Assembly: GCF_013340205.1 (NCBI RefSeq)
Contig: NZ_BJTG01000009.1
Span: forward strand, 1-64,000
Direction of reading: 5' to 3'
DNA from: Anaeromyxobacter diazotrophicus
Lineage (GTDB): Bacteria; Myxococcota; Myxococcia; Myxococcales; Anaeromyxobacteraceae
Length of the DNA stretch: 64,000 bases
This document shows, one piece after another, positions 1 through 64,000 of the stretch; the first letter of the stretch is position 1, and the number at the start of each line of letters is the position of its first letter. The position numbers and the translations under genes were made by a program. The notes beneath the pieces were generated by a model, which saw nothing but the letters and a program-made list of their open reading frames with translations, was not told the origin of the DNA and did not search any database.

Positions 1-1358
1 TTCTCGTCCGAGGGCGCCATCACCACCAGGTTCGGCACGCAGCGCAGGTAGGCGAGGTCGAAGGCGCCCTGGTGCGTCTTGCCGTCGGCCCCCACCAGCC
101 CCCCGCGGTCGAGCGCGAACGTCACCGGCAGCTTCTGCAGCGCCACGTCGTGGATGATCTGGTCGTAGGCGCGCTGCAGGAAGGTCGAGTAGAGGGCCAC
201 CACCGGCTTGAGCCCCTCGCACGCCAGCCCGGCCGCGAAGGTCACCGCGTGCTGCTCGGCGATCCCGACGTCGTAGGTCCGGTCCGGGAAGCGCTGCTTC
301 GCCTTGATGAGCCCGGTCCCCTCCAGCATGGCGGCGGTGATGGCCACCACCCGCCCGTCGCGCTCCATCTGCTCGCACAGCGCCTCGGCGAAGAGGTCGG
401 TGTAGCTCTTCACCGCCGCCTTCTTGGCCGTGGACTTCCCGGTCGCGACGTCGAAGAAGGAGAGCCCGTGGCCGCGGGTGGCGAGGTCCTTCTCGGCCGG
501 CTGGTACCCCTTGCCCTTGGTGGTGATGGCGTGCACCAGCACCGGCCCCTCGCAGCTCTGGACCTTCTTGAAGGTCTCGACCAGCCCCACCACGTCGTGC
601 CCGTCCACCGGCCCCACGTACTGGAAGCCCATCCCCTCGAACAGGATGCCGGGCGACACGAGCGCCTTGGTGGCGTTGATGGCGTGCCGGATGACCTTGA
701 TGGCGTCGGGGCCCTTCGGGACCTGGCGCAGGATCTCCTTCACCGTGCGGCGCCAGTGGTTGAAGGTGCGGGAGGCGAACTTCTTCGTGAACCACTCGGA
801 GAGCGCGCCCACGTTGGGCGAGATCGACATCTCGTTGTCGTTCAGGACCACGAGCAGGTCGCGCGCGAGGTAGCCGGCCTGGTTCAGGCCCTCGAAGGCG
901 ATCCCGCCGGTGAGCGCGCCGTCGCCGACGAGCGCCACCACCTTCCCCGCCTCGTTGTGCAGCCGCCGGCCCTCGATCATCCCGAGCGCGGCGGAGATGG
1001 CGGTCGAGGCGTGGCCGACGCCGAACGCGTCGTGCTCCGACTCGTGCCGCTCGGGGAACCCGGCCAGCCCGCCCTCGGTGCGGATGGTCCGGAACTGGTC
1101 GCGCCGCCCGGTGAGCAGCTTGTGGGCGTAGGCCTGGTGCCCCACGTCGAAGACGAGCCGGTCGAGCGGCGAGCTGTAGACGTAGTGCAGCGCCACCACC
1201 AGCTCCACCGCGCCGAGCGACGAGCCGAGGTGGCCGCCGTTCTTGGCGCAGGTCGCGACGATCTCGTCGCGGATCTCCTGGCAGACCTTGGGCAGGTCCT
1301 CGGGCTTGAGCCGCTTGAGGTCGAGGGGCGAGTCGATCCGGTCGAGCAGTCTGGGCAT
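1..1358 (-). CDS. dxs: 1-deoxy-D-xylulose-5-phosphate synthase, C-terminus cut by window edge
   Basis: Thiamine-diphosphate enzyme joining pyruvate and glyceraldehyde 3-phosphate, the first step of the MEP isoprenoid pathway and also a supplier of thiamine/pyridoxal precursors. It starts at ATG 1358 (MPRLLDRIDSPLDLKRL) and runs off the left edge after about 452 codons; the family is usually 620-640 residues, so the C-terminal domain is outside. The TPP-binding motif GDGALTGG is encoded near 905-930, and the last visible residues (GADGKTHQGAFDLAYLRC) are the typical Dxs pyrimidine-binding domain. A gap of about 170 bases separates it from the response-regulator gene upstream. On the minus strand that gap holds TGCTAAAAC (1437-1445), a plausible extended -10, so dxs may have its own promoter. 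Confidence 0.95.
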   Translation of the reverse strand, partial: MPRLLDRIDSPLDLKRLKPEDLPKVCQEIRDEIVATCAKNGGHLGSSLGAVELVVALHYVYSSPLDRLVFDVGHQAYAHKLLTGRRDQFRTIRTEGGLAGFPERHESEHDAFGVGHASTAISAALGMIEGRRLHNEAGKVVALVGDGALTGGIAFEGLNQAGYLARDLLVVLNDNEMSISPNVGALSEWFTKKFASRTFNHWRRTVKEILRQVPKGPDAIKVIRHAINATKALVSPGILFEGMGFQYVGPVDGHDVVGLVETFKKVQSCEGPVLVHAITTKGKGYQPAEKDLATRGHGLSFFDVATGKSTAKKAAVKSYTDLFAEALCEQMERDGRVVAITAAMLEGTGLIKAKQRFPDRTYDVGIAEQHAVTFAAGLACEGLKPVVALYSTFLQRAYDQIIHDVALQKLPVTFALDRGGLVGADGKTHQGAFDLAYLRCVPNLVVMAPSDE

Positions 1359-1496
1359 GGTCCCTCTCCGCGGCTCCCGCGCGCGGCCGGCCAGCGGCGG
1401 CGCCTCGCACCTGGCCGAGGTGACGGCGGGTCCCGGGTTTTAGCACGGCGGGGGCGGCGCGCTCACGCCTCGGCGGGGACGTGCGCTCGCCGGCCC

Positions 1497-1526
1497 GGCG
1501 GGGGGGCCGGTGCGCGCCCCCCCGCC
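1497..1526 (-). terminator. Strong GC hairpin at the end of the response-regulator gene
   Basis: Perfect 10-bp inverted repeat (GGCGGGGGGG at 1497-1506, CCCCCCCGCC at 1517-1526) with a 10-base loop. It touches the stop codon of the response regulator. No U-tract follows, so it may act as a 3'-end stabiliser, a Rho-assisted stop or a weak terminator ahead of dxs. Confidence 0.5.
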
Positions 1527-1945
1527 TACGCCGGGGCGGTCAGCTGGACCGCCCCGCGCCCGGCGAGGATCTCCCGGATGCGCCCGACCAGCCGGTCCAT
1601 GTCGAGCGGCTTCGAGAAGTAGTCGATGGCCCCGGCCTCGATCCCGGCGCGCTCGTCCTCGACGCTCTTGCGGGCGGACACGAAGATGACCGGGATGTCG
1701 TGGAAGGTCTCGTTCTTCTTGATGGCCCGGCACAGCTCGAAGCCGTCGATCCAGCTCATCATCACGTCGAGCAGGATCACGTCGGGCCGGTCCACGTGCA
1801 TGGCGGAGATGAGCCGGAGCCCGTTCGCCGCCTGGCCGACGTCGAAGCCCTCGAGCTCCAGGGCGAGCGTGAGCATCTCGCGGGTGTCGCGGTCGTCGTC
1901 GACGATGATGACCTTGGGCTTGCGGGGCCGATCGTCGTCGTTCAT
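1526..1945 (-). CDS. Single-domain response regulator (CheY-like receiver)
   Basis: A 139-residue protein consisting of one receiver domain without an output domain. The acidic pair D16/D17, the phospho-acceptor D60 (VILLD), S90 and the conserved K112 (YFSKPL) are all present, so phosphorylation looks possible. It probably signals by protein-protein contact; the cognate kinase is not evident nearby. Its ATG follows the xseB stop directly (TGAATG), so the two are cotranscribed and probably translationally coupled. The short C-terminal tail after the domain is Ala/Pro-rich. A receiver gene between xseB and dxs is unusual; many proteobacteria have a prenyl-transferase gene there. Confidence 0.9.
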
Positions 1946-2239
1946 TCACGGGCCCTTGCTGGCGTCGGGATCGAACGGGACCTCGTCCTGAGAGCCGTCC
2001 GCGTTCCGGACCAGCATCTCGATGCGCCGCTCCGCCTCGTCGAGCTTGCGGGTCGCCTCGTGCGCCAGCTTCACGCCCTCGGCGAACTTCTCGATGGAGG
2101 CCTCCAGGCTGAGGCCGCCCGCCTCGAGATCGCCCACCACGCGCTCGAGGCGCGACACGACCGCGTCGTAGGCCTCGGAGGAAGCGGGGGGCTCGGCGGG
2201 GGCGGCGCGATCGCCGGCGGGGGTCGTGCGGTCTGCCAC
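1946..2239 (-). CDS. xseB: Exodeoxyribonuclease VII small subunit
   Basis: A 97-residue protein whose centre (AYDAVVSRLERVVGDLEAGG, then a second helix with SIEKFAEG) is the two-helix XseB fold. It associates in several copies with XseA to form exonuclease VII, which degrades single-stranded DNA bidirectionally in mismatch repair and recombination. The first 20 residues are Ala/Pro-rich and non-conserved, so a start a few codons downstream cannot be excluded. It lies 31 bases after xseA and abuts the response-regulator gene. Confidence 0.92.
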   Translation of the reverse strand: MADRTTPAGDRAAPAEPPASSEAYDAVVSRLERVVGDLEAGGLSLEASIEKFAEGVKLAHEATRKLDEAERRIEMLVRNADGSQDEVPFDPDASKGP

Positions 2240-2270
2240 CCGCTCTACCTAACAACCTCGGCCGGACCGA

Positions 2271-3695
2271 TCAACCGCCACCCGGGCCCTCCCCGGGACG
2301 AGGCCCCCCGCGCGCCGGGAGCGGGTCGGCCCCGCGGTCGCGCTCCTCCACGCGGACGTCCAGCCACCCCCGGGCGAGCGCGAGACGCAGCGCGTCGCCC
2401 GGCGCGACGCCGGCGCTCGAGCGCACCAGCGTCCCGTCGCCGGCGAGGGCGAGCGCGAAGCCGCGCTCGAGCAGCTTCGCGACGTTGGCGGGCTCGAGCC
2501 GCGCCTGCAGGCGCTCCACCCGCAGCCGCTCGCGCGGGAAGGTGCTGGCCTGCCAGCGGCCGAGCCGCCGCGCCGCGTCCTCCGCCCGGCGCAGGAGCGC
2601 ACGCACCCGCGCCCGCGGCTCGGCGCGCCCCAGCCGCCCGCGCAGCTCGCTCACCTGGACCGCGAAGGCGCGCGCGCGCGCCCGGGCGGCGGTCTCGGCG
2701 CGGTGCTGCAGGTCGTCGAGCCGGTGCCGCTGCTGCGAGAGGACGTGCTTCGGGTCGGCCAGCTCCGCCCGCAGCGCGCGCAGCTCGCGCCGGCGCGCCC
2801 CGACCGCCTCGCCGACGCAGCGCTGGAGGCGGGCGCGCAGGGCGGCGACGCGCTCCTCCAGCTCGGCCTTGACCGGCGCAACGAGCTGCGCGGCGTGGGT
2901 GGGAGTGGCGGCGCGCACGTCGGCGACGAGATCGGCCACCGTGAAGTCCACCTCGTGGCCGACCGCGCTCACCACCGGCACCGGGCACGCCGCGAGGGCG
3001 CGCGCCAGGCGCTCGTCGTTGAAGGCCGCCAGGTCGTCCTGCGAGCCGCCGCCGCGGGTCACCACCACCACGTCGCAGCCGGCGCGGCAGAGCCCGCGCA
3101 CCGCCGAGGCGACCTGCGCCGCCGCGCCCTCGCCCTGCACCCGGCACGGCGCCACCAGCACCGGCAAGGTGGGGTACCGCCCGTGCAGCACCCGCAGGAA
3201 GTCGCGCAGGGCGGCGCCGGTAGGGCTGGTCGCCACCCCCACCCGCCGCGGCAGGAACGGCAGCCGGCGCTTGCGGGCGGGGTCGAGGAGGCCGTCCTGC
3301 TGCAGCCGCTCCTTGATCTGCTTCAGGAGCAGCGCCTGGGCGCCCGCGCCGCGCGGCTCGAGCTCCTGCAGGACGAGCTGGTACTTGCCGTGCGGCGGGT
3401 AGATCTCGATGAAGCCCCGCGCCAGTATCTGGAGCCCGTCCTCGAGCGCGAACGGGACGCGCCGCGCCTGCGAGGCCCACAGCACCGCGCCGATCGACGC
3501 CTCGTCGTCCTTGAGCGCGAAGTAGACGTGGCCGCTCGACTGGCGGCGCAGGTTCGAGATCTCGCCCGCCACCCACACGTCCTTGAAGCGGGGCTCGACC
3601 TGGGCCCGGAGCAGCCGGGTCAGCTCGCCGACGCCCATCGGGCGCGGGCGGACCTGCGCGAAGAGATCGCCGGTCTCGCCGGGCCGCTGCGCCAT
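2271..3695 (-). CDS. xseA: Exodeoxyribonuclease VII large subunit
   Basis: The catalytic subunit of exonuclease VII, 474 residues and close to the usual length. The N-terminal OB-fold (about residues 20-120, with VWVAGEISNLRRQSSGHVYF) binds single-stranded DNA. The central catalytic domain carries the family signatures RVGVATSPTGAALRDFL, VVVTRGGGSQDDL and SAVGHEVDFTVADLVAD. It is followed by a long Arg/Ala-rich coiled-coil region. The ATG lies 12 bases after hemH, and xseB follows after 31 bases, so haem and repair genes appear to share one transcript. Confidence 0.95.
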   Translation of the reverse strand: MAQRPGETGDLFAQVRPRPMGVGELTRLLRAQVEPRFKDVWVAGEISNLRRQSSGHVYFALKDDEASIGAVLWASQARRVPFALEDGLQILARGFIEIYPPHGKYQLVLQELEPRGAGAQALLLKQIKERLQQDGLLDPARKRRLPFLPRRVGVATSPTGAALRDFLRVLHGRYPTLPVLVAPCRVQGEGAAAQVASAVRGLCRAGCDVVVVTRGGGSQDDLAAFNDERLARALAACPVPVVSAVGHEVDFTVADLVADVRAATPTHAAQLVAPVKAELEERVAALRARLQRCVGEAVGARRRELRALRAELADPKHVLSQQRHRLDDLQHRAETAARARARAFAVQVSELRGRLGRAEPRARVRALLRRAEDAARRLGRWQASTFPRERLRVERLQARLEPANVAKLLERGFALALAGDGTLVRSSAGVAPGDALRLALARGWLDVRVEERDRGADPLPARGGPRPGEGPGGG

Positions 3696-3707
3696 GGCTC
3701 AGGGCCT

Positions 3708-4664
3708 CTAGGCGGCGCGCTGGGGAGCCGCCAGCGCCGCCCTCGCGATCTCCGCCAGCGCGGCCACGAACTCCGGCCGCGTCCCGACCGCCTTGGCCCG
3801 GGCGTACGCGACCGCGCCGCCCTCGGCCGCCGCCTCCCGGGCCAGGATGTCGAGGTCGTAGAGCGTCTCGAGGTGCTCGGAGACGAACGCGACCGGCACG
3901 GTCACCACCGCCCGCCCCCGCGCGCCGCGCCGGAGGAACTCGACCGTGTCCGGCCCCAGCCACTTCGTCGGGCCGATGCGGCTCTGGTAGGTGACCTGCC
4001 AGCGGTCCGCCGGGAGCCCGCAGCGCTCGGCCACGCCGCGCGCCGAGGCCTCCACGTACTGCGGGTAGGGGTCGCCCTTCTCGACCTCGCTGAGGGGGAG
4101 GCCGTGGGCGCTGAAGATCACCAGCGCCTCGGCGCGCGCGCCCTCGGGCAGCTCCGCCAGCGCGTCCCGGACGGTGCCGGCGCACGCCTCGAGCCAGCCC
4201 GGGTGGTCGTGCCAGGTGCAGACCTCGACCAGCGGCTTCTCCCCGGGCCACACGCGGCGCAGCTCGGCCAGCGAGCTCCGGGTGGTGGCGTTCGCCCACT
4301 GCGGGTAGAGCGGCAGCGCCAGCGCGCGCTCCGCCCCGGCCGCCAGCGCCTCGCGGACGGCCTCGCCCGTGGCGGGGTGGCCGCAGCGCATGGCGAGGTG
4401 GCAGGAGTAGTCCGGGCCCAGCGCGGCCGCGAGCGCTCGCGCCTGCTCCTCGGTCCGCTCCACCAGCGGCGAGCGGCCGCCGATGAGCTGGTACTTCTCC
4501 GCCGAGGACGGGGCGCGGCGGTTCGCGATGAGCCAGGCCAGCGGCCGGCGCAGCGGCCCGAGGCCCCGGGGGAGCACGTCGAGGAAGAGCTCGTAGAGAT
4601 ACGGCTCCACCTCCGCCAGGCTGCGCGGGCCCCCCAGGTTCATGAGGAAGACGGCCGTCTTCAT
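3708..4664 (-). CDS. hemH: Ferrochelatase
   Basis: Inserts ferrous iron into protoporphyrin IX, the last step of protohaem synthesis. The 318-residue product begins MKTAVFLMNLGGPRSLAEVE, the standard ferrochelatase N-terminus, and has the active-site region VIFSAHGLPLSEVEKGDPYP with its conserved His, plus WQVTYQSRIGPTKWLGP. It lacks the C-terminal [2Fe-2S] cysteines of animal enzymes, as expected. Its ATG is 3 bases downstream of the hemN stop. The run hemE-hemN-hemH covers the decarboxylation, oxidation and metal-insertion stages; a protoporphyrinogen oxidase is not in the window. Confidence 0.96.
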   Translation of the reverse strand: MKTAVFLMNLGGPRSLAEVEPYLYELFLDVLPRGLGPLRRPLAWLIANRRAPSSAEKYQLIGGRSPLVERTEEQARALAAALGPDYSCHLAMRCGHPATGEAVREALAAGAERALALPLYPQWANATTRSSLAELRRVWPGEKPLVEVCTWHDHPGWLEACAGTVRDALAELPEGARAEALVIFSAHGLPLSEVEKGDPYPQYVEASARGVAERCGLPADRWQVTYQSRIGPTKWLGPDTVEFLRRGARGRAVVTVPVAFVSEHLETLYDLDILAREAAAEGGAVAYARAKAVGTRPEFVAALAEIARAALAAPQRAA

Positions 4665-4667
4665 CGG

Positions 4668-6047
4668 CTACACCGTGCGCGAGAACTGCTTCTTCTTCCC
4701 GCCCTCCTGGTCGAGGTAGGCGTCGAACAGCATCGCCACGTTGCGGACCAGGAGCTGCCCGAGCGGCAGCACGCGCAGCACCTCGCCGTCGAAGGTGACG
4801 AGGCCGTCCTGCACCAGCTCCTCGACGCCCTTCTGGAGGGAGGCCTCGACGGCGGCCCGCCCCTGCGGCCCGAACCTCTGCGCCACCTCGCCGAGGTCGA
4901 GCCGGAGCAGGCACATCACCCGGTTGATGACGAAGCGCCGCATGACGTCGTCGTCGGTGACGCTGGCGCCGCGCTCGATCGGGAGCTGGCCGGCGGCGAC
5001 CTGATCGCCCCAGTCCTTCAGGCGGTGCGCGTTCTGCGCGTAGGCGCCGCCCAGGTCGGAGATGGAGCTCATCCCGAAGGCGATGGTGTCCGAGGCCGGA
5101 CGGACGGTGTAGCCCTGGAAGTTGCGGGTGAGGTACCCCTCGCGCTGCGCCTTGGCCAGCTCGTCCGACTCGAGCGCGAAGTGGTCGAGGCCGATGAGCC
5201 GGTAGCCGCCCTTCGTGAACGCCTCCACCGCCGCCAGGAAGAGCTCGACGCGCTGCTCGGTCTTGGGCAGCGCCTCCTGCGGGAGCAGCCGCTGGTGCGG
5301 CTTCGACCACGGCACGTAGGCGAACCCGAACACCGCCATCCGGTCGGGGTGGATGGCGAGGATGCGCTCGAGGGTGTGCGTCCAGGTGGCGGGCGTCTGG
5401 TAGGGCAGCCCGTAGATGAGGTCGAGGTTCACGCCCCGGAAGCCGAGCTTGCGCGCGTGCTCGACGAGGTCGTTCGTCTCCTTCTCGCCCTGGATGCGGC
5501 CGACCACCTCCTGCACCCGGCCGTCGAAGTCCTGCACGCCCATGGAGACGCGGTTGAAGCCGAGCCCGGCCAGCGTGTCGAGCTGCTCCTTGGCGGTGAT
5601 GGCCGGGTCGATCTCGATCGCCTTCTCGGCGTCGGCGGTGAACTCGAAGTGGCGCGCCAGGATGCCGTGGCAGCGGGTGAGCTGCTTCGAGTCGAGGAAG
5701 GTGGGCGTGCCGCCGCCCCAGTGCAGCTGCGACACCGCCCGGCGGTGGGGCAGCCGGGCCGCGACCAGCGCCACCTCCTGCTCGAGCAGGTCGAGGTAGG
5801 AGTCGGCGCGGCTCCGGTCGTGCGTGGCCACCACGTTGCAGCCGCAGAAGCGGCACATCTCGCGGCAGAACGGCAGGTGGACGTAGACCGAGAGCGGCCC
5901 CACGTCGGCGTCGGCCCGGGCGAGGTGCTGCGCGTAGCGCTCGGCCTTGAAGGCGTCCGACCACTCGGGCGCCGTCGGGTAGCTCGTGTAGCGCGGCCCC
6001 GGCCGGTCGTACTTCTTGATGAGCTGGAACGACGGGATCTGGATCAC
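4668..6047 (-). CDS. hemN: Oxygen-independent coproporphyrinogen III oxidase (radical SAM)
   Basis: Anaerobic conversion of coproporphyrinogen III to protoporphyrinogen IX using S-adenosylmethionine radicals. The 459-residue length matches true HemN rather than the shorter HemW. The N-terminal signature KKYDRPGPRYTSYPTAPEW is diagnostic, and the cluster motif CREMCRFCGC supplies C61, C65 and C68 for the [4Fe-4S] cluster plus C70, which is typical of HemN. GGGTPTFL is the SAM-binding stretch. It sits between hemE (10 bases upstream) and hemH. An oxygen-independent enzyme here fits a facultative or anaerobic lifestyle. Confidence 0.96.
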   Translation of the reverse strand: MIQIPSFQLIKKYDRPGPRYTSYPTAPEWSDAFKAERYAQHLARADADVGPLSVYVHLPFCREMCRFCGCNVVATHDRSRADSYLDLLEQEVALVAARLPHRRAVSQLHWGGGTPTFLDSKQLTRCHGILARHFEFTADAEKAIEIDPAITAKEQLDTLAGLGFNRVSMGVQDFDGRVQEVVGRIQGEKETNDLVEHARKLGFRGVNLDLIYGLPYQTPATWTHTLERILAIHPDRMAVFGFAYVPWSKPHQRLLPQEALPKTEQRVELFLAAVEAFTKGGYRLIGLDHFALESDELAKAQREGYLTRNFQGYTVRPASDTIAFGMSSISDLGGAYAQNAHRLKDWGDQVAAGQLPIERGASVTDDDVMRRFVINRVMCLLRLDLGEVAQRFGPQGRAAVEASLQKGVEELVQDGLVTFDGEVLRVLPLGQLLVRNVAMLFDAYLDQEGGKKKQFSRTV

Positions 6048-6057
6048 GCGCGCGCTC

Positions 6058-7107
6058 CTACGGCCGGAAGGCGTGGACCGCCTCGACGAGCGCCTGGACG
6101 TTCTCCGGCGGCGTCGGGGGCTGGATGCCGTGGCCGAGGTTGAAGATGTAACCGGGCTGGTGCCCGACCGCCTCGAGCAGCCGGCGGGCGCGCGCCACGA
6201 GCGTCTCCTTCGGCCCGAGCAGGAGCGTCGAGTCGAGGTTGCCCTGCAGGGCGACCTCCGGCGGGAGCTGCCGCCGCGCCTCCTCGAGCGGGATGCGCCA
6301 GTCGACCGAGACGACGTCGTAGCCGAGCTTCCCGAGCTGGGCCAGGTGCGTGGACATCCCGGTCGCGAAGAAGATGGTGGGGACGCCGGTCTTGCGGAGC
6401 GCCGCCGCGATGCGCGCCAGGTAGGGGAAGCTGAACTCCTCCAGGTCCTCGCGCCCCAGCTCGCCGAGCCAGCTCTCGAAGATCTGCACCGCCTGGGCGC
6501 CCGCCGCGACCTGCGCCTCGAGCTGCACGATGGCGGCCTGGGTCAGCTTCTCGAAGAGCGCGTGCGCGCTCCTCGGGTCGGCGTAGAGCATGGTCTTGAG
6601 GCGGGTGAAGCCCTGGCTGCCGCCCTCGACCGCGTAGCTCGCGACCGTGAAGGGCCCGCCCACGAAGCCGATGAGCGGGACGCGGTCGGCGAGCACGCGG
6701 CGGATGGCGCGGACGCCGTCGAGCACGTAGCGCAGGTCCTTCTCGGGCTCCGGCACCCGGAGCGCGTCCACGTCGGCGCGCGTCTTCACCGGGTTCGCGA
6801 TCTTGGGGCCGCCGTCGCCCTTCCCCTTCTCGCCCTTCTCGAACGAGAGGTCGAGCCCCATGGCCGGCAGCGCGATGAGGATGTCGGAGAAGAGGATGGC
6901 GGCGTCGAGCCCGTGCTCGTCGATGGGCGCCGCCGTGACCTGCGCGATGAGCTCCGGCGAGCGGCAGAGCTCGAGGAAGCTCACCTTGGCGCGGACCGCG
7001 CGGTAGCTGGCCTGGTACCGGCCGGCCTGGCGCATGAGCCACACGGGGATGCGATCGACCGGCTCGCGCCGGCACGCCTTCAGGAATCGATGCTGGAGAG
7101 GTGCCAT
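6058..7107 (-). CDS. hemE: Uroporphyrinogen decarboxylase
   Basis: Removes four acetate carboxyls from uroporphyrinogen III to give coproporphyrinogen III. I chose ATG 7107 because the protein then begins [19 protein letters not shown], as in the family, and gives 349 residues; an in-frame start 14 codons upstream adds no recognisable sequence. The signature [12 protein letters not shown] and the later catalytic segment [14 protein letters not shown] are intact. On the minus strand TAAGAT lies 11 bases before the ATG and no clear ribosome-binding site is visible. It leads the hemE-hemN-hemH-xseA-xseB run and is divergent from the collagen-repeat gene. Confidence 0.95.
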
Positions 7108-7237
7108 GGGGGTCGCGCATCTTACCCGACAGGGAGGCGAAGCGCACACGCGCGCTGTCGCCGCAGGCGGCCGCGGAGGAGGCGGCCCGGCGAGCGCATG
7201 CTACACTCGCGCCGCCCCGCTCACCCCGAGGTGCGCC

Positions 7238-7861
7238 TTGGCGTTCCGCCCGACCCTGCCGCAGCTCCTGGCCGCCCTCGCCTCCGCCGGCACCCTCGCC
7301 ACCGGCTACGCCTTCCTCGCGCCCGCCGGTCCGCCGGGGCCGGAGGGCCCCCGCGGCGAGGCGGGCCCCGCCGGCGCGCCCGGCGCGCAGGGGCCCGCCG
7401 GTCCGCAGGGCCCCGAGGGCCCGCGCGGCCCCGCCGGCGCCCCCGGCCCGAGCGCCGCGTTCAAGGACGCCGCCACGGCGGAGTGGGTCATGCCCGGCGC
7501 CGGCGCCGGCGAGGTGACCTCGCTCCTCACCCTCCGCTTCCGCGCCCCGTCGGACGGCTTCGCGTACGTCTCCGGCACCGGCTACTGCAACGTGCCCCCC
7601 GACGGCGGCGCCACGCACTACGCCGTGTACGTCGCGGATCGCGCCGACGCCGCGCACGACGGGGCGCTCGCCGGCGCGTCGTTCGTCCGGTTCCCGCAGG
7701 GCGCGACCCTGGCGCAGGTCCCCTTCGCCGCCAGCCGCGTGCTGCCGGTCCACGCCGGCCCGAACGCCGCGTACCTCCTGTTCCAGAACTTCAGCGGGCT
7801 CGCGGGCTACAGCTGCCAGGCGCAGCTCGTGGCGTTCTTCACGGCGACGCGGCTGCCCTGA
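7238..7861 (+). CDS. Exported protein with a short collagen-like Gly-X-Y tract
   Basis: Predicted 207-residue product from TTG 7238. The start is chosen because the next residues ([20 protein letters not shown]) form an N-terminal membrane or signal segment, whereas longer versions would overlap hemE. Immediately after comes a tract of 14 uninterrupted Gly-X-Y triplets ([19 protein letters not shown] and so on), then about 130 residues of non-collagen sequence with two Cys and a beta-rich look. Collagen-like tracts in bacteria form trimeric surface stalks. A -10-like TACACT is at 7203-7208. I do not recognise the C-terminal domain; a trimerising head is an inference from the layout. Confidence 0.7.
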
Positions 7862-7967
7862 GCCGCGCCGCGCCGGGGACCGGCGCGGCCCTCCGCCGCG
7901 GTGAGCCCGACGCAACTCCTCCCCGGCTCTCGGGTTGGAGCAGCGAGCCGCCCTCGCACGGAGCTTC

Positions 7968-8975
7968 ATGTCAGGTCCCGCGTCCCCGGCCAGCCAGGCC
8001 CGCCGCCCCGCGCCCGCCCGCCACCCCCGCGTCGGGAGCGCGGCGGCGCTCCTGGCGCTCGCCGCGGCCGCCCTCCTCTGCCCGGCCCAGGCGACCGCGG
8101 GCGGTCGCGATGAGGCGGCGGCGCGGGACGAGCAGGAGCCGCCGTTCTCGCGCGGCGTCGTGTCGCTCTCGACCGAAGGCGAGGGCCTGCGCGAGGGCGG
8201 CGGGGGCGCGTCGTGGCGGGAGGGCTCCCTCTCGGCGCGCGGGAGCGCGACGCTCCTGCGGCGGGTGACGCTCGACGCCGAGGGGGTGCGGGCGTGGGGC
8301 CTGGTCGGCCAGGCGGAGGCCCGGGTGTTCGCGACCGACCTGGCGGTCGTGGACGGCGCCGCCCGGTTCGTGCGCCTCGGCGCGTCGCTCGCCGCCTTCC
8401 ACCTGTCGTCGAGCCGGAACCTCTACTGGCTCCAGGTCGGCGCGTTCACCGCCGAGCAGGCCGCGCTGCTCGGGGATCCCCAGCTCCACCCGCAGGTCGT
8501 GGCGCTCGGGACGGCCCGGGCGAGCGACACCCTCACGCTGCGGTACGGCGCGGCGTACACCTACGACCTGGGGCGGGGCCTGCCGCTCCCGCTCCTCGGG
8601 CTCGACTGGCGCTGGGCTCCCCGGTGGCGGCTGGACCTGCTGCTGCCGGTGACGGCGCGGGTCGGCTGGAGGGCGAGCGACCGGCTCACGCTCGGCCTCG
8701 GGACGGGGGTGACCGGGGACTACTTCCGGTATCGCGCGGTGGACCCCTCGGGCGCGCGCAGCGAGCAGGCGCTCCGGATCGCCCGGCTCAGGCTCGGCGC
8801 CCAGGCCCGCTACGCCGGCGGACCGGGGACGGTCTTCGGCCTGGGGCTGGGCGTCGAGGGCGCCTCGATCGACACCGGCTTCTCCACGGAGCACGCCACC
8901 GGCGTCTACCTGCAGGCTTCGATCGCGTTCGGCGGCGGGGCCGGGCTCCCGGCGGGCGCGCCGGCGGCGGACTGA
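7968..8975 (+). CDS. Predicted outer-membrane beta-barrel protein, function unknown
   Basis: Start ATG 7968, preceded by GGAG at a good distance; an in-frame upstream ATG at 7935 lacks this. The 335-residue product has a signal peptide with its hydrophobic core at about residues 22-42 (SAAALLALAAAALLCPAQA), then a long series of alternating amphipathic strands, for example SLSARGSATLLRRVTLDAEG and DTLTLRYGAAYTYDLG. It ends in a Gly/aromatic strand (GVYLQASIAFGGG) before a short polar tail. This is the composition of small barrel proteins found as hypothetical genes in myxobacteria. It is convergent with the DUF167 gene, 4 bases away. No enzymatic motif is visible. Confidence 0.65.
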   Translation: MSGPASPASQARRPAPARHPRVGSAAALLALAAAALLCPAQATAGGRDEAAARDEQEPPFSRGVVSLSTEGEGLREGGGGASWREGSLSARGSATLLRRVTLDAEGVRAWGLVGQAEARVFATDLAVVDGAARFVRLGASLAAFHLSSSRNLYWLQVGAFTAEQAALLGDPQLHPQVVALGTARASDTLTLRYGAAYTYDLGRGLPLPLLGLDWRWAPRWRLDLLLPVTARVGWRASDRLTLGLGTGVTGDYFRYRAVDPSGARSEQALRIARLRLGAQARYAGGPGTVFGLGLGVEGASIDTGFSTEHATGVYLQASIAFGGGAGLPAGAPAAD

Positions 8976-8979
8976 GCGC

Positions 8980-9276
8980 TCAGCCCGCCAGCGCGGCGGC
9001 CGCGGCGGCGGCCGTCACGCCCGCGACGCGCACCGTCTTGCGCCGGCCGGTGTCGCCGCGGACGAGGGTCACGTCCGCCTTCCTCACCCGGAGCGCGCCG
9101 GCGAGGAACTCCACCAGGGCCGCGTTCGCCTCGCCGTCCACCGGCGGCGCGGCGAGCTGGAGCTTGAGCCGGCCGTCGTGCTCGCCGACGGCGCGGGTGC
9201 GCGAGGCGCGCGGCTGGACCAGCAGGTCCAGCTCGGCGCCCCCGGCGACGTCGCGCGCCCAGGCCACCACGCTCAC
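8980..9276 (-). CDS. DUF167 (YggU-like) protein
   Basis: A 98-residue product from GTG 9276, whose first bases overlap the stop codon of lpxI (GTGA), implying translational coupling. It shows the DUF167 pattern: [16 protein letters not shown], then [23 protein letters not shown], then a basic [19 protein letters not shown] stretch. The biochemical role of the family is unknown. It is the last gene of the lysS-to-lpxI run. Confidence 0.85.
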
Positions 9277-10073
9277 CTCACGCCGACGAGGGCGATGCCC
9301 GCCCGGTCGGCCCGGCGGACCATCTCCTCGCGGTCCATGACGAGCGTCGCGCCCGCCTCGACCGCCAGCACGCGCGCCTTCACCTCGCGCATGACCTCGA
9401 CCGTGTCCGGGCCGACCGCGGGCAGGTCGAAGCGGCGGTCCTGCTGGGGCTTCACCGCCTTCGCCACCACCGCCCCCTCCGCCAGCCCGCCGCCGCGGCG
9501 CACGCAGGCGTCGGTGCCCTCCAGCGCCTCCACCGCCAGGGCCACGCCGTCCTTCACCACCACCGTCTGGCCCAGGTCGAGCCGGCCGATGCCGCGCGCC
9601 AGCTCGAGCCCGTAGCGCGCGTCGCGCCACTCGTCCTCCGAGGGGGCGCGCTTCCCGAGGACGCCCTCCGGGGCCACCCGGTCGGCCAGGAGCGGGGCCG
9701 GGTCGACCACCGGCAGGCCCTGCTCCTCGAACCAGCGCGCGATGGCGCGGAGCAGGTTGTCGTCGGAGCGCACCGCCACCTGCGCCAGGATCTTGAGGCC
9801 CGCCGCGTCCAGCCAGGCGTCGCGGAAGAAGCGCACCTTGGCCACGCCGCCGAGCATCACCACCTCGGTCGCGCCGCCCTGCTTCAGGGCGGCGGCGATC
9901 TTGCCGAACTCGCCCAGCTTGACCCAGGTGAGCGCGTCGACCGCCTGCTCCAGCTCGGGCGAGGTCTGGCGCACGAAGCCGGTGGCGACCACCCGGTGCC
10001 CCGCGCGCCGGGCGCTCTCGGCGAGGAGGAGCGGGAAGCGGCCGCCGCCGGCGAGGAGACCGATGGTCGACAC
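9273..10073 (-). CDS. lpxI: UDP-2,3-diacylglucosamine diphosphatase, LpxI type
   Basis: Hydrolyses UDP-2,3-diacylglucosamine to lipid X, replacing LpxH in many alpha- and deltaproteobacterial lineages. GTG 10073 gives a 266-residue protein beginning [20 protein letters not shown] after the start residue, the normal LpxI N-terminus. Conserved blocks include [22 protein letters not shown], a SDDNLL motif and the C-terminal VGPDTVEVM with a conserved Asp. Placed 11 bases after lpxA. lpxB and lpxH are not in the window. Confidence 0.93.
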
Positions 10074-10084
10074 GGGACGAGACT

Positions 10085-10861
10085 CTACCGGACCAGCCCC
10101 CGCTCGCCCACCCCGTCCAGGAACGCGAGGAGGTGGTCGATCTCGGGGTGGCCCCCGTGCTCGGCGCGGAGCTGCTGGCAAGCCTCGCGCAGCCCGAGCT
10201 TCTGGCGGAAGACGAGCCGGTAGGCGTCCTTCACCCGGCCGAGCTGCTCCTCGGAGAAGCCGCTGCGCTGCAGGCCGGTCGTGTTGACGCCGCTGACGCA
10301 GGCCCGATCGCCCTGGACCATGCAGTAGGGCGCGACGTCCTGGACGATCACCGAGCCCGCGGCCGAGAAGGCGAAGCGGCCGATGCGCGTGAACTGGTGG
10401 ACCCCGGAGAGGCCGCCCAGGATGACGTGATCCTCGAGCGTCACGTGGCCCGCCAGCGGCACCGAGTTGGCGAGGATGCAGCGGTCGCCCACGGTGCAGT
10501 CGTGGGCGACGTGGCTGCTCGCCATGAACAGGCAGTCGCTCCCGATGCGCGTCACGCCGCCGCCGCCGGTCGTCCCGACGTGCACGGTGACGAACTCGCG
10601 GAACTGGTTGCGGTCGCCGATGACGATCCGGGTCCGCTCGCCGCGGTACTTGAGGTCCTGCGGGATCTGGCCCAGCACCGCGTGCGGGAAGACGCGGTTG
10701 CCCGCGCCGAGCTCGGTGTCGCCCTCGATGACCGCGTGCGCCCCGACGGTCGTCCCCGGCCCGAGCTTCACCTCCGGGCCGATGACGGCGTACGGGCCGA
10801 TCTCGCAGCTCGGATCGAGGCGGGCGCCGGCGGCGACGATCGCGGTGGGGTGGATGGCCAT
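10085..10861 (-). CDS. lpxA: UDP-N-acetylglucosamine O-acyltransferase
   Basis: First enzyme of lipid A synthesis, transferring a 3-hydroxyacyl chain from acyl carrier protein to UDP-GlcNAc. The 258-residue length is typical. The N-terminus ([19 protein letters not shown]) begins the left-handed beta-helix of hexapeptide repeats, the catalytic His region reads [12 protein letters not shown], and the C-terminal helical part ([20 protein letters not shown]) is present. It sits between fabZ and lpxI, consistent with the conserved lpxD-fabZ-lpxA order. Confidence 0.96.
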
Positions 10862-10878
10862 GGCGGCTCGCGCGCCGG

Positions 10879-11331
10879 TCAGGTGCCGGCGTCCGCCAGC
10901 ATGGCCATGAACTCGCCCTCGGCGACCACCTGCCCGTCCACCTTGGCCTCGCCGCGCACCTTGATGATGGTGCCCTTGTTCTTCAGCATCTCGCAGTGCA
11001 GCTCGAGCCGGTCGCCCGGCACCACCGGCTTGCGGAAGCGCGCGCCGTCGATGGCCATGAAGTAGATGACCTTCCCGGCCCGCTGCTCCTCCGGCATCGT
11101 GGTGAGCGTCATGAGCGCGGAGGCCTGCGCCAGCGCCTCCAGGATGAGCACGCCCGGCATGACCGGGTGGCCGGGGAAGTGGCCCACGAAGAAGGGCTCG
11201 TTGGCGGTCACGCACTTCACGCCCACCACGCGCTTGTTCGGCTCCAGCTCGACGATGCGGTCGACGAGCAGGAAGGGGTAGCGGTGGGGGAGCAGCTTCT
11301 CGATCTGCTGCACGTTCAGGACGACGCTCAT
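10879..11331 (-). CDS. fabZ: 3-hydroxyacyl-ACP dehydratase
   Basis: Dehydrates 3-hydroxyacyl-ACP in fatty acid elongation and competes with LpxA and LpxD for the same pool. The 150-residue hotdog-fold protein carries the signature [19 protein letters not shown] and the active-site segment [20 protein letters not shown], with catalytic His and Glu. Its ATG overlaps the lpxD stop (ATGA). Clustering with lpx genes is the classic way of balancing membrane phospholipid and lipid A. Confidence 0.96.
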
Positions 11332-12380
11332 CGGGGGACGGCCTCCAGCTCAGCGAGCTTCTTCTCCAGCTCCCGCACGCGCTTCGCCAGCTCGGGGAGG
11401 CGCGAGAGCGTCGCCTCGATGCGCAGCGCCAGGCCGCGGGAGCGGGCCGGGCTGCCGAGCACCATCTCGCCGGCGGGGACGTCGTTCGTCACGCCCGACT
11501 GCGCCAGCAGCTTCGCGCCGGCGCCGATCTCGACGTGCCCGACCACCCCCACCTGCCCGGCCGCGACCACCCCGGCCCCGAGCTTCGAGGAGCCGGAGAT
11601 GCCGACCTGGGAGACCAGGATGGAGAGCGGCCCGATCTCGACGTTGTGCGCCACCTGGACCAGGTTGTCGATCTTCACCCCGCGGCCGATGCGGGTCACG
11701 CCCAGCGTGCCCCGGTCGACGCAGGTGTTGGCCCCGAGCTCCACGTCGTCCTCCACCACCACCGTGCCGGTCTGCGGCACCTTGTAGTGGCGCGGGCCCG
11801 AGCCCGCCTCGCCCTCGGGGTCGAACGCGAAGCCGAAGCCGTCCGAGCCCACCACGCAGCCGGGCTCGAGCACCACCCGCTCGCCCAGCCGGCAGCGGTC
11901 GCGCACCACCGCGTTCGGCCACAGCACGCAGTCGGCGCCCAGCCGCGCCCCCTCCCCCACGTACGCCCCGGGGTAGAGGATGCAGCGGGGCCCGACCACC
12001 GCGTCGGCGCCGACGAAGGCGAACGGCATGAGCTCGGCGCTCGGGTCGACATGGGCCGAGGGGTGGATGAAGGCCTGCTCGGCCGCGAACGGCACCGCCT
12101 GCGCCGGCGGGTGGAAGAGCGTCGCCACCTTGGCGAAGGCCAGGTAGGCGTTCTTCACCCGCAGCACCGTGCGGCCGGAGGGGACCGCCTCGTCCGGCTC
12201 CACCAGCACCGCGCCGGCCCGCGACGCCTCGAAGGCGTGGCGGTACTTCTTGTTCGCGAAGAAGGAGAGGTCGGACGGACCGGCCTCCTCGAGCGGCATG
12301 AGCCGGGCGACCACCAGCGCGCCGTCGCCCTCGACGGCGCCGCCCACCCGCTCCGCCAGCTCGCGGAGGGTGAAGGTCAC
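11328..12380 (-). CDS. lpxD: UDP-3-O-acylglucosamine N-acyltransferase
   Basis: Adds the N-linked acyl chain in lipid A synthesis. GTG 12380 overlaps the skp stop (GTGA) and gives 350 residues, the usual LpxD length. The N-terminal uridine-binding domain (TFTLRELAERVGGAVEGDGA; SDLSFFANKKY) is followed by a hexapeptide-repeat beta-helix with the catalytic-His region LVQVAHNVEIG. The C-terminal helix ends in RVRELEKKLAELE, a short coiled coil typical for the trimer. Confidence 0.95.
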   Translation of the reverse strand: MTFTLRELAERVGGAVEGDGALVVARLMPLEEAGPSDLSFFANKKYRHAFEASRAGAVLVEPDEAVPSGRTVLRVKNAYLAFAKVATLFHPPAQAVPFAAEQAFIHPSAHVDPSAELMPFAFVGADAVVGPRCILYPGAYVGEGARLGADCVLWPNAVVRDRCRLGERVVLEPGCVVGSDGFGFAFDPEGEAGSGPRHYKVPQTGTVVVEDDVELGANTCVDRGTLGVTRIGRGVKIDNLVQVAHNVEIGPLSILVSQVGISGSSKLGAGVVAAGQVGVVGHVEIGAGAKLLAQSGVTNDVPAGEMVLGSPARSRGLALRIEATLSRLPELAKRVRELEKKLAELEAVPR

Positions 12381-12964
12381 TTCCCGTCCTTCTTGGCGGC
12401 CGGCTTCTTCTCGGCCTTCTTCTCCCCGCCGTTCTTGGCGGGCGCCGCGCCGGGCTTGTGGCGGGCGTTGTACTTGCGCACGAGCTCGTTGGTGAGGTCG
12501 AGCGAGGGGTCGGCGTAGACCAGCGCCTCCGAGCCCACCACCGCCGCGACGCCCTCCTGCTCGGCGATCTCGCGCACCAGCGCGTGCATCTTGTCGAAGA
12601 TGCCGCGGGTCGCCTCGCGCTCGCGCTCGGAGAGCTCCTTCTGCAGCTGCACGAAGAAGCTCTGCAGCTCCATGCCCTTGCGCTCGAGCTCGCCCTGCTT
12701 CTGCTTGCGGGCCTCGTCGCTCATCACCGAGGCCTGCTTCTCGAAGTCCTGCCGCAGCCGGTCGAACTCGACCTTCTTCTCGTCGAGCAGCTTCTGCTTC
12801 TGGTCGAACTCGCGCTTCAGGCTGTCCTTCGCGATCTTGCCCTCGTCCACGCTGTTGAGGGCGCGCTGGAGGTCGACGAAGGCGATGCGGCCCTCCGCGC
12901 GGGCGCGGGCGGGCAGGGCGCCGAGCGCGAGCACGGCGACGAGGGAGAGGGCGGCGTTGCGCAT
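12377..12964 (-). CDS. skp: Periplasmic chaperone Skp/OmpH
   Basis: Holds unfolded outer-membrane proteins in the periplasm for delivery to BamA. The 195-residue product has a signal peptide (LSLVAVLALGALPARARA), then RIAFVDLQRALNSVDEGK, the usual Skp start of the mature protein. A long charged helical region follows (about residues 45-130), which forms the tentacles. The C-terminus is an unusual Lys/Ala-rich tail (about residues 175-195). A ribosome-binding site (GAGGAA) precedes the ATG. It lies between bamA (24 bases) and lpxD. Confidence 0.92.
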   Translation of the reverse strand: MRNAALSLVAVLALGALPARARAEGRIAFVDLQRALNSVDEGKIAKDSLKREFDQKQKLLDEKKVEFDRLRQDFEKQASVMSDEARKQKQGELERKGMELQSFFVQLQKELSEREREATRGIFDKMHALVREIAEQEGVAAVVGSEALVYADPSLDLTNELVRKYNARHKPGAAPAKNGGEKKAEKKPAAKKDGK

Positions 12965-12988
12965 GGCGTGGTTCCTCGCGGCTTGTGG

Positions 12989-15382
12989 CTAGAAGAAGTT
13001 GCCGATGGTGAACTGGAAGTCGAGCGGCGAGTCGATCGCGATCCCCGTGACCGGGTCCTTGCGCGGGTTGAGCGGGATGCCCCACTCGAACCGCAGCGGC
13101 CCGATGGGGCTGAACCAGCGGAACCCGAACCCGACCGACTTGAACATCGAGAGCGCCAGCCCGGGGTGATCGGGGTCGGACAGGAACTGGCCCGGCTTGT
13201 AGGCGTTCCCCATGTCGTAGAACACGACGCCCCGGATGCCCACCTTCTCGAAGATGGGGAACTCGAGCTCGAGGTTGATGGTGACCTGCTTGTTGCCGCC
13301 GCCGGCGAAGTCGAACAGCTCGGCGTCCGGGCGGGGCTGCGAGCCGGCCCGGGTGCTGGGCGAGATGGAGAGCAGCCGGTAGCCGCGCACCGAGTTGATG
13401 CCGCCCAGGTAGTAGAACTCGGAGATGGGGACGGGGTGCGCGTCGTCCCAGGGCTGGATGTAGCCGGCCGAGAGCTTGCCGCGCGCGACGACGCCCCAGA
13501 ACAGCGGGTGGTAGTAGCGCGAGTCGAGCGTGTAGCGGGTGAACAGGTTCACCTGCTGGCCGAAGAGGTAGCTCGGCGCCAGCGCCGGCGGCGCGGCCTC
13601 GGCCGACAAGGCGTGGAAGAAGCCCCGGGTCGGGAAGAGCCGGTTGTCGCGCTTGTCCCACTGCAGCGAGAGGCGGAGCGCGCTGGTCGTCCCGGAGCGG
13701 AACCGGTTGAACAGCAGCATGTCGGTGGTGGTCGGGGTGACCGTCACGAACTCGTTCGTGTAGGTCGCGAAGAGGCGCATGTCCTCCAGCTGCTCCGCCC
13801 ACTTCCACCACTGCGCCAGCCCGTTCAGCTCGTAGCCCCAGGTGAGCGAGCCGCCGATCGCCTTGCGCGCGAAGGTCGAGTAGTACCCCTCGGTCGCGTA
13901 CAGGTCGAAGGCGAAGGTCCACTTGGTGTCGAGGAAGTACGGCTCGACGAACTGGATCTGGCCGAGCTGGCGGATCGACGAGTACTGCACCTGCAGGGAG
14001 AGCGTCTGCCCCCACCCGAAGAAGTTGTTCTGGGTGATCTGGCCGGTGAGGATGAGGTTCTCGTACGAGGAGAACCCGGCGCCGATCTGGAACGTCCCGG
14101 TGGAGCGCTCCTTGACCGTCACCTTGGCGACCAGCTTGTCGTCGGCGCTGCCCTTCTCGGTCGTGATGTTGACCGTCTCGAAGTAGCCGAGCGCGGTGAC
14201 GCGGTTCTTGGACGCGGTGAGCAGGCTCTGGTTGTAGAGCTCGCCCTCGTACACGCGCAGCTCGCGCCGGATCACCTTGTCGCGCGTCTTGGCGTTGCCG
14301 GAGATCTCGATCCGCTCGAAGTAGGTCTTCTTGCCCGGCTGGACGTCGTAGGTGAGGTCGACGATGCGGGTGGCCGGGTCGACCTTCGTCTCCGGGTTCA
14401 CGTTGGCGTAGGCGTAGCCCTCGTCCTTGTAGAGGTCGGCCACCGCGAACAGGTCCTTCGCCACCTTGGAGCGGGCGAAGATCTCGCCGGGCTGCACCTG
14501 GATGCGCTGGAACAGCTCCGGCTTCTCGTGGAGCAGCTCGCCCGAGAAGTCGATCTGCCCGACCCGGTACTGCTCCCCCTCCTCGATGCGCAGCGTGATG
14601 TAGAGGAAGCGCTTGTCGGGGCTGAGGGACACCGAGGGCTTGCCGATCTTCGCGTACAGGTAGCCCTTGTCCCCGTAGACGAACTGGATCGCCTGCAGGT
14701 CGCGCTGGAACGCCTCCTCGCGGTAGGTGCCGGCGCTGCTGATGAAGGAGAGGAAGCCGCCCTCCTTCGTCTGCATGACCTCGGTGAGCTCGTCCTTCGA
14801 GACGTGCGCGTTGCCGAGGATCTGGAGCTCCTTCACCTGGACCTTGGCGTGCTCGTTCACCTGGAACACGACCGAGACCTGGTTGTCGGGCTGATCCTCG
14901 AGCTTGTAGGCGACCTCCGCCAGGTAGAAGCCCTTCTCGACGTACTTCTCCTGGATCTTCTTGGCGCTCTTCTTGACGACGTTGAGGTCGAGGATGGCGA
15001 ACGGCTTCACCTCGTTCGCCTCCTTGAGGTCGTCGCTGGAGAGCTCCTCGTTGCCGGTGATGCGGGTGTCCTTCACCGCCGGCCGCTCGGTGACCCGCAC
15101 CACGACGGTCGGCTTCTCCGGGTCGCCGCGCCGCTCGATGGCGACGTCGGCGAAGAAGCCGAGCTTCATGACCGCCCGGACGTCGGCGTCGATCTTCTTG
15201 GGATCGAGCGGCTGGCCGGGCTGGGTGGAGAGCGCGTTCTTGACCGCGTCCGACTCGACGCGCCGGTTGCCTTCGACGGTCACGTCGCGGACGACGGGCG
15301 CTTCGTCGGCCAGCGCCGAGGCGCCGAGCGAGAGCCACAGCGCGAGGGCGAGGATGGAGAGCCGCGTCACGAGGGGGCGCAA
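12989..15382 (-). CDS. bamA: Outer-membrane protein assembly factor BamA
   Basis: Central beta-barrel of the BAM machine that folds and inserts outer-membrane proteins. From TTG 15382 it is 797 residues: signal peptide ending ASALA, five POTRA repeats (about residues 27-430, the first being VVRDVTVEGNRRVESDAVKN), then the 16-strand barrel with the Omp85 signature GGINSVRGY and a C-terminal Phe (FQFTIGNFF). An in-frame GTG at 15370 would start directly at the signal peptide and sits 10 bases after a TACATT on the minus strand, so that start is a real alternative. The next genes are skp and lpxD. Confidence 0.95.
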   Translation of the reverse strand: MRPLVTRLSILALALWLSLGASALADEAPVVRDVTVEGNRRVESDAVKNALSTQPGQPLDPKKIDADVRAVMKLGFFADVAIERRGDPEKPTVVVRVTERPAVKDTRITGNEELSSDDLKEANEVKPFAILDLNVVKKSAKKIQEKYVEKGFYLAEVAYKLEDQPDNQVSVVFQVNEHAKVQVKELQILGNAHVSKDELTEVMQTKEGGFLSFISSAGTYREEAFQRDLQAIQFVYGDKGYLYAKIGKPSVSLSPDKRFLYITLRIEEGEQYRVGQIDFSGELLHEKPELFQRIQVQPGEIFARSKVAKDLFAVADLYKDEGYAYANVNPETKVDPATRIVDLTYDVQPGKKTYFERIEISGNAKTRDKVIRRELRVYEGELYNQSLLTASKNRVTALGYFETVNITTEKGSADDKLVAKVTVKERSTGTFQIGAGFSSYENLILTGQITQNNFFGWGQTLSLQVQYSSIRQLGQIQFVEPYFLDTKWTFAFDLYATEGYYSTFARKAIGGSLTWGYELNGLAQWWKWAEQLEDMRLFATYTNEFVTVTPTTTDMLLFNRFRSGTTSALRLSLQWDKRDNRLFPTRGFFHALSAEAAPPALAPSYLFGQQVNLFTRYTLDSRYYHPLFWGVVARGKLSAGYIQPWDDAHPVPISEFYYLGGINSVRGYRLLSISPSTRAGSQPRPDAELFDFAGGGNKQVTINLELEFPIFEKVGIRGVVFYDMGNAYKPGQFLSDPDHPGLALSMFKSVGFGFRWFSPIGPLRFEWGIPLNPRKDPVTGIAIDSPLDFQFTIGNFF

Positions 15383-15432
15383 TGTATTTCAGAGGGCCGA
15401 CAGGCAGCAAGGACGATGCGGCCCCGGGGGAC

Positions 15433-16149
15433 CTACACGGCCGGCGCCGCGGCCGGCCCCTGCACGATCCGGCCCGCCGACAGGCGCAGCCGCCGCGGCA
15501 GAGCGTCGGCCAGCTGCTCGTTGTGGGTCACGATCACCATGGTGATGCCGAGCCGCGCGTTCAGGTCGGCCAGCAGCCGGTGGATGCCCTCGGCGGTGGC
15601 CGGGTCGAGGTTCCCGGTCGGCTCGTCGGCCAGGAGGAGCCGCGGCTTCAGGCAGAGCGCGCGCGCCAGCGCCACCCGCTGCTGCTCCCCGCCGGAGAGC
15701 TCCCCCGGCCGGTGGTCGGTGCGGTCGCCGAGGCCGACCAGGTCGAGCATCTCCAGCGCCGCCCGGCGCGCCTCCGCGCGCGGCGCCCGGCGGATGAGCG
15801 CCGGCATGGTGGCGTTCTCGAGGGCGGTGAACTCGGGCAGGAGGTGGTGGCTCTGGAAGATGAAGCCGACCGCCTCGTTCCGGAACGCCGCCAGGCCGGC
15901 CTCGTCGCGGCCGAAGATCGCCTCGCCCTCGAAGCGCACCTCCCCCGCGGTCGGCACGTCGAGCGCGCCGAGCACGTTGAGGAAGGTGCTCTTGCCCGAG
16001 CCCGACGGCCCGGTGAGCGCCACCATCTCGCCCGGCAGGATGTCGAGGTCCACGCCCCGCAGGACCTCGACCCGCCGCGGCGGCCGGCCGGCGTGCTCCG
16101 GCGCCATGAGGTAGGTCTTGACCAGCCCGCGCACCTCCAGCATCGGCAT
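15433..16149 (-). CDS. lolD: Lipoprotein-releasing ABC transporter ATP-binding subunit
   Basis: ATPase driving release of outer-membrane-bound lipoproteins from the inner membrane. ATG 16149 overlaps the lolC stop (TGATG) and gives 238 residues. Walker A is GPSGSGKST, the signature is [15 protein letters not shown], and Walker B with the catalytic Glu is [12 protein letters not shown], all intact. It acts with the LolC-type permease upstream; only one LolC/E gene is present, so the permease may be a homodimer. Confidence 0.93.
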
Positions 16150-18164
16150 CACTCGGCCCTCAGCCCTTCCACCGGCTCGAGGCGCGAGGCCTTGGAGGCG
16201 GGGTAGATGGTGGCGAGGTACGAGAGCGCCAGCGCCAGCAGGGCCACCAGCAGGAACTCGACCGGGTTCATGCGCACCGGCAGGTTCGAGATGTAGTAGA
16301 CCTCCGGGTCGAGCGGGATGCCGACCTTGTCGATGAGGAGGCAGGTCCCGAGGCCGAGCAGGAGGCCGAAGCCGGTGCCGACGGCGCCGATGACGAGCCC
16401 CTCGGCCACGAAGACCTTCATCACGCTCGGCCGCCCCGCGCCCATCGACTTCAGCACCGCGATCTCGCGGCGCTTGTCGAGCACCTGCATGATGAGGGTG
16501 GCGACGATGGTGAAGGTGGCGACCAGCACGATGAAGCCCAGGATCACCGCCATCACCACCTTCTCCATCATGAGCGCGGAGAAGAGGTTGCGGTTGAGCT
16601 CGCCCCAGTCGCGGACGCGGTAGGGGTACCCCTCCAGCGCCGCCAGCACCCGGCGCAGGATGGGGCGCGCCTCGTCGACGTCGCGCACCTTGAGCTCGAA
16701 CCCGTGCACCGAGTCCCCCAGCCCGAAGAACCGCTGCGCCTCGGCCAGGTCGACGTAGGCGAACTTGGAGTCGTACTCGTACATCCCGCTGTAGAAGATG
16801 GCCGCCACCTTGAACGGCCGGCTCTTCGGCTGCGGCCCGGAGGGCCCCAGGTCGCCGAGCGGCGAGATCACGTTCACCACGTCGCCCACGTAGACGCGCA
16901 GCCCCCGCGCCAGCTCGCGGCCCAGCACGATCCCGGGGAGCGGCCTCGCCGCCGGCCCGGCCCCCTGCGGCGCCTCCGGCGGGGCGGCCTTGGGCGGCGG
17001 CGCCTTCGGCTCCTTCCCCGGGGGCGCGTCCTTGAAGAACGCCTCGGGGTTCGAGCGGTACTCGGGCGCCGGCGGGATCTGCTCCGGGTGGAGGAGCCAG
17101 TCGAGCTTCCCGTCGTCCACGGTGCGCGGGAGCTCGAGCACGGTGCCGACCGTGCGCGGGTCGATGCCCTCGAGCAGGGTGCCGGACAGGTTCTGGCCGG
17201 CCGAGACCATGACCTCGCTGTAGATGAACGGGGTGGCGCCGGTGACGCCGGTCACCGCCAGCACCTGCTCCCGGACCTGCCGCCACTCGGTGAAGTCGCC
17301 GTTGCCGTACTTCGTGAGCATGCCGTGGCTGCGGGTGCCCAGGATCTTGCCCTTGAGGTCGGCCTCGAACCCGCTCATCACCGACAGCACCACCGTGAGC
17401 GCCCACACGCCGATGGCGACGCCGCCGATCGAGATGAGGGTCATGAGCAGCGTGGCCGGCATGCGCGGCCGCCACACCAGCTCCCCGCTCCGCGCCGCGC
17501 GCCGCTCGCGGGCCGCGCGCCGGGCCGCGCGCACCAGCAGCACGAGGAGCCCGGGGACGACCCCGGTCACCACCAGCAGGAACCCCGCGAGCAGCGTGCG
17601 CGGCGAGAGCCGCAGGTGGCTCTTCGCCACGAACAGCTCGTAGGACATCGACGCGTCGAGCCGCCCGGAGCCGAAGAGGAGGAAGCCGAGCGACGCGCCC
17701 ACGAAGGTCGCGGCGCCGGAGAGGAGCGCCGACAGGAGCAGCCCCAGCACCACCACCAGCGTGCCCTGCGCCTCCCAGGCCGAGAGCACGAGCCCGGTCG
17801 CGCGCAGCCGCGGCACCGCCAGGAGGACCGGCCCGAAGAAGAGCGCGAGCAGGACCAGCACCGCCGCCCCGATCTCGTAGAACCCGATGCGCCGCCCCGC
17901 AGCGGCCGCCGCCAGCCCGAACCCAACCGCCACCACCGCGCCGGCCAGGATGGCGAGCCCGGCCGCGAGGCCGGTGGCGAGCCCGAGGCGGTCGGAGAGC
18001 GCCACGTCCGCCACCGCCGCCACCAGCGGCGCCAGCAGGACGCCGGCGGCCGCGAGGCCGAAGGTCGGGGCGGAGAAGGCGCGCGCCAGGCGCACCGGCG
18101 GGCGCGCCGCCGGGGCGGGCGGGGCCTCGGGCGGCTCGGGGCTGGGGCGGGGCGAGGCGGTCAC
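16149..18164 (-). CDS. lolC: LolC/LolE-type lipoprotein-releasing permease with extended multi-span N-terminus
   Basis: The C-terminal 450 residues are a standard LolCE/MacB-type permease: first core span [20 protein letters not shown] with [10 protein letters not shown], a periplasmic domain, then three C-terminal spans with [15 protein letters not shown] and the ending [20 protein letters not shown]. The protein is 671 residues instead of about 400-430. The first 220 residues add a Pro-rich start and about five or six extra hydrophobic segments (near 34-52, 60-84, 93-112, 127-165 and 183-205), plus a [13 protein letters not shown] motif that resembles the normal LolC N-terminus moved inward. 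A Pro-rich insert lies in the periplasmic part near residues 385-415. Cotranscribed with lysS and lolD. Confidence 0.88.
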
Positions 18165-18176
18165 GGGCGCCCGCCC

Positions 18177-19718
18177 CTAGTCGCGGCTCTTGAGGAGGGG
18201 GAAGAGGATGACGTCGCGGATGGAGGCCGAGTCGGTGAGGAGCATGGCCAGGCGGTCGATGCCGATGCCCTCGCCGGCGGTGGGCGGCATGCCGTGCTCG
18301 AGGGCGCGCACGAAGTCCTCGTCGTACGGCATCGCCTCCTCGTCCCCGGCGGCCTTGGCCTTCATCTGCGCCTCGAAGCGGGCGCGCTGGTCCATGGGGT
18401 CGTTGAGCTCGCTGAAGGCGTTGGCGAGCTCCATCCCGCCCACGAACAGCTCGAACCGGTCCACCAGGCGCGGGTCGGCGTCGCGGCGCCGCGAGAGCGG
18501 GCTCGTCTCGAGCGGGAAGTCCACCACGAAGGCCGGGCGGTCCCTCGGCAGCTCGCGCTCGGCGAAGACCTCGAAGGCGATGGCGAGGATCTCGCCCGGC
18601 GAGCGGCGCGCGGCCTGCTCGAGCTTCCAGGCGCCCTCGGAGTCGTTCTCGCGGCTGGCGGCGCGCGCCACCGCCTCGGCGAGGCCGCGGCCGGCCAGCG
18701 CGTCGTCCGGCGACAGCCCCAGCGCGCGCGCGCCCTCCTCCAGCATCGAGACGCGCGGGTACGGCGGGGTGAGGTCGATGCGCTGCCCCTGGAACGAGAT
18801 GATCGGCCCGCCGGTCACCTCCACCGCCAGCCGGTGGAAGAGCTCCTCGGTGAGGCGCATGAGGTCGAGGTGCGTGGCGTACGCCTGGTAGAACTCGATC
18901 GACGTGAACTCGGGGTTGTGGCGGCGGTCGATGCCCTCGTTGCGCCAGATGCGCCCGATCTCGTAGACGCGCTCCAGGCCGCCCACCACCAGGCGCTTGA
19001 GGTGCAGCTCGGTCGCGATGCGGAGCTTGAGGTCGAGGTCGAGCGCGTTGTGGTGCGTCTCGAACGGCCGCGCCGCCGCGCCGCCCGCCTCCTCCGGCTT
19101 GTGGAGGGTGGGCGTCTCGACCTCGAGGTAGCCGCGCTCGTCGAGGAAGCGGCGGATGGTCGAGACGATGCGGGCGCGCTTCACGAAGGTCTCGCGCACG
19201 CCGGGCGTGGCGACCAAGTCGACGTAGCGGCGGCGGTAGCGCTCCTCCACGTCGGAGAGGCCGTGCCACTTCTCGGGCAGCGGGCGGACCGCCTTGGTGA
19301 GGATGGTGAAGCGGTGCGCCTCGACCGTGAGCTCGCCGGTCTTGGTGCGGGTGGCCGGCCCCTCCGCCGCGACGAGGTCGCCCACGTCGAGCAGCTTGAA
19401 GACCTCGAAGCCCTGGTCGCCGACCTTGTCCTTCTTCACCCAGACCTGCAGCTCTCCCGAGCGGTCGCGCAGGCGCAGGAAGGCCGCCTTGCCGAAGCTG
19501 CGGACCGCCAGCACGCGGCCGGCGACGGACCAGCTGCCGGGGTCCTTCGCGATCTCCTCCGCCGGCTGGTCGCCGTAGCGCCGGAGGACGTCCTCCGCCA
19601 GGTGGGCCGGCGCGTGGCCGTTCCCGAAGGGGTTGACGCCGAGCTTCTTCAGCTCCTCGGCCTTGCGGACGCGCTGCGCGACGATCTCGCGCTCGGTGGA
19701 ACCCAGCTCCTCTGCCAT
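18177..19718 (-). CDS. lysS: Lysine--tRNA ligase, class II
   Basis: Charges tRNA-Lys with lysine in the cytoplasm. The 513-residue product has the N-terminal OB-fold anticodon-binding domain ([20 protein letters not shown]), motif 2 around [20 protein letters not shown], and motif 3 [20 protein letters not shown]. Length and order are typical for class II LysRS. It is followed 12 bases later by lolC, so the synthetase leads or joins the envelope run; 93 bases separate it from the branching enzyme upstream. Confidence 0.96.
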
Positions 19719-19811
19719 GGTCTCGGGCCTCGGCCCCCGGCAGAACCGGAGGAAATTCGGGGACGGGGAACGTAGCCCGCGCCCGGGGGGCGGTCAACGA
19801 CGGCCTACCCC

Positions 19812-21410
19812 TCACGGAGCCCGGTACACCCGGTAGTCGATCTCCGGGAAGATGTTGTCCTTCCCCTCCACGTACCCGAGCCAGCTCGCGTCGAGCTGCC
19901 CGGAGCGGACCTGGTCGTGCAGCCGGTTGAACCGCAGCAGGTGCTCCTTGGTGCGGCGGATGGCGTACTCCACCATGGTCCCGGTCTTCATGATGAAGGC
20001 CCAGTCGGACGACTGCGCCAGCAGGAGCTCCCGGGCGGCCTGGTCGAGCGCGCGCCGGGTGAGCCCCTCCGCCTCCGGGTAGTCGCGGGCGAGCGCGATC
20101 ATGCGCTCCGCGGCCTTGTGCAGGTGGCGGTAGATCCAGTCGTTCGAGCCGTCGAGCCACACCCCGGCGTAGCCGCCCGCGCCCCACGAGCAGAGCGGCG
20201 GCGTCGCCACCTGCTGCTCCGGGTTCTCGCGCAGGTACTCGCCGGGCGTGGCGAGCCGGAAGGTGCGCTGGTCGAAGGCGACCTTGCGGATGAGGAAGTC
20301 GATGAAGGTGGGGCCCTCGTGCCACCAGTGCCCGTACAGCTCCGCGTCGTACGGCGACACGACGATGGGGCGGGTGCCGCCCATCCGCGAGGAGAGGTGC
20401 TCGATCTGCCGCTCGCGGTTGAAGGTGAAGTTGCCGGCGTGCACCGCCGCCCGTTCGCGCGCCCGCGCCGGGTCGTAGGGCTGCTTGTGCGCAGTCTTGC
20501 CGGTGATGCGGAAGTACTTGATGCCGACGTTCTTCCGCTGCCCGGTCGGCTGCACGTACTCCTTCACGTAGTCGAAGTCGAGGTCCCAGCCGACGTCGCG
20601 GTAGAACTCGCGGTAGTCGGGGTCGCCCGGGTAGCCCGACTCGGCGCTCCACACCTGCATCGACGACTCCGGGTCGCGCGCGAACGCGGCCGGGCCGGAC
20701 GGCGTGTAGATGGGCGCGTAGACGCCGTAGCGCGGTCGCGGGGTGGCGTCGGTGACGCCGTGGGTGTCGACGAAGAAGAAGCGGATGTTCTGCTCCGCCA
20801 GCAGCCGGTCGAGGCCGGGGTAGTAGCCGCACTCCGGGAGCCAGATCCCGGCCGGATCGCGCCCGAAGTGGCGGCGGTGGTGCGCCACCGCCACCGCGAG
20901 CTGGGCCCGCACCGCCTCCGGGTACATCTGCATCAGCGGCAGGAAGCCGTGGGTCGCGCCGCAGGTGCAGAGCTCGAGCCGGCCGGCGTCCTCCAGCCGG
21001 CGGAAGGCGCCCACCAGGTCCCGGTGGTAGCGCTCCTGGAACATCCCCGAGAGCTCGCGGAACTCGCGCTGGTAGTGGAGCGCGAGCGGGTGGAAGGTCG
21101 GGTCGCCGCGGGTGCGGTGGACCTCCTTGTCGGCGAGCTCGCACAGCTTCTCCATCCGCCGCGCGTAGCGCGTCATGAGCAGTTCGTCGCGCAGCATGGC
21201 GACGAGCGGCGGCGACATGGTGAGCGAGACGCGGAAGGGGATCCCCTCGTCCGTGGCGCGGTCGAAGACGCGCAGGAGCGGGAGGTAGGTCTCGGTGATC
21301 GCCTCGTACAGCCAGTCCTCCTCCAGGAAGTCCTCATACTCCGGGTGACGTACGAAGGGGAGGTGGGCGTGCAGGTGGAGCGAGAGGTAGCCGAGGACGT
21401 CGTGGGCCAT
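19812..21410 (-). CDS. GH57 family 1,4-alpha-glucan branching enzyme
   Basis: Predicted to form alpha-1,6 branches in glycogen. The 532-residue product begins [20 protein letters not shown], the GH57 start, and has the nucleophile Glu in [11 protein letters not shown] (E193) and the acid/base Asp in [12 protein letters not shown] (D355). Both match the positions and context known for GH57 branching enzymes of Thermus and Thermococcus, as does the length. The conserved C-terminal alpha-helical part contains [17 protein letters not shown]. The ATG follows the DUF4912 stop directly. No other glycogen gene is in the window. Confidence 0.9.
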
Positions 21411-22526
21411 CTAGGGGCCCTCCCCGCCGCCGTTCCCCCACGGCGAAGCCGGTGACGAGGGCGGCGCGGACGGCGAGGAGGCGGGCGAGAAGGGCCGCCC
21501 GCCCATGCCGCCCGCGCTCCCGCCCCAGACGCGGCCGGCGAACCGCGACCAGTCCGACAGCCGCCCCAGCTGCTGGCGGACGTCCTCCGGGAACGGCCCC
21601 CCCGCGCGCGGCTCGCGGAGCGGCCGCTGCAGGGGCTCGCTCCACAGGATGCGCATGAACCGGTCGTCGATGATGGGCGAGGGGCCGACCGTCGGCAGCA
21701 TCATCTCGTTCGAGGCGCGCGGGACGAGCCGGTCCCGGCCCTGCCGGTCGACGAGGTGGATCTCGGCCCGGTAGACGCGCCCGGGCTCGAGGTCGTGGAG
21801 GTAGTAGCTGCGCGACTCGAGCGCGAAGTCGACCACCCGCACCCGCGTCCACCCGCCCTCCGGCTCGCGCGCGAAGAGCCAGAGCTGGGGCCGTCCGCCG
21901 TCGAGCCCCTCCCAGGCGGCGCGGAGCGTGTCCTGGGCGTGGTCCCAGTAGAGGAACAGCGTCTTCGGGTCGCGCGGCAGCGCGATGAGCGCGTCGTCCC
22001 CGTAGCCGCCCGGCAGCTCGCCCAGGTCCTCGCGGTAGGGCGCGGCGGCGGCGCGCCGCGCGCCGGCGGCCCTCGGCGCCCGCGCTGGCGGCTCCTGCTC
22101 GAGCGTGCGCTCGGTGAGCGGGTGCGGGGCGCCGTGGGCCGCGTCCTCCCCCGCGACCCGCGCCACCATGAACCCCTCGGGATCGGGCTCCGGGGTGCGC
22201 GCGGCCGCCGGCGCAGGCGGCCGCCGGGTGGGCCGCTCGCGCGCGCGCTCCGCCGGCGGCTTGCGCGAGGCGGCCTTGGCCCGGGCGGGGGCGCGCTTCG
22301 GCTCGCGCACCGCCTCGACCGCCCGGCTGGTCGCGCGCACGGCCCGGCTCGTCGCCTCCTTGAGCTTCCCGGCAGCCCTCCCGGCGGCGCCCGCGACCCT
22401 CTTCTCCGCGGCCTGCAGCGCCTCGATGAGCTCGCTCTTCGTCTTGAGCTTCGAGTGCCCGCGGCCGAGCGCCTTGCGGGCCAGGTCCCGGAGGGCCTGC
22501 ACCGTCATGTTCTTGAGTTCTGCCAT
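21411..22526 (-). CDS. DUF4912 protein with Rho-N/SAP-like N-terminal motif
   Basis: A 371-residue protein in three parts. Residues about 1-40 (MTVQALRDLARKALGRGHSK, then LKTKSELIEALQ) form a Rho-N/SAP-like helical motif often linked to nucleic-acid binding. Residues 45-165 are a low-complexity Ala/Arg/Pro linker. Residues about 175-310 are the DUF4912 domain, an Ig-like fold with ALPRDPKTLFLYWD and SYYLHDLEPGRVYRAEIHLV. The tail is Ser/Pro/Gly-rich. DUF4912 genes are frequently next to GH57 branching enzymes, as here (stop and ATG adjacent), suggesting a role in glycogen handling. The function is not established. Confidence 0.85.
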   Translation of the reverse strand: MAELKNMTVQALRDLARKALGRGHSKLKTKSELIEALQAAEKRVAGAAGRAAGKLKEATSRAVRATSRAVEAVREPKRAPARAKAASRKPPAERARERPTRRPPAPAAARTPEPDPEGFMVARVAGEDAAHGAPHPLTERTLEQEPPARAPRAAGARRAAAAPYREDLGELPGGYGDDALIALPRDPKTLFLYWDHAQDTLRAAWEGLDGGRPQLWLFAREPEGGWTRVRVVDFALESRSYYLHDLEPGRVYRAEIHLVDRQGRDRLVPRASNEMMLPTVGPSPIIDDRFMRILWSEPLQRPLREPRAGGPFPEDVRQQLGRLSDWSRFAGRVWGGSAGGMGGRPFSPASSPSAPPSSPASPWGNGGGEGP

Positions 22527-22661
22527 GGCTTTCTCATGGTTGAAGCAGCCGCGCTCTGGAGCGTCAAGGGACTAAGGAGGGCGCGCGCGCCGGCGCGCTC
22601 CGGGTTGGCCCGGGGCGAATTCTGCTAAGCTTGGAGATCGCGAAGTGCGGGGGAAGATCGC

Positions 22662-24542
22662 GTGGTTCCGACCCAGGCCGACGACGGACCGCCTTGCGCG
22701 CTCTGCGGGGGCGACCACCCCCGGGCGGCGTGCCCCTCGGCCGCGCGACCCGTCGCGCATACGCTCGGGCTCGACGAGCCCCTGCCGGTCGTACCCGATC
22801 CGCTCCTCGGCACGATGGTCGGGAGCTTCCGGGTCCAGCGCCTGCTCGGCCGCGGGGGCATGGGGACCGTGTACCTCGCCGAGCACCCGGTCATCGGCAG
22901 CAAGGTGGCCATCAAGTTCCTGCACGAGTCGATGTGCGCCAACCCCGAGCTGGTGGGGCGGTTCTACGACGAGGCGCGCGCCGTGAACCTCATCGGGCAC
23001 GAGAACATCGTCGCCATCTTCGATCTCGCGCTGCTGCCGCCCTCCCGCTACTACATCATCATGGAGTACCTGGATGGTGCGCCCTTCTCGGCGCTCCTCC
23101 GGGCGAGCCGCGTCGATCCGGCCATCTCGCTCGACGTCCTCCTGCAGCTGGCCGACGCGCTCCGGGCCGCCCACGACCGCGGGGTGGTCCACCGCGACCT
23201 CAAGCCCGAGAACGTGTTCCTCGTCCGCCGCCGCGGGCGCGCGCACTTCGTGAAGCTGATGGACTTCGGCATCGCCAAGCTGGCCGACCGCCAGACCGGC
23301 GCCCGGACCGCGGCCGGCGTCATCGTGGGCACGCCCGAGTACATGGCCCCCGAGCAGTGCGAGAACGGGCGCATCGACCGGCGCACCGACGTGTACGCGC
23401 TGGGCATGATGGCCTACGAGGCGGCCACCGGGCGGCTGCCCTTCACGGGCCAAGGCATCCCCCACATCTTGCTCGCGCAGCTCCGGCAGCTGCCGAGGCC
23501 TCCGCGCGAGGTGGACCCGACCATCTCGCCGGCGCTCGAGGCCGTCATCCTGAAGGCGCTCCAGAAGGACCCCGCCGACCGGTTCCAGGACATGGCGGCG
23601 TTCGCGGCCGCGCTGGAGGAGGTGCGCCGCGGCCCCGAGCGCGCCGCGGCGCGCCCACCCGGAGCGCCCGCGGCTCGGGCCCTCGCGCCCCAGCTGGACG
23701 TCGCCGGCCCCGGCGGCTACCACCGCCGGCTGCGCCCCTCCGAGGCGGCGCGCGGGGGGTTGTTCTTCCCCGAGGAAGGCACGCTGCCGCCGCTCTTCTC
23801 CCGGCTGGCCGTGGACGTCCCGGCCGCCGGGGGCCGCCCGGTGCGGGTCGAGGGCGAGGTGGTGCGCCACGTGTCGGCCGCCGAGGCCGCGAGGTGGCAG
23901 ATGCAGCCCGGGTTCGCGCTCCAGCTCGGCGCCCTCCCCGGCGACGCCCAGGCCGCGGTCGACGCCCTGGCGGCGCAGCTCGCCTCGCGCCCCGCGCTGA
24001 CGCCGCAGCCGACCGAGGTGCCCGCCCCCCTCGCCCTCGACGCCATCGCGAAGCGCGCCGCCGGCGGGCCGTACGAGCTCCTCGGCGCGCGCCCCGAGGA
24101 CGGCTTCCCGGAGATCCGCGAGCGCGCCCGCGCCGTGCGGCGCCAGCTCGAGGCGCTGCAGCAGAACCTGACCTCGGGCACGCGGGCCACCCGCGTCCCG
24201 ATCCTCCTCGCCCAGGTCGACGCCGCCGCGGCGCTCCTCGGCTCGCCGGGCGAGCGGCTCATGCTGGACGCCCGGCGCGGCAACTTCCACGGGGTGGCGC
24301 ACTGCGTGACGGCCGGCACCCCCCCGCCGGTGCTGGAGGCGCGGCGCCAGGCGATGCTCTCGGAGGACCCGCGCCGGGCGGACGAGGCGCAGCGGCACCT
24401 GGCCCGGGCCCGGGTGGCGGAGAAGCTCGGGAACGTCGCCGCGGCGCTGGCCGAGTACGAGGCCGCCCTGCGCAGCGACCCCCTCGACCTCGAGCTGCAC
24501 CGGCCGTACTGGGACCTCCGGCGGCGCCTCGAGCCGCGGTAG
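22662..24542 (+). CDS. Ser/Thr protein kinase with PilZ-like and J-like/TPR-like C-terminal regions
   Basis: GTG 22662 gives 626 residues. A short N-terminal Cys/His patch (CALCGGDHPRAAC) precedes the kinase domain (about 55-320): glycine loop LGRGGMGTVY, K85 in VAIK, HRDLKPEN catalytic loop, DFG and GTPEYMAPEQ, all intact, so it should be active. After a linker, residues about 375-445 look PilZ-like (GRPVRVEGEVVRHVS), which would suggest cyclic-di-GMP or lipid sensing, but the RxxxR motif is not clear. Then come GPYELLGARPEDGFPEIRER, resembling a J-domain, and a TPR-like end. No transmembrane segment, so cytoplasmic. A -10-like TAAGCT lies at 22625-22630. Confidence 0.85.
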   Translation: MVPTQADDGPPCALCGGDHPRAACPSAARPVAHTLGLDEPLPVVPDPLLGTMVGSFRVQRLLGRGGMGTVYLAEHPVIGSKVAIKFLHESMCANPELVGRFYDEARAVNLIGHENIVAIFDLALLPPSRYYIIMEYLDGAPFSALLRASRVDPAISLDVLLQLADALRAAHDRGVVHRDLKPENVFLVRRRGRAHFVKLMDFGIAKLADRQTGARTAAGVIVGTPEYMAPEQCENGRIDRRTDVYALGMMAYEAATGRLPFTGQGIPHILLAQLRQLPRPPREVDPTISPALEAVILKALQKDPADRFQDMAAFAAALEEVRRGPERAAARPPGAPAARALAPQLDVAGPGGYHRRLRPSEAARGGLFFPEEGTLPPLFSRLAVDVPAAGGRPVRVEGEVVRHVSAAEAARWQMQPGFALQLGALPGDAQAAVDALAAQLASRPALTPQPTEVPAPLALDAIAKRAAGGPYELLGARPEDGFPEIRERARAVRRQLEALQQNLTSGTRATRVPILLAQVDAAAALLGSPGERLMLDARRGNFHGVAHCVTAGTPPPVLEARRQAMLSEDPRRADEAQRHLARARVAEKLGNVAAALAEYEAALRSDPLDLELHRPYWDLRRRLEPR

Positions 24543-24582
24543 CCTTTCCTTTCCCCGCCGCGCCGCTCGCGTACAATCCCCG

Positions 24583-26076
24583 GTGGTGCCCTCCGCCGCG
24601 CTCGCCGTGCTGGCCCTCTCGCTCGCCGCCGCCGCGGAGGGCGTCGCCCCGCCGCCGGCCGCCGCCCCTGGCCCCGCGCCCGTCTCCCCCACCGCGCCGG
24701 CCAGCGCCCCCCGTCCCCCTCCCCTCTCCGGGGAAGAGGGCCAGGGAGAGGGGGCCGCCCCCGCGGGCCCGCTCGCGTCCCGCCGGTACGTGGTCGAGCA
24801 GATCCGGTTCGAGGGCCTCACCCGCACCCGCCCCTCCGAGGTCCGGCGCCACCTCTCGATCGCCGAGGGCGAGCTCCTCGACGACCAGGCGGTGCTGCTG
24901 TCGCGGCTGCGGCTCCTCCAGCTCGGGTGGTTCTCGCGCGTCGAGACGCGCGTCGAGCGGGGCCGCGAGCGCGGGCTGGTGACGCTGGTCTTCGACTTCA
25001 CCGAGCGCAACACGCTCATGATCACGGACTTCGTGCTCGGCTCGACCGGGCCCCAGCCGCTCTACGGCGGCCTGGGCGTGTCGCAGGGCAACTTCCTCGG
25101 GCTGGGGCTCGCGCTGGGCGGCGCCTTCGTCTACGGCGGGACCCCCGCCGATCAGCCGCTCGCGCCGGCCCGCTTCGCGCTCCGCGGGTCGTTCTTCGAC
25201 CCCGATCTCGACCTCGGCGGGCTGCCGCTCGTGTTCGGGGTCTCGGCGCTCGCGCTGCACGGCGAGGAGCTCGCCTGCGGCGATCCCGAGTGCAGCGCCT
25301 ACCAGGGGCGTTACGGGTCCGCGCCGCGGCTGCGCTACGACCGGCTCGGCGGCGAGCTCACCTTCGGCCTGCGGCCCGGCCCGTTCGAGCGGCTGCTGGC
25401 GGGTTACCGGGTGGAGCGCGTCGGGTCCTCGCGGCTGTCGGGCGCGGGCGGCGACCCCATCAGCCTCGCCCCGTACACCGCCGCCGCGCTCGCCCACCCG
25501 GGCCGGTCCTGGGTCTCGGCCCTCACCGCCACCTACGACCGCGACACGCGCAACGACCTCTTCTTCCCCACCGACGGCTCGCGCCTGGCGGTGAACATCG
25601 TCCTCGGGACCGAGGCCCTCGGCGGCGACTACGAGTACAGCCGCTACCTCATCCAGCTCGAGAGCGACCACGCGCTGCCGCGCGGGCACGGGCTGCGCCT
25701 CCTCGCCGCCGCCGGCGCGGTGCAGGGCGACGCGCCCTTCTTCGACCGCTTCTACGCCGCCGACTTCGCCTACTTCTCCATCGGCCCGGCCCTCGGGCGG
25801 GCGCTCGAGCTCAACTTCTCCACCGACGCGCGCTACGACGCCTACCTCGCCCTCGCCGGCGCCGAGTACGGCGTGCCGCTGTGGGGGGACGGCGCCTTCT
25901 TCCACCGGGGCTACCTGGCCCTGGGCGGCCGCTGGGTCTACACCGCGGCGCGGGCGCGGGCGGGGCGCACGCGCGCCTCGAGCACCCCGTTCTCGGGCGA
26001 CGTGGCGCTCCGGCTCGACACCCCGGTCGGCAGCTTCAACGTCTCGCTCGGCTACGCGCTCGACAACTTCCTGTGA
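24583..26076 (+). CDS. BamA/TamA-superfamily outer-membrane protein with one POTRA domain
   Basis: A 497-residue product: signal peptide (LAVLALSLAAAAEGVA), a Pro-rich linker, one POTRA repeat (about 67-145, YVVEQIRFEGLTRTRPSEVR), then a 16-strand-type barrel ending in FNVSLGYALDNFL with the C-terminal hydrophobic residue needed for insertion. Conserved barrel pieces include YDRDTRNDLFFPTDGSRL, as in Omp85 proteins. It is distinct from the five-POTRA bamA at 12989-15382 and may be a dedicated secretion or lipid-transport barrel. GTG start; TACAAT ends 5 bases before it, so the mRNA may be leaderless. A dispersed inverted repeat at 24721-24753 is translated in frame in the linker. Confidence 0.85.
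   Translation: MVPSAALAVLALSLAAAAEGVAPPPAAAPGPAPVSPTAPASAPRPPPLSGEEGQGEGAAPAGPLASRRYVVEQIRFEGLTRTRPSEVRRHLSIAEGELLDDQAVLLSRLRLLQLGWFSRVETRVERGRERGLVTLVFDFTERNTLMITDFVLGSTGPQPLYGGLGVSQGNFLGLGLALGGAFVYGGTPADQPLAPARFALRGSFFDPDLDLGGLPLVFGVSALALHGEELACGDPECSAYQGRYGSAPRLRYDRLGGELTFGLRPGPFERLLAGYRVERVGSSRLSGAGGDPISLAPYTAAALAHPGRSWVSALTATYDRDTRNDLFFPTDGSRLAVNIVLGTEALGGDYEYSRYLIQLESDHALPRGHGLRLLAAAGAVQGDAPFFDRFYAADFAYFSIGPALGRALELNFSTDARYDAYLALAGAEYGVPLWGDGAFFHRGYLALGGRWVYTAARARAGRTRASSTPFSGDVALRLDTPVGSFNVSLGYALDNFL
24721..24753. repeat. Dispersed-type inverted repeat inside a coding region
   Basis: Perfect 9-bp arms CCCCTCTCC (24721-24729) and GGAGAGGGG (24745-24753) around a purine-rich centre. The pattern resembles short palindromic elements scattered in GC-rich genomes. 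It is read in frame as LSGEEGQGEG-type residues in the linker between the signal peptide and POTRA domain. Confidence 0.5.
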
Positions 26077-26726
26077 AGCTCGCCCGCCCCTCGCTCGCGC
26101 TCCTCGCCGCCCTCGCCGCCGCCGCGGCCGGCGCCCACGACGCGCCGCGCTCGCTGCCGACCGCGCTCGCCGCGGAGGGGGGGCGGCTGGTCGCCACCGT
26201 CGACCTCGGGGCCGCCTACCCACCGGACCTCCGCAAGCGGCTCTCGAGCGGTCTCACCAACGTCATCGCGCTGCACGCGGCGCTCCTGCCCGAGCCGGGC
26301 GGCGATCCGGCTGCGCTCTTCGGGCGCACCGTCGACGTGCTCTACGACGTCTGGGAGGAGCGCTGGACCGCCACCGTGAGGGACCCCTCCGCGCCGCAGG
26401 GACGGACGCGGACCTTCCAGCGCTGGGAGGACCTCCGCGCCTTCCTGCGCGAGGCGCGCGGGCTCGACCTGGGCCCCGCCGCCGAGCTCGGCGCCGGGAG
26501 ATGGGTGGTGCAGACGCGCCTCGAGCTCAACCCCGTGTCGAAGGAGCTGCTCGACCGGACCCGCGAGTTCATCGCCAACCCGGCCGCCGCCGGGCGCAGC
26601 GGGGCCCCGTCGCGCAGCGTCCTCGGCGCCATGGCGAGCTACCTGCTGCGCGGGGCCGATCCCGGCTCCGACGTCCACCTCTTCCGCTCGGCACCCTTCA
26701 CCGCGCAGGACGTGAGGCCGCGGTGA
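26073..26726 (+). CDS. DUF4390 exported protein
   Basis: A 217-residue product from GTG 26073, overlapping the previous stop (GTGA). It has an N-terminal signal sequence (LARPSLALLAALAAAAAGAHA-like) and the DUF4390 pattern: TVDLGAAYPPDLRKRLSSGL, DVLYDVWEERWTATV, and WVVQTRLELNPVSKELLDR. Genes of this family typically sit directly before an NtrY-type sensor kinase, and the next gene (overlap GTGA) is one. It is therefore a candidate periplasmic input or partner for that kinase. The function is unproven. Confidence 0.8.
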   Translation: MKLARPSLALLAALAAAAAGAHDAPRSLPTALAAEGGRLVATVDLGAAYPPDLRKRLSSGLTNVIALHAALLPEPGGDPAALFGRTVDVLYDVWEERWTATVRDPSAPQGRTRTFQRWEDLRAFLREARGLDLGPAAELGAGRWVVQTRLELNPVSKELLDRTREFIANPAAAGRSGAPSRSVLGAMASYLLRGADPGSDVHLFRSAPFTAQDVRPR

Positions 26727-28249
26727 GGCTCGCCCGCCTGCGCCCGTCGCGCTTCGAGCTCAAGATCGCCGCCGCGCTGGTGCTGGCGGCGCTGGTGCCG
26801 CTCGGCGCCGCGCTCTGGCTCGCCCGCACCCTGACCGCCGAGAACCTCGCGCTGGCGCTCAACCCCCGGGTGGTGGCGCGGCTCGAGGCGACGCCGGCCC
26901 TGTACGGCGACCTCTTCCAGGCGCGCAAGCAGCTCTACGCCGAGCAGGCGCGCGAGGTGCTGCGGCGGCTGCCCGGCGACCCGGCGCGGCTCCGCGCGTA
27001 CCTCGCCGCCGCGGTGGCGCGCACCCCGCGCCTCCGGCGCGCCGCGGTGCTCGACGCGAGCGGCGCGGTGCTCGCCGAGGCGGAGGCGACCGGGCCCAAC
27101 CCCGACGGCGAGTGGCGCCCCGCGCCGGCCCGGGTGGCGGTGCCCGACCCGGAGCGGCTGCGCCTGCCCCCGGGGGCGACGCTCGAGTGCACCTTCGCGG
27201 TCGAGGCGCGCTTCTTCGCCGACCTGTCGGAGGCGCGCGACCTGGGCGAGGTGTACCACTCGGCCGACGCGCTCCGCGCCGACATCCAGCGCAGCTACGT
27301 GCGCGCCTTCGCCGCGCTGCTCGGGGCCTGGGCCCTGGCGGCCGGGCTCGCCGGGGCGCTGCTGGCGCGGCGCACCACCCGCCGCCTCTCGGAGCTGCTG
27401 CGGGCGGTGAGCGACCTGGCCCGGGGGGACCTCTCGGTCCAGGTCGACCCGGGCCGGGCGCACGACGAGGTGGCCTCGCTGGCGCGCGCGTTCAACCGCA
27501 TGGTGCGCGAGGTGCGGGAGAGCCGCGATCGCCTGGTGTACCTCGAGAAGATCTCCGGCTGGCAGGAGGTGGCGCGCCGGCTCGCCCACGAGATCAAGAA
27601 CCCGCTCACGCCCATCCAGCTCGCCTTCCAGCAGCTCGAGGCCGCATACGCCGCCAGCGACGCCCGGACGCCCAAGTTCACCCGGCTGCTGGCGGACGCG
27701 GGCGACATCGTGCGCGAGGAGGTCGGCACGCTGCAGCGGCTGGTGCAGGAGTTCTCGGACTTCGCCAAGCTGCCGGAGGTGCGCACCGAGCCGGCCGAGC
27801 TGGGCGCCTTCGTGGAGGAGTTCGTGCGCACGAGCCCGCAGCTCGCGGCCGAGGCGGAGCTGCTGGTGGCGCGCGGCGGCGACTGCCCGGTCGCGCTCGA
27901 CCGGGCGCTCATGCGGCGGGTGCTCACGAACCTGGTCCGGAACGCCGTCGAGGCCTCGCGCCCGGAGCGGGCGCGGGTGCACCTCGGCGTGGCGCGCACC
28001 CGCGACCGCGCCGTGCTCACGGTGGCGGACGAGGGTCCCGGCATCCCGGAGGAGGTGCGCGTCCGGATCTTCGACCCTTACTTCACCACGCGTCACGAGG
28101 GCACCGGCCTCGGGCTCGCCATCGTGAAGAAGATCGTGCTCCAGCACGGCGGCGAGATCGCCGCCGGGGCGCACCCCGGCGGCGGCGCCTCCTTCGCCAT
28201 CGCCCTCCCGCTGGCCGGCCCGCCCCCCGCCCCGCCCGCGTCCACCTGA
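26723..28249 (+). CDS. NtrY-like membrane sensor histidine kinase
   Basis: A 508-residue product from GTG 26723. First span at about 17-35, an extracytoplasmic sensor region (35-190), second span about 195-217, HAMP linker (218-270, LSELLRAVSDLARGDLSVQV), dimerisation/phospho-acceptor box ARRLAHEIKNPLTPIQLAF, N-box LTNLVRNAVEAS, G-boxes DEGPGIP and GTGLGLAIVKKI, all intact. This is the architecture of NtrY, which in other proteobacteria works with NtrX. An NtrC/NtrX-type regulator lies three genes downstream (30678-32087) and is the likely partner. Translationally coupled to DUF4390. Confidence 0.9.
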   Translation: MRLARLRPSRFELKIAAALVLAALVPLGAALWLARTLTAENLALALNPRVVARLEATPALYGDLFQARKQLYAEQAREVLRRLPGDPARLRAYLAAAVARTPRLRRAAVLDASGAVLAEAEATGPNPDGEWRPAPARVAVPDPERLRLPPGATLECTFAVEARFFADLSEARDLGEVYHSADALRADIQRSYVRAFAALLGAWALAAGLAGALLARRTTRRLSELLRAVSDLARGDLSVQVDPGRAHDEVASLARAFNRMVREVRESRDRLVYLEKISGWQEVARRLAHEIKNPLTPIQLAFQQLEAAYAASDARTPKFTRLLADAGDIVREEVGTLQRLVQEFSDFAKLPEVRTEPAELGAFVEEFVRTSPQLAAEAELLVARGGDCPVALDRALMRRVLTNLVRNAVEASRPERARVHLGVARTRDRAVLTVADEGPGIPEEVRVRIFDPYFTTRHEGTGLGLAIVKKIVLQHGGEIAAGAHPGGGASFAIALPLAGPPPAPPAST

Positions 28250-28327
28250 CGCCCGTGTCGCAGGCGCTCGCACCTCCCGCGGGCCCGCCGGCCGTGCTAT
28301 GAGCCGCGCCCTTCCGAGGAGGACGCC

Positions 28328-28912
28328 ATGGCTGAAGCCGCCCGCAAGACCGACGCCGCGACCGCCCCGACCCCGGCCCCGGCCGCGGTCCCCGCCCACA
28401 AGGACCGCTGGACGCAGTGGGTGGCGCTCACCACCACCGTGCTGGCCGTCTGCGCCGCCATCAGCGCGCTCAAGGGCGGCGGCTACTCGACCCGCGTGCA
28501 GCTCTCGACGACCCAGGAGGCGAACCTCTGGTCGTACTTCCAGTCGAAGAGCATCAAGCAGCACGCCGTCGAGCTCCACCGGGACGACCTCGAGCTGGCG
28601 CGCCTCGAGGCGCGCACCCCCGAGGCCCAGCGCCTCGCCGGCGAGCGCCTCGAGCGCGCCCGCGCCGACGCCGCCCGCTACGACCGCGAGAAGAACGAGA
28701 TCAAGGCGCAGGCCGAGGCGGTGCAGCGGAGCGAGGACGGCCTGAAGCGCCACGGCGCCGCGTTCGGCCTGGCGGTGATGCTGCTCCAGATCGCCATCAT
28801 GCTGTCCTCGATCGGCGCGCTGATGAAGAAGCCGCTCATGTGGGCGATGGGGCTCGCGTTCGGGGCGGTCGGGCTCGTGTACATGGCGAACGGGTTCCTG
28901 CTGTTCTTCTGA
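28328..28912 (+). CDS. DUF4337 membrane protein
   Basis: A 194-residue protein with a good ribosome-binding site (GAGGAGG) before ATG 28328. One span near residues 33-50 (VALTTTVLAVCAAISALKGG) is followed by a charged helical stretch (about 75-150), then two C-terminal spans (FGLAVMLLQIAIMLSSIGAL and MGLAFGAVGLVYMANGFLLF). This is the DUF4337 layout. An extended -10-like TGCTATGAG precedes the gene. The function is unknown. Confidence 0.82.
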   Translation: MAEAARKTDAATAPTPAPAAVPAHKDRWTQWVALTTTVLAVCAAISALKGGGYSTRVQLSTTQEANLWSYFQSKSIKQHAVELHRDDLELARLEARTPEAQRLAGERLERARADAARYDREKNEIKAQAEAVQRSEDGLKRHGAAFGLAVMLLQIAIMLSSIGALMKKPLMWAMGLAFGAVGLVYMANGFLLFF

Positions 28913-28987
28913 AGGCGGGCGCCGGAGACGAGGGGCCCTGACTTTCGCCGTGGCCTCCCGCGGCGCGCGCGTTTAGGATCGCGGGCC

Positions 28988-29749
28988 ATGGCCCTCCCCC
29001 TCCACGACAGAGTCGCCTTCGTCACCGGCGCCACCTCCGGCTTCGGCCGCGCCATCGCCGAGCGCTTCGCGAAGGACGGCGCGCGCGTCGTCGTCACCGG
29101 CCGCCGCGCCGACCGGCTCCAGGAGCTCGCGCGCGCGCTCGGCGAGCGCGCCCACGCGGTCGTCCTCGACGTGCGGGATCGCCGCGCGGTCGAGGCCGCC
29201 GTGGCGGGGCTGCCCGGCCCCTTCGCGGAGGTGGACGTGCTCGTCAACAACGCCGGCCTGGCGCTCGGGCTCGAGCCCGCGCAGCGCGCCTCGCTCGACG
29301 AGTGGGACACGATGATCGACACGAACTGCCGCGGGCTCGTCACCTGCACCCGCGCCCTCCTGCCCGGGATGGTGGCGCGCCGGCGCGGGCACGTCGTCAA
29401 CATCGGGTCGGTCGCCGCGAGCTACCCCTACCCCGGCGGCAACGTCTACGGCGCCACCAAGGCCTTCGTGCACCAGTTCTCGCAGAACCTGAAGGCCGAC
29501 CTGCTCGGCACCGGGCTGCGCGTCACCGTGCTCGAGCCGGGCATGGCCGACACCGAGTTCTCGCTGGTCCGCCTCAAGGACCAGGGCAAGGCGAAGGCCG
29601 TCTACCAGGGGATGCAGCCGCTCACCGCCGAGGACGTCGCCGAGACCGTCGCCTGGTGCGTCACCCGGCCGCCGCACTTCAACGTCAACGTGGTCGAGAT
29701 GATGCCCACCGACCAGGCGTTCAGCGCCTTCTCCGTCCACCGGAAGTAG
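28988..29749 (+). CDS. Short-chain dehydrogenase/reductase, YdfG type
   Basis: A 253-residue classical SDR: cofactor loop TGATSGFG, RR after strand 2 (VVTGRRADR), which favours NADP, the NNAG motif, catalytic Ser in NIGSVAASYPY and the YGATK catalytic pair. The substrate region and the ending resemble E. coli YdfG (3-hydroxy acid/L-allo-threonine dehydrogenase): PGMADTEFSLVRLKDQ and PPHFNVNVVEMMPTDQ. TAGGAT is 8 bases before the ATG, and no ribosome-binding site is visible. Confidence 0.9.
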   Translation: MALPLHDRVAFVTGATSGFGRAIAERFAKDGARVVVTGRRADRLQELARALGERAHAVVLDVRDRRAVEAAVAGLPGPFAEVDVLVNNAGLALGLEPAQRASLDEWDTMIDTNCRGLVTCTRALLPGMVARRRGHVVNIGSVAASYPYPGGNVYGATKAFVHQFSQNLKADLLGTGLRVTVLEPGMADTEFSLVRLKDQGKAKAVYQGMQPLTAEDVAETVAWCVTRPPHFNVNVVEMMPTDQAFSAFSVHRK

Positions 29750-29835
29750 CCGGCCCCCGCGGCGGGCGACCCCACCGGGCGTGGCGGGACGCCGCAGGGC
29801 GGCGCATCCATGCGGCCACGTTCACTGGAGGACTC

Positions 29836-30645
29836 ATGAGGCGTTCCCTCGCAGCGCTGTTCGTGATGTGCGCCGTCCCGCTCGCCGCCGCCGCGCAGGG
29901 CGCCCCCGCCGGGAAGACGCAGGTCACCTGGTACGGCCACGCCGCCTTCGTGGTGAAGACGCCGAAGGGGACGGTGCTCGCCATCGACCCGTGGTTCTCG
30001 AACCCGTCGAACAAGGACGGCAAGGTCGCGCCTCCCGAGAAGGTCGACTTCATCCTCGTGACGCACGGTCACGCGGACCACGTCGGCGACGCGGTGGCGC
30101 TGGCGCAGAAGACCAAGGCCAAGTTCGTGGGCGCCTTCGAGCTGGCCCAGGCGCTCGCCGGCGCCGGGTACCCGGCCGACCAGGCGACGACGGCCACCGC
30201 CGGCAACATGGGCGGGACGATCGATCTCACCGACGAGGTGTCGGTCACGCTCGTCCCGGCGGTCCACAGCTCCGGGTTCAAGGCCGGGAACGAGGGCGCC
30301 GCGCAGTACGCCGGGAACCCGGTCGGCTTCATGATCCACGTGAAGGGCGGGCCGACCATCTACCACACCGGCGACACCGCCCCCGTCTCCGACATCCAGT
30401 ACCCGGCGAAGCGCTGGGCGCCCGTCGACCTCATGCTGGCCTGCATCGGCGGCCACTTCACCATGGACCCCACCGGCGCCGCGCTCATGGCGAGCTGGGT
30501 CAACCCGAAGCAGCTCGTGCCCATGCACTTCGGCACCTTCCCGCTCCTCAAGGGCACGCCCGCCGAGCTGCAGCAGGCGCTGCAGCAGCGCGGCGTGAAG
30601 ACGAAGATGGTCGAGATGAAGGTCGGGGAGACGCGCGCGTTCTGA
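29836..30645 (+). CDS. Secreted UPF0173-type metal-dependent hydrolase
   Basis: A 269-residue metallo-beta-lactamase-fold protein with a signal peptide (SLAALFVMCAVPLAAAAQG) that most family members lack, so it is probably periplasmic. The metal motif THGHADHVGD supplies the HxHxDH ligands, with further ligands in the YHTGDTAP and HFGTFP regions. GGAGG lies just before ATG 29836. UPF0173/UlaG-like enzymes act on lactones or phosphodiesters; the substrate here is unknown. Confidence 0.88.
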   Translation: MRRSLAALFVMCAVPLAAAAQGAPAGKTQVTWYGHAAFVVKTPKGTVLAIDPWFSNPSNKDGKVAPPEKVDFILVTHGHADHVGDAVALAQKTKAKFVGAFELAQALAGAGYPADQATTATAGNMGGTIDLTDEVSVTLVPAVHSSGFKAGNEGAAQYAGNPVGFMIHVKGGPTIYHTGDTAPVSDIQYPAKRWAPVDLMLACIGGHFTMDPTGAALMASWVNPKQLVPMHFGTFPLLKGTPAELQQALQQRGVKTKMVEMKVGETRAF

Positions 30646-30677
30646 AGCCGGCGGGCGAGATCCCGTATATTCCGGGG

Positions 30678-32087
30678 ATGGACCCGGCCCGCCCCACCCT
30701 CCTCGTCGTCGACGACGAGAAGAACATCCGCCGCACGCTGCGCATGGTCCTCGAGCCCGAGGGCTACGCGGTGGCCGAGGCGGAGACCGCCGAGGAGGCG
30801 CTCCAGCTCCTCGAGGCGGAGCCGGTGGACCTCGGCATCTTCGACGTCCGGCTCCCCGGGATGGACGGGCTGGCGCTCCTGTCGCGGGCGCGCGAGCTGT
30901 GGCGCGACCTGCCCGTCATCGTGATCAGCGGCCACGCCGAGACCCCCGACGTCGTCGAGGCCATGCGCCGCGGCGCGCTCGACTTCTTCTCCAAGCCGGT
31001 GGACCGCGACCGGGTGCTGGTGAGCGTGAAGAACGCGCTGGCGCGCCGCTCGCTCGAGGAGCGGGTGAAGGACCTCTCCGCCCGCGAGCGGCGCTTCGGC
31101 GACGAGATGCTGGGCGACAGCCCCGCCCTGCGGCGGCTGCGCGAGGACATCGCCAAGGTCGCGCCGACCAACGGACGCGTGCTCATCCTGGGGGAGTCCG
31201 GGACCGGCAAGGAGCTCATCGCGCACGAGATCCACCGTCAGTCGAAGCGGGCCGCCGGCCCCTTCGTCAAGGTGAACTGCGCCGCCATCCCCTCGGAGCT
31301 CATCGAGAGCGAGCTCTTCGGGCACGAGAAGGGCAGCTTCTCCGGCGCCGCCGCCCGGCGCCGCGGCCAGTTCGAGGTGGCGCACGGCGGCACGCTCTTC
31401 CTGGACGAGATCGGGGACATGAGCGCCTCGGCCCAGGCCAAGGTGCTGCGGGCGCTGCAGACCGGCGAGGTGACGCGGGTCGGCTCGGAGCGCGCCTTCA
31501 CCGTCGACGTGCGCGTCCTCGCGGCGACCAACAAGGACCTCGAGGCCGAGGTGCGGGAGGGGACCTTCCGCGAGGACCTCTTCTTCCGGCTCAACGTCGT
31601 GCCGCTCCGCGCGCCGCCGCTGCGCGACCGGCTGGAGGACGTGCCGGCGCTCGCCGAGCGCTTCCTGCAGCTCGCCATGCGCGAGAACGGCATGCGCCCG
31701 AAGCCCATCGACCCCGCCGTCTACGAGCGCCTGGCGCGCCACCGGTGGCCGGGGAACGTCCGCGAGCTGCGCAACGTGTGCGAGCGGATGGCCATCATGA
31801 GCGGCGACCGCGTCACCCCGGCCGACGTCCCGGAGGTGGCCGCGGCGCGCCCGGCGCCGCCGCCCGGCGAGGGCGCCGACCTCTCGCGGTACGGCGAGGT
31901 GCCGCTCAAGGAGCTCCGGGACCTGGTCGAGCGCGACTACATCCTGAAGAAGCTCGAGGAGCACGACTGGAACATCACCCAGGCCGCGCAGGCGCTGGGG
32001 GTCGAGCGCACCAACCTCCACAAGAAGATCAGGCAACACGGGCTCTCCCGCGCCGGCCGGTCCCCTCCCGAGGACGAGCCGGAGTGA
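30678..32087 (+). CDS. NtrC/NtrX-family sigma54-type response regulator with GSFSGA loop
   Basis: A 469-residue protein: receiver domain (about 8-120; VVDDEKN, phospho-Asp in IFDVRLPG, K in FFSKPV), AAA+ domain (about 145-380; Walker A GESGTGKE, Walker B TLFLDEIGDM, RHRWPGNVRELRN) and a Fis-type helix-turn-helix (NITQAAQALGVERTNLHKKI). The sigma54-contact loop normally reading GAFTGA is GSFSGA at residues 219-224. Such loops may weaken or abolish sigma54 activation, as seen in some NtrX and TyrR-like proteins. TATATT ends 6 bases before the ATG. Likely partner of the NtrY-like kinase at 26723. Confidence 0.92.
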   Translation: MDPARPTLLVVDDEKNIRRTLRMVLEPEGYAVAEAETAEEALQLLEAEPVDLGIFDVRLPGMDGLALLSRARELWRDLPVIVISGHAETPDVVEAMRRGALDFFSKPVDRDRVLVSVKNALARRSLEERVKDLSARERRFGDEMLGDSPALRRLREDIAKVAPTNGRVLILGESGTGKELIAHEIHRQSKRAAGPFVKVNCAAIPSELIESELFGHEKGSFSGAAARRRGQFEVAHGGTLFLDEIGDMSASAQAKVLRALQTGEVTRVGSERAFTVDVRVLAATNKDLEAEVREGTFREDLFFRLNVVPLRAPPLRDRLEDVPALAERFLQLAMRENGMRPKPIDPAVYERLARHRWPGNVRELRNVCERMAIMSGDRVTPADVPEVAAARPAPPPGEGADLSRYGEVPLKELRDLVERDYILKKLEEHDWNITQAAQALGVERTNLHKKIRQHGLSRAGRSPPEDEPE

Positions 32088-32147
32088 CGCGGCCGGGCCG
32101 CCAGCACGGGCCCGCGACGAATCGCCCCGTCGAGTGAACGGGTGGGG

Positions 32148-32170
32148 GCGCCGCGGCCCCACCGCGGCGC
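32148..32170 (+). terminator. GC hairpin after the NtrC/NtrX-type gene
   Basis: Perfect 9-bp stem GCGCCGCGG/CCGCGGCGC with a 5-base loop, 61 bases after the regulator stop codon. No T-tract follows. It probably marks the 3' end of that transcript; the rest of the 159-base gap shows only a -10-like TAGCAT before the next gene. Confidence 0.4.
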
Positions 32171-32246
32171 GCCAGGCCGGGGGCCGACCCGGGGCCCGCC
32201 CCGACCCGTCGCGGCGCGCGCCCGACTCCTCTAGCATCGCCGGCCC

Positions 32247-33449
32247 GTGGCCCCTTACACCACCGAGGCGACCTCTCCGGAGCGGCGCGGGTTCATGCTG
32301 CTCCTGGGCGCCACGAACGCGGTCCTGCTGGTCCTGGACGTCCTCCGCGGGCCGCCCGAGCTCGGGCTGCTCCTCGCCGGCCGCCTGCTGCTCATGGCGG
32401 TGCTCCTCGGCGCCCCGCTCGCGCTCGGCCGGGCCAGCGGCGCGGCCGCGGGCGCGGTGGCCACGGTGGGTGGCGTCGTCGCCGCCGCCGGCTTCGCGGC
32501 CGTGGCGCGCGCGACCGGGGGCGGCGCGGGGCCGTACCTGGTGGTGCTCCCCATCCTGCCGATCGTGTACCTGCTGGCGGTCCCCGACGTGCCCTGGGCG
32601 GCGCTGTCGACCGGCCTCCTGGGCGGGACCCTCGCCATCGCCATCGTGTGGTCGGAGGGGGCGCGCGGGGCGCGGCTCGCCACGGCCGTGGCGCTGAACG
32701 CGTTCGGGACGGCATACGCCACCGCGGGCGCGGCGCTCAACCGCCACCTGCGGCGGCGCGAGGCGGCGGCGCGCGAGGAGCTGGGCCGCAGCGAGGCGCG
32801 CCGGGTCCAGGCGGAGCGGATGACCTTGCTCGGGCGGGTGGTGGCGGGCGTGGCGCACGCCTTCAACAACCCGCTGGCGGCGCTCTCGGCCGACCTGCGC
32901 TGGCTCGAGCGCGTCGCCCGGGGCGCCCCCGAACCCGACGCGGCCGAGGTGGACGAGGTGGCCGGGGATGCCCGGAGCGCGCTCGAGCGCCTGCGCCGCA
33001 TCGTCCTCGACCTGGGCGCGCTGGCGCGCGAGGGGCGCGGCGCCCGCGAGGCGCTCGAGCTGGCCGAGCTGGTCGCGCACGCGGCGCGGCTGGCCGCGCT
33101 GCGCGGCGTGGCGGCCGACGCCGCCGCCGTCCCTGCGGGGCTGCGGGTCCTCGGCGAGCGCGACTCGCTGGTCCAGGCGCTGGCCGGGGTCCTCATCTCG
33201 TGCTCGGAGGGCGGCGCCCGGGGCGGCGCGGCGCTGCGCCTGTCCGCCGCGGCCCGGGACGGCGCCCTCGAGCTGCGCATCGACGGCGCGGGGCGCGGCG
33301 TGCTGCTCCACGACGACGTCCTCCTGGTGGTCGCGCGCGAGCGCCTCTCCTCGCTCGGCGGCGGCCTGGAGGCCCGGCGCGACGAGGGCGGCGAGGGGAT
33401 CGTGGTGCACCTCCCGCCGGCCGCGGCGGAACCGCCCCCGGCCCGCTGA
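32247..33449 (+). CDS. Histidine-kinase-like membrane protein with degenerate catalytic boxes
   Basis: A 400-residue product from GTG 32247. Residues about 15-155 hold five or six hydrophobic segments, then a short helical linker and a dimerisation box VVAGVAHAFNNPLAALSADL with the phospho-acceptor-position His at 204. The residue after that His is Ala instead of the usual Glu, the N-box lacks its Asn residues (LVQALAGVLISCSEGG), and the G1 box is reduced to IDGAGRG. ATP binding and autophosphorylation are therefore doubtful; it may be a pseudokinase or phosphatase partner. TAGCAT lies 9 bases before the start. Confidence 0.8.
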   Translation: MAPYTTEATSPERRGFMLLLGATNAVLLVLDVLRGPPELGLLLAGRLLLMAVLLGAPLALGRASGAAAGAVATVGGVVAAAGFAAVARATGGGAGPYLVVLPILPIVYLLAVPDVPWAALSTGLLGGTLAIAIVWSEGARGARLATAVALNAFGTAYATAGAALNRHLRRREAAAREELGRSEARRVQAERMTLLGRVVAGVAHAFNNPLAALSADLRWLERVARGAPEPDAAEVDEVAGDARSALERLRRIVLDLGALAREGRGAREALELAELVAHAARLAALRGVAADAAAVPAGLRVLGERDSLVQALAGVLISCSEGGARGGAALRLSAAARDGALELRIDGAGRGVLLHDDVLLVVARERLSSLGGGLEARRDEGGEGIVVHLPPAAAEPPPAR

Positions 33450-33462
33450 TAGGATGGGGCGG

Positions 33463-36400
33463 ATGAACGCCCCCGCGCCCGTCCCCCCGGTCGAGCCCGC
33501 GCCCTTCCGCGCCGAGGCGGCCGCCCGCGAGCGGCTGGCGCGCCTCGCCGCCCGCGCCACCCCCGCCACGCTCGAGCGCCTCACGGCGCTGTGCGCGCGC
33601 GCCGCCGACCCGGACCTGGCGCTGGCCGGCGTCGAGCGCTACGCCGACGCCGCCGGGGCGCTGCCGGACGCGCCGGCGCTGCTCGAGGCGCTCGTGCTCG
33701 TCTGCGGGGCGTCGCGGATGGTGGCGAGCCTGCTCGCGCGCGAGCCCGCCCTGCTCCGGCGCGCGGCCGGCTCACGCCGGCTCGACGCCCCGCGCGGCGA
33801 GGACGAGCTCCGGCGCCTGCTGGCGCGCGCCGCGGCCCGGCTCGACCCGGACGACGTCCCGGGGCTGCACCGGCTGCTCCGGCGCGTCCGCACCCGCGAG
33901 GTGGTCCGGATCGCGCTGCGCGACCTCCGCCGCGCGCGCATGAGCGAGGTGACCGGCGAGCTGTCGGCGCTCGCCACCGCCTGCCTGGACGCCGCCATCC
34001 GGTTCCACGACCGGCGGCTCCGCGCGCGCCACGGCGCCCCGGAGGGCCTCGAGGACCGCGAGCCCGGCGCCGGCTTCTGCGCCCTCGCCATGGGGAAGCT
34101 CGGCGCCCGCGAGCTCAACTTCTCCTCCGACGTGGACGTCATCTACGTCTACGGCCCGGACGGCACCACCGCGGGGGGCGTCACCCACTTCGCCCACTAC
34201 GCGAAGCTCGCCGAGCTCGTCACCGAGGCGCTCGCCAAGCCCACCGACGACGGGTTCGTGTTCCGGGTCGACCTGAACCTGCGGCCGGACGGCCGCAGCG
34301 GCCCCATCGTGAACAGCGTCCGCGCCGCCGAGCTCTACTACCAGTCGTTCGGGCGGTCGTGGGAGCGGAACGCGCTCGTCAAGGCGCGGCCCGCCGCCGG
34401 CGACGTGGCGGTGGGGGAGGAGCTGCTCCGGTGGCTCGAGCCGTTCGTCTGGCGCCGCTCGCTCGACCTCGAGATCGTGGCCGAGATCCAGGCCATGAAG
34501 GCGCGCATCGACGCGCGCGCCGGCGCCGAGGGGCGCGACAACCTCAAGCTCGGCAAGGGCGGGATCCGCGAGGTCGAGTTCTTCGTCTCGGCGCTCCAGC
34601 TGCTCCACGGCGGGAAGTCGCGCGAGCTGCGCGAGCGGGCGGTGCTGCCCGCCCTCGACCGGCTGCTCTTCGCCGGGGTGGTGCCCGCGCGGGAGCGCGA
34701 CGCGCTGGCGGACGCGTACCTCTTCCTGCGCCGCGCCGAGCACCGGGTGCAGATGGAGGACGGGCGGCAGACGCACGCCCTGCCCCCGCCCGAGGAGCGG
34801 GCGTGGCTGGCGCGGGCGATGGGGTACTCCAGCCTGCAGCGGTTCGAGGAGCAGCTGGCGGCGCACCGCGAGCGGGTGGCCGCGCTGTTCGCGGACGTGC
34901 TCGGGCGCGGCGCGGAGGAGGTGAAGCTCGACCCCGAGCTCTCGCTCCTCGCCGACCCGACCGTGCCCGACGAGCGCCGGGTCGAGATCGCGCTCCGCCG
35001 CGGGCTCTCCGACCCCGACCGCGCCCTGGCCGCGCTCGACGCCCTGGGCCGCCGCCGCACCCCATTCGCCCACTCGGGCGATCCGGTCGCCGCCGTCGCG
35101 CTCCTGCAGGAGGCGCTCGCGACGCCCGACCCCGACCAGGCGCTGGGCTTCCTGGCCGACTTCGCCGCCGCCCTCCCCAACGCCGAGCCCTACTTCCGGC
35201 TCCTTTCGCAGAACCACCGGGTGGCGCGGCTGCTCCTGTCGCTGTTCGGCACCTCCGACTTCCTCTCCAAGCGCTTCCTGCGCCACCCCGAGCTGCTCGA
35301 CGCGCTCCTGCGCGAGGACTCGGTGGTGCTGGCGAAGGGGCGGGACGCCTTCCAGCTCGAGCTCGAGGCGCGGCTCGCGCCGCTGGCGCGCCCGGCCGAG
35401 GGCCTCGACCAGAGCCTCGAGGACCAGCTGGGCGAGCTGCGCCGCTACAAGAACGAGGAGGTCCTGCGCATCGCGGTGCACGACATCGCCGGCGCCCTCC
35501 CGCTGGCCGGGGTGGCGGCCCAGCTCTCCGACCTGGCCGAGGTGTCGCTCGAGCGGTGCCTCGCGCTCGCCGAGCAGGAGGCGCGCGAGAAGGGGCGGCT
35601 GCCGCAGCACCGCCTGTGCGTCATCGCCATGGGGAAGCTGGGCGGGCGCGAGCTCGGCTACCACTCCGACCTCGACCTCGTCTTCCTCTACCGCTCGCCC
35701 CCGGGCGACGAGGCGGCGCCGCACTCCTCGCACGGCGACTACGCGCGGCTGGCCCAGCGGCTCATGTCGTTCCTGCAGATGCCCCTGCGCGAGGGCTTCC
35801 TGTGGAAGATCGACACCCGGCTCCGCCCCTCCGGCAACCAGGGGGCGCTCGTCACCAGCGCGGCTGGCTTCGCCCGGTACCACGTCGGCGGCGAGGGCGT
35901 GGCGCCGGTGCGCAGCCAGCTCTGGGAGCGGCAGGCGCTGCTCCGGGCGCGCTTCGTCGCCGGCGACGCGGCGCTGTTCGAGGAGGTGCAGGCCCGGGTG
36001 CTCGTGCCGGCGCTGTGGAGCCGCCCCGCCGACCCGGCCCAGCTCGCCCACGAGATCCGGCGCATGCGCGAGCGGATCGAGGCCGAGATCGGGAAGGAGG
36101 CGGAGCGCGGCCCGAACCCGAAGTCCGGCCGCGGCGGCCTCATCGACGTGGAGTTCGCCGCCCAGTTCCTCCAGCTCGCGCACGGCCACGCCCACCCGTC
36201 GGTGCGGACGCCCTCGACCCCGGTCGCGCTGCGGCGCCTGCGCGAGGCGGGCCTCCTCGCCGACGCCGAGCACCAGGCGCTCGCCAGCGGCTACGAGTTC
36301 CTGCGCCGGCTCGACCTCCGCCTCCGCATCGTCCACGACTACACGGTGGACCACCTGCCGCAGGGCCGCGGGCTCGTCCAGCTGGCGCGCCGGCTCGGCT

Positions 36401-36492
36401 ACTACGGCGAGGACCCCTCCGCCCGCTTCCAGGCCGAGTACCGCCGGGTCACGGCCGAGGTGCGCGCCGCCTTCGACGAGGTGGTGCGGTAG
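33463..36492 (+). CDS. glnE: Bifunctional glutamine synthetase adenylyltransferase/deadenylase
   Basis: Adds and removes AMP on glutamine synthetase in response to nitrogen status. The 1009-residue product has two nucleotidyltransferase domains: the deadenylating one with AMGKLGARELNFSSDVDVIY (about residues 207-226) and the adenylylating one with AMGKLGGRELGYHSDLDLVF, each followed by its GlnD-PII-like helical domain. The catalytic Asp pairs are intact. An in-frame ATG at 33454 is an alternative start. TAGGAT ends 7 bases before ATG 33463, overlapping the previous gene's stop region, so it may be both cotranscribed and separately started. Confidence 0.95.
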   Translation: MNAPAPVPPVEPAPFRAEAAARERLARLAARATPATLERLTALCARAADPDLALAGVERYADAAGALPDAPALLEALVLVCGASRMVASLLAREPALLRRAAGSRRLDAPRGEDELRRLLARAAARLDPDDVPGLHRLLRRVRTREVVRIALRDLRRARMSEVTGELSALATACLDAAIRFHDRRLRARHGAPEGLEDREPGAGFCALAMGKLGARELNFSSDVDVIYVYGPDGTTAGGVTHFAHYAKLAELVTEALAKPTDDGFVFRVDLNLRPDGRSGPIVNSVRAAELYYQSFGRSWERNALVKARPAAGDVAVGEELLRWLEPFVWRRSLDLEIVAEIQAMKARIDARAGAEGRDNLKLGKGGIREVEFFVSALQLLHGGKSRELRERAVLPALDRLLFAGVVPARERDALADAYLFLRRAEHRVQMEDGRQTHALPPPEERAWLARAMGYSSLQRFEEQLAAHRERVAALFADVLGRGAEEVKLDPELSLLADPTVPDERRVEIALRRGLSDPDRALAALDALGRRRTPFAHSGDPVAAVALLQEALATPDPDQALGFLADFAAALPNAEPYFRLLSQNHRVARLLLSLFGTSDFLSKRFLRHPELLDALLREDSVVLAKGRDAFQLELEARLAPLARPAEGLDQSLEDQLGELRRYKNEEVLRIAVHDIAGALPLAGVAAQLSDLAEVSLERCLALAEQEAREKGRLPQHRLCVIAMGKLGGRELGYHSDLDLVFLYRSPPGDEAAPHSSHGDYARLAQRLMSFLQMPLREGFLWKIDTRLRPSGNQGALVTSAAGFARYHVGGEGVAPVRSQLWERQALLRARFVAGDAALFEEVQARVLVPALWSRPADPAQLAHEIRRMRERIEAEIGKEAERGPNPKSGRGGLIDVEFAAQFLQLAHGHAHPSVRTPSTPVALRRLREAGLLADAEHQALASGYEFLRRLDLRLRIVHDYTVDHLPQGRGLVQLARRLGYYGEDPSARFQAEYRRVTAEVRAAFDEVVR

Positions 36493-36522
36493 CTCGGGAG
36501 GGTGGGGCCCACCGCAGGTGGG

Positions 36523-36638
36523 GAGGGGCGAAGCCCCTCTCAGGCGGGGCAGGCGCGCGCAGCGCGCCGCAGGGTCCCGCCGAGCAGGGGTGGGGCCCCG
36601 GCCAGCTTTGCTGGACGGGGCGGGGGCGCAGCCCCCGC
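36523..36638. terminator. Cluster of four triloop hairpins between convergent glnE and kup
   Basis: Four consecutive perfect hairpins, each with a 3-base loop: GAGGGGC-gaa-GCCCCTC (36523-36539), GGCGCGC-gca-GCGCGCC (36552-36568), CCAGC-ttt-GCTGG (36602-36614) and GCGGGGGC-gca-GCCCCCGC (36620-36638). The last one touches the kup stop codon. Position between converging genes suggests a bidirectional terminator or transcript-end barrier; the regular triloop form also resembles mobile palindromic repeats. Confidence 0.55.
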
Positions 36639-38602
36639 TACAACTGTATCTGCCCGCCCATCTCGACGACGCGGTTCGGCGGCAGGCCGAAGAAGGCGCT
36701 GGCGGTGATGGAGTTGCGGGCCATGATGATGAAGAGGCGCTTGCGCCAGTGCGGCAGGCGCGACGGGCCGGTGGGGAGCAGCGTGTCCCGGCCGAGGTAG
36801 TAGGTCGTCTCCATCGTGGTGTCGCGCAGCGGCGGCCCGGGGATGGAGGACGGCGGGAGGGCGGCCAGCATCGCGGGGACGCGCGGCGTCTGCATGAACC
36901 CGTAGCGCGCCACCACCTGCACGAACCCGGCGCGGAGCACGCGCACGGTGGCGCGCGCCTGGGACGGCACCGTCGGGATGTCCTCGGTCAGGATGGAGAC
37001 GAGCAGCACGCGCTCGTGCAGCACCTTGTTGTGCTTGAGGTGGTGCAACAGGACCGGCGGGACCGATCCCAGGTTGGAGGTCATGAAGACGGCGGTGCCC
37101 GGCACGCGGTGCGGCCCGCGGCGCTCGAGGTCGTCGAGGAACAGCTCGAGCGGCAGCCCCGCCTCGCGGAGCTGCTCGGAGAGCGCGCTCCGGCCGCGCT
37201 TCCAGGTGGACATGAGCGTGAAGACCAGCGCCGCCGCCGCCAGCGGGAACCAGCCGCCCTCCTCGATCTTGACCAGGTTGGAGGCGAAGAAGGCGAGGTC
37301 CACCGTCAGGAACACCGCCGTGAGCGGCCACGCCACCCGGCGGCGCCAATGCCAGAGGTCGCGCATCACCCGGTGAAAGAGGAGCGTGGTGATGGCCATG
37401 GTGCCGGTCACCGCGATGCCGTAGGCGGAGGCGAGCGCGGAGGAGGAGCGGAAGCCCAGGACGAGCGCCAGGCACGCCACCGCCAGGGCCCCGTTCACCT
37501 CCGGCACGTAGATCTGGCCGAACTCGGTGCGCGAGGTGTGGCGGATGGTGAAGCGCGGCGAGTAGCCGAGCTGCACCGCCTGGTTCGAGAGGGAGAAGGC
37601 CCCGGAGATGAGCGCCTGCGACGCGACGATGGCCGCAGCCGCCGCGACGGCGATCATGGGGTAGAGCGCCCACTCCGGCACGAGCAGGTAGAACGGGTTG
37701 CGGGCCGCCGTCGGGTCGCGGAGCAGCAGCGCGCCCTGGCCGAAGTAGTTGAGGACCAGCGCCGGCATCGCCACGCACAGCCAGGCGGTGCGGATGGGCT
37801 TCGCCCCGAAGTGGCCCATGTCGGCGTAGAGCGCCTCGCCGCCGGTGATGACGAGCACCACCCCGCCCAGCACCAGGAACCCGTGGGTGCGGTGCTCGAC
37901 CAGGAAGCGCAGCGCGTGGTGCGGCGAGACGGCGGCGAGCACGCCCAGGTCGCCGGCCACGGCGCGCGCGCCGAGGAGGGCGATGGCCACCAGCCACAGC
38001 AGCATGATGGGCCCGAAGACCAGCCCCACCGTGGCGGTGCCGCGCCGCTGGAACGCGAACAGCCCGACCAGGATCGCGACCGTGAGCGGCACGACCAGGT
38101 GCTCGAGGGTGGGCGCGGCGACGGCGAGGCCCTCCACCGCCGACAGCACGCTGATGGCCGGCGTGATGACCCCGTCGCCGTAGAGGAGCGCCGCGCCGAA
38201 GAGGCCGAGCAGGAGCAGCACCTGGCGGCCGCGCCGCGTGGTCTCGCGCTGCCCGACGAGGGCCATGAGCGCCAGGATCCCGCCCTCCCCCCGGTTGTCG
38301 GCCCGCATCACGAACGTGAGGTACTTGAACGTGACGACGAACGTCATCGCCCAGAACACGAGCGAGAGGACGCCGAGCACGTTGGCGGGCGTCGGCGGGA
38401 CCCCGTGGGGGCCGGTGAAGCACTCCTTGAGCGCGTACAGCGGGCTCGTGCCGATGTCGCCGAAGACGACGCCCAGGGCGGTGAGCGACAGCAAGGCGAG
38501 GGCGCGCCCGCGCGGCGAGTGCGGCGGCAGCGGGTGGGTGCCGGTCTGGCCCTGGGGGACGAGCGCGGGCGAGGGCGCGGGGGAGGTGTCGGGACGAGCC
38601 AT
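36638..38602 (-). CDS. kup: Low-affinity potassium uptake protein Kup
   Basis: Proton-coupled potassium importer of the inner membrane. ATG 38602 gives 654 residues, near the family norm. The N-terminus (ALALLSLTALGVVFGDIGTS followed by PLYALKE) is the Kup hallmark, about twelve spans follow, and the C-terminal cytoplasmic part contains TEDIPTVPSQARATVRVL and ends GLPPNRVVEMGGQIQL. Longer versions reaching upstream are unlikely because they run through low-complexity sequence. It diverges from a KimA-like permease gene, giving a potassium-transport pair. Confidence 0.95.
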   Translation of the reverse strand: MARPDTSPAPSPALVPQGQTGTHPLPPHSPRGRALALLSLTALGVVFGDIGTSPLYALKECFTGPHGVPPTPANVLGVLSLVFWAMTFVVTFKYLTFVMRADNRGEGGILALMALVGQRETTRRGRQVLLLLGLFGAALLYGDGVITPAISVLSAVEGLAVAAPTLEHLVVPLTVAILVGLFAFQRRGTATVGLVFGPIMLLWLVAIALLGARAVAGDLGVLAAVSPHHALRFLVEHRTHGFLVLGGVVLVITGGEALYADMGHFGAKPIRTAWLCVAMPALVLNYFGQGALLLRDPTAARNPFYLLVPEWALYPMIAVAAAAAIVASQALISGAFSLSNQAVQLGYSPRFTIRHTSRTEFGQIYVPEVNGALAVACLALVLGFRSSSALASAYGIAVTGTMAITTLLFHRVMRDLWHWRRRVAWPLTAVFLTVDLAFFASNLVKIEEGGWFPLAAAALVFTLMSTWKRGRSALSEQLREAGLPLELFLDDLERRGPHRVPGTAVFMTSNLGSVPPVLLHHLKHNKVLHERVLLVSILTEDIPTVPSQARATVRVLRAGFVQVVARYGFMQTPRVPAMLAALPPSSIPGPPLRDTTMETTYYLGRDTLLPTGPSRLPHWRKRLFIIMARNSITASAFFGLPPNRVVEMGGQIQL

Positions 38603-38883
38603 TCGAGCGAGCCGCCGGGAGCCTAAGCGCGATGGCCGTTCGCGTCGAGGACCGCGTGCTCGCGCTGGCAGGTAGGCGTGGCCGGGGAGCGAGCACCCGC
38701 CTGCTCGAAGTCCTGGCATCGCCGACCCACCTGGGCTAAGAGTCCGCCCGCGCCGGCGGGGGGACCCGCCGTGTTCGCTGCTGTCCGGCTCGAGAAGGCA
38801 GAACGTACGCTCGGAGCGCGCAGGCACGACGCTTGCGACGGGCGCGCGCCGTGTCCGGCGCGACGTCCAGGACAGGAGACCGC
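38603..38883. other. Divergent intergenic region between kup and the KimA-like gene
   Basis: A 281-base gap that must hold both promoters. I see a good ribosome-binding site (AGGAG, 38874-38878) for the plus-strand gene, GC-rich stems and a GGGGGACCC string near 38756, but no complete riboswitch fold that I can support. Confidence 0.5.
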
Positions 38884-40914
38884 TTGGATCCCCACGGCAA
38901 GGGCAGCCCTCCGCTCGCGACGCCCCCTCCCGCGCCGCGCGTGTCGCGCCTGCGGCGGGTGCTGCTCGGCGCGCCCCGCAACGTCCAGGATCCGAACGTC
39001 TACCACTCCATCTCGCTGGTGGCGTTCCTGGCCTGGGTCGGCCTCGGGGCCGACGGGCTCTCCTCCTCCGCCTACGGTCCCGACGAGGCGTTCCGGGCGC
39101 TGGGCGAGCACCACGAGCTGGCGGTGGCGCTGGCGCTCGCGACCGCGCTCACCGTCATCGTCATCTCGGTCGCGTACTCGCAGATCATCAAGCGCTTCCC
39201 CTTCGGCGGCGGCGGCTACGTGGTGGCGAGCCGGCTGCTGGGGGCGCGCTGGGGCGTGGTCTCCGGCTCGGCCCTGCTGGTCGACTACATCCTCACCATC
39301 TCGGTGTCGATCGCGAGCGGCGCCGACCAGGTCTTCTCGGTCCTGCCCCCCGGCTGGGCGCAGTCCAAGCTCCTCGTCGAGGCGGTGGTCATCGGCCTCC
39401 TGGTGCTGCTCAACCTGCGGGGCGTGAAGGAGTCGGTGACCGTCCTCACGCCCATCTTCCTCGTGTTCCTGCTCACCCACATCTTCCTCATCGTGGGGGG
39501 CGTGGCCGGGCACGCGGTGGAGCTGCCGCGCGTGACGGCCGAGGTGCACCAGGGGTTCTCGAGCGGCCTCGCCACCCTCGGGCTGGCCGGGATGTTCGGC
39601 ATCTTCGTCCGCGCCTACTCGATGGGCGCCGGCACGTACACCGGCATCGAGGCGGTCTCGAACGGGCTCCAGATCATGCGCGAGCCGAAGGTGGAGACCG
39701 CCCGGCGGACGATGGTCTACATGTCCGTCTCGCTGGCGCTGACCGCCGGCGGGATCCTCCTGCTCTACATGCTGTTCCACGTGGTGCCGGAGGGCGACAA
39801 GACGATGAACGCCCTGCTGCTGGAGAGGTTCGCCGGCGGCTTCCGGCCGGGCGGGCTCCCCGTCGGCACCGGGTACGTGTGGGTCACGCTGGGCGCGGAG
39901 GCCGCGCTGCTGTTCGTGGCGGCGCAGGCCGGCTTCATCGACGGGCCGCGCGTCATGGCGAACATGGCGCACGACTCCTGGCTGCCGCACCGCTTCGGCC
40001 AGCTCTCCGACCGCCTCACCATGCAGGACGGCGTGCTGCTCATGGGCGGCGCCTCCATCGCCACGCTCCTCTACACGCACGGCAACATCACCGCGCTCGT
40101 GACGATGTACTCCATCAACGTCTTCGTCACCTTCTCGCTCTCGCAGATCGCGATGCTGCGCTACTGGCTGGAGCGCCGCCGCGAGGGCGGGTTCAAGCGG
40201 GGCGCGGTCGTCCACGGGGCGGCCCTCCTGCTCTGCCTCGCCATCCTCGCCGGCACCGTCTACGAGAAGTTCGGCCAGGGCGGCTGGATCACGCTGGCGG
40301 TGACCGGCGTCGTGATCGCGCTCTGCTTCACGATCCGCCGCCACTACCGGCGCGTGCAGGACAACCTGAAGCGGCTCGACGAGATCATGAACGCCCTGCC
40401 TGCCCACCCGGTCGGCGAGCACCGGAAGCTCGACCCCAAGCTCCCCACCGCCGTGCTGCTCGTGGGCGCCTACTCCGGGCTCGGCATCCACCAGCTCCTC
40501 ACCATCCAGCGGCTCTTCCCCTCCCACTACAAGAACTTCGTGTTCCTGTCGGTGGGCGTCATCGACTCCGCCACCATGAAGGGCGTGGAGGAGGTGGAGG
40601 CCATCCGCGCCCAGACCGAGCAGAGCCTGCGGCGCTACGTCGACCTGGCGCGGCGGCTCGGGCTCGCCGCGGACTACCGGATGGCGATCGGCACCGAGGC
40701 GGTGGCCGAGGCCGAGCGCCTCTGCCTCGAGGTCGGGCGGGAGTTCTCGCGCGCCATCTTCTTCGCCGGGAAGCTCGTCTTCGAGCAGGAGCGCTGGTAC
40801 CAGCGGCTCCTCCACAACGAGACCGCCTACCAGCTCCAGCGGCGCCTCCAGTTCGCCGGGCTGAACGCCATGGTGCTCCCGGTGCGGGTGATGGAGCCGG
40901 CGCGCGCGGCGTGA
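38884..40914 (+). CDS. APC-superfamily permease, KimA (YdaO)-like, probable potassium importer
   Basis: TTG 38884 with AGGAG 5 bases upstream gives 676 residues. About twelve spans (residues ~40-495) contain [38 protein letters not shown] and [17 protein letters not shown], the pattern of the KimA/YdaO group. A cytoplasmic C-terminal domain of about 170 residues follows ([34 protein letters not shown]), resembling a USP-like fold. KimA is a high-affinity potassium/proton symporter in Bacillus. The neighbouring divergent kup supports a potassium role, though amino-acid transport cannot be excluded from sequence alone. Confidence 0.82.
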
Positions 40915-40988
40915 GGCGCCCCCCGCGGCCGCGCTCCGGGCGCCCGGCCGCCGTTGAATCGTCCGTCCGGTTGCGGCATGTTCGTCGG

Positions 40989-41903
40989 ATGGACAAGGCG
41001 AACAAGATCTGGCTCGACGGGAAGCTCGTCGCGTGGGACGACGCGAAGGTCCACGTGCTCACGCACGCGCTGCACTACGGGGTGGGCGTGTTCGAGGGCA
41101 TCCGCGCCTACAAGACGGCGGGCGGGCGCTCGGCCGTGTTCCGGCTCCGGGAGCACATGCAGCGGCTCTACGACTCCGCGCACGTGCTGCTGATGGAGAT
41201 CCCCTACCCCATCGAGCGGCTGCACGAGGCCTGCCTCGAGACGCTACGGGCCAACGGCCAGGCGGAGGGCTACATCCGGCCGCTCGCCTTCTTCGGCTAC
41301 GGCAGCATGGGCGTCGGGGCGGTGAACCCGGTCCAGGTCACGATCGCGAGCTGGCCCTGGGGCGCGTACCTCTCGGACGAGGGCCTGAAGCGCGGCATCC
41401 GGGCCAAGGTCTCCTCGTTCAACCGGCTCCACGTCAACGTGAACATGGTCCGCGCCAAGGTGAGCGGGCAGTACGTGAACTCGTTCCTGGCCAACCGGGA
41501 GGCGACCCTGTCCGGGTTCGACGAGGCCATCCTGCTCGACACCGACGGCTACGTCGCCGAGGGCTCGGGCGAGAACCTCTACATCGTGAAGGACGGCACG
41601 ATCTTCACGCCGCCGCTCTCCTCGCCGGTGCTGGCCGGCATCACCCGCGACTCGGTGCTCCGGATCGCGAAGGACCAGGGCATCCCGGTGTGCGAGCAGA
41701 AGTTCACCCGCGACACGATGTACCTGGCCGACGAGCTCTTCATGACCGGCACCGCGGCCGAGGTGACGCCGGTGCGCGAGGTGGACCACCGGCGCATCGG
41801 CCGGGGCGAGCCGGGGCCGGTGACGAAGAAGATCCAGGAGGAGTACTTCAAGGCCGTCCACGGCGAGACGCCGAAGTACGAGAGCTGGCTCACGTACTAC
41901 TGA
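40989..41903 (+). CDS. ilvE: Branched-chain amino acid aminotransferase
   Basis: PLP enzyme interconverting Leu/Ile/Val and their keto acids. The 304-residue product starts [20 protein letters not shown] and has FEGIRAYKT, the catalytic Lys region [18 protein letters not shown], and [10 protein letters not shown], as in class IV IlvE. A weak promoter (TTGAAT 40954-40959, 17-base spacer, CATGTT 40977-40982) ends 6 bases before the ATG, so the mRNA could be leaderless; no ribosome-binding site is visible. No other ilv gene is nearby. Confidence 0.95.
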
Positions 41904-41939
41904 CGCGGCGCCCGCGAGCGCCCGCAGGCTCCCCAGGAA

Positions 41940-41979
41940 GATTTCGGCCGCCCGGTTGTTCTACGCGGCGGCCGAAATC
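41940..41979. promoter_or_regulatory. 13-bp perfect inverted repeat upstream of the Fic-fold gene
   Basis: Arms GATTTCGGCCGCC (41940-41952) and GGCGGCCGAAATC (41967-41979) around a 14-base loop, 36 bases after ilvE and ending one base before the -35 element of the next gene. It could be the ilvE terminator (no T-tract) or an operator for the Fic-fold gene. The AT ends make it stand out from ordinary GC stems here. Confidence 0.6.
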
Positions 41980-41980
41980 G

Positions 41981-42010
41981 TTGACCTTTCCCGCGCGTTT
42001 CGGCTACATC
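41981..42010 (+). promoter_or_regulatory. Sigma70-like promoter for the Fic-fold gene
   Basis: TTGACC at 41981-41986, an 18-base spacer and TACATC at 42005-42010. The predicted transcript starts near 42017, leaving about 26 bases of leader with GAGGAG before ATG 42043. This is a conventional leadered promoter, unlike several neighbours. Confidence 0.6.
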
Positions 42011-42042
42011 GCGCACCCGCGCCGGACCCAGACGAGGAGCAC

Positions 42043-42807
42043 ATGCGGAGCCGCTATCTCGACATCGACGATCGCACCCAGGACCTCGCGGAGCTGCTCC
42101 GCGATCGGCCCGCGATCGCACAGGATTTCACCCGGATGTACGAGCTGTCGTGGATTTACCACGACAGCGCGCTGGAGGGCGTCGTCTACAGCGGGCAGGA
42201 GATCGAGGTCGCGCTCGCCGGCCAGATGCTGGCCGAGGCCGGCAGCATGGCGATGTTCCGGGACATCCGGAACGCCAAGGCGGCGGTGGAGGTGGTCCGG
42301 GCCGAGGCCTCGGCCAAGAAGCTCAAGATCACGCTCCCGCTGGTGAAGCAGCTCAACGCCGCCCTGCACGCCGGCAACGAGGCGCGCGCCAACGCCGACT
42401 TCCGCAAGGACATCCCGCTGCACCGGGCCTACTTCCACGAGATCGTCCAGCCGGCGCAGATCCCGGCGCAGCTGGCGGCGGTGCTGGAGCTGTGCGAGAC
42501 GGCGGACTTCAAGGCCGCCCACCCCATCCAGCGCGCGTCGAGGCTGCAGCACGGGTTCATGCACGTCTACCCGTACACCGAGGGCTCGGGCCGCATCGCG
42601 CGCCTCCTCGCGAACCTCATCCTGCTCCACGAGGGCTACCAGCCCTGCGTCATCCACACCATCGACCGGCAGCGCTACTACGAGTCGCTGAAGCTCGCCG
42701 AGCCGGCGCTGCGGGAGCTCATGATGGACTCGATGGAGAACGCGCTCACGAGCGCCGAGAAGTACTGCCGCGAGGCGGCGGCGGCCCACCGCAAGCTCGC
42801 CCGCTGA
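42043..42807 (+). CDS. Fic-fold protein with altered catalytic motif
   Basis: A 254-residue product with a GAGGAG site before ATG 42043. The Fic core helix reads HGFMHVYPYTEGSGRIARLL: aligned with the normal HPFxxGNGRxxR motif, the catalytic His position is Tyr (Y176) and the Asn is Ser (S182), while Glu180, Gly and both Arg remain. An N-terminal HDSALEG segment resembles the autoinhibitory helix motif [S/T]xxxE, with Glu45 present. AMP transfer is therefore doubtful; it could be an inactive scaffold or use different chemistry. It has its own promoter with a large inverted repeat. Confidence 0.85.
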   Translation: MRSRYLDIDDRTQDLAELLRDRPAIAQDFTRMYELSWIYHDSALEGVVYSGQEIEVALAGQMLAEAGSMAMFRDIRNAKAAVEVVRAEASAKKLKITLPLVKQLNAALHAGNEARANADFRKDIPLHRAYFHEIVQPAQIPAQLAAVLELCETADFKAAHPIQRASRLQHGFMHVYPYTEGSGRIARLLANLILLHEGYQPCVIHTIDRQRYYESLKLAEPALRELMMDSMENALTSAEKYCREAAAAHRKLAR

Positions 42808-42884
42808 TCCGGGCCCCGCCCCGTCCCTCGACCCCAGGTCACCCGGCCCGCCGACGCCCCGACAGGGTGTAGGCGGGCGTGGCC

Positions 42885-42896
42885 AGGTCGCGACCT
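42885..42896. promoter_or_regulatory. nfo: 12-bp perfect palindrome at the endonuclease IV promoter
   Basis: AGGTCGCGACCT reads the same on both strands and sits just upstream of TATTGT/TATAGA (42899-42909), the likely -10 of the nfo gene. An operator in the promoter spacer is a reasonable reading; the regulator is unknown. Confidence 0.5.
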
Positions 42897-42920
42897 CCTA
42901 TTGTATAGAAGGCCGCTTCC

Positions 42921-43745
42921 ATGATCCTGGGTGCCCACGAAGGCGTAGCTGGTGGTGTCTCGACCGCGTTCGCCCGGGCCGAGGCCGACGGGGCGGAGTG
43001 CCTCCAGATCTTCACCCGGAACGTCCGCGGGTGGGCGGCGAAGCCGCTCGAGCCCGACGAGGTGGCGCGCTTCCGCGCGGAGTCCAGGCGCACCGGGTTC
43101 CCGGTGGCCGCCCACTCCACCTACCTCGTGAACCTCTGCTGCGCCGACGCCGACATCCGCCGGAAGAGCTGGGACGCGCTCGCGGACGAGCTCGCGCGCT
43201 GCGAGCAGCTCGGCATCCGCTGGCTCGTCTTCCACCCCGGGAGCCACGCCGACGAGGCGGAGGGGATCCGGACGGTGGCCGAGGGCATGGCCAGCGCGCT
43301 CGAGCGCTCCCCGGGGAAGGCGCGGCTCCTCGTCGAGACCACCGCCGGGCAGGGCTCGAACCTCGGCTGGCGCTTCGAGCAGGTGGCCGCCATCCGCGCC
43401 GCCGTGCCCGCCGCGCTGCGCCGCCGGGTGGGGGTCTGCGTCGACACCTGCCACCTCCACGCCGCCGGGTACGACCTCGCCACCCCGGAGGGCTACGAGG
43501 CCACCCTGGCCGAGCTCGACCGGACCATCGGCCTCGCGCGGGTGGAGGCGTTCCACCTCAACGACTGCAAGAAGCCGCGCGGCTGCCGCGTCGACCGTCA
43601 CGAGCACATCGGCCAGGGCACGCTCGGCCTCGAAGCCTTCCGGCGCCTCGTCAACGACCGGCGCTTCGCCGAGGTCCCGGCCTTCCTGGAGACGGAGCTG
43701 CGGTTCAAGGAGAACCTGGCCGTGCTCCGCTCGCTCCTCCGATGA
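42921..43745 (+). CDS. nfo: Deoxyribonuclease IV (AP endonuclease)
   Basis: Cleaves 5' to abasic sites in base-excision repair using a trinuclear zinc centre. The 274-residue TIM-barrel begins MILGAHEGVAGGVSTAFARA and carries the metal-ligand regions HSTYLVNL, LVFHPGSH, LLVETTAGQGSNLG, CVDTCHLHAAGYD, FHLNDCKKPRGCRVDRHEHI and the C-terminal LETEL. The latter is slightly unlike the usual LETP. ATG 42921 follows a -10-like TATAGA by 11 bases with no ribosome-binding site. Its stop overlaps the next gene (ATGA). Confidence 0.94.
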   Translation: MILGAHEGVAGGVSTAFARAEADGAECLQIFTRNVRGWAAKPLEPDEVARFRAESRRTGFPVAAHSTYLVNLCCADADIRRKSWDALADELARCEQLGIRWLVFHPGSHADEAEGIRTVAEGMASALERSPGKARLLVETTAGQGSNLGWRFEQVAAIRAAVPAALRRRVGVCVDTCHLHAAGYDLATPEGYEATLAELDRTIGLARVEAFHLNDCKKPRGCRVDRHEHIGQGTLGLEAFRRLVNDRRFAEVPAFLETELRFKENLAVLRSLLR

Positions 43746-44893
43746 AGCCCTCCCCTCGCGGGCCCCTCCCGCCCCACCACGACGTGCGCGCCCGCCACGC
43801 CGCCGCGCTCCACCGGGCGCCGCGGATGGCGGTGCTGCGGTCGAAGCTGACCGGCGAGGTGCGGCCGGGCGCCGACCCGCACCGCGTGAAGCTGGAGCGG
43901 CTGGTCCACTACGCGAAGGGCCACGCCCGGGCGCTCGTGCTCACGCACGACAACCCCGACCCGGACTCGATCGCCTCGGCGGTGGCGCTCGCCCACCTGC
44001 TGCGCCAGCTCGCGGGGGTGGAGGCGATCGTCGCCTACGGCGGGATCGTGGGGCGCGCCGAGAACCGGGCGCTCATCCGCGTGCTGAAGCTGCCGGTGGT
44101 GCCCATCTCGCGCGTCGTCTTCGACGACCACGACCTCATCTGCATGGTCGACACGCAGCCCGAGCAGGGGAACCACTCCCTGCCGGCGCGCCACTTCCCG
44201 GACGTGGTCATCGACCACCACCCCGAGCGGCCCGAGACGCGGCTCGCGCCCATCGCCGACGTGGGGGAGCAGGTCGGCGCGACGAGCACGGTGATGGTGG
44301 AGTACTTCCGCGCGAGCGGGCTCCCCATGCCGCCGCAGCTCGCGACGGCGCTCTACTACGGGGTGAAGGCCGACACGCGCGACCTCGGCCGCCAGACCAC
44401 GAAGGCCGACGTCGACGCCTACCTGTGGCTCTTCCCGATGGTCGACAAGGAGGCGCTGGGCGAGATCGAGCACCCGCGCCTGCCGCTCGAGTACTTCCAG
44501 CTCTACCACGCGGCCATCGAGCGGGCGCTCGTCTACGAGCACGCGGTGGTGTGCGACCTCGTCGAGGTGTACGCGCCGGACATGGTGGCGGAGGTGGCCG
44601 AGCGCTTCATGTTCCTCGAGGACGTGAAGTGGTCGGTGGCCTTCGGCGAGTACCAGGGGCAGCTCTACTTCTCGCTCCGCACCAGCGACCGGCGCATGAA
44701 CGCGGGGCGGCTCATCCGCGACGTCATCGAGGAGAAGGGCGGCTCGGCCGGCGGGCACGGCTCGATGGCGGGCGCCCGCATCCCCCTGAGCGGCATGGGC
44801 CCGCTGGCGCGCGCCCGCTTCAAGGCGGAGCTGGTGCAGCGCTTCCTCAGGGAGTTCGGCGTGCGCGCGCGCAAGGGCCGGCGCATGGTCTAG
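43742..44893 (+). CDS. DHH-family phosphoesterase
   Basis: A 383-residue protein overlapping nfo (ATGA). DHH motifs: THDNPDPDSIASA, a VDTQPEQGNHS region, VIDHHPERPETR with the DHH triad; the C-terminal DHHA1 motif is GGSAGGHGSMAGARIPL. This domain pair hydrolyses small nucleotides such as nanoRNA, pAp or cyclic dinucleotides. The N-terminal 45 basic residues are an extension. Coupling to endonuclease IV suggests nucleotide or DNA-end cleanup, but the substrate cannot be read from sequence. Confidence 0.88.
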   Translation: MKPSPRGPLPPHHDVRARHAAALHRAPRMAVLRSKLTGEVRPGADPHRVKLERLVHYAKGHARALVLTHDNPDPDSIASAVALAHLLRQLAGVEAIVAYGGIVGRAENRALIRVLKLPVVPISRVVFDDHDLICMVDTQPEQGNHSLPARHFPDVVIDHHPERPETRLAPIADVGEQVGATSTVMVEYFRASGLPMPPQLATALYYGVKADTRDLGRQTTKADVDAYLWLFPMVDKEALGEIEHPRLPLEYFQLYHAAIERALVYEHAVVCDLVEVYAPDMVAEVAERFMFLEDVKWSVAFGEYQGQLYFSLRTSDRRMNAGRLIRDVIEEKGGSAGGHGSMAGARIPLSGMGPLARARFKAELVQRFLREFGVRARKGRRMV

Positions 44894-44897
44894 CGGC

Positions 44898-46040
44898 ATG
44901 CACTACCTCGACCACAACGCCATCACCCCCATGCGCCCCGAGGCGAAGGCGGCCGTGACCGCCGCGCTCGAGGTCTTCGGCAACCCCTCCTCGGTCCACG
45001 CCCCCGGCCGCGCGGCGCGCGACCTGCTCGACCGGGCCCGCGAGCAGGTGGCGGCGGCGCTCGGCGCGCGCCCGCCGGACGTGGTCTTCACCTCCGGCGC
45101 GACCGAGTCCGCGGCGCTCGCCCTGCGCGGCGCGCTCGGCGCCGCCCCGGCCGGCCGGGACGAGCTCGTGGTCACGGCGGTCGAGCACCCCTGCGTCCTC
45201 TCGCTCGCCGAGGCGCTGCGCGCCGCCGGCCGTCCCGTGACGGTGCTGCCGGTGGACGCCCGCGGGCTCCCCGACCTCGCCGCCGCCGACCAGGCGATCG
45301 GGCCGCGCACGGCGCTCGTCTGCGCGATGGTGGCGAACAACGAGACGGGCGTCCTGCTCCCGGTGCGGGAGCTGGCCGCGCTGGCGCACGACCGCGGGGC
45401 GCTCTTCTTCACCGACGCGGTCCAGGCGGTGGGCAAGATCGAGGTCGACGTGCGCACGCTCGGCGCAGACCTGCTGGCGCTCACCGGGCAGAAATTCGGC
45501 GGCCCGCGCGGCGCCGGCGCGCTGTGGGTGAAGAGCGGGCTCAGGCTCGCGCCGCTCTTCGGCGGGACCCAGGAGCGCGGGCGGCGCGCGGGGACCGAGA
45601 ACCTGCCCGGCCTGGCCGGCCTGGGCGCGGCCCTCGAGGCCGCCGTCGCGCGCCGCGACGGCGAGCAGCGCCGCGCCGGCGCGCTCCGCGACCGGCTGGA
45701 GGCGGGGCTCCTCGCCGCGGTCCCGGGCGCGCGCGTGAACGGGGCCGGGGCGCCGCGCCTCCCGGGCACCCTCTCCGTCACCCTGCCCGGCGCCGACGCC
45801 GAGGCGCTCCTCATCGCGCTCGACCTGGAGGGCCTGTGCGCCAGCGCCGGGAGCGCCTGCCACTCCGGCTCGACGAAGCCGTCGTCGGTGCTCGCCGCGA
45901 TGGGCCTGTCGGTCGAGGAGGCGCGCGCGACCCTGCGCCTGTCCCTCGGCTGGACCAGCGACGCCGCCGACGTGGACGCCGCGCTCGAGGCCATCCCCCG
46001 CCTCGCCGCCCGGGTCCGGGCCGAGATCCACGCCGCCTAG
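44898..46040 (+). CDS. Cysteine desulfurase, NifS/IscS type
   Basis: PLP enzyme delivering sulfur from cysteine. The 380-residue product has YLDHNAITPM, VVFTSGATESAALAL, VEHPCVLS, the PLP-Lys in LTGQKFGGPRGAG, RAGTENLPG and the active Cys in LCASAGSACHSGS. The residue before the PLP-Lys is Gln instead of the usual His (normally SGHK), which is unusual. It starts 4 bases after the DHH gene. No iscU, iscR or tRNA-thiolation gene accompanies it, so whether it feeds Fe-S or tRNA modification is open. Confidence 0.9.
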   Translation: MHYLDHNAITPMRPEAKAAVTAALEVFGNPSSVHAPGRAARDLLDRAREQVAAALGARPPDVVFTSGATESAALALRGALGAAPAGRDELVVTAVEHPCVLSLAEALRAAGRPVTVLPVDARGLPDLAAADQAIGPRTALVCAMVANNETGVLLPVRELAALAHDRGALFFTDAVQAVGKIEVDVRTLGADLLALTGQKFGGPRGAGALWVKSGLRLAPLFGGTQERGRRAGTENLPGLAGLGAALEAAVARRDGEQRRAGALRDRLEAGLLAAVPGARVNGAGAPRLPGTLSVTLPGADAEALLIALDLEGLCASAGSACHSGSTKPSSVLAAMGLSVEEARATLRLSLGWTSDAADVDAALEAIPRLAARVRAEIHAA

Positions 46041-46948
46041 GGCGGCGCCGCTCGGCGCGGCACGACCCCGCGCACCAGCGCCGCGATGGCGAGCGGCGTG
46101 CCGATGGAAGGGTCGTAGAGGCTCGCCAGCGCGTCGCCGAGGGCGGCGGCGCTCTTCGGGCGATCGCCCGGGGCCGGGGCCAGCGCCTGCGCCACCAGCG
46201 CGTCGACCGCCCCCGGGACCTCGGGGCGCGAGGACGACGGGGCGCGGCGGGGCCCCGCGACGAGCTCCTGCAGCACCGCCTCCGCCTCGCTCCCGGGGAA
46301 GGCGGGCGCGCCCGTCAGGAGCTCGAACAGCACCGCGCCGAGCCCGAAGACGTCCGCCGCCGGCCCGACCGGCCCGCCGCGCAGGAGCTCGGGCGCGAGG
46401 TAGCGCACCTTGCCGAAGGCGGCGCGCTCCGCCCCCTCGCCGGCGACCCGCGCGACCCCGAAGTCGCCCAGCTTCACCTCCCCGGTGCGCGACACGAACA
46501 CGTTGGAGGGCGAGACGTCGCAGTGGACGATCCCGAGCGGCTCGCCGCGGGCGTCCCGGGCCGCGTGTGCGGCCGCGAGGGCCTCGGCCACGGCGTGCGC
46601 GACGAAGAGCGCGAAGTCCACCGGCAGCCGCAGCGCGCGGGCGTTGCACGCGGCGAGCAGGCGCGCCAGGTCGCACCCGTCCACGTACTCCATGACCAGG
46701 TAGGCCGTGCCGCCCTCGGCGCCGGCGGCGAGCACCTCGACGATGCCGGGGTGCGAGAGCCGCCGCGCCAGCTCGGCCTCGCGCGCGAAGAGCGCCAGCT
46801 GGGCGGCGTCGCGCGCCAGCGCCGGCAGGAGCCGCTTGATGGCGACGGCGCGCCCGGCGCGCGGCCCCCCCACCTCGCGCCCGAGGAACACCTCGGCCAT
46901 CCCCCCGCGGCCGATGCGCCGCTCGACCTCGTAGCCGCCGATCATCAT
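46037..46948 (-). CDS. Ser/Thr protein kinase with HCDVSPSN catalytic loop
   Basis: About 303 residues from ATG 46948, immediately before IGGYEVERRIGRGGMAEVFL (GTG 46966 and ATG 46945 are alternatives). A bare kinase domain without membrane span or extra domain: glycine loop GRGGMAEVF, VAIKRLL Lys and DFG (LGDFGVAR) are present. The catalytic loop reads IVHCDVSPSNVF, so the HRD Arg is Cys and the usual Lys two after the Asp is Ser; VSP-type loops occur in other myxobacterial kinases. The Asp and Asn remain, so activity is possible. Convergent with the desulfurase gene (4-base overlap) and divergent from 6S RNA. Confidence 0.85.
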   Translation of the reverse strand: MMIGGYEVERRIGRGGMAEVFLGREVGGPRAGRAVAIKRLLPALARDAAQLALFAREAELARRLSHPGIVEVLAAGAEGGTAYLVMEYVDGCDLARLLAACNARALRLPVDFALFVAHAVAEALAAAHAARDARGEPLGIVHCDVSPSNVFVSRTGEVKLGDFGVARVAGEGAERAAFGKVRYLAPELLRGGPVGPAADVFGLGAVLFELLTGAPAFPGSEAEAVLQELVAGPRRAPSSSRPEVPGAVDALVAQALAPAPGDRPKSAAALGDALASLYDPSIGTPLAIAALVRGVVPRRAAPP

Positions 46949-47029
46949 CGCCGTGATTCCAGCCACTTGGCGCCGGTTCCGGGGCGCGCCGGGCCCTCGG
47001 GCCGCGCCCCGCCATCCCGCCCTTCCGCC

Positions 47030-47058
47030 TTGACATCCTCGCTAGCGACCGCTACCAT
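47030..47058 (+). promoter_or_regulatory. ssrS: Consensus sigma70 promoter of the 6S RNA gene
   Basis: TTGACA at 47030-47035, a 17-base spacer and TACCAT at 47053-47058: a perfect -35 and optimal spacing. Transcription is predicted to begin near 47065. Confidence 0.8.
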
Positions 47059-47064
47059 CTACCC

Positions 47065-47310
47065 ATAATCTCGCGTGATTGCGAGAACTTAGCTCTTTGA
47101 CCGTTCTTGATCTGCCCCCTGCCGGGTTCGTGCTTCGGCTTCGCGTCGTTTGGGCCGACTTTGAAAAAAGCGGAGCGCCCGCCCACGTTCATGCGCAAGC
47201 TCCCACGTTTCGAGGGAGAAGCCTACGGATGCTGGGATCAACGGGTGCCCCACCTGTGAAATACAGGTCCAAGCAACCGAGCCACACGGCCTTCGCGGGG
47301 GGCTTTTTTT
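47065..47310 (+). ncRNA. ssrS: 6S RNA
   Basis: Regulatory RNA that mimics an open promoter and sequesters housekeeping RNA polymerase. Support: position directly before the 5-formyl-THF cyclo-ligase gene, the classic ssrS-ygfA order; a strong promoter; short blocks shared with E. coli 6S such as GGAGCGCC (47172-47179, reverse-side match to GGCGCUCC context) and GAGAAGCC (47216-47223). A small hairpin ACCTGT-gaaat-ACAGGT (47252-47268) is at the place where E. coli has one on the 3' side of the central bubble. The transcript also starts with a hairpin TCTCGC/GCGAGA (47069-47086). The 3' part has a GC-rich segment and T7 (47304-47310). The exact processed ends are uncertain. Confidence 0.85.
47278..47310 (+). 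terminator. Probable intrinsic terminator of 6S RNA overlapping the next start codon
   Basis: A GC-rich segment in which AGCC (near 47279) can pair with GGCT (near 47301), followed by seven T residues (47304-47310). The TTG start of the cyclo-ligase gene lies within this T-run, so read-through would be needed for cotranscription. Confidence 0.55.
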
Positions 47311-47893
47311 GTCCACCACCACCCTGAAGCCGAAAGGCCTGCTCCGCGAGGAGCTGGTCGCGGCGCGCCTGCGCCTCGCGCCCGAGACCCGGGCCGCGCG
47401 CTCGGCGCGCATCGCCGCCCGCGTGCTGGCCCTCGACGCGTTCGAGCGCGCCGGCACGGTCGCCCTGTACGCGGCCCTCGGCGCCGAGGTCGATCCGGCC
47501 GGCGTCGCGGCCGAGGCGGCCGCGCGCGGCAAGCGCCTCGCCTACCCCCGCTTCATCCTCGGCGAGCACGCGCTCCGGTTCGCGCGCTGCGAGCCCGGGG
47601 CGCTCGTGCCCGGCCCGCACCGGACGCTCGAACCGCCCCCCGGCGCCGAGCTGCTCGATCCCGGCGCGCTCGACCTCGTGCTCGTGCCCGGCGTGGGCTT
47701 CGACGCCGCCGGCCGCCGGCTCGGCCGCGGGCGGGGGCACTACGACGCCACGCTCGCCGCGCTCGGCCCGGCCGCGGTGAAGCTCGGGCTCGCCTTCGAG
47801 GTGCAGCTCGTCGCCGCCGTGCCGGAGGAGGCGCACGACGTCGCGCTCGACGGCGTGGTGACGGAGGCGCGGGTGCTGTGGCGGCCGCGTTGA
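47309..47893 (+). CDS. 5-formyltetrahydrofolate cyclo-ligase
   Basis: Converts 5-formyl-THF to 5,10-methenyl-THF with ATP. The 194-residue product has the N-terminal LLREELVAARLRLAPETRAA, the folate-binding TVALYAALGAEVDP, and the signature LVLVPGVGFDAAGRRLGRGRGHYD. The start is TTG 47309, inside the 6S terminator T-run; no later start keeps the conserved N-terminus, so this unusual overlap appears real. It is the ygfA/fthC partner of 6S RNA. Confidence 0.92.
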   Translation: MSTTTLKPKGLLREELVAARLRLAPETRAARSARIAARVLALDAFERAGTVALYAALGAEVDPAGVAAEAAARGKRLAYPRFILGEHALRFARCEPGALVPGPHRTLEPPPGAELLDPGALDLVLVPGVGFDAAGRRLGRGRGHYDATLAALGPAAVKLGLAFEVQLVAAVPEEAHDVALDGVVTEARVLWRPR

Positions 47894-47918
47894 CAGGGCG
47901 CGCCGACTCGGGCATCCA
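47890..47918 (+). promoter_or_regulatory. Promoter-like element before the YmdB-type gene
   Basis: TTGACA (47890-47895) overlaps the cyclo-ligase stop codon, followed by a 17-base spacer and a weak -10 CATCCA (47913-47918). The TTG start of the next gene is 9 bases further, which would make a nearly leaderless mRNA. Confidence 0.4.
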
Positions 47919-47927
47919 ACCCCCACC

Positions 47928-48719
47928 TTGAAAGTCCTCTTCCTGGGCGACGTGTTCGGCAAGCCCGGCCGGCTGGCGGTGAGTCACTTCGTCCCGAAGC
48001 TCATCGCGGCGCACGGGATCGACCTGGTGGTCGCCAACTCCGAGAACAGCGCCGGCGGCGCGGGCGTCACCCCCGAGAGCGCCGACGAGCTGCTCGCCTG
48101 CGAGGTGGATCTCCTCACCGGCGGCAACCACATCTGGTCGAAGCGCGAGCTCGTGCCGTACCTCGAGAAGCCCGGCTCGCGCCAGCTCCGGCCCGCCAAC
48201 TACCCGCCCGGCTCGCCCGGCCGCGGCCGCGCCGTCATCCAGACCCCCGACGGCCGCCGGCTGGGCGTCATCAACCTCGAGGGGCGGGTCTTCATGAAGA
48301 CGCTGGACGACCCGTTCCGCGCCGCCGAGGAGGAGCTCGCCGCGCTGAAGAAGGAGGGCGTCACGGCGGTGCTGGTGGACATGCACTGCGAGGCCACCAG
48401 CGAGAAGAACGCCATGGGGCACTTCCTCGACGGCCGCGTCTCGGCGGTGCTGGGGACCCACACGCACGTGCAGACCGCCGACGAGCGGGTGCTGCCCGGC
48501 GGGACCGCCTTCATCACCGACGTCGGGATGTGCGGGCCCTGGGACTCGGTCATCGGGGTGAAGAAGGACCTCGTGCTGCAGCGCTTCCTCACCCAGCGCC
48601 CGGTCGGCTTCGAGCCGGCGCGCCGCGAGACCTACCTGCAGGGCGCGCTGGTGGACATCGACGAGGCGAGCGGGAAGGCGCGCTCGATCGTCCGCGTCCA
48701 GGAGCGGCTGCCGGACTAG
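47928..48719 (+). CDS. TIGR00282/YmdB-family metallophosphoesterase
   Basis: A 263-residue protein from TTG 47928. Metal-binding signatures: FLGDVFGKPGR, ANSENSAGGAG, LTGGNHIWSKRE, VDMHCEATSEKNAMG and GTHTHVQTADERVLPGG, the full YmdB set. YmdB of Bacillus is a phosphodiesterase active on cyclic nucleotides and affects biofilm formation and the transcriptome; the family often lies near rny. Convergent with tyrS, 4 bases apart. No visible ribosome-binding site. Confidence 0.92.
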   Translation: MKVLFLGDVFGKPGRLAVSHFVPKLIAAHGIDLVVANSENSAGGAGVTPESADELLACEVDLLTGGNHIWSKRELVPYLEKPGSRQLRPANYPPGSPGRGRAVIQTPDGRRLGVINLEGRVFMKTLDDPFRAAEEELAALKKEGVTAVLVDMHCEATSEKNAMGHFLDGRVSAVLGTHTHVQTADERVLPGGTAFITDVGMCGPWDSVIGVKKDLVLQRFLTQRPVGFEPARRETYLQGALVDIDEASGKARSIVRVQERLPD

Positions 48720-48723
48720 CGGA

Positions 48724-49986
48724 TCACTCCGCGACGATCAGCGCGTAGCTCTTCCTGCCCTTCTGCAGGAGCAGGTACTTCCCGGCGAGCAGGTCGGCGG
48801 CCGCGAGCTTGCGGTCGGCGGCGGTCAGGACCTCGCCGTCGAGCGAGAAGCCCTTGCCCTGGATGCCCCGCCGGGCGTCGCCCTTCGACGAGGCGAGGCC
48901 GGTCTTCACGAGCGCGTCGGCCGCGGTCAGCGCCTCGAGCTCGGCGCGCGGCACCCGGGCGGCGGGGATCTCCTGCGCCAGCACCGCGAACGCCTCGGCC
49001 CCGGCGGCGCGCAGGTCGGTGCCGCCGAAGAGCAGCCGGGTCGCCTCGGCGACGCTCCGGGTGGTGTCGGCGCCGTGGATGCGCGTCGTCATCTCCTCGG
49101 CCAGCCGCCGCTGCGCGGTGCGCTTGCCGGGGTCCTTCCCGTGCTCCTCCGTGAGGGCCGCGATCTCCTCCATGGGGAAGAAGGTGAAGTAGCGGAGCCA
49201 GCGCTCGACGTCGCGGTCGTCGCTGCCCATCCAGAACTGGTAGAACTTGTAGGGCGAGGTCTTCTTCGGATCGAGGTAGACCGCTCCCTCCTCGCTCTTG
49301 CCGAACTTGGCGCCCGCGGCGGTGGTGAGGAGCGGCAGCACCAGCGCGTGCGCGGCGCCGCCCTCCTTGCGCGAGATGAGCTCGGCGCCGGCGGTGATGT
49401 TGCCCCACTGGTCGCTGCCGCCCATCTGCAGCTCGCAGCGCTCGGTCTTCCAGAGGTGCCAGAAGTCGTACGCCTGGATGAGCATGTACGTGAACTCGGT
49501 GAAGGAGATGCCCGCCTCCATCCGGTTCTTCACCGAGTCCTTCTGCAGCATGTAGTTGACGGTGAAGTGCCGGCCGGCGTCGCGCAGGAACTCCATCAGC
49601 CCGAGCGGCCGCAGCCAGTCGGCGTTGTTGCGCACCCGGGCCGCGCGCTCGCCGTCGAAGCGCAGGAAGCGCTCGAGCTGCGCCCGCTGGCAGGCGACGT
49701 TGTGGTCGATCTGCTCGACCGTGAGCACCGGCCGCTCGGCCCGCTTCCCGCTCGGATCGCCCACCATGCCGGTGCCGCCGCCCACCACGACGATGGGCGT
49801 CCCGCCGCAGCGCTGCAGCCAGGCGAGCGCCATCACCGGCACGAGGTTCCCGACGTGGAGCGAGTCGGCGGTGGGGTCGAAGCCGACGTAGCCGGTGATG
49901 GGACCCTGCGCGAGGCGCGCCTCCAGCCCGGGGGTGACGTCCTGCAGGAAGTCGCGCGCGCGGAGCTCCTCGATGAGCGTGGCCAT
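48724..49986 (-). CDS. tyrS: Tyrosine--tRNA ligase
   Basis: Charges tRNA-Tyr. The 420-residue class I synthetase has [20 protein letters not shown] (HIGH-like LHVGN), [13 protein letters not shown], the KFGKS motif ([12 protein letters not shown]) and a C-terminal S4 RNA-binding domain (about 350-415). Its size matches TyrRS of the TyrS type. It stands alone on the minus strand. Confidence 0.96.
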
Positions 49987-50102
49987 GGCGGGGCAGCTTA
50001 TCCGCTCCGGCCGCGGGCGACCAAGGCCAGAGCGCGCAGAAGGCGAGGCCCGGGGCCCCGACCTGCGGGACCCCGGGCCGACGCTGCCCTGGCTTCAGCC
50101 GG

Positions 50103-51827
50103 CTACTTCTGGCACTCGACCTCGACCGGGATGACGAGGTAGTTCACCGCCGGGACGCCGTTGGAGATGACCGCGGCGTCGGTGATGGTGAAGCGGAAGA
50201 AGAACGTCTCGCTGAAGTTCTTGAGGCCCACGTCCGTGAAGCACTTGAGGACGCCCAGGCCCGAGGAGTCACCCGGCGACTTCCAGCTGAACGCGCCGGT
50301 GGTGTTCGACTTGGGGCCGACGAAGGTCCCGAGGCTGATCGGGTCGAGGTCGAGGCCGATGAGCTCGATGGCGAACTCCAGCGGGACGGTGGGCGCCGGG
50401 TTGCGCGAGAGCGCGTTGATCTGGAAGCCGACCGTGTCGCCAGCGCCCACGCTGCCGGCGGTCGCGTAGGCGAGCGTGATGTCGGGGCCGAAGGCGACCG
50501 GGTTCACCTTGACGACGGTGAGGCCGATGGTGCCGGACTTCGCGCCGCCGATGAAGCCGGGGCCGCCGTTGGGATCGGCGCGGTAGTCGTCGACCGTCAG
50601 CGTCACCGTGCAGAGCTTCGAGGACTCGGTCTGGCCGAAGACGACGGCCGGGATGAAGTCGAAGCTGAGCTCGGCGTCGCGGTCGCAGTCGAGCTCGGGC
50701 ACGTTCTGGGGGAAGCTCAGCGTCGAGCCGCCGACGCTCCTGAACTCGCCGGCGCAGTCGCTCTTGAGCGTGTAGTGGAGCGCGTCGCGGTCGAAGTCGT
50801 GCACCTTGGCCCAGATGCGCGCCGGCTGCCCGGGCACCACCTGGCCGCCGTTGCTGCCGCCGCCGAGCTGCGTCTCGATGGAGAGGACGTCAGGCCAGTG
50901 GTTGAGGTCGCCGAAGAACTTCACGATGCGCTTCGCGTCGTTGGGGTCGGCGACGGTGACGTCCACGCTGAGCTTCGTGTCGCTGTGGTCGACCTCGGCC
51001 AGCGGGCCCGTCCCTTTGTGCGAGTCCTCGATGGTCAGCGAGAGGGTCGCCTTGCCCTGGAACCCGACGGTCGGGATCCACACGATGGCCGGGAGGTTGC
51101 CGCCGGCCGGCACGTCGTACCAGTGCCCGTCGAGCCCGGGCGCCCCGAAGATCTGCTCGATCACGTTGTCGTCCCAGTCGAGCTTGTAGAACGTCCCGCC
51201 CTTGCCGCCGTCGTCGAGCTTGTACTTGATGGGATCGCCGTTCGGGTCGATCGCCTTCGCGTTCAGGATGATGATGGAGTCGGTGTCGTCCATGAAGGTC
51301 GGCCGCGGGTCCTCCAGGAACTTGAAGCCCTTGAGCGTGTCGACGCTGTTGTCGGAGATCGTGAGCCCCAGGATCTGCGGCGCCTGGTTGTCGTAGGTGG
51401 TGAACTTGTCCTGCTGCTGCAGGACCAGGATGACCTGCGGGTTCGACTCGCCCTTCGTGAACTTCCGGGTGAGGTCCGCCTTGAAGGTCACGTCGCCCAC
51501 CGCGCCGCCCTGGTGCTCGGTCGCGTGCCCGCTGAACTTGCAGTCCACGTTGACCGGGACCGCCGCGAAGGTCGCCTCGAAGTACTTGGTGGTCTTGTCG
51601 GTCTCGAAGGGCCCGTTGACACCCTGCACCAGCTTGAGGTCGGTGGCCTTGTACGTCCCGCAGTCGACCGAGACGTAGAAGTCCGCGTTCGCGAGCGTGG
51701 TGATCGCGTTCGCGTTCACGCGGAGCTTGACCGAGGACGTCGCCTGGGTCTGGGATGACCCGCCACCGCACGCCGCCAGGCCAGTCGCGGCCAGCAGCCC
51801 TGCTGCCCACTTCAGATATTGCCTCAT
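50103..51827 (-). CDS. Large predicted lipoprotein with repeated beta-sandwich-like regions
   Basis: A 574-residue product with GGGGGAG before the ATG. The signal ends in the lipobox LAAC followed by GGGSSQTQ, so it is probably lipid-anchored at the cell surface or periplasm. The rest is beta-rich with alternating Asp/Gly/Thr and few helices; stretches such as AKAIDPNGDPIKYKLDDGG and AKVHDFDRDALHYTLKSDC resemble cadherin/Ig-type domains, with several Cys. Its G+C is noticeably lower than that of its neighbours. No enzymatic motif; a surface adhesive or structural role is only a guess. Confidence 0.75.
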   Translation of the reverse strand: MRQYLKWAAGLLAATGLAACGGGSSQTQATSSVKLRVNANAITTLANADFYVSVDCGTYKATDLKLVQGVNGPFETDKTTKYFEATFAAVPVNVDCKFSGHATEHQGGAVGDVTFKADLTRKFTKGESNPQVILVLQQQDKFTTYDNQAPQILGLTISDNSVDTLKGFKFLEDPRPTFMDDTDSIIILNAKAIDPNGDPIKYKLDDGGKGGTFYKLDWDDNVIEQIFGAPGLDGHWYDVPAGGNLPAIVWIPTVGFQGKATLSLTIEDSHKGTGPLAEVDHSDTKLSVDVTVADPNDAKRIVKFFGDLNHWPDVLSIETQLGGGSNGGQVVPGQPARIWAKVHDFDRDALHYTLKSDCAGEFRSVGGSTLSFPQNVPELDCDRDAELSFDFIPAVVFGQTESSKLCTVTLTVDDYRADPNGGPGFIGGAKSGTIGLTVVKVNPVAFGPDITLAYATAGSVGAGDTVGFQINALSRNPAPTVPLEFAIELIGLDLDPISLGTFVGPKSNTTGAFSWKSPGDSSGLGVLKCFTDVGLKNFSETFFFRFTITDAAVISNGVPAVNYLVIPVEVECQK

Positions 51828-52142
51828 CGCGCTCCCCCATCGCCGGGATCTCCGGCTTTGTGAACTGCACCGATCGACGACACCGCGACGAACCTAGGGG
51901 TTGCTTCACACCCAGTGGTTCACTGTGCGTCGCTCGGTGTCGATGTCGTGCATTTGGCGCTGATGTGACCGCTTCATCAACGCCCGGCGAGGGTTGCGGC
52001 GACCTGCCTTTCTTGACGATGGGTGATATCAGCGCGCGGAGATGCCGAGCGCGCGGGACACGGCGGGGGAGCGCGCGTGACCCGGATCACGAATCTGGCG
52101 CGGCGAAGCTGATCGCGATCAGGAACGGCAGCCGAGCTCGGG
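51828..52142. other. Gene-poor intergenic region of lower G+C
   Basis: A 315-base stretch between the start of the lipoprotein gene and the end of rlmE. It contains a direct repeat TTCAC-9-TTCAC near 51908-51926, presumably within the lipoprotein promoter region. I found no reading frame with recognisable sequence and no clear RNA fold. Confidence 0.5.
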
Positions 52143-52745
52143 TCAGGGTGCTCTGAAACCCCGACCCAAGAGATACACCTCGTAGCTGCTCTCGCGCGTC
52201 GCCTGCGGGCGGGCGATGTGCACGTCGTCGAAGAGCGCGGCCACCTCGCCCTTGAAGACCTGGAAGTCGCCACCCATGAACACCTTCGTCACGAAGGCGC
52301 CGCCCGGGCGCAGCGTCTCGCGCGCGATGCCGAGCGCCATCCGGCAGAGCTCGAGCGAGCGCGCCTCGTCGGTCACCTTCACGCCGATGGTCTTCGGCGC
52401 CATGTCGCTCGCCACCAGGTCGAAGAGCCCGGGGTGCAGCGCGCGGATGCGGTCGAGCGCGTCCGGCGCGAGCAGGTCGACCACCGCCGTCTTCACCCAG
52501 CGCTTGCCGAGGTTGCGGATCGGCTCCAGGTCGACGCCGATCGCCACGCCCTTCTCGCCGACCGCGTCCGCCAGCACCTGCAGGAAGCCGCCCGGGGCCG
52601 CGCCGAGGTCGAGCACCGCCTGCCCCGGGGCGAGCAGGCGGTGCCGCTTCACGATCTCGTCGATCTTGAAGGCGGAGCGCGCCCGGAGCCCCTCGGCCTT
52701 GGCCTTGCGGTAGTAAAAATCCTTCGGGTCGTAAGGCTTGGCCAT
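52143..52745 (-). CDS. rlmE: 23S rRNA (uridine-2'-O)-methyltransferase RlmE/FtsJ
   Basis: Methylates the ribose of U2552-equivalent in 23S rRNA. The 200-residue product begins AKPYDPKDFYYRKAKAEGLR after the Met and has the SAM motif LDLGAAPGGFLQVL, the catalytic K-D-K-E residues (Lys in SAFKIDEI, Asp in LVASDMAP, Lys in FVTKVFMGG, Glu near SYEVYL). It diverges from a small membrane-protein gene. Confidence 0.93.
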   Translation of the reverse strand: MAKPYDPKDFYYRKAKAEGLRARSAFKIDEIVKRHRLLAPGQAVLDLGAAPGGFLQVLADAVGEKGVAIGVDLEPIRNLGKRWVKTAVVDLLAPDALDRIRALHPGLFDLVASDMAPKTIGVKVTDEARSLELCRMALGIARETLRPGGAFVTKVFMGGDFQVFKGEVAALFDDVHIARPQATRESSYEVYLLGRGFRAP

Positions 52746-52761
52746 GGTCCTCGGGCGCCGG

Positions 52762-52790
52762 TTGTCCGGGCGCGGTCGGGGCACTATCCT
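52762..52790 (+). promoter_or_regulatory. Sigma70-like promoter for the small membrane-protein gene
   Basis: TTGTCC (52762-52767), a 17-base spacer and TATCCT (52785-52790), four of six matches in each element, 25 bases before ATG 52815. Confidence 0.5.
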
Positions 52791-52814
52791 GGCGCCGTCT
52801 TCCCCGTCAAGCGC

Positions 52815-53231
52815 ATGATCTCCGGAAAGGCGCTCCTCGTGTCGGTCCCGCTCGTCGTGGCGGGGGGGTTCCTCATGGCCGGCGCCCACCTGCGCGTCGG
52901 CGCGCTGCGCAGCGAGCTCTCGACCACCGACGCGCAGGGCCGGGCCGAGGGCGAGTCCTACCTGCGCACGCTGCAGGGCGCTCACGCGCAGCGGCAGCTC
53001 GACCTCCTCACCCACCGGCACGAGGTGGCGCTCCGGCTGGCGTCGGCGCGCCGCGACCGGCTGCTCGGGCTCGTGACGGCGCTGGGGGGCCTGCTCGCCT
53101 TCGCCATCGTCCGGGCGGTCCAGCGGGTCGGTCTGGAGATCGAGGAGGCCGGGCGCCTGCCCGCCGCGACTGGCGCGACCGGCCCGGACGCCCCGCCGGA
53201 CGAGCGCGCCGCCACCCGGAGCCGGGGCTGA
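52815..53231 (+). CDS. Small predicted membrane protein, function unknown
   Basis: A 138-residue product. One span near residues 4-22 (GKALLVSVPLVVAGGFLMAG), a charged helical middle (about 25-75, with AHAQRQLDLLTHRHEVALRL), a second span near 82-102 (LLGLVTALGGLLAFAIVRAV) and a polar Ala/Pro tail. I do not recognise the family. It diverges from rlmE and has its own promoter-like sequence. Confidence 0.55.
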   Translation: MISGKALLVSVPLVVAGGFLMAGAHLRVGALRSELSTTDAQGRAEGESYLRTLQGAHAQRQLDLLTHRHEVALRLASARRDRLLGLVTALGGLLAFAIVRAVQRVGLEIEEAGRLPAATGATGPDAPPDERAATRSRG

Positions 53232-53327
53232 GCGCATCGCGGCGCCTCGCCCGCGCTGCGGGAAGATCGCCGCCCCGTCCCTGTGTTTCAAGGAAAGCAC
53301 GCGCCGGCAGGCCCGGCCCGGCCCGCC

Positions 53328-53356
53328 TTGACTTCGCTCCAGGCGCGGTGGATAAG
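53328..53356 (+). promoter_or_regulatory. Sigma70-like promoter of the ferredoxin gene
   Basis: TTGACT (53328-53333), a 17-base spacer and GATAAG (53351-53356), about 50 bases before ATG 53406; the leader contains GAGGAGAG. Confidence 0.6.
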
Positions 53357-53405
53357 CGAAGCCCTACACCCCCTGTCCGGCAGGGCCCGAGGAGAGACGA
53401 GACCG

Positions 53406-53714
53406 ATGGCGACGACGATCACCGAGGAGTGCATCAACTGCGGCGCCTGCGAGCCCGAGTGCCCGAACGGCGCCATCAGCCAGGGTGACGACATCTACGT
53501 CATCGACGCGAAGCTCTGCACCGAGTGCGTCGGCTTCCACGACGAGGAGGCCTGCGCCGCGGTGTGCCCGGTCGACTGCTGCATCCCCGATCCGAAGAAC
53601 ACCGAGACCGAGGCGCAGCTCTACGGCCGGCTCGCCACCATCCACCCGGACAAGAGCTTCCCCCCGCTGGCCGAGCTGCCGGCGAGCCTGTCGCGGTTCC
53701 GCAAGACCGCGTAG
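53406..53714 (+). CDS. 2[4Fe-4S] ferredoxin, Alvin type
   Basis: A 102-residue electron carrier. Cluster I uses C9, C12, C15 and C19 (CINCGACEPECP). The second motif is CTECVGFHDEEACAAVCP with C38, C41, C50 and C54; the eight-residue gap between C41 and C50, plus the extended C-terminus, identify the Allochromatium vinosum type, known for very low and unequal potentials. It is transcribed alone from a good promoter and ends in a good terminator. Likely roles are anaerobic redox reactions such as radical-SAM or oxidoreductase support. Confidence 0.93.
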   Translation: MATTITEECINCGACEPECPNGAISQGDDIYVIDAKLCTECVGFHDEEACAAVCPVDCCIPDPKNTETEAQLYGRLATIHPDKSFPPLAELPASLSRFRKTA

Positions 53715-53737
53715 CGCCTCGCGCCCGGCGAACCCAG

Positions 53738-53774
53738 AATGCCCCGTGCGCCTCGGCGGCGCCCGGGGCATTTT
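53738..53774 (+). terminator. Intrinsic terminator of the ferredoxin gene
   Basis: Perfect 9-bp stem AATGCCCCG (53738-53746) and CGGGGCATT (53764-53772), with a GC-rich loop that can pair further, followed by a short T-run. It lies 23 bases after the ferredoxin stop codon. Confidence 0.8.
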
Positions 53775-53813
53775 CGTGTCCGCCGCCGTGGTCGGGCGGC
53801 GGCGGAGGAAGGC

Positions 53814-55460
53814 ATGGGGACGCTCACCGGAGGCCAGCTCGTCGCGCGGATGCTGAGGCGGGAGGGCGTCACCACCGCCTTCACGCTCTCCGGCCTGCAC
53901 GTCGCGCCCATCTACGTGGGCTGCGTGGACGAGGGCATCCAGCTCGTCGACACGCGGCACGAGCAGGCTGCCGCCCACGCGGCCGACGCCTGGGCCCGCC
54001 TCACCCGCCGCCTGGGCGCCTGCATCGTCACCGCCGGCCCCGGCGTCACCGGCACCGTCACCGCGGTCGCCAACGCCTGGGCCGCCAGCGTGCCCCTGCT
54101 CGTGCTGGGCGGCGCCGCGCCCACCTTCAACCAGGGGCGCGGCTCGCTGCAGGAGATGCCGCAGACCCAGCTCTTCGCCGGCATCACCAAGTGGTCGGAC
54201 CGCGTCCCCTCCCCCGAGCTCGTCCCGAGCTTCCTCGCGCGCGCCTTCCGCGTCGCCCGCGCCGGGCGGCCCGGGCCGGTGTTCCTCGAGATCCCGTGGG
54301 ACGTGCTCTCGAACGGCGCCGACGAGGAGCTGGCGGCGCAGGCCAGCGGCTACCGCACCGCGGCGCGCTCGCCGGGGGATCCGGAGCAGCTCGACGCGGC
54401 GCAGGCGCTCCTCGCGCGCGCCGAGCGGCCGGTGCTGGTGGGCGGCTCGTCCATCTGGTGGGACGGCGCGGTGGAGGCGCTCGCCGCCCTGGCGGACGCG
54501 ACCGGCGTCCCCGTGTACCTGAACGGCATGGGCCGGGGCTGCCTGCCTCCCGGCCACCCCTCGTTCTTCCAGGGCTCGCGCAAGGAGGCGCTGGCCCAGG
54601 CCGACGTCGTGCTGGTGGTGGGCACCCCGCTCGACTTCCGGGTGGGCTACGGCACCGCGCCGACGTTCGCGGCCGACGCCAAGGTCATCCAGGTGGACGG
54701 GGACGCGGCCGAGATCGGCCGCAACCGCCCCATCGACGTGGGGATCGTCGGCGACTCGCGGAGCGTCCTGCAGCAGCTCGCCAGCGGCGCGCGGCGCTGG
54801 GGCGGCGACGCCTGGCGGAAGAGGCTGCGCGCGGTCGAGGAGGAGCGCGCCGCCCGCCAGCGGCGCTTCGAGGAGAGCGACCAGCGCCCCATCCACCACT
54901 TCCGGCTCGCCCGCGCCCTCGACACCGTCGCCGGGCGGAGCGACGTGACCTACGTCGGCGACGGCGGCAACGTGGTGGCGGTGGCGGCCAAGGTGCTGCG
55001 CGTGCCCAGGCCCGGCCGCTGGCTCGATCCGGGCCCCCTCGGCTGCCTGGGCGTCGGGGCGCCGTTCGCCATCGCCGCCAAGCTCCTCGCCCCCGAGCGG
55101 CCGGTGTGCGTCGTCCAGGGCGACGGCGCGTTCGGCCTGAACGGCATGGACTACGAGACCGCCGTCCGGTTCAAGCTGCCGATGGTGGTGGTGGTGGGGA
55201 ACGACGCCGCCTGGGGGCAGATCCTCATCCCGCAGCGGAACCTCTACGGCGAGGACCGCTCGCCCGCCACCCGGCTCGCGCCCACCCGCTACGACCGGCT
55301 GGTGGAGGCGATGGGCGGCCGCGGCGAGCACGTCGACGACCCGAAGGACCTCATCCCCGCCCTGGAGCGCGCCTTCGCCTCCGGAACCGTCTACTGTGTG
55401 GACGTCGCCATCGACCCCGAGGCCGCCGCCGCCGCCGGCGCGGCCGGCTACGCCGTCTAG
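53814..55460 (+). CDS. Thiamine-diphosphate enzyme of the acetolactate-synthase/hydroxyacyl-CoA lyase group
   Basis: A 548-residue product with GGAGGAAG before ATG 53814. N-terminal pyrimidine domain with the cofactor Glu (DTRHEQAAAHAADAWARLT, E50), central domain, and PP domain with GDGAFGLNGMDYETA and the metal-binding Asn in VGNDAAWGQ. The family includes acetolactate synthase, oxalyl-CoA decarboxylase and 2-hydroxyacyl-CoA lyase. The short SGLHVAPIY and lack of an IlvH-type partner favour a catabolic lyase or decarboxylase over IlvB, but the substrate is undetermined. It may be cotranscribed with the isochorismatase-fold gene 11 bases downstream. Confidence 0.88.
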   Translation: MGTLTGGQLVARMLRREGVTTAFTLSGLHVAPIYVGCVDEGIQLVDTRHEQAAAHAADAWARLTRRLGACIVTAGPGVTGTVTAVANAWAASVPLLVLGGAAPTFNQGRGSLQEMPQTQLFAGITKWSDRVPSPELVPSFLARAFRVARAGRPGPVFLEIPWDVLSNGADEELAAQASGYRTAARSPGDPEQLDAAQALLARAERPVLVGGSSIWWDGAVEALAALADATGVPVYLNGMGRGCLPPGHPSFFQGSRKEALAQADVVLVVGTPLDFRVGYGTAPTFAADAKVIQVDGDAAEIGRNRPIDVGIVGDSRSVLQQLASGARRWGGDAWRKRLRAVEEERAARQRRFEESDQRPIHHFRLARALDTVAGRSDVTYVGDGGNVVAVAAKVLRVPRPGRWLDPGPLGCLGVGAPFAIAAKLLAPERPVCVVQGDGAFGLNGMDYETAVRFKLPMVVVVGNDAAWGQILIPQRNLYGEDRSPATRLAPTRYDRLVEAMGGRGEHVDDPKDLIPALERAFASGTVYCVDVAIDPEAAAAAGAAGYAV

Positions 55461-55471
55461 GAGGAGCGCCC

Positions 55472-56023
55472 ATGAACCGCTTGCCCAGGCTGGACCGCGC
55501 GAAGGCCTGCGTCCTCGTCGTGGACGTGCAGGAGAAGCTCACCCCCGTGATGTGGAACTTCGCGCCGGTGGAGAAGTACTGCCGCGCGATGATCCTGGCC
55601 GGACGCGACCTCGGCCTGCCGGTGCTCGCCACCGAGCAGTACCCGAAGGGCCTCGGCGCCACCATCCCGTCCCTGCGCGAGGCGCTCGGCGCCGCCCCGC
55701 TCATCAAGATGAACTTCTCGTGCGGCGCAGACCCCGAGTTCATGCGCGCCCTCGAGGCGACCGGCCGCCGCCAGGTGATCATGGTCGGCATCGAGTCGCA
55801 CGTCTGCGTCTTCCAGACCGCGCGCGACCTCCTGGAGCGCGGCTACGAGGTGTTCATCTGCGCCGACGCGGTGACGAGCCGGTTCGAGGAGCACCGCCGG
55901 GTGGCCCTGGACCAGCTCGCCGCCATGGGCGCCGTCGTCACCAGCGCGGAGACCTGCATCTTCGACCTCCTCCACGCCTGCGGGACGCCGGAGTTCAAGC
56001 GGGTGAGCCCGCTGGTGCGGTGA
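55472..56023 (+). CDS. Isochorismatase-family cysteine hydrolase
   Basis: A 183-residue protein with AGGAGGAG before ATG 55472. The catalytic triad is visible as D18 (LVVDVQ), K79 (LIKMNF) and C112 (GIESHVCVFQTA), so it should be an active amidohydrolase-like enzyme of the YcaC/nicotinamidase group. No siderophore genes are nearby, which argues against isochorismate as the substrate. It follows the TPP enzyme gene closely; a shared catabolic step is possible. Confidence 0.9.
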   Translation: MNRLPRLDRAKACVLVVDVQEKLTPVMWNFAPVEKYCRAMILAGRDLGLPVLATEQYPKGLGATIPSLREALGAAPLIKMNFSCGADPEFMRALEATGRRQVIMVGIESHVCVFQTARDLLERGYEVFICADAVTSRFEEHRRVALDQLAAMGAVVTSAETCIFDLLHACGTPEFKRVSPLVR

Positions 56024-56112
56024 GCCTGAACGGTCGGGAGATGGGTCACAGTCGGGCCGGGCACCTGGGGTAACGGTCCGGCGAGGAGGGCCGCGGCACG
56101 GCGCGCCGCGCG

Positions 56113-57804
56113 TCAGCGCTCCGACGATCGCGGCCCGCTCCACGGCTGCCCCTTCAGGAACCACCGGAGCTCGTCCGGCGCCCGGCCGACCACGCGCAGG
56201 TAGCCGCCGTGGATGCAGCGCAGGTGGTGGAAGGCGCAGAGGCCGACCTGGTTGTCGAGCTCGTCGCCGCCGCCGTGCGAGCGGAAGAGCACGTGGTGCG
56301 CCTGGGTCGCGCGGTGACTGCAGCCGGGCACCTGGCACCAGCCGTCCCGGTCTCGCACCTTGCGCGAGCGCGACCGCGACCGCTTCACCGAGCCTCTCCA
56401 GGTGGCGATGAAGTGCCGCGCGATGGTGGCGAGGCACGCCCCGAGCCCCAGCTGGGCTCCGGCGCGCTCGCGGACCACCTGGACGGCGGCGGCGAGGAGC
56501 GCGGCGATGCGGAGCGGCAGTGGGACCGCAAGGCTCCGGCGCGCACGCATCTGCCTCTCGGCCTCGCCCTCCAGCTCCCGCCGCAGGGCGACGCACGTGA
56601 GCGCCTGCGCGCGGGGGATCCACCGGGCGATCTCCGGCTCCGGTAGCCGTGACAGGAGCCGGAGCTTCTCGAAGGGGAGCCCCTGGCGGTGCGCGTCCTG
56701 GAGCGCGGGTGACAACCACCGCCGCTCCTCGGTCCGGGCACGTTGCTCGACCGCGCGCGATGCGAGGCCGAGCCGCTCCTCGCAGTAGTGCTTGAAGCTC
56801 GTGAACCCGAGGAGCTGGTAGGCCTTGCCCTTGCGGATGGCCGCCGCGCAGTAGCCGAGGATGTCGTCCCAGGCCGAGCGCGCCCGGGCGAGCTGGCGCA
56901 AGACCCTGTCGATCTCCTGCGCGGAGTCGATCTCGCTGAAGCGCACGTCAGGCGCCGGCACCTCGGCCAGCCGCCGCAGCGCCGCCCAGCGCTCGGTTTC
57001 GTCCTCCAGGGCCGCGCGCCGGGCCGCGTCCGCAGGCTCGGTCCGGAGGGCGCCGCCGAGCGTGCGCGCCGGGTCGGGCTCGACGTCGGTGGGATGTTCG
57101 CCCAGGTACTCCTGGGCGAGGACCTCCAGCCGCTCCACGCGGCCCAGCTCCGGCGCGAGCTCTCCGGCGAGCGCGAGCGCCTCGTCCACCGCCTCGCGCT
57201 CGTCCGGGCGGAGCTGCGCGCCAAGCGGGAGCCAGGGCTCGTCCTCCTCCTCGCCGGCCGCGCCGGCGCGGCGGACTGCCGCCTCGAGCTGGCGGACCGT
57301 CAGGTGCTCGGCCCGCTCCACCCAGGCCGCCTCCGCCTCGCCCACCGCGACGCCGAGGATCGTCTGCGCCGCCCGCAGCCGGACGCGCCCCGCGCGCATC
57401 GCCTCGCGCAAGAGCGGCCGCGTGCGGAGCTCGCGGCCCAGGCGGGCCAGCGCCTGCGCGGCTCGCTTGCGCAGGCCGAGCACCTCGCGCGCGTAGTCGT
57501 CGAGGTGGGACGCGAGCTGGGCGAGGCGGTCGCCCCGCCGGAGCGCATCGAGCCCCTCGGCGATGGAGACCTCAAGGGCTCCCTGATACCGCGCGGCCCA
57601 GGCGAGGAGCCCCTCGCACTGGTCCGCGTCGAGCTCGCCGCCCCGGAACAGCTCGTACAGCTCGCCCGGCGTGAAGGGGTCGAGCGCGAGCCGGGGCGGG
57701 GCGTACGTCGCCGCGAACGACCCCGCTCGCGAGGTCGGGCGTTCGACCACGGCGGCGAGGCCAGAGCTTGCGAGCGCCTGCTCCACAGGACGAGGTCGTA
57801 TCAC
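56113..57804 (-). CDS. DUF222-like protein with C-terminal HNH nuclease domain
   Basis: About 563 residues from GTG 57804; an in-frame GTG at 57930 would add 42 residues lacking recognisable sequence. Long Arg/Ala/Glu-rich helical region (DUF222-like), a segment SAWDDILGYCAAAIRKGKAY with FTSFKHYCEERLG, then an Arg/Ser-rich basic stretch and a complete HNH motif: GWCQVPGCSHRATQAHHVLF, GGGDELDNQVGLCAFHH, CIHGG, with Zn-type cysteines and catalytic His. Such genes are often associated with mobile or repetitive DNA in actinobacteria and myxobacteria. No partner gene is adjacent. Confidence 0.8.
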   Translation of the reverse strand: MIRPRPVEQALASSGLAAVVERPTSRAGSFAATYAPPRLALDPFTPGELYELFRGGELDADQCEGLLAWAARYQGALEVSIAEGLDALRRGDRLAQLASHLDDYAREVLGLRKRAAQALARLGRELRTRPLLREAMRAGRVRLRAAQTILGVAVGEAEAAWVERAEHLTVRQLEAAVRRAGAAGEEEDEPWLPLGAQLRPDEREAVDEALALAGELAPELGRVERLEVLAQEYLGEHPTDVEPDPARTLGGALRTEPADAARRAALEDETERWAALRRLAEVPAPDVRFSEIDSAQEIDRVLRQLARARSAWDDILGYCAAAIRKGKAYQLLGFTSFKHYCEERLGLASRAVEQRARTEERRWLSPALQDAHRQGLPFEKLRLLSRLPEPEIARWIPRAQALTCVALRRELEGEAERQMRARRSLAVPLPLRIAALLAAAVQVVRERAGAQLGLGACLATIARHFIATWRGSVKRSRSRSRKVRDRDGWCQVPGCSHRATQAHHVLFRSHGGGDELDNQVGLCAFHHLRCIHGGYLRVVGRAPDELRWFLKGQPWSGPRSSER

Positions 57805-58046
57805 GGATAGTCGTGCTGAACATCCGTCCAGATGGGGCGTGAGCGACGCCAGCCGCGGACGCGTGGCCGGGCGCGCGGCGCACCCGGCCGGTCCGCGGAC
57901 GCAGGGAGCCGGGTCGGGCGCCGTCTTCACGGCACCGTGCGCTGCCCGAGAGGTGGCCGCGAGCGCCGGAGCGCGGGCCCCGGTTCTGCCCGGAACGCCG
58001 TTGACCCCGCCAGCGGCCGATGTTACCTATCCCTCCCCGCAGTTCC
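57805..58046. other. Intergenic region upstream of tRNA-Pro
   Basis: Contains the tRNA promoter (58001-58029). The remainder, towards the HNH gene, is translatable in several frames but shows no conserved sequence. Confidence 0.5.
58001..58029 (+). promoter_or_regulatory. Sigma70-like promoter of tRNA-Pro
   Basis: TTGACC (58001-58006), a 17-base spacer and TACCTA (58024-58029), 17 bases before the mature tRNA. Confidence 0.65.
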
Positions 58047-58123
<77 letters not shown>

Positions 58124-58126
58124 TCT

Positions 58127-58171
58127 GAAGGCCGCAGAGTCGCTCGGGAAACCGGCGGTCCTGCGGCCTTC
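58127..58171. terminator. Hairpin after tRNA-Pro, likely bidirectional terminator
   Basis: Perfect 11-bp arms GAAGGCCGCAG (58127-58137) and CTGCGGCCTTC (58161-58171), 4 bases after the tRNA CCA end. The sequence next to the right arm (GTCTTTCG) is mildly T-rich. Confidence 0.65.
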
Positions 58172-58205
58172 GTCTTTCGAGCCTCCGAGCGATCCCACCA
58201 CCGGC

Positions 58206-58382
58206 TCACGAAGCCGCGCGACCGAGACTTCGCCAGCCGAGATGATCCGGTCGGCGCTCGCTTCGCTCGCCGTCGTCCGGCGCGAGCCCGGCGATGCCGG
58301 TGGCCAGGAAGGCCGTCACGTTGAGCTTCTGCCACACCGCGAGATCGTCCAGGACGAGGATCGCAACCTTCGTTTCGAACAT
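58206..58382 (-). pseudogene. Truncated DUF2000 gene remnant
   Basis: A 58-codon reading frame from ATG 58382, with AGGAA upstream. The first 33 residues (MFETKVAILVLDDLAVWQKL, NVTAFLATGIAGL) match the N-terminus of DUF2000 proteins, normally about 135-140 residues. After GLAPD the sequence departs into Arg-rich residues (DDGERSERRPDHLGWRSLG) and stops. The remaining two thirds, including the usual PMLxQPVLVF-type core, are missing, so a deletion or insertion event has removed them. It is antisense to, and 83 bases after, tRNA-Pro. Confidence in the family match is moderate because only the N-terminus remains. Confidence 0.65.
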
Positions 58383-58731
58383 CGAGTGTTCCTGGCTGAC
58401 TTGGTTGGCCGGCGTTGCTGGCCCGGGCGCGGGTCGCCCGGTCTCGGGACCACTGCGTCGCAGCCCGCCAGCGCTTCATAGGGCGCCGCCTCATCCCGTG
58501 CATCCCCTCCGGACCAGGGTGGTGCCGAACGAGAGGCGAGCCCGATCATCGATTGCTCAGATCGGTCACGGGTTGAGCAGCAGGTGCGCCCACCTGCCTT
58601 CGTCCGCCGTTCCATGGCCCGGGCTTCGACGGCGCGGCCGACGGCGATCTCGACCGAGCGCCTCGGGCACGCACCGTGCAAACCGCCTGTCGGACGTCCT
58701 CTGCAGCGGTGCGTCGACAGGAGGCGGCGCG
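58383..58731. other. Gene-free stretch between the DUF2000 remnant and the barrel gene
   Basis: About 350 bases with mixed codon usage and lower G+C. Short frames exist on both strands but none resembles a known family. It ends with the ribosome-binding site (GGAGG) of the next gene. It may be degraded coding sequence. Confidence 0.4.
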
Positions 58732-59649
58732 ATGCGCGCCATGAGCAGTCGCAGCCGCGTGACGAGGGTCCTCGCCGCGCTGATGGGCCTCGTCGCGCTG
58801 GCCTGCGCTCCCATGCGCGGTGCACGAGCCGAAGATCCGGGACCTGCGAATGCAATCGACCGTGCGTGGAGGATGACCTCCTTGACGCTCGGGACCGGCA
58901 ACGATCTCTTCGGGCTGCCGAGCTCCAGTCTCAGCGACGACGACGGGTTCACCGCCAGCCTGCGGGTCGCGGCGGAGCTCTCGGATGCGTACCGCGAGAG
59001 GCTACGCATCGACGCCAGCGTGCAGATGATCACCGAGCGCGGAGGGCTCGACCGCGTCGACGAGGGCAGGTTCTACGCGTCCTGGGAACGGTTGCTGGGC
59101 TCCCCGGCGGGACATGCGTTGACGCTCGGCTGGACGCTCGGGGTCGACGTCATCGGCAACCTCGGTGGGAGCGAGATCCAGGACTGGACGCACCGGTCGC
59201 TTGGCCTCCGCCGGCGCCTCGCCGGGACAGGGCCGAACGAGCTGCAGTTCCGGTACCCCGGCGGCTACGACGTCCTCGCGCTCGTCGGCGGGCTCGCGCG
59301 GGCCTCCCATCCGCTCGCTGCAGGGTGGTCGCTGAGGGGAGGCGTGGAGGGCCTGGTCGGCGCCGGGACGGGAGTGTTCAGCGAGCTGCACCCGTTCGTC
59401 GCGATCGGGTTCACCGTGCGACCCGTGGACCTCGAGCTCCGGGAAGGCGCGGGCATCTACGCGACGAACATCCGCTCTCTCACGATGAAGGGTGGGTACG
59501 TGACCGGCGTCCTGCAGAACCAGCCCTCCGCGCGGATCACGGTCGCCGGTCCGCGCTGGCTCGGGTCGTTCGTGTCCTTCGAGTGGGAGCTGAACCACGG
59601 CGACTCGCATCAGCACGTGGGCGAGATCCTCGTCGGCAAGCGGTTCTGA
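58732..59649 (+). CDS. Predicted outer-membrane barrel, possibly LpxR/DUF2219-like
   Basis: A 305-residue product with GGAGG before ATG 58732. Signal peptide VLAALMGLVALACAPMRGARA, then TSLTLGTGNDLFGLPSSSLSDDDGF, which resembles the N-terminal NDxF and Asp-rich motif of LpxR lipid A 3'-O-deacylases, followed by alternating strands and a C-terminal aromatic-ending strand (HVGEILVGKRF). The catalytic His/Asn positions cannot be placed with certainty. Codon use is less GC3-biased than in its neighbours (AGC, AGG, CGT and CTC mixed), hinting at acquisition. Confidence 0.6.
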   Translation: MRAMSSRSRVTRVLAALMGLVALACAPMRGARAEDPGPANAIDRAWRMTSLTLGTGNDLFGLPSSSLSDDDGFTASLRVAAELSDAYRERLRIDASVQMITERGGLDRVDEGRFYASWERLLGSPAGHALTLGWTLGVDVIGNLGGSEIQDWTHRSLGLRRRLAGTGPNELQFRYPGGYDVLALVGGLARASHPLAAGWSLRGGVEGLVGAGTGVFSELHPFVAIGFTVRPVDLELREGAGIYATNIRSLTMKGGYVTGVLQNQPSARITVAGPRWLGSFVSFEWELNHGDSHQHVGEILVGKRF

Positions 59650-59742
59650 GCGCTCGGCACCGGTAGCGCCGGCTCACGCGCTACGCGAGCCGCCGAGCGG
59701 GCGGCCGTGCATTCCGGCAAGACTCGGGCAGGCCGATCGCCC

Positions 59743-59824
59743 TCGACACGGTGAGTGCACGACGTACACTGTGCGTCCGCCAAAAGTCTGGCGCCAATAG
59801 TGACCTAGCGTGTACCTTGGCGCC
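59743..59824 (+). promoter_or_regulatory. Promoter with inverted repeat in the leader of the kelch lipoprotein gene
   Basis: TCGACA (59743-59748), a 16-base spacer and TACACT (59765-59770). In the predicted leader lies a perfect inverted repeat GGCGCCAA (59790-59797)/TTGGCGCC (59817-59824), 19 bases apart, then a G-rich ribosome-binding site before ATG 59845. It may be an operator or RNA stem. Confidence 0.5.
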
Positions 59825-59844
59825 CTCACTCAGGGGGGGGCCAC

Positions 59845-62800
59845 ATGACCGCTTCGCGCCGGATCCCGGCAGCCAGTCTCGTCACCATCGTCGTCTGTGG
59901 CGCGCTCGCCTGCGGCCCGCAGCGGCCCACGGACGGCACCGCCGGCCACCGTGCGCCCGGGGCCTCGACGGCACTCCAGAACAGCACCGCCACGGGCGCC
60001 ATGACCTCGCAGCACGTGCGCGGCGCGGGCGCGCGCCTCGCCGACGGGCGGGTGGTGGTGACCGGCGGCTGGTCTCCGGCGAGCACCGCGATGGACGTCT
60101 TCGACCCGGTGAGCGGGACGTGGGCGGCGGGGCCCCCCTCGCCGGGCGGCCGCGACGACCACTTCGCGCTCGCGCTCGGCGACGGCCGGGTGGCGCTGGC
60201 GGGCGGCACGGCCTCGAGCGTCGACGTCTTCGATCCCGCGAGCGGCACCTGGGCCCACCTCGCCGACGCCTACCGCCAGTACAGCGCGGCGGCGCTCCTC
60301 GAGGACGGGCGCGTGCTCGTGGTGGGCGGATACGACGGGGTGATCTCGGACCTGGCCTCGGTCGCGATCTTCGACCCGGTGCTCGGGACGCTCCAGCCGA
60401 CCGGCTCGCTGCAGACCTCCCGCGACGCCCACCGCGTGGTGGCGCTGGCGGACGGCCGGGCCCTCGTCCTCGGTGGCCGGCACGCCTCGACCGATCTTGC
60501 CAGCACCGAGCTTTACGATCCGCAGACCGGCACCTTCTCTCCCGGCGCGCCGATGTCCACCCCGCGCATGACGCCGGCCGTCGTCCGCCTGGCCGACGGG
60601 AGGGTCCTGGTCGCCGGCGGATGGCACGGCGCGGAGCTCGCGTCGGCCGAGATCTACGACCCCGCCGCCAACACCTGGACGCCGACCGGATCGATGCTGC
60701 ATGCCCGGCAGCTCCATCAGGCCGTCCTGCTCCCCGACGGCCGCGTGGCCGTGGTGGGAGGCGTGGTCGCGGGCGCCATCTCCACCGCCGACGTCGAGGT
60801 CTTCGACCCCGCCACGGGGACCTTCGCGCTCGGCGCGTCGCTCATGCAGGCCCGGTACTACGAGACGTCGGTGCTGCTCGCGACCGGTCAGCTCCTCGCC
60901 GCGGGCGGCGAGGGCTCCGGCACCTACCTCACATCTGCCGAGATCGTCGACCTGGGGCCGTGCACGCCCACGACCTGCGCCGCGGCCGGGAAGACCTGCG
61001 GCGCGATCCCGGACGGCTGCGGCGGGACGCTCGCTTGCGGCAGCTGCGCCGCCGGCGAGACCTGCACCGCCAACGTCTGCGGCGTGTGCGCGCCGGCCAC
61101 CTGCGGCTCCCTGGGCGCCAGCTGCGGGGCGGCGTCGGACGGCTGCGGCGGCACCCTGCAGTGCGGCACCTGCGGCGCCGGCCAGGCCTGCGTGAGCGGC
61201 GCCTGCGTCTGCACCCCGACCACCTGCGCCGCGCAGGGGAAGACCTGCGGCACCCTGCCCGACGGCTGCGGCGGGACGCTGAGCTGCGGCAGCTGTGGCG
61301 CGGGGACGGCTTGCAGCGCCAGCAACGTCTGCGTCGCGCTGCCCGGCAACGCCACCTTCGACGCGGCGTTCGGGGCACCGCGCTGCGCGGCACCCGGCGC
61401 GAGCAGCTGCGGCTCCGGCTCGCTGCTCGTCGGCCGCGCCGCCCTGGGCCCCGAGCTCCACGCCCCGAACACCATCGACGGCTGCGCCGACCGCACCGCG
61501 GGCACCTTCCACTCCGACGAATCGCTGGACGCGCTCCGCGTCTCCACGCTCGACGGCGCCCCGTTCGCCGCCGGCAGCGCGGTCCGCCTCGAGGCGGACG
61601 TGTGGGCGTACACCGGCTACTCCTCGGACGCGCTCGACCTCTACGTCGCCGCCGACGCCACCAAGCCCGCCTGGAAGCTCGTGACGACGATCGTCCCGAG
61701 CAAGGCCGGCGCCCAGACGCTCTCGACCACGACCACCCTGCCGCGCGGCGGGACGGTGCAGGCGGTGCGGGGCGTCTTCCGGTTCGGCGGGAGCGCGCTG
61801 CCGTGCAGCACGGGTTCTTACGACGACCACGACGACCTGCTCTTCCCGGTCGTGCAGCCGCCGGACACGACGCCGCCGACCGTGACGCTCACGGCGCCGG
61901 CGGCGACCTACCTGGCGGGCACGATCACCCTCCAGGCGACCGCCAGCGACGACGTCGGCGTGGTGCGGGTGGCGTTCCTCGACGGGACGATGGAGGTCGC
62001 CAGCGCCGTCGCGCCGCCCTGGCAGGCCTCCTGGAACACCACCGGGGTGGCGAACGGCGCGCGCACCTTGAGCGCGGTAGCGTACGACGCGGCCGGCAAC
62101 TCCGCGTCGGCCTCGCGGCAGGTCGTCGTCGACAACGCCAAGCCCACTGCGCAGCTCGTGAGCCCGGCGGCAGGCGCGACCGTGTCGGGCACGGTGACCA
62201 TCGCCGCCGACGCGACCGACAACGAGGCCGTGGTGAAGGTCGCCTTCTACGACGGCACGGTGCTCGTCGGGACGCGCACCGCGAGCCCGTGGAGCGTGAG
62301 CTGGTCGGCCGCCTCGGCCGCGAGCGGCAGCCACGCGCTGACGGCGCAGGCGTTCGACGCCGCCGGAAACGTCGGCGTGAGCCCGGCGGTCACCGTGACC
62401 GTCGCCGGGGGGTCCGCAGGGACGGGGGTGGCGACCTTCGACTCCGTCCGCCGGGTCCCGCTCTGCGCCAGCGTCGGCGTGAGCTGTGACTCGGGCACGC
62501 TGCTCAACGGCCGGGCCGGGCTCGGTCCCGAGGTCAACGCCCCCAACACCCTGGGCGGCTCGTGCGGCGACGGGACGTCCGGCACCTACCACGTCGACGA
62601 GTCGCTGGACCGCCTCAAGATCTCCACGCTGGACGGCGGACCGCTCGCCGCCGGCAAGACCGTCCGCGTGGACGCGACGGTCTGGGTGTGGGGCGCGTCC
62701 TCGGACTGGCTCGACCTCTACTACGCGGCGAGCGCAGACAGCCCGACCTGGACGTTCATCAAGACCATCGCCCCGACCGCCTCGGGCCTGCAGACTCTGA

Positions 62801-62931
62801 GCACGACGTACGTGCTACCGAGCGGCGCCGTCCAGGCCATCCGGGGCGTCTTCCGCTACGGCGGCTCGGCCGCCAGCTGCGCCGCCGGGTCGTACAACGA
62901 CGTGGACGATCTCGCCTTCGCGGTGCAGTGA
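59845..62931 (+). CDS. Modular lipoprotein: kelch repeats, Cys-rich repeats, Ig-like domains and two copies of an unnamed module
   Basis: A 1028-residue product. Signal and lipobox-like end CGALAC; about six kelch-type repeats (residues ~50-370, each with DGRVLVVGG and a FDPxTGTW-type end) forming a propeller; three Cys-rich repeats (~371-495, pattern TCxxxGxxCGxxxDGCGGTLxCGxC); module A (~500-670); two Ig-like domains (~673-860, starting TTPPTVTLTAPA and NAKPTAQLVSPAAG); module B (~870-1028). Modules A and B share ATFD, GRAxLGPExxAPNT, HxDESLDxLxxSTLDG, LDLYxAA, QAxRGVFRxGGSAxxC and a final DDLxFxV. Probably a surface-exposed binding protein. Confidence 0.85.
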   Translation: MTASRRIPAASLVTIVVCGALACGPQRPTDGTAGHRAPGASTALQNSTATGAMTSQHVRGAGARLADGRVVVTGGWSPASTAMDVFDPVSGTWAAGPPSPGGRDDHFALALGDGRVALAGGTASSVDVFDPASGTWAHLADAYRQYSAAALLEDGRVLVVGGYDGVISDLASVAIFDPVLGTLQPTGSLQTSRDAHRVVALADGRALVLGGRHASTDLASTELYDPQTGTFSPGAPMSTPRMTPAVVRLADGRVLVAGGWHGAELASAEIYDPAANTWTPTGSMLHARQLHQAVLLPDGRVAVVGGVVAGAISTADVEVFDPATGTFALGASLMQARYYETSVLLATGQLLAAGGEGSGTYLTSAEIVDLGPCTPTTCAAAGKTCGAIPDGCGGTLACGSCAAGETCTANVCGVCAPATCGSLGASCGAASDGCGGTLQCGTCGAGQACVSGACVCTPTTCAAQGKTCGTLPDGCGGTLSCGSCGAGTACSASNVCVALPGNATFDAAFGAPRCAAPGASSCGSGSLLVGRAALGPELHAPNTIDGCADRTAGTFHSDESLDALRVSTLDGAPFAAGSAVRLEADVWAYTGYSSDALDLYVAADATKPAWKLVTTIVPSKAGAQTLSTTTTLPRGGTVQAVRGVFRFGGSALPCSTGSYDDHDDLLFPVVQPPDTTPPTVTLTAPAATYLAGTITLQATASDDVGVVRVAFLDGTMEVASAVAPPWQASWNTTGVANGARTLSAVAYDAAGNSASASRQVVVDNAKPTAQLVSPAAGATVSGTVTIAADATDNEAVVKVAFYDGTVLVGTRTASPWSVSWSAASAASGSHALTAQAFDAAGNVGVSPAVTVTVAGGSAGTGVATFDSVRRVPLCASVGVSCDSGTLLNGRAGLGPEVNAPNTLGGSCGDGTSGTYHVDESLDRLKISTLDGGPLAAGKTVRVDATVWVWGASSDWLDLYYAASADSPTWTFIKTIAPTASGLQTLSTTYVLPSGAVQAIRGVFRYGGSAASCAAGSYNDVDDLAFAVQ
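61365..61855 (+). repeat. First copy of the duplicated protein module
   Basis: Codes for module A, from ATFDAAFGAPRCA to DHDDLLFPV. It shares its motif order with the copy at 62437-62928, including GPELHAPNTIDGC and RGVFRFGGSALPC. Confidence 0.75.
62437..62928 (+). repeat. Second copy of the duplicated protein module
   Basis: Codes for module B, from ATFDSVRRVPLCA to DVDDLAFAVQ at the C-terminus, parallel to the copy at 61365-61855 (GPEVNAPNTLGGSC; RGVFRYGGSAASC). Confidence 0.75.
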
Positions 62932-63027
62932 GCGTCGCCAGCCGACTGACTTCCAGCCCCCCCGAACCAGCGCGCGCAGGCGGCCGGTTCGGGGGGCAGG
63001 TTCTCGGAGGCGCGGCGCATCGCGACG

Positions 63028-63498
63028 TCAAGGTCGAGGCGCCGCCCGGGGCCGCACCGAGATCAGCTTCTCGATCTCCGCGACGACCTCTCCCTGCTGG
63101 TCGACGATCGCCACGCTGAACGTCGTCTCGACCTTGCCCTGGGCTTCGACGGCGCGGCGGATCTCCACGATGCGCTCGGGCGGGACCTCGAACCGTGCGC
63201 GGACGGTGCCCCGGCCCGGACGTCGGAAGCGGATGCTCGCCGCCTTGTCCCAGACCGTGTACCCCGGACCGAGCAGCTCGATGAGGATGAGCATGTAGAA
63301 GGGGTCAGCCATGGCGAAGAGCGACCCGCCGAAGTGCGTCCCGACGTAGTTCTGGTTCCAGCGGTGGAGGCGCATCCGCACCTCGATGGCGTGGAAGTCG
63401 TCGGCCACGTGCGTCACCCGGACGCCCGCGCCCAGGTACGGCGGGTACAGGTTCACGAGGACCTGGAACCGGAGGCGCCGCCAGCCAGCCATCGCCAT
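63028..63498 (-). CDS. DUF4442 hotdog-fold protein (thioesterase-like)
   Basis: A 156-residue protein from ATG 63498. RVTHVADDFHAIEVRMRLHR, WNQNYVGTHFGGSLFAMADP and KAASIRFRRPGRGTVRARFE are the DUF4442 pattern, a relative of PaaI-type acyl-CoA thioesterases with a His/Asp-type active region. Substrate unknown. The gap to the next minus-strand gene (63499-63677) shows no further gene. Confidence 0.85.
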   Translation of the reverse strand: MAMAGWRRLRFQVLVNLYPPYLGAGVRVTHVADDFHAIEVRMRLHRWNQNYVGTHFGGSLFAMADPFYMLILIELLGPGYTVWDKAASIRFRRPGRGTVRARFEVPPERIVEIRRAVEAQGKVETTFSVAIVDQQGEVVAEIEKLISVRPRAAPRP

Positions 63499-63677
63499 GG
63501 GATCGGTGCTCCTGCCTGACCGGGGGACTGGCCACGGCCGGCTTCGTGGACGACCTCCGAGTCTACAGCGCTCGCCCGAGCGAGGTGTGGCGCGGGGTGG
63601 TCGAGGGTGTGGCGCCGGATGACCGCCCGCGGTCGTGCCCACGCAGGCCCTCTGTCCGCTCGCGGCGCCGCCGGCCG

Positions 63678-63995
63678 TCAGCCCCCGGGCGGTCGGTTTC
63701 GCAGGTGGACGAACACCAAGTACGTGACGGAGTCCCACGTGTTGTGGATCCCGGCGAAGAGCAGGACGAGCGCCCCGCCGCCGCTCGCGAACATGCCCGC
63801 CCGCGGGTGGACGACCGCCAGGAGCGCCGCGGCGATGAGCGCGGCGTACGCCAGGGCGGGCAGCGCGACGAAGAAGGTCCAGTCCTCCAGCTCCGGGCGA
63901 TACGCTCCTTGCCTCCGCATCCGCCGGGCCACGAACGCGACGTACGCGACGCCCAGCGCGCCGGTGATCCCCCACGCGGCCGCCATCGGCGCCAT
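63678..63995 (-). CDS. Small integral membrane protein, possibly cut at its N-terminus
   Basis: At least 105 residues with three or four spans: GITGALGVAYVAFVARRM, FFVALPALAYAALIAAALLA, and FASGGGALVLLFAGIHNTWD followed by SVTYLVFVH. The start ATG at 63995 is only five bases from the window edge, so a longer N-terminus outside is possible. It resembles hypothetical membrane proteins of myxobacteria; no function can be given. Confidence 0.6.
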   Translation of the reverse strand: MAPMAAAWGITGALGVAYVAFVARRMRRQGAYRPELEDWTFFVALPALAYAALIAAALLAVVHPRAGMFASGGGALVLLFAGIHNTWDSVTYLVFVHLRNRPPGG

Positions 63996-64000
63996 CGCGT

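Follow-up and report, generated by a model that had tools for sequence, protein, structure and literature searches.

A Fic-fold protein family without the catalytic histidine, conserved across the Myxococcota

A gene of Anaeromyxobacter diazotrophicus, found in a window of 64,000 nucleotides (the whole stretch of DNA analysed here), encodes a Fic-fold protein whose catalytic His has been replaced. The protein has the Fido fold in its FICD-like, single-chain form and is present in nearly all the genomes of its phylum that were searched. Work on Fic proteins has mostly concerned toxins, effectors or regulators of chaperones, reliant on a single His; the His-less family would be a case of a post-translational-modification fold turned to another function. 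One way to understand it, tentative and in our estimate close to an even chance, is that the Fic AMPylation centre was lost early and the site rebuilt around a His in the flap, with the anion-binding loop kept. The gene and the parts of it that matter to the argument are as follows.

42043-42807, + strand: His-less Fic-fold protein, 254 aa (open reading frame; Pfam; model and fold match)
42160-42180, + strand: inhibitory-helix-like segment HDSALEG, residues 40-46; H40 and G46 in 118 of 118 family sequences, position 45 Glu in 104 and Asp in 14
42403-42444, + strand: flap RKDIPLHRAYFHEI, residues 121-134; R121, Y130 and H132 in 118 of 118, H127 in 117, R128 in 113
42568-42603, + strand: FIC-loop motif YPYTEGSGRIAR, residues 176-187; P177, G183 and R187 invariant in the family
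42655-42681, + strand: segment HTIDRQRYY, residues 205-213; R209 and Y212 in 118 of 118

The reading frame is preceded by an AGGAG three bases 5' of the ATG at 42043, and Met occupies the start column in 26 of 30 aligned sequences; a scan of 41880-43000 with promoter and terminator patterns gave no match. Fic (PF02661) is the sole Pfam domain of the protein at E ≤ 1 (E 5.8e-11, 43.5 bits against a cut-off of 24). The loop motif had been placed at 42568-42597, a span that stops after the Ile; the full motif ends at 42603. In it an aromatic Tyr stands at the position of the catalytic His and Ser at that of the Asn, and both changes, which were the substance of the preliminary description, are real; the core reads GSGR against the canonical GNGR, with N alone changed. 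The window protein is a member of the Fic/Fido superfamily by profile and by fold (43.5 bits to PF02661; Z 29.7 to FICD), and its motif excludes it from the canonical Fic enzymes: the His of HPFx[DE]GN[GK]RxxR is Tyr here and Phe or Tyr in 118 of 118 family sequences, and the GNGR core (first Gly, Asn, second Gly, first Arg) is not preserved in the family. Nor is it a Doc protein by the His of Hxxx[DEN][AG]NKR, the motif as given in PMC4454073: no sequence of the 118 has His at column 176. A second Fic match in the same genome (4.83 Mb, 17 contigs) carries a canonical motif, HPFADGNGRTAR.

The 118 family sequences are distinct and near full length, and are what remains of 177 ORF matches after removal of identical and partial ones; the weakest of the 177 scores 197.6 bits, against 58.4 for the best canonical Fic. 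A less redundant set holds 86 sequences, 29-67% identical to the window protein. At position 176, that of the catalytic His, the family has Phe in 104 sequences, Tyr in 14 and His in none; with His lacking in all 118, the change in the window protein is no accident of a single copy. At position 182, that of the Asn, Ser is found in 106, Thr in 9, Asn in 2 and Ala in 1. The metal-ligand position, 180, is Glu or Asp in 101 and lacks an acid in 17; the first Gly (181) is Gly in only 16; the first Arg (184) is Lys in 80 and Arg in 26, and the loop mostly ends SG[KR]xxR. P177, G183 and R187 are each present in 118 of 118. Outside the loop, Y213 is found in 112. In the inhibitory-helix-like segment the position of the inhibitory Glu is Glu or Asp throughout, and the Ser/Thr position is Asp or Glu throughout (118 of 118 in both cases).

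These counts modify several details of the preliminary description. It had proposed asking whether Tyr and Ser are conserved across a clade. His never occurs at 176, and Phe is commoner there than Tyr, so Tyr itself is not the conserved feature. The phosphate-binding Arg residues, described as kept, are kept in the case of the second, R187; the first is more often Lys. The likening of HDSALEG to an inhibitory helix gains from phmmer, which aligns it with the corresponding segment of a FICD homologue, but loses from the Asp at the Ser/Thr position of [ST]xxxE[GN]: of that Class II motif the Glu/Asp and the Gly are retained, and the Ser/Thr is not.

Conservation in the flap calls for some care, as 80 of the sequences were gathered with two peptide patterns, one of them in the flap, and flap conservation is inflated among these. 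The 21 sequences found without peptide patterns have R121, H127, R128, Y130 and H132 in 21 of 21. In the set of 86, R121, Y130, H132, H40, G46, R187, R209 and Y212 are invariant, with H127 in 85 and R128 in 81; counting polar residues and tyrosines together, seven never vary and another seven exceed 90%. The departures at H127 and/or R128 belong to the most distant lineages sampled (L145 and L150-L153), in which Y130 and H132 hold. In five loci of one family (f4, L048-L052) the flap is immediately preceded by an extra charged stretch of some 20 residues (alignment columns about 146-166), absent from the other rows.

The canonical Fic proteins of the same phylum give a measure of what has changed. 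They are represented by 27 rows from 40 loci: 7 loci were unusable, and L207 (a family member), L201 and L204 (with a short GNKR) and three identical copies were dropped. At the aligned columns all 27 have His, Asp, Gly, Asn, Gly and Arg without exception. P177, G183 and R187 are common to both groups, and so, for the most part, are Tyr 213, G46 (25 of 27), R121 (23), R209 (18) and Y212 (26). H40, H127, R128 and Y130 are particular to the family in the 86-sequence alignment. Columns 127-128 are gapped in 21 of the 27 canonical rows, and phmmer aligns the flap stretch otherwise against a FICD homologue. At column 132, 25 canonical rows have one of Tyr, Phe and His, and in 7 of them the residue is His, so that a His there is not by itself new. 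As the aligned columns have it, conservation has moved: at most of the canonical catalytic positions the residue is a different one or is no longer held constant, and H40 and the flap residues H127, R128, Y130 and H132 are invariant or nearly so, unlike in canonical Fic.

A first AlphaFold2 model, built with 21 sequences, had pLDDT below 50 at residues 116-133; with 86 sequences the blocks of 111-140 rose to 81, 77 and 94, and the model as a whole has pLDDT 94.2 and pTM 0.92. Its best fold match is human FICD, with TM 0.88 by query length (Foldseek and VIA-align) and, over 244 aligned residues, Z 29.7, rmsd 2.0 Å and 21% identity. A helix at 23-44, a candidate for the N-terminal inhibitory helix of Class II Fic proteins, precedes the Fic core, and the whole length of the model overlays FICD.

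A tree built from 35 rows of the family and 27 canonical ones places the family on one side of a branch with 100/100 support; when the motif and flap columns are removed it is still one group, with SH-aLRT at only 54. The canonical HPFxDGNGR proteins of the phylum group apart from it, and intact canonical Fic proteins are separate genes, both elsewhere in the phylum and in the window genome. The gene is under constraint, as had been supposed: the median dN/dS is 0.158 (range 0.021-0.324) in 235 close pairs, 85-99.5% identical with dS 0.1-1.2, which are not independent of one another. The simplest account of these sequences would be that the His was lost once, ahead of the diversification of the phylum, and that descent has since been mostly vertical. 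Four rows labelled as the window's order or as Myxococcaceae (L046, L137, L047 and L129) are placed apart from the main group of that order, and support is weak at many deep forks; transfer or long-branch effects may therefore have played a part, and descent may not have been strictly vertical.

The distribution is nearly complete. A profile of 21 sequences finds homologues at E < 1e-50 in 176 of 195 genomes of the phylum (142 of the 149 of high quality), and a match at E ≤ 0.001 in 185. The nine genomes with matches weaker than E 1e-50 were left out (G023, G058, G099, G115, G165, G166, G168, G175 and G183); the loci of six weak-match genomes (L154 and L156-L160) are canonical Fic genes, and that of G168 (L155) is a family fragment. 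With the window protein as query against 99 relatives, 96 have a match at E ≤ 0.001, among them all 82 of high quality, and at least one of the 96 (G058) is a weak match. No genome occurs twice among the strong matches listed in the phylum search. A genome of 1.3 Mb (G172, 99% complete) keeps the His-less gene as its only Fic match. Retention by 176 of 195 genomes, this small one included, points to a useful cellular role; the family is best read as a housekeeping Fido subfamily. A mobile role is unsupported: phages gave no match in the searches, and plasmids a single weak Fic match, at 29.5% identity over 73% of the protein length. These spread figures describe Myxococcota genomes, and the family may also occur in further phyla.

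A scan of contigs with the family's own conserved peptides found 161 relatives. Among the best 80 of the 161, the titles are myxobacterial or those of unclassified deltaproteobacteria or proteobacteria, save one record titled Comamonas sp. KCTC 72670 (L094). Its gene order is myxobacterial (pat, ilvE, AAA, fic, DHH, cysteine desulfurase), and for this reason the Comamonas label is probably wrong. The genome of G058 (9.8 Mb, 99% complete) is without a strong Fic-like match, and the DHH gene and the AAA copy that belongs to the locus are absent as well; the locus is thus missing from this genome, by deletion or by an assembly gap.

The gene lies in a run of genes on one strand, in the order ilvE-like, fic-like, nfo, DHH protein and cysteine desulfurase. 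Its neighbours in the window are these.

40989-41903, + strand: class IV aminotransferase, ilvE-like, upstream (Pfam PF01063), which we take to be ilvE
42921-43745, + strand: deoxyribonuclease IV (Nfo), downstream (sequence match)
43742-44893, + strand: DHH/DHHA1 domain protein, downstream (domain match)
44898-46040, + strand: cysteine desulfurase of the NifS/IscS type, downstream (sequence match)

Among 121 loci, in which some species figure twice from two collections, a DHH gene is found within 1.5 kb downstream in 77 of 105 usable loci, a cysteine desulfurase within 3.2 kb downstream in 66 of 99, nfo within 500 bp in 49 of 114 and ilvE within 2.2 kb upstream in 63 of 108. In 43 of 114 usable loci the Fic-like gene is preceded, on its own strand and by no more than 500 bp, by a gene for a 445-aa AAA protein; L165 and L175, from outside the class, also have this gene next to it. 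L171 carries a family ORF too, which the simple gene calling used for the neighbourhoods passed over. Several other lineages show none of the ilvE, nfo, DHH, cysteine desulfurase and AAA genes around the Fic-like gene, so the latter is kept without a fixed context. The AAA protein (as in L048:6594-7928, +) has a C-terminal AAA domain, and many genomes hold a second, more distant match elsewhere; read from its sequence, the N-terminal part may be DNA-binding-like.

If the site was rebuilt around the flap His, it might be put together as follows. In the family the Asp metal ligand, first Gly, Asn and first Arg of canonical Fic are replaced or relaxed, and the loop Pro, second Gly and second Arg are still there; the retained loop would hold the phosphate or diphosphate of a ligand, and the flap would close over it. 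From the alignment columns and the published geometry of the flap, R128, Y130, H132 and I134 would alternate so as to present one face to the pocket. In canonical Fic the flap aligns the backbone of the target, some flap residues face inward, and a Phe near the flap end packs on the catalytic His and the adenine, according to PMC8401265. H132 falls on the column of the canonical flap aromatic; the His and the aromatic may thus have been exchanged between flap and loop. A working site is favoured over a passive scaffold because seven polar or Tyr residues are invariant and seven more exceed 90% in 86 sequences; with the flap His, such a site might transfer or hydrolyse a small molecule that bears a phosphate, or might modify one fixed partner. 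A bolder form of the same idea, which we regard as unlikely, has the Fido active site inverted, with the His moved to the flap and the aromatic to the loop, a new mechanism, a housekeeping substrate and the standing of a core enzyme of the phylum. The conserved columns point out which residues would be worth mutating, and the gene is present in a genetically tractable species, Myxococcus xanthus (L109).

A reading that ranks second, possible though somewhat less probable than the rebuilt site, makes the protein a non-catalytic ligand sensor or adaptor: the phosphate pocket is retained, the flap closes on a nucleotide or diphosphate, and the closure is signalled to a partner such as the AAA-domain protein. 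Loss of the catalytic His from every sequence fits this, together with retention of G183, R187 and Y212 in all and of Y213 in 112, and so do the 43 loci with the AAA gene just upstream and its recurrence in L165 and L175; FICD itself accommodates farnesyl diphosphate in the ADP position, as an inhibitor (PMC12974487). The partner is the difficulty: a search of 24 genomes of Anaeromyxobacteraceae, the window's family, with its own genome among them, gave no match to the AAA protein at E ≤ 0.001 in any of the 24, and as an obligate partner it is rejected for that family. In our judgement, moreover, the invariant polar residues are more than a sensor usually needs. That the fold alone serves as a protein-binding scaffold, with the pocket irrelevant, is improbable. 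The proposal has been made for BepC, where a FIC domain works without being an active enzyme: its actin phenotype was unaffected when the motif was mutated and when the flap was exchanged (PMC7842960). The first Gly and the metal-ligand position do vary freely in the His-less family; the invariant residues, however, lie on the flap, the loop and the segments that line the pocket in canonical Fic, to judge from the alignment.

That the protein is a standard AMP transferase is very unlikely on its sequence, and the earlier judgement that it is probably not one is well supported at that level. A weak or substrate-assisted AMP transferase or de-AMPylase has only a slender chance. The fold is FICD-like, Glu or Asp holds the inhibitory-Glu position in 118 of 118, and a Doc clade with Gln for His has been argued to be perhaps not dead (PMC4454073). 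FICD, however, requires its His for both AMPylation and deAMPylation (PMC8373988), so neither activity would be expected of a His-less protein; and Phe, the commonest replacement, is incapable of acid-base chemistry. Decay of a canonical Fic gene, which two substituted hallmark residues might suggest, is hardly credible: Phe or Tyr in 118 of 118 and the median dN/dS of 0.158 speak against it, and the frames are open and the neighbours recur. A check of sister homologues for an intact HPFxxGNGR, which the preliminary description had named as the sign of decay, did not show it, with His in 0 of 118.

Comparison with known systems places the family nearest to FICD/HYPE and the bacterial class II Fic proteins. 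With these it shares the fold, the Glu/Asp-Gly of the inhibitory segment, the Pro, Gly and Arg of the loop and the Tyr-Tyr that follows; unlike them, it has no catalytic His, Asn in 2 of 118, a relaxed first Gly and first Arg, Asp or Glu for the inhibitory Ser/Thr, and a near-invariant flap. AvrB offers a precedent for a Fido protein that lacks the Fic motif and does another transfer, as a rhamnosyltransferase (PMC10866546). Its fold is alike (1nh1: Z 12.2, rmsd 3.3, 180 aligned), and small Pro and Gly residues of the loop are kept in a divergent motif (PMC2686095); AvrB, though, is a secreted effector of a plant pathogen with an inserted lobe, and ours is a chromosomal gene kept across a free-living phylum. 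AvrB-like Fido proteins are defined by rhamnosyl transfer from UDP- or dTDP-rhamnose, and the two are likened here by fold. Natural loss of the His with the fold kept is also seen in the FIC domains of Bartonella Beps, about a quarter of the 99 analysed having no Fic His (PMC8401265). Those are injected multidomain effectors with a strictly conserved PFxxGN; here the Asn is Ser or Thr in 115 of 118 and the first Gly varies. Doc clade D2 has a clade-wide Gln in place of the catalytic His (PMC4454073), in a Doc-type motif ending NKR, whereas the present family has Phe or Tyr and mostly SG[KR]xxR. Among the literature matches listed, no title or opening of an abstract describes the His-less family.

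Four loci from other classes each have, after the Fic-like gene and in its orientation, a gene whose length falls between 526 and 538 codons (L164:7074-8651, L169:6926-8539, L173:1595-3178 and L174:4249-5841); the four may or may not be of one family. A glutamine synthetase adenylyltransferase of the GlnE type is encoded upstream in the window, at 33454-36492, and is found near the same locus in several relatives.
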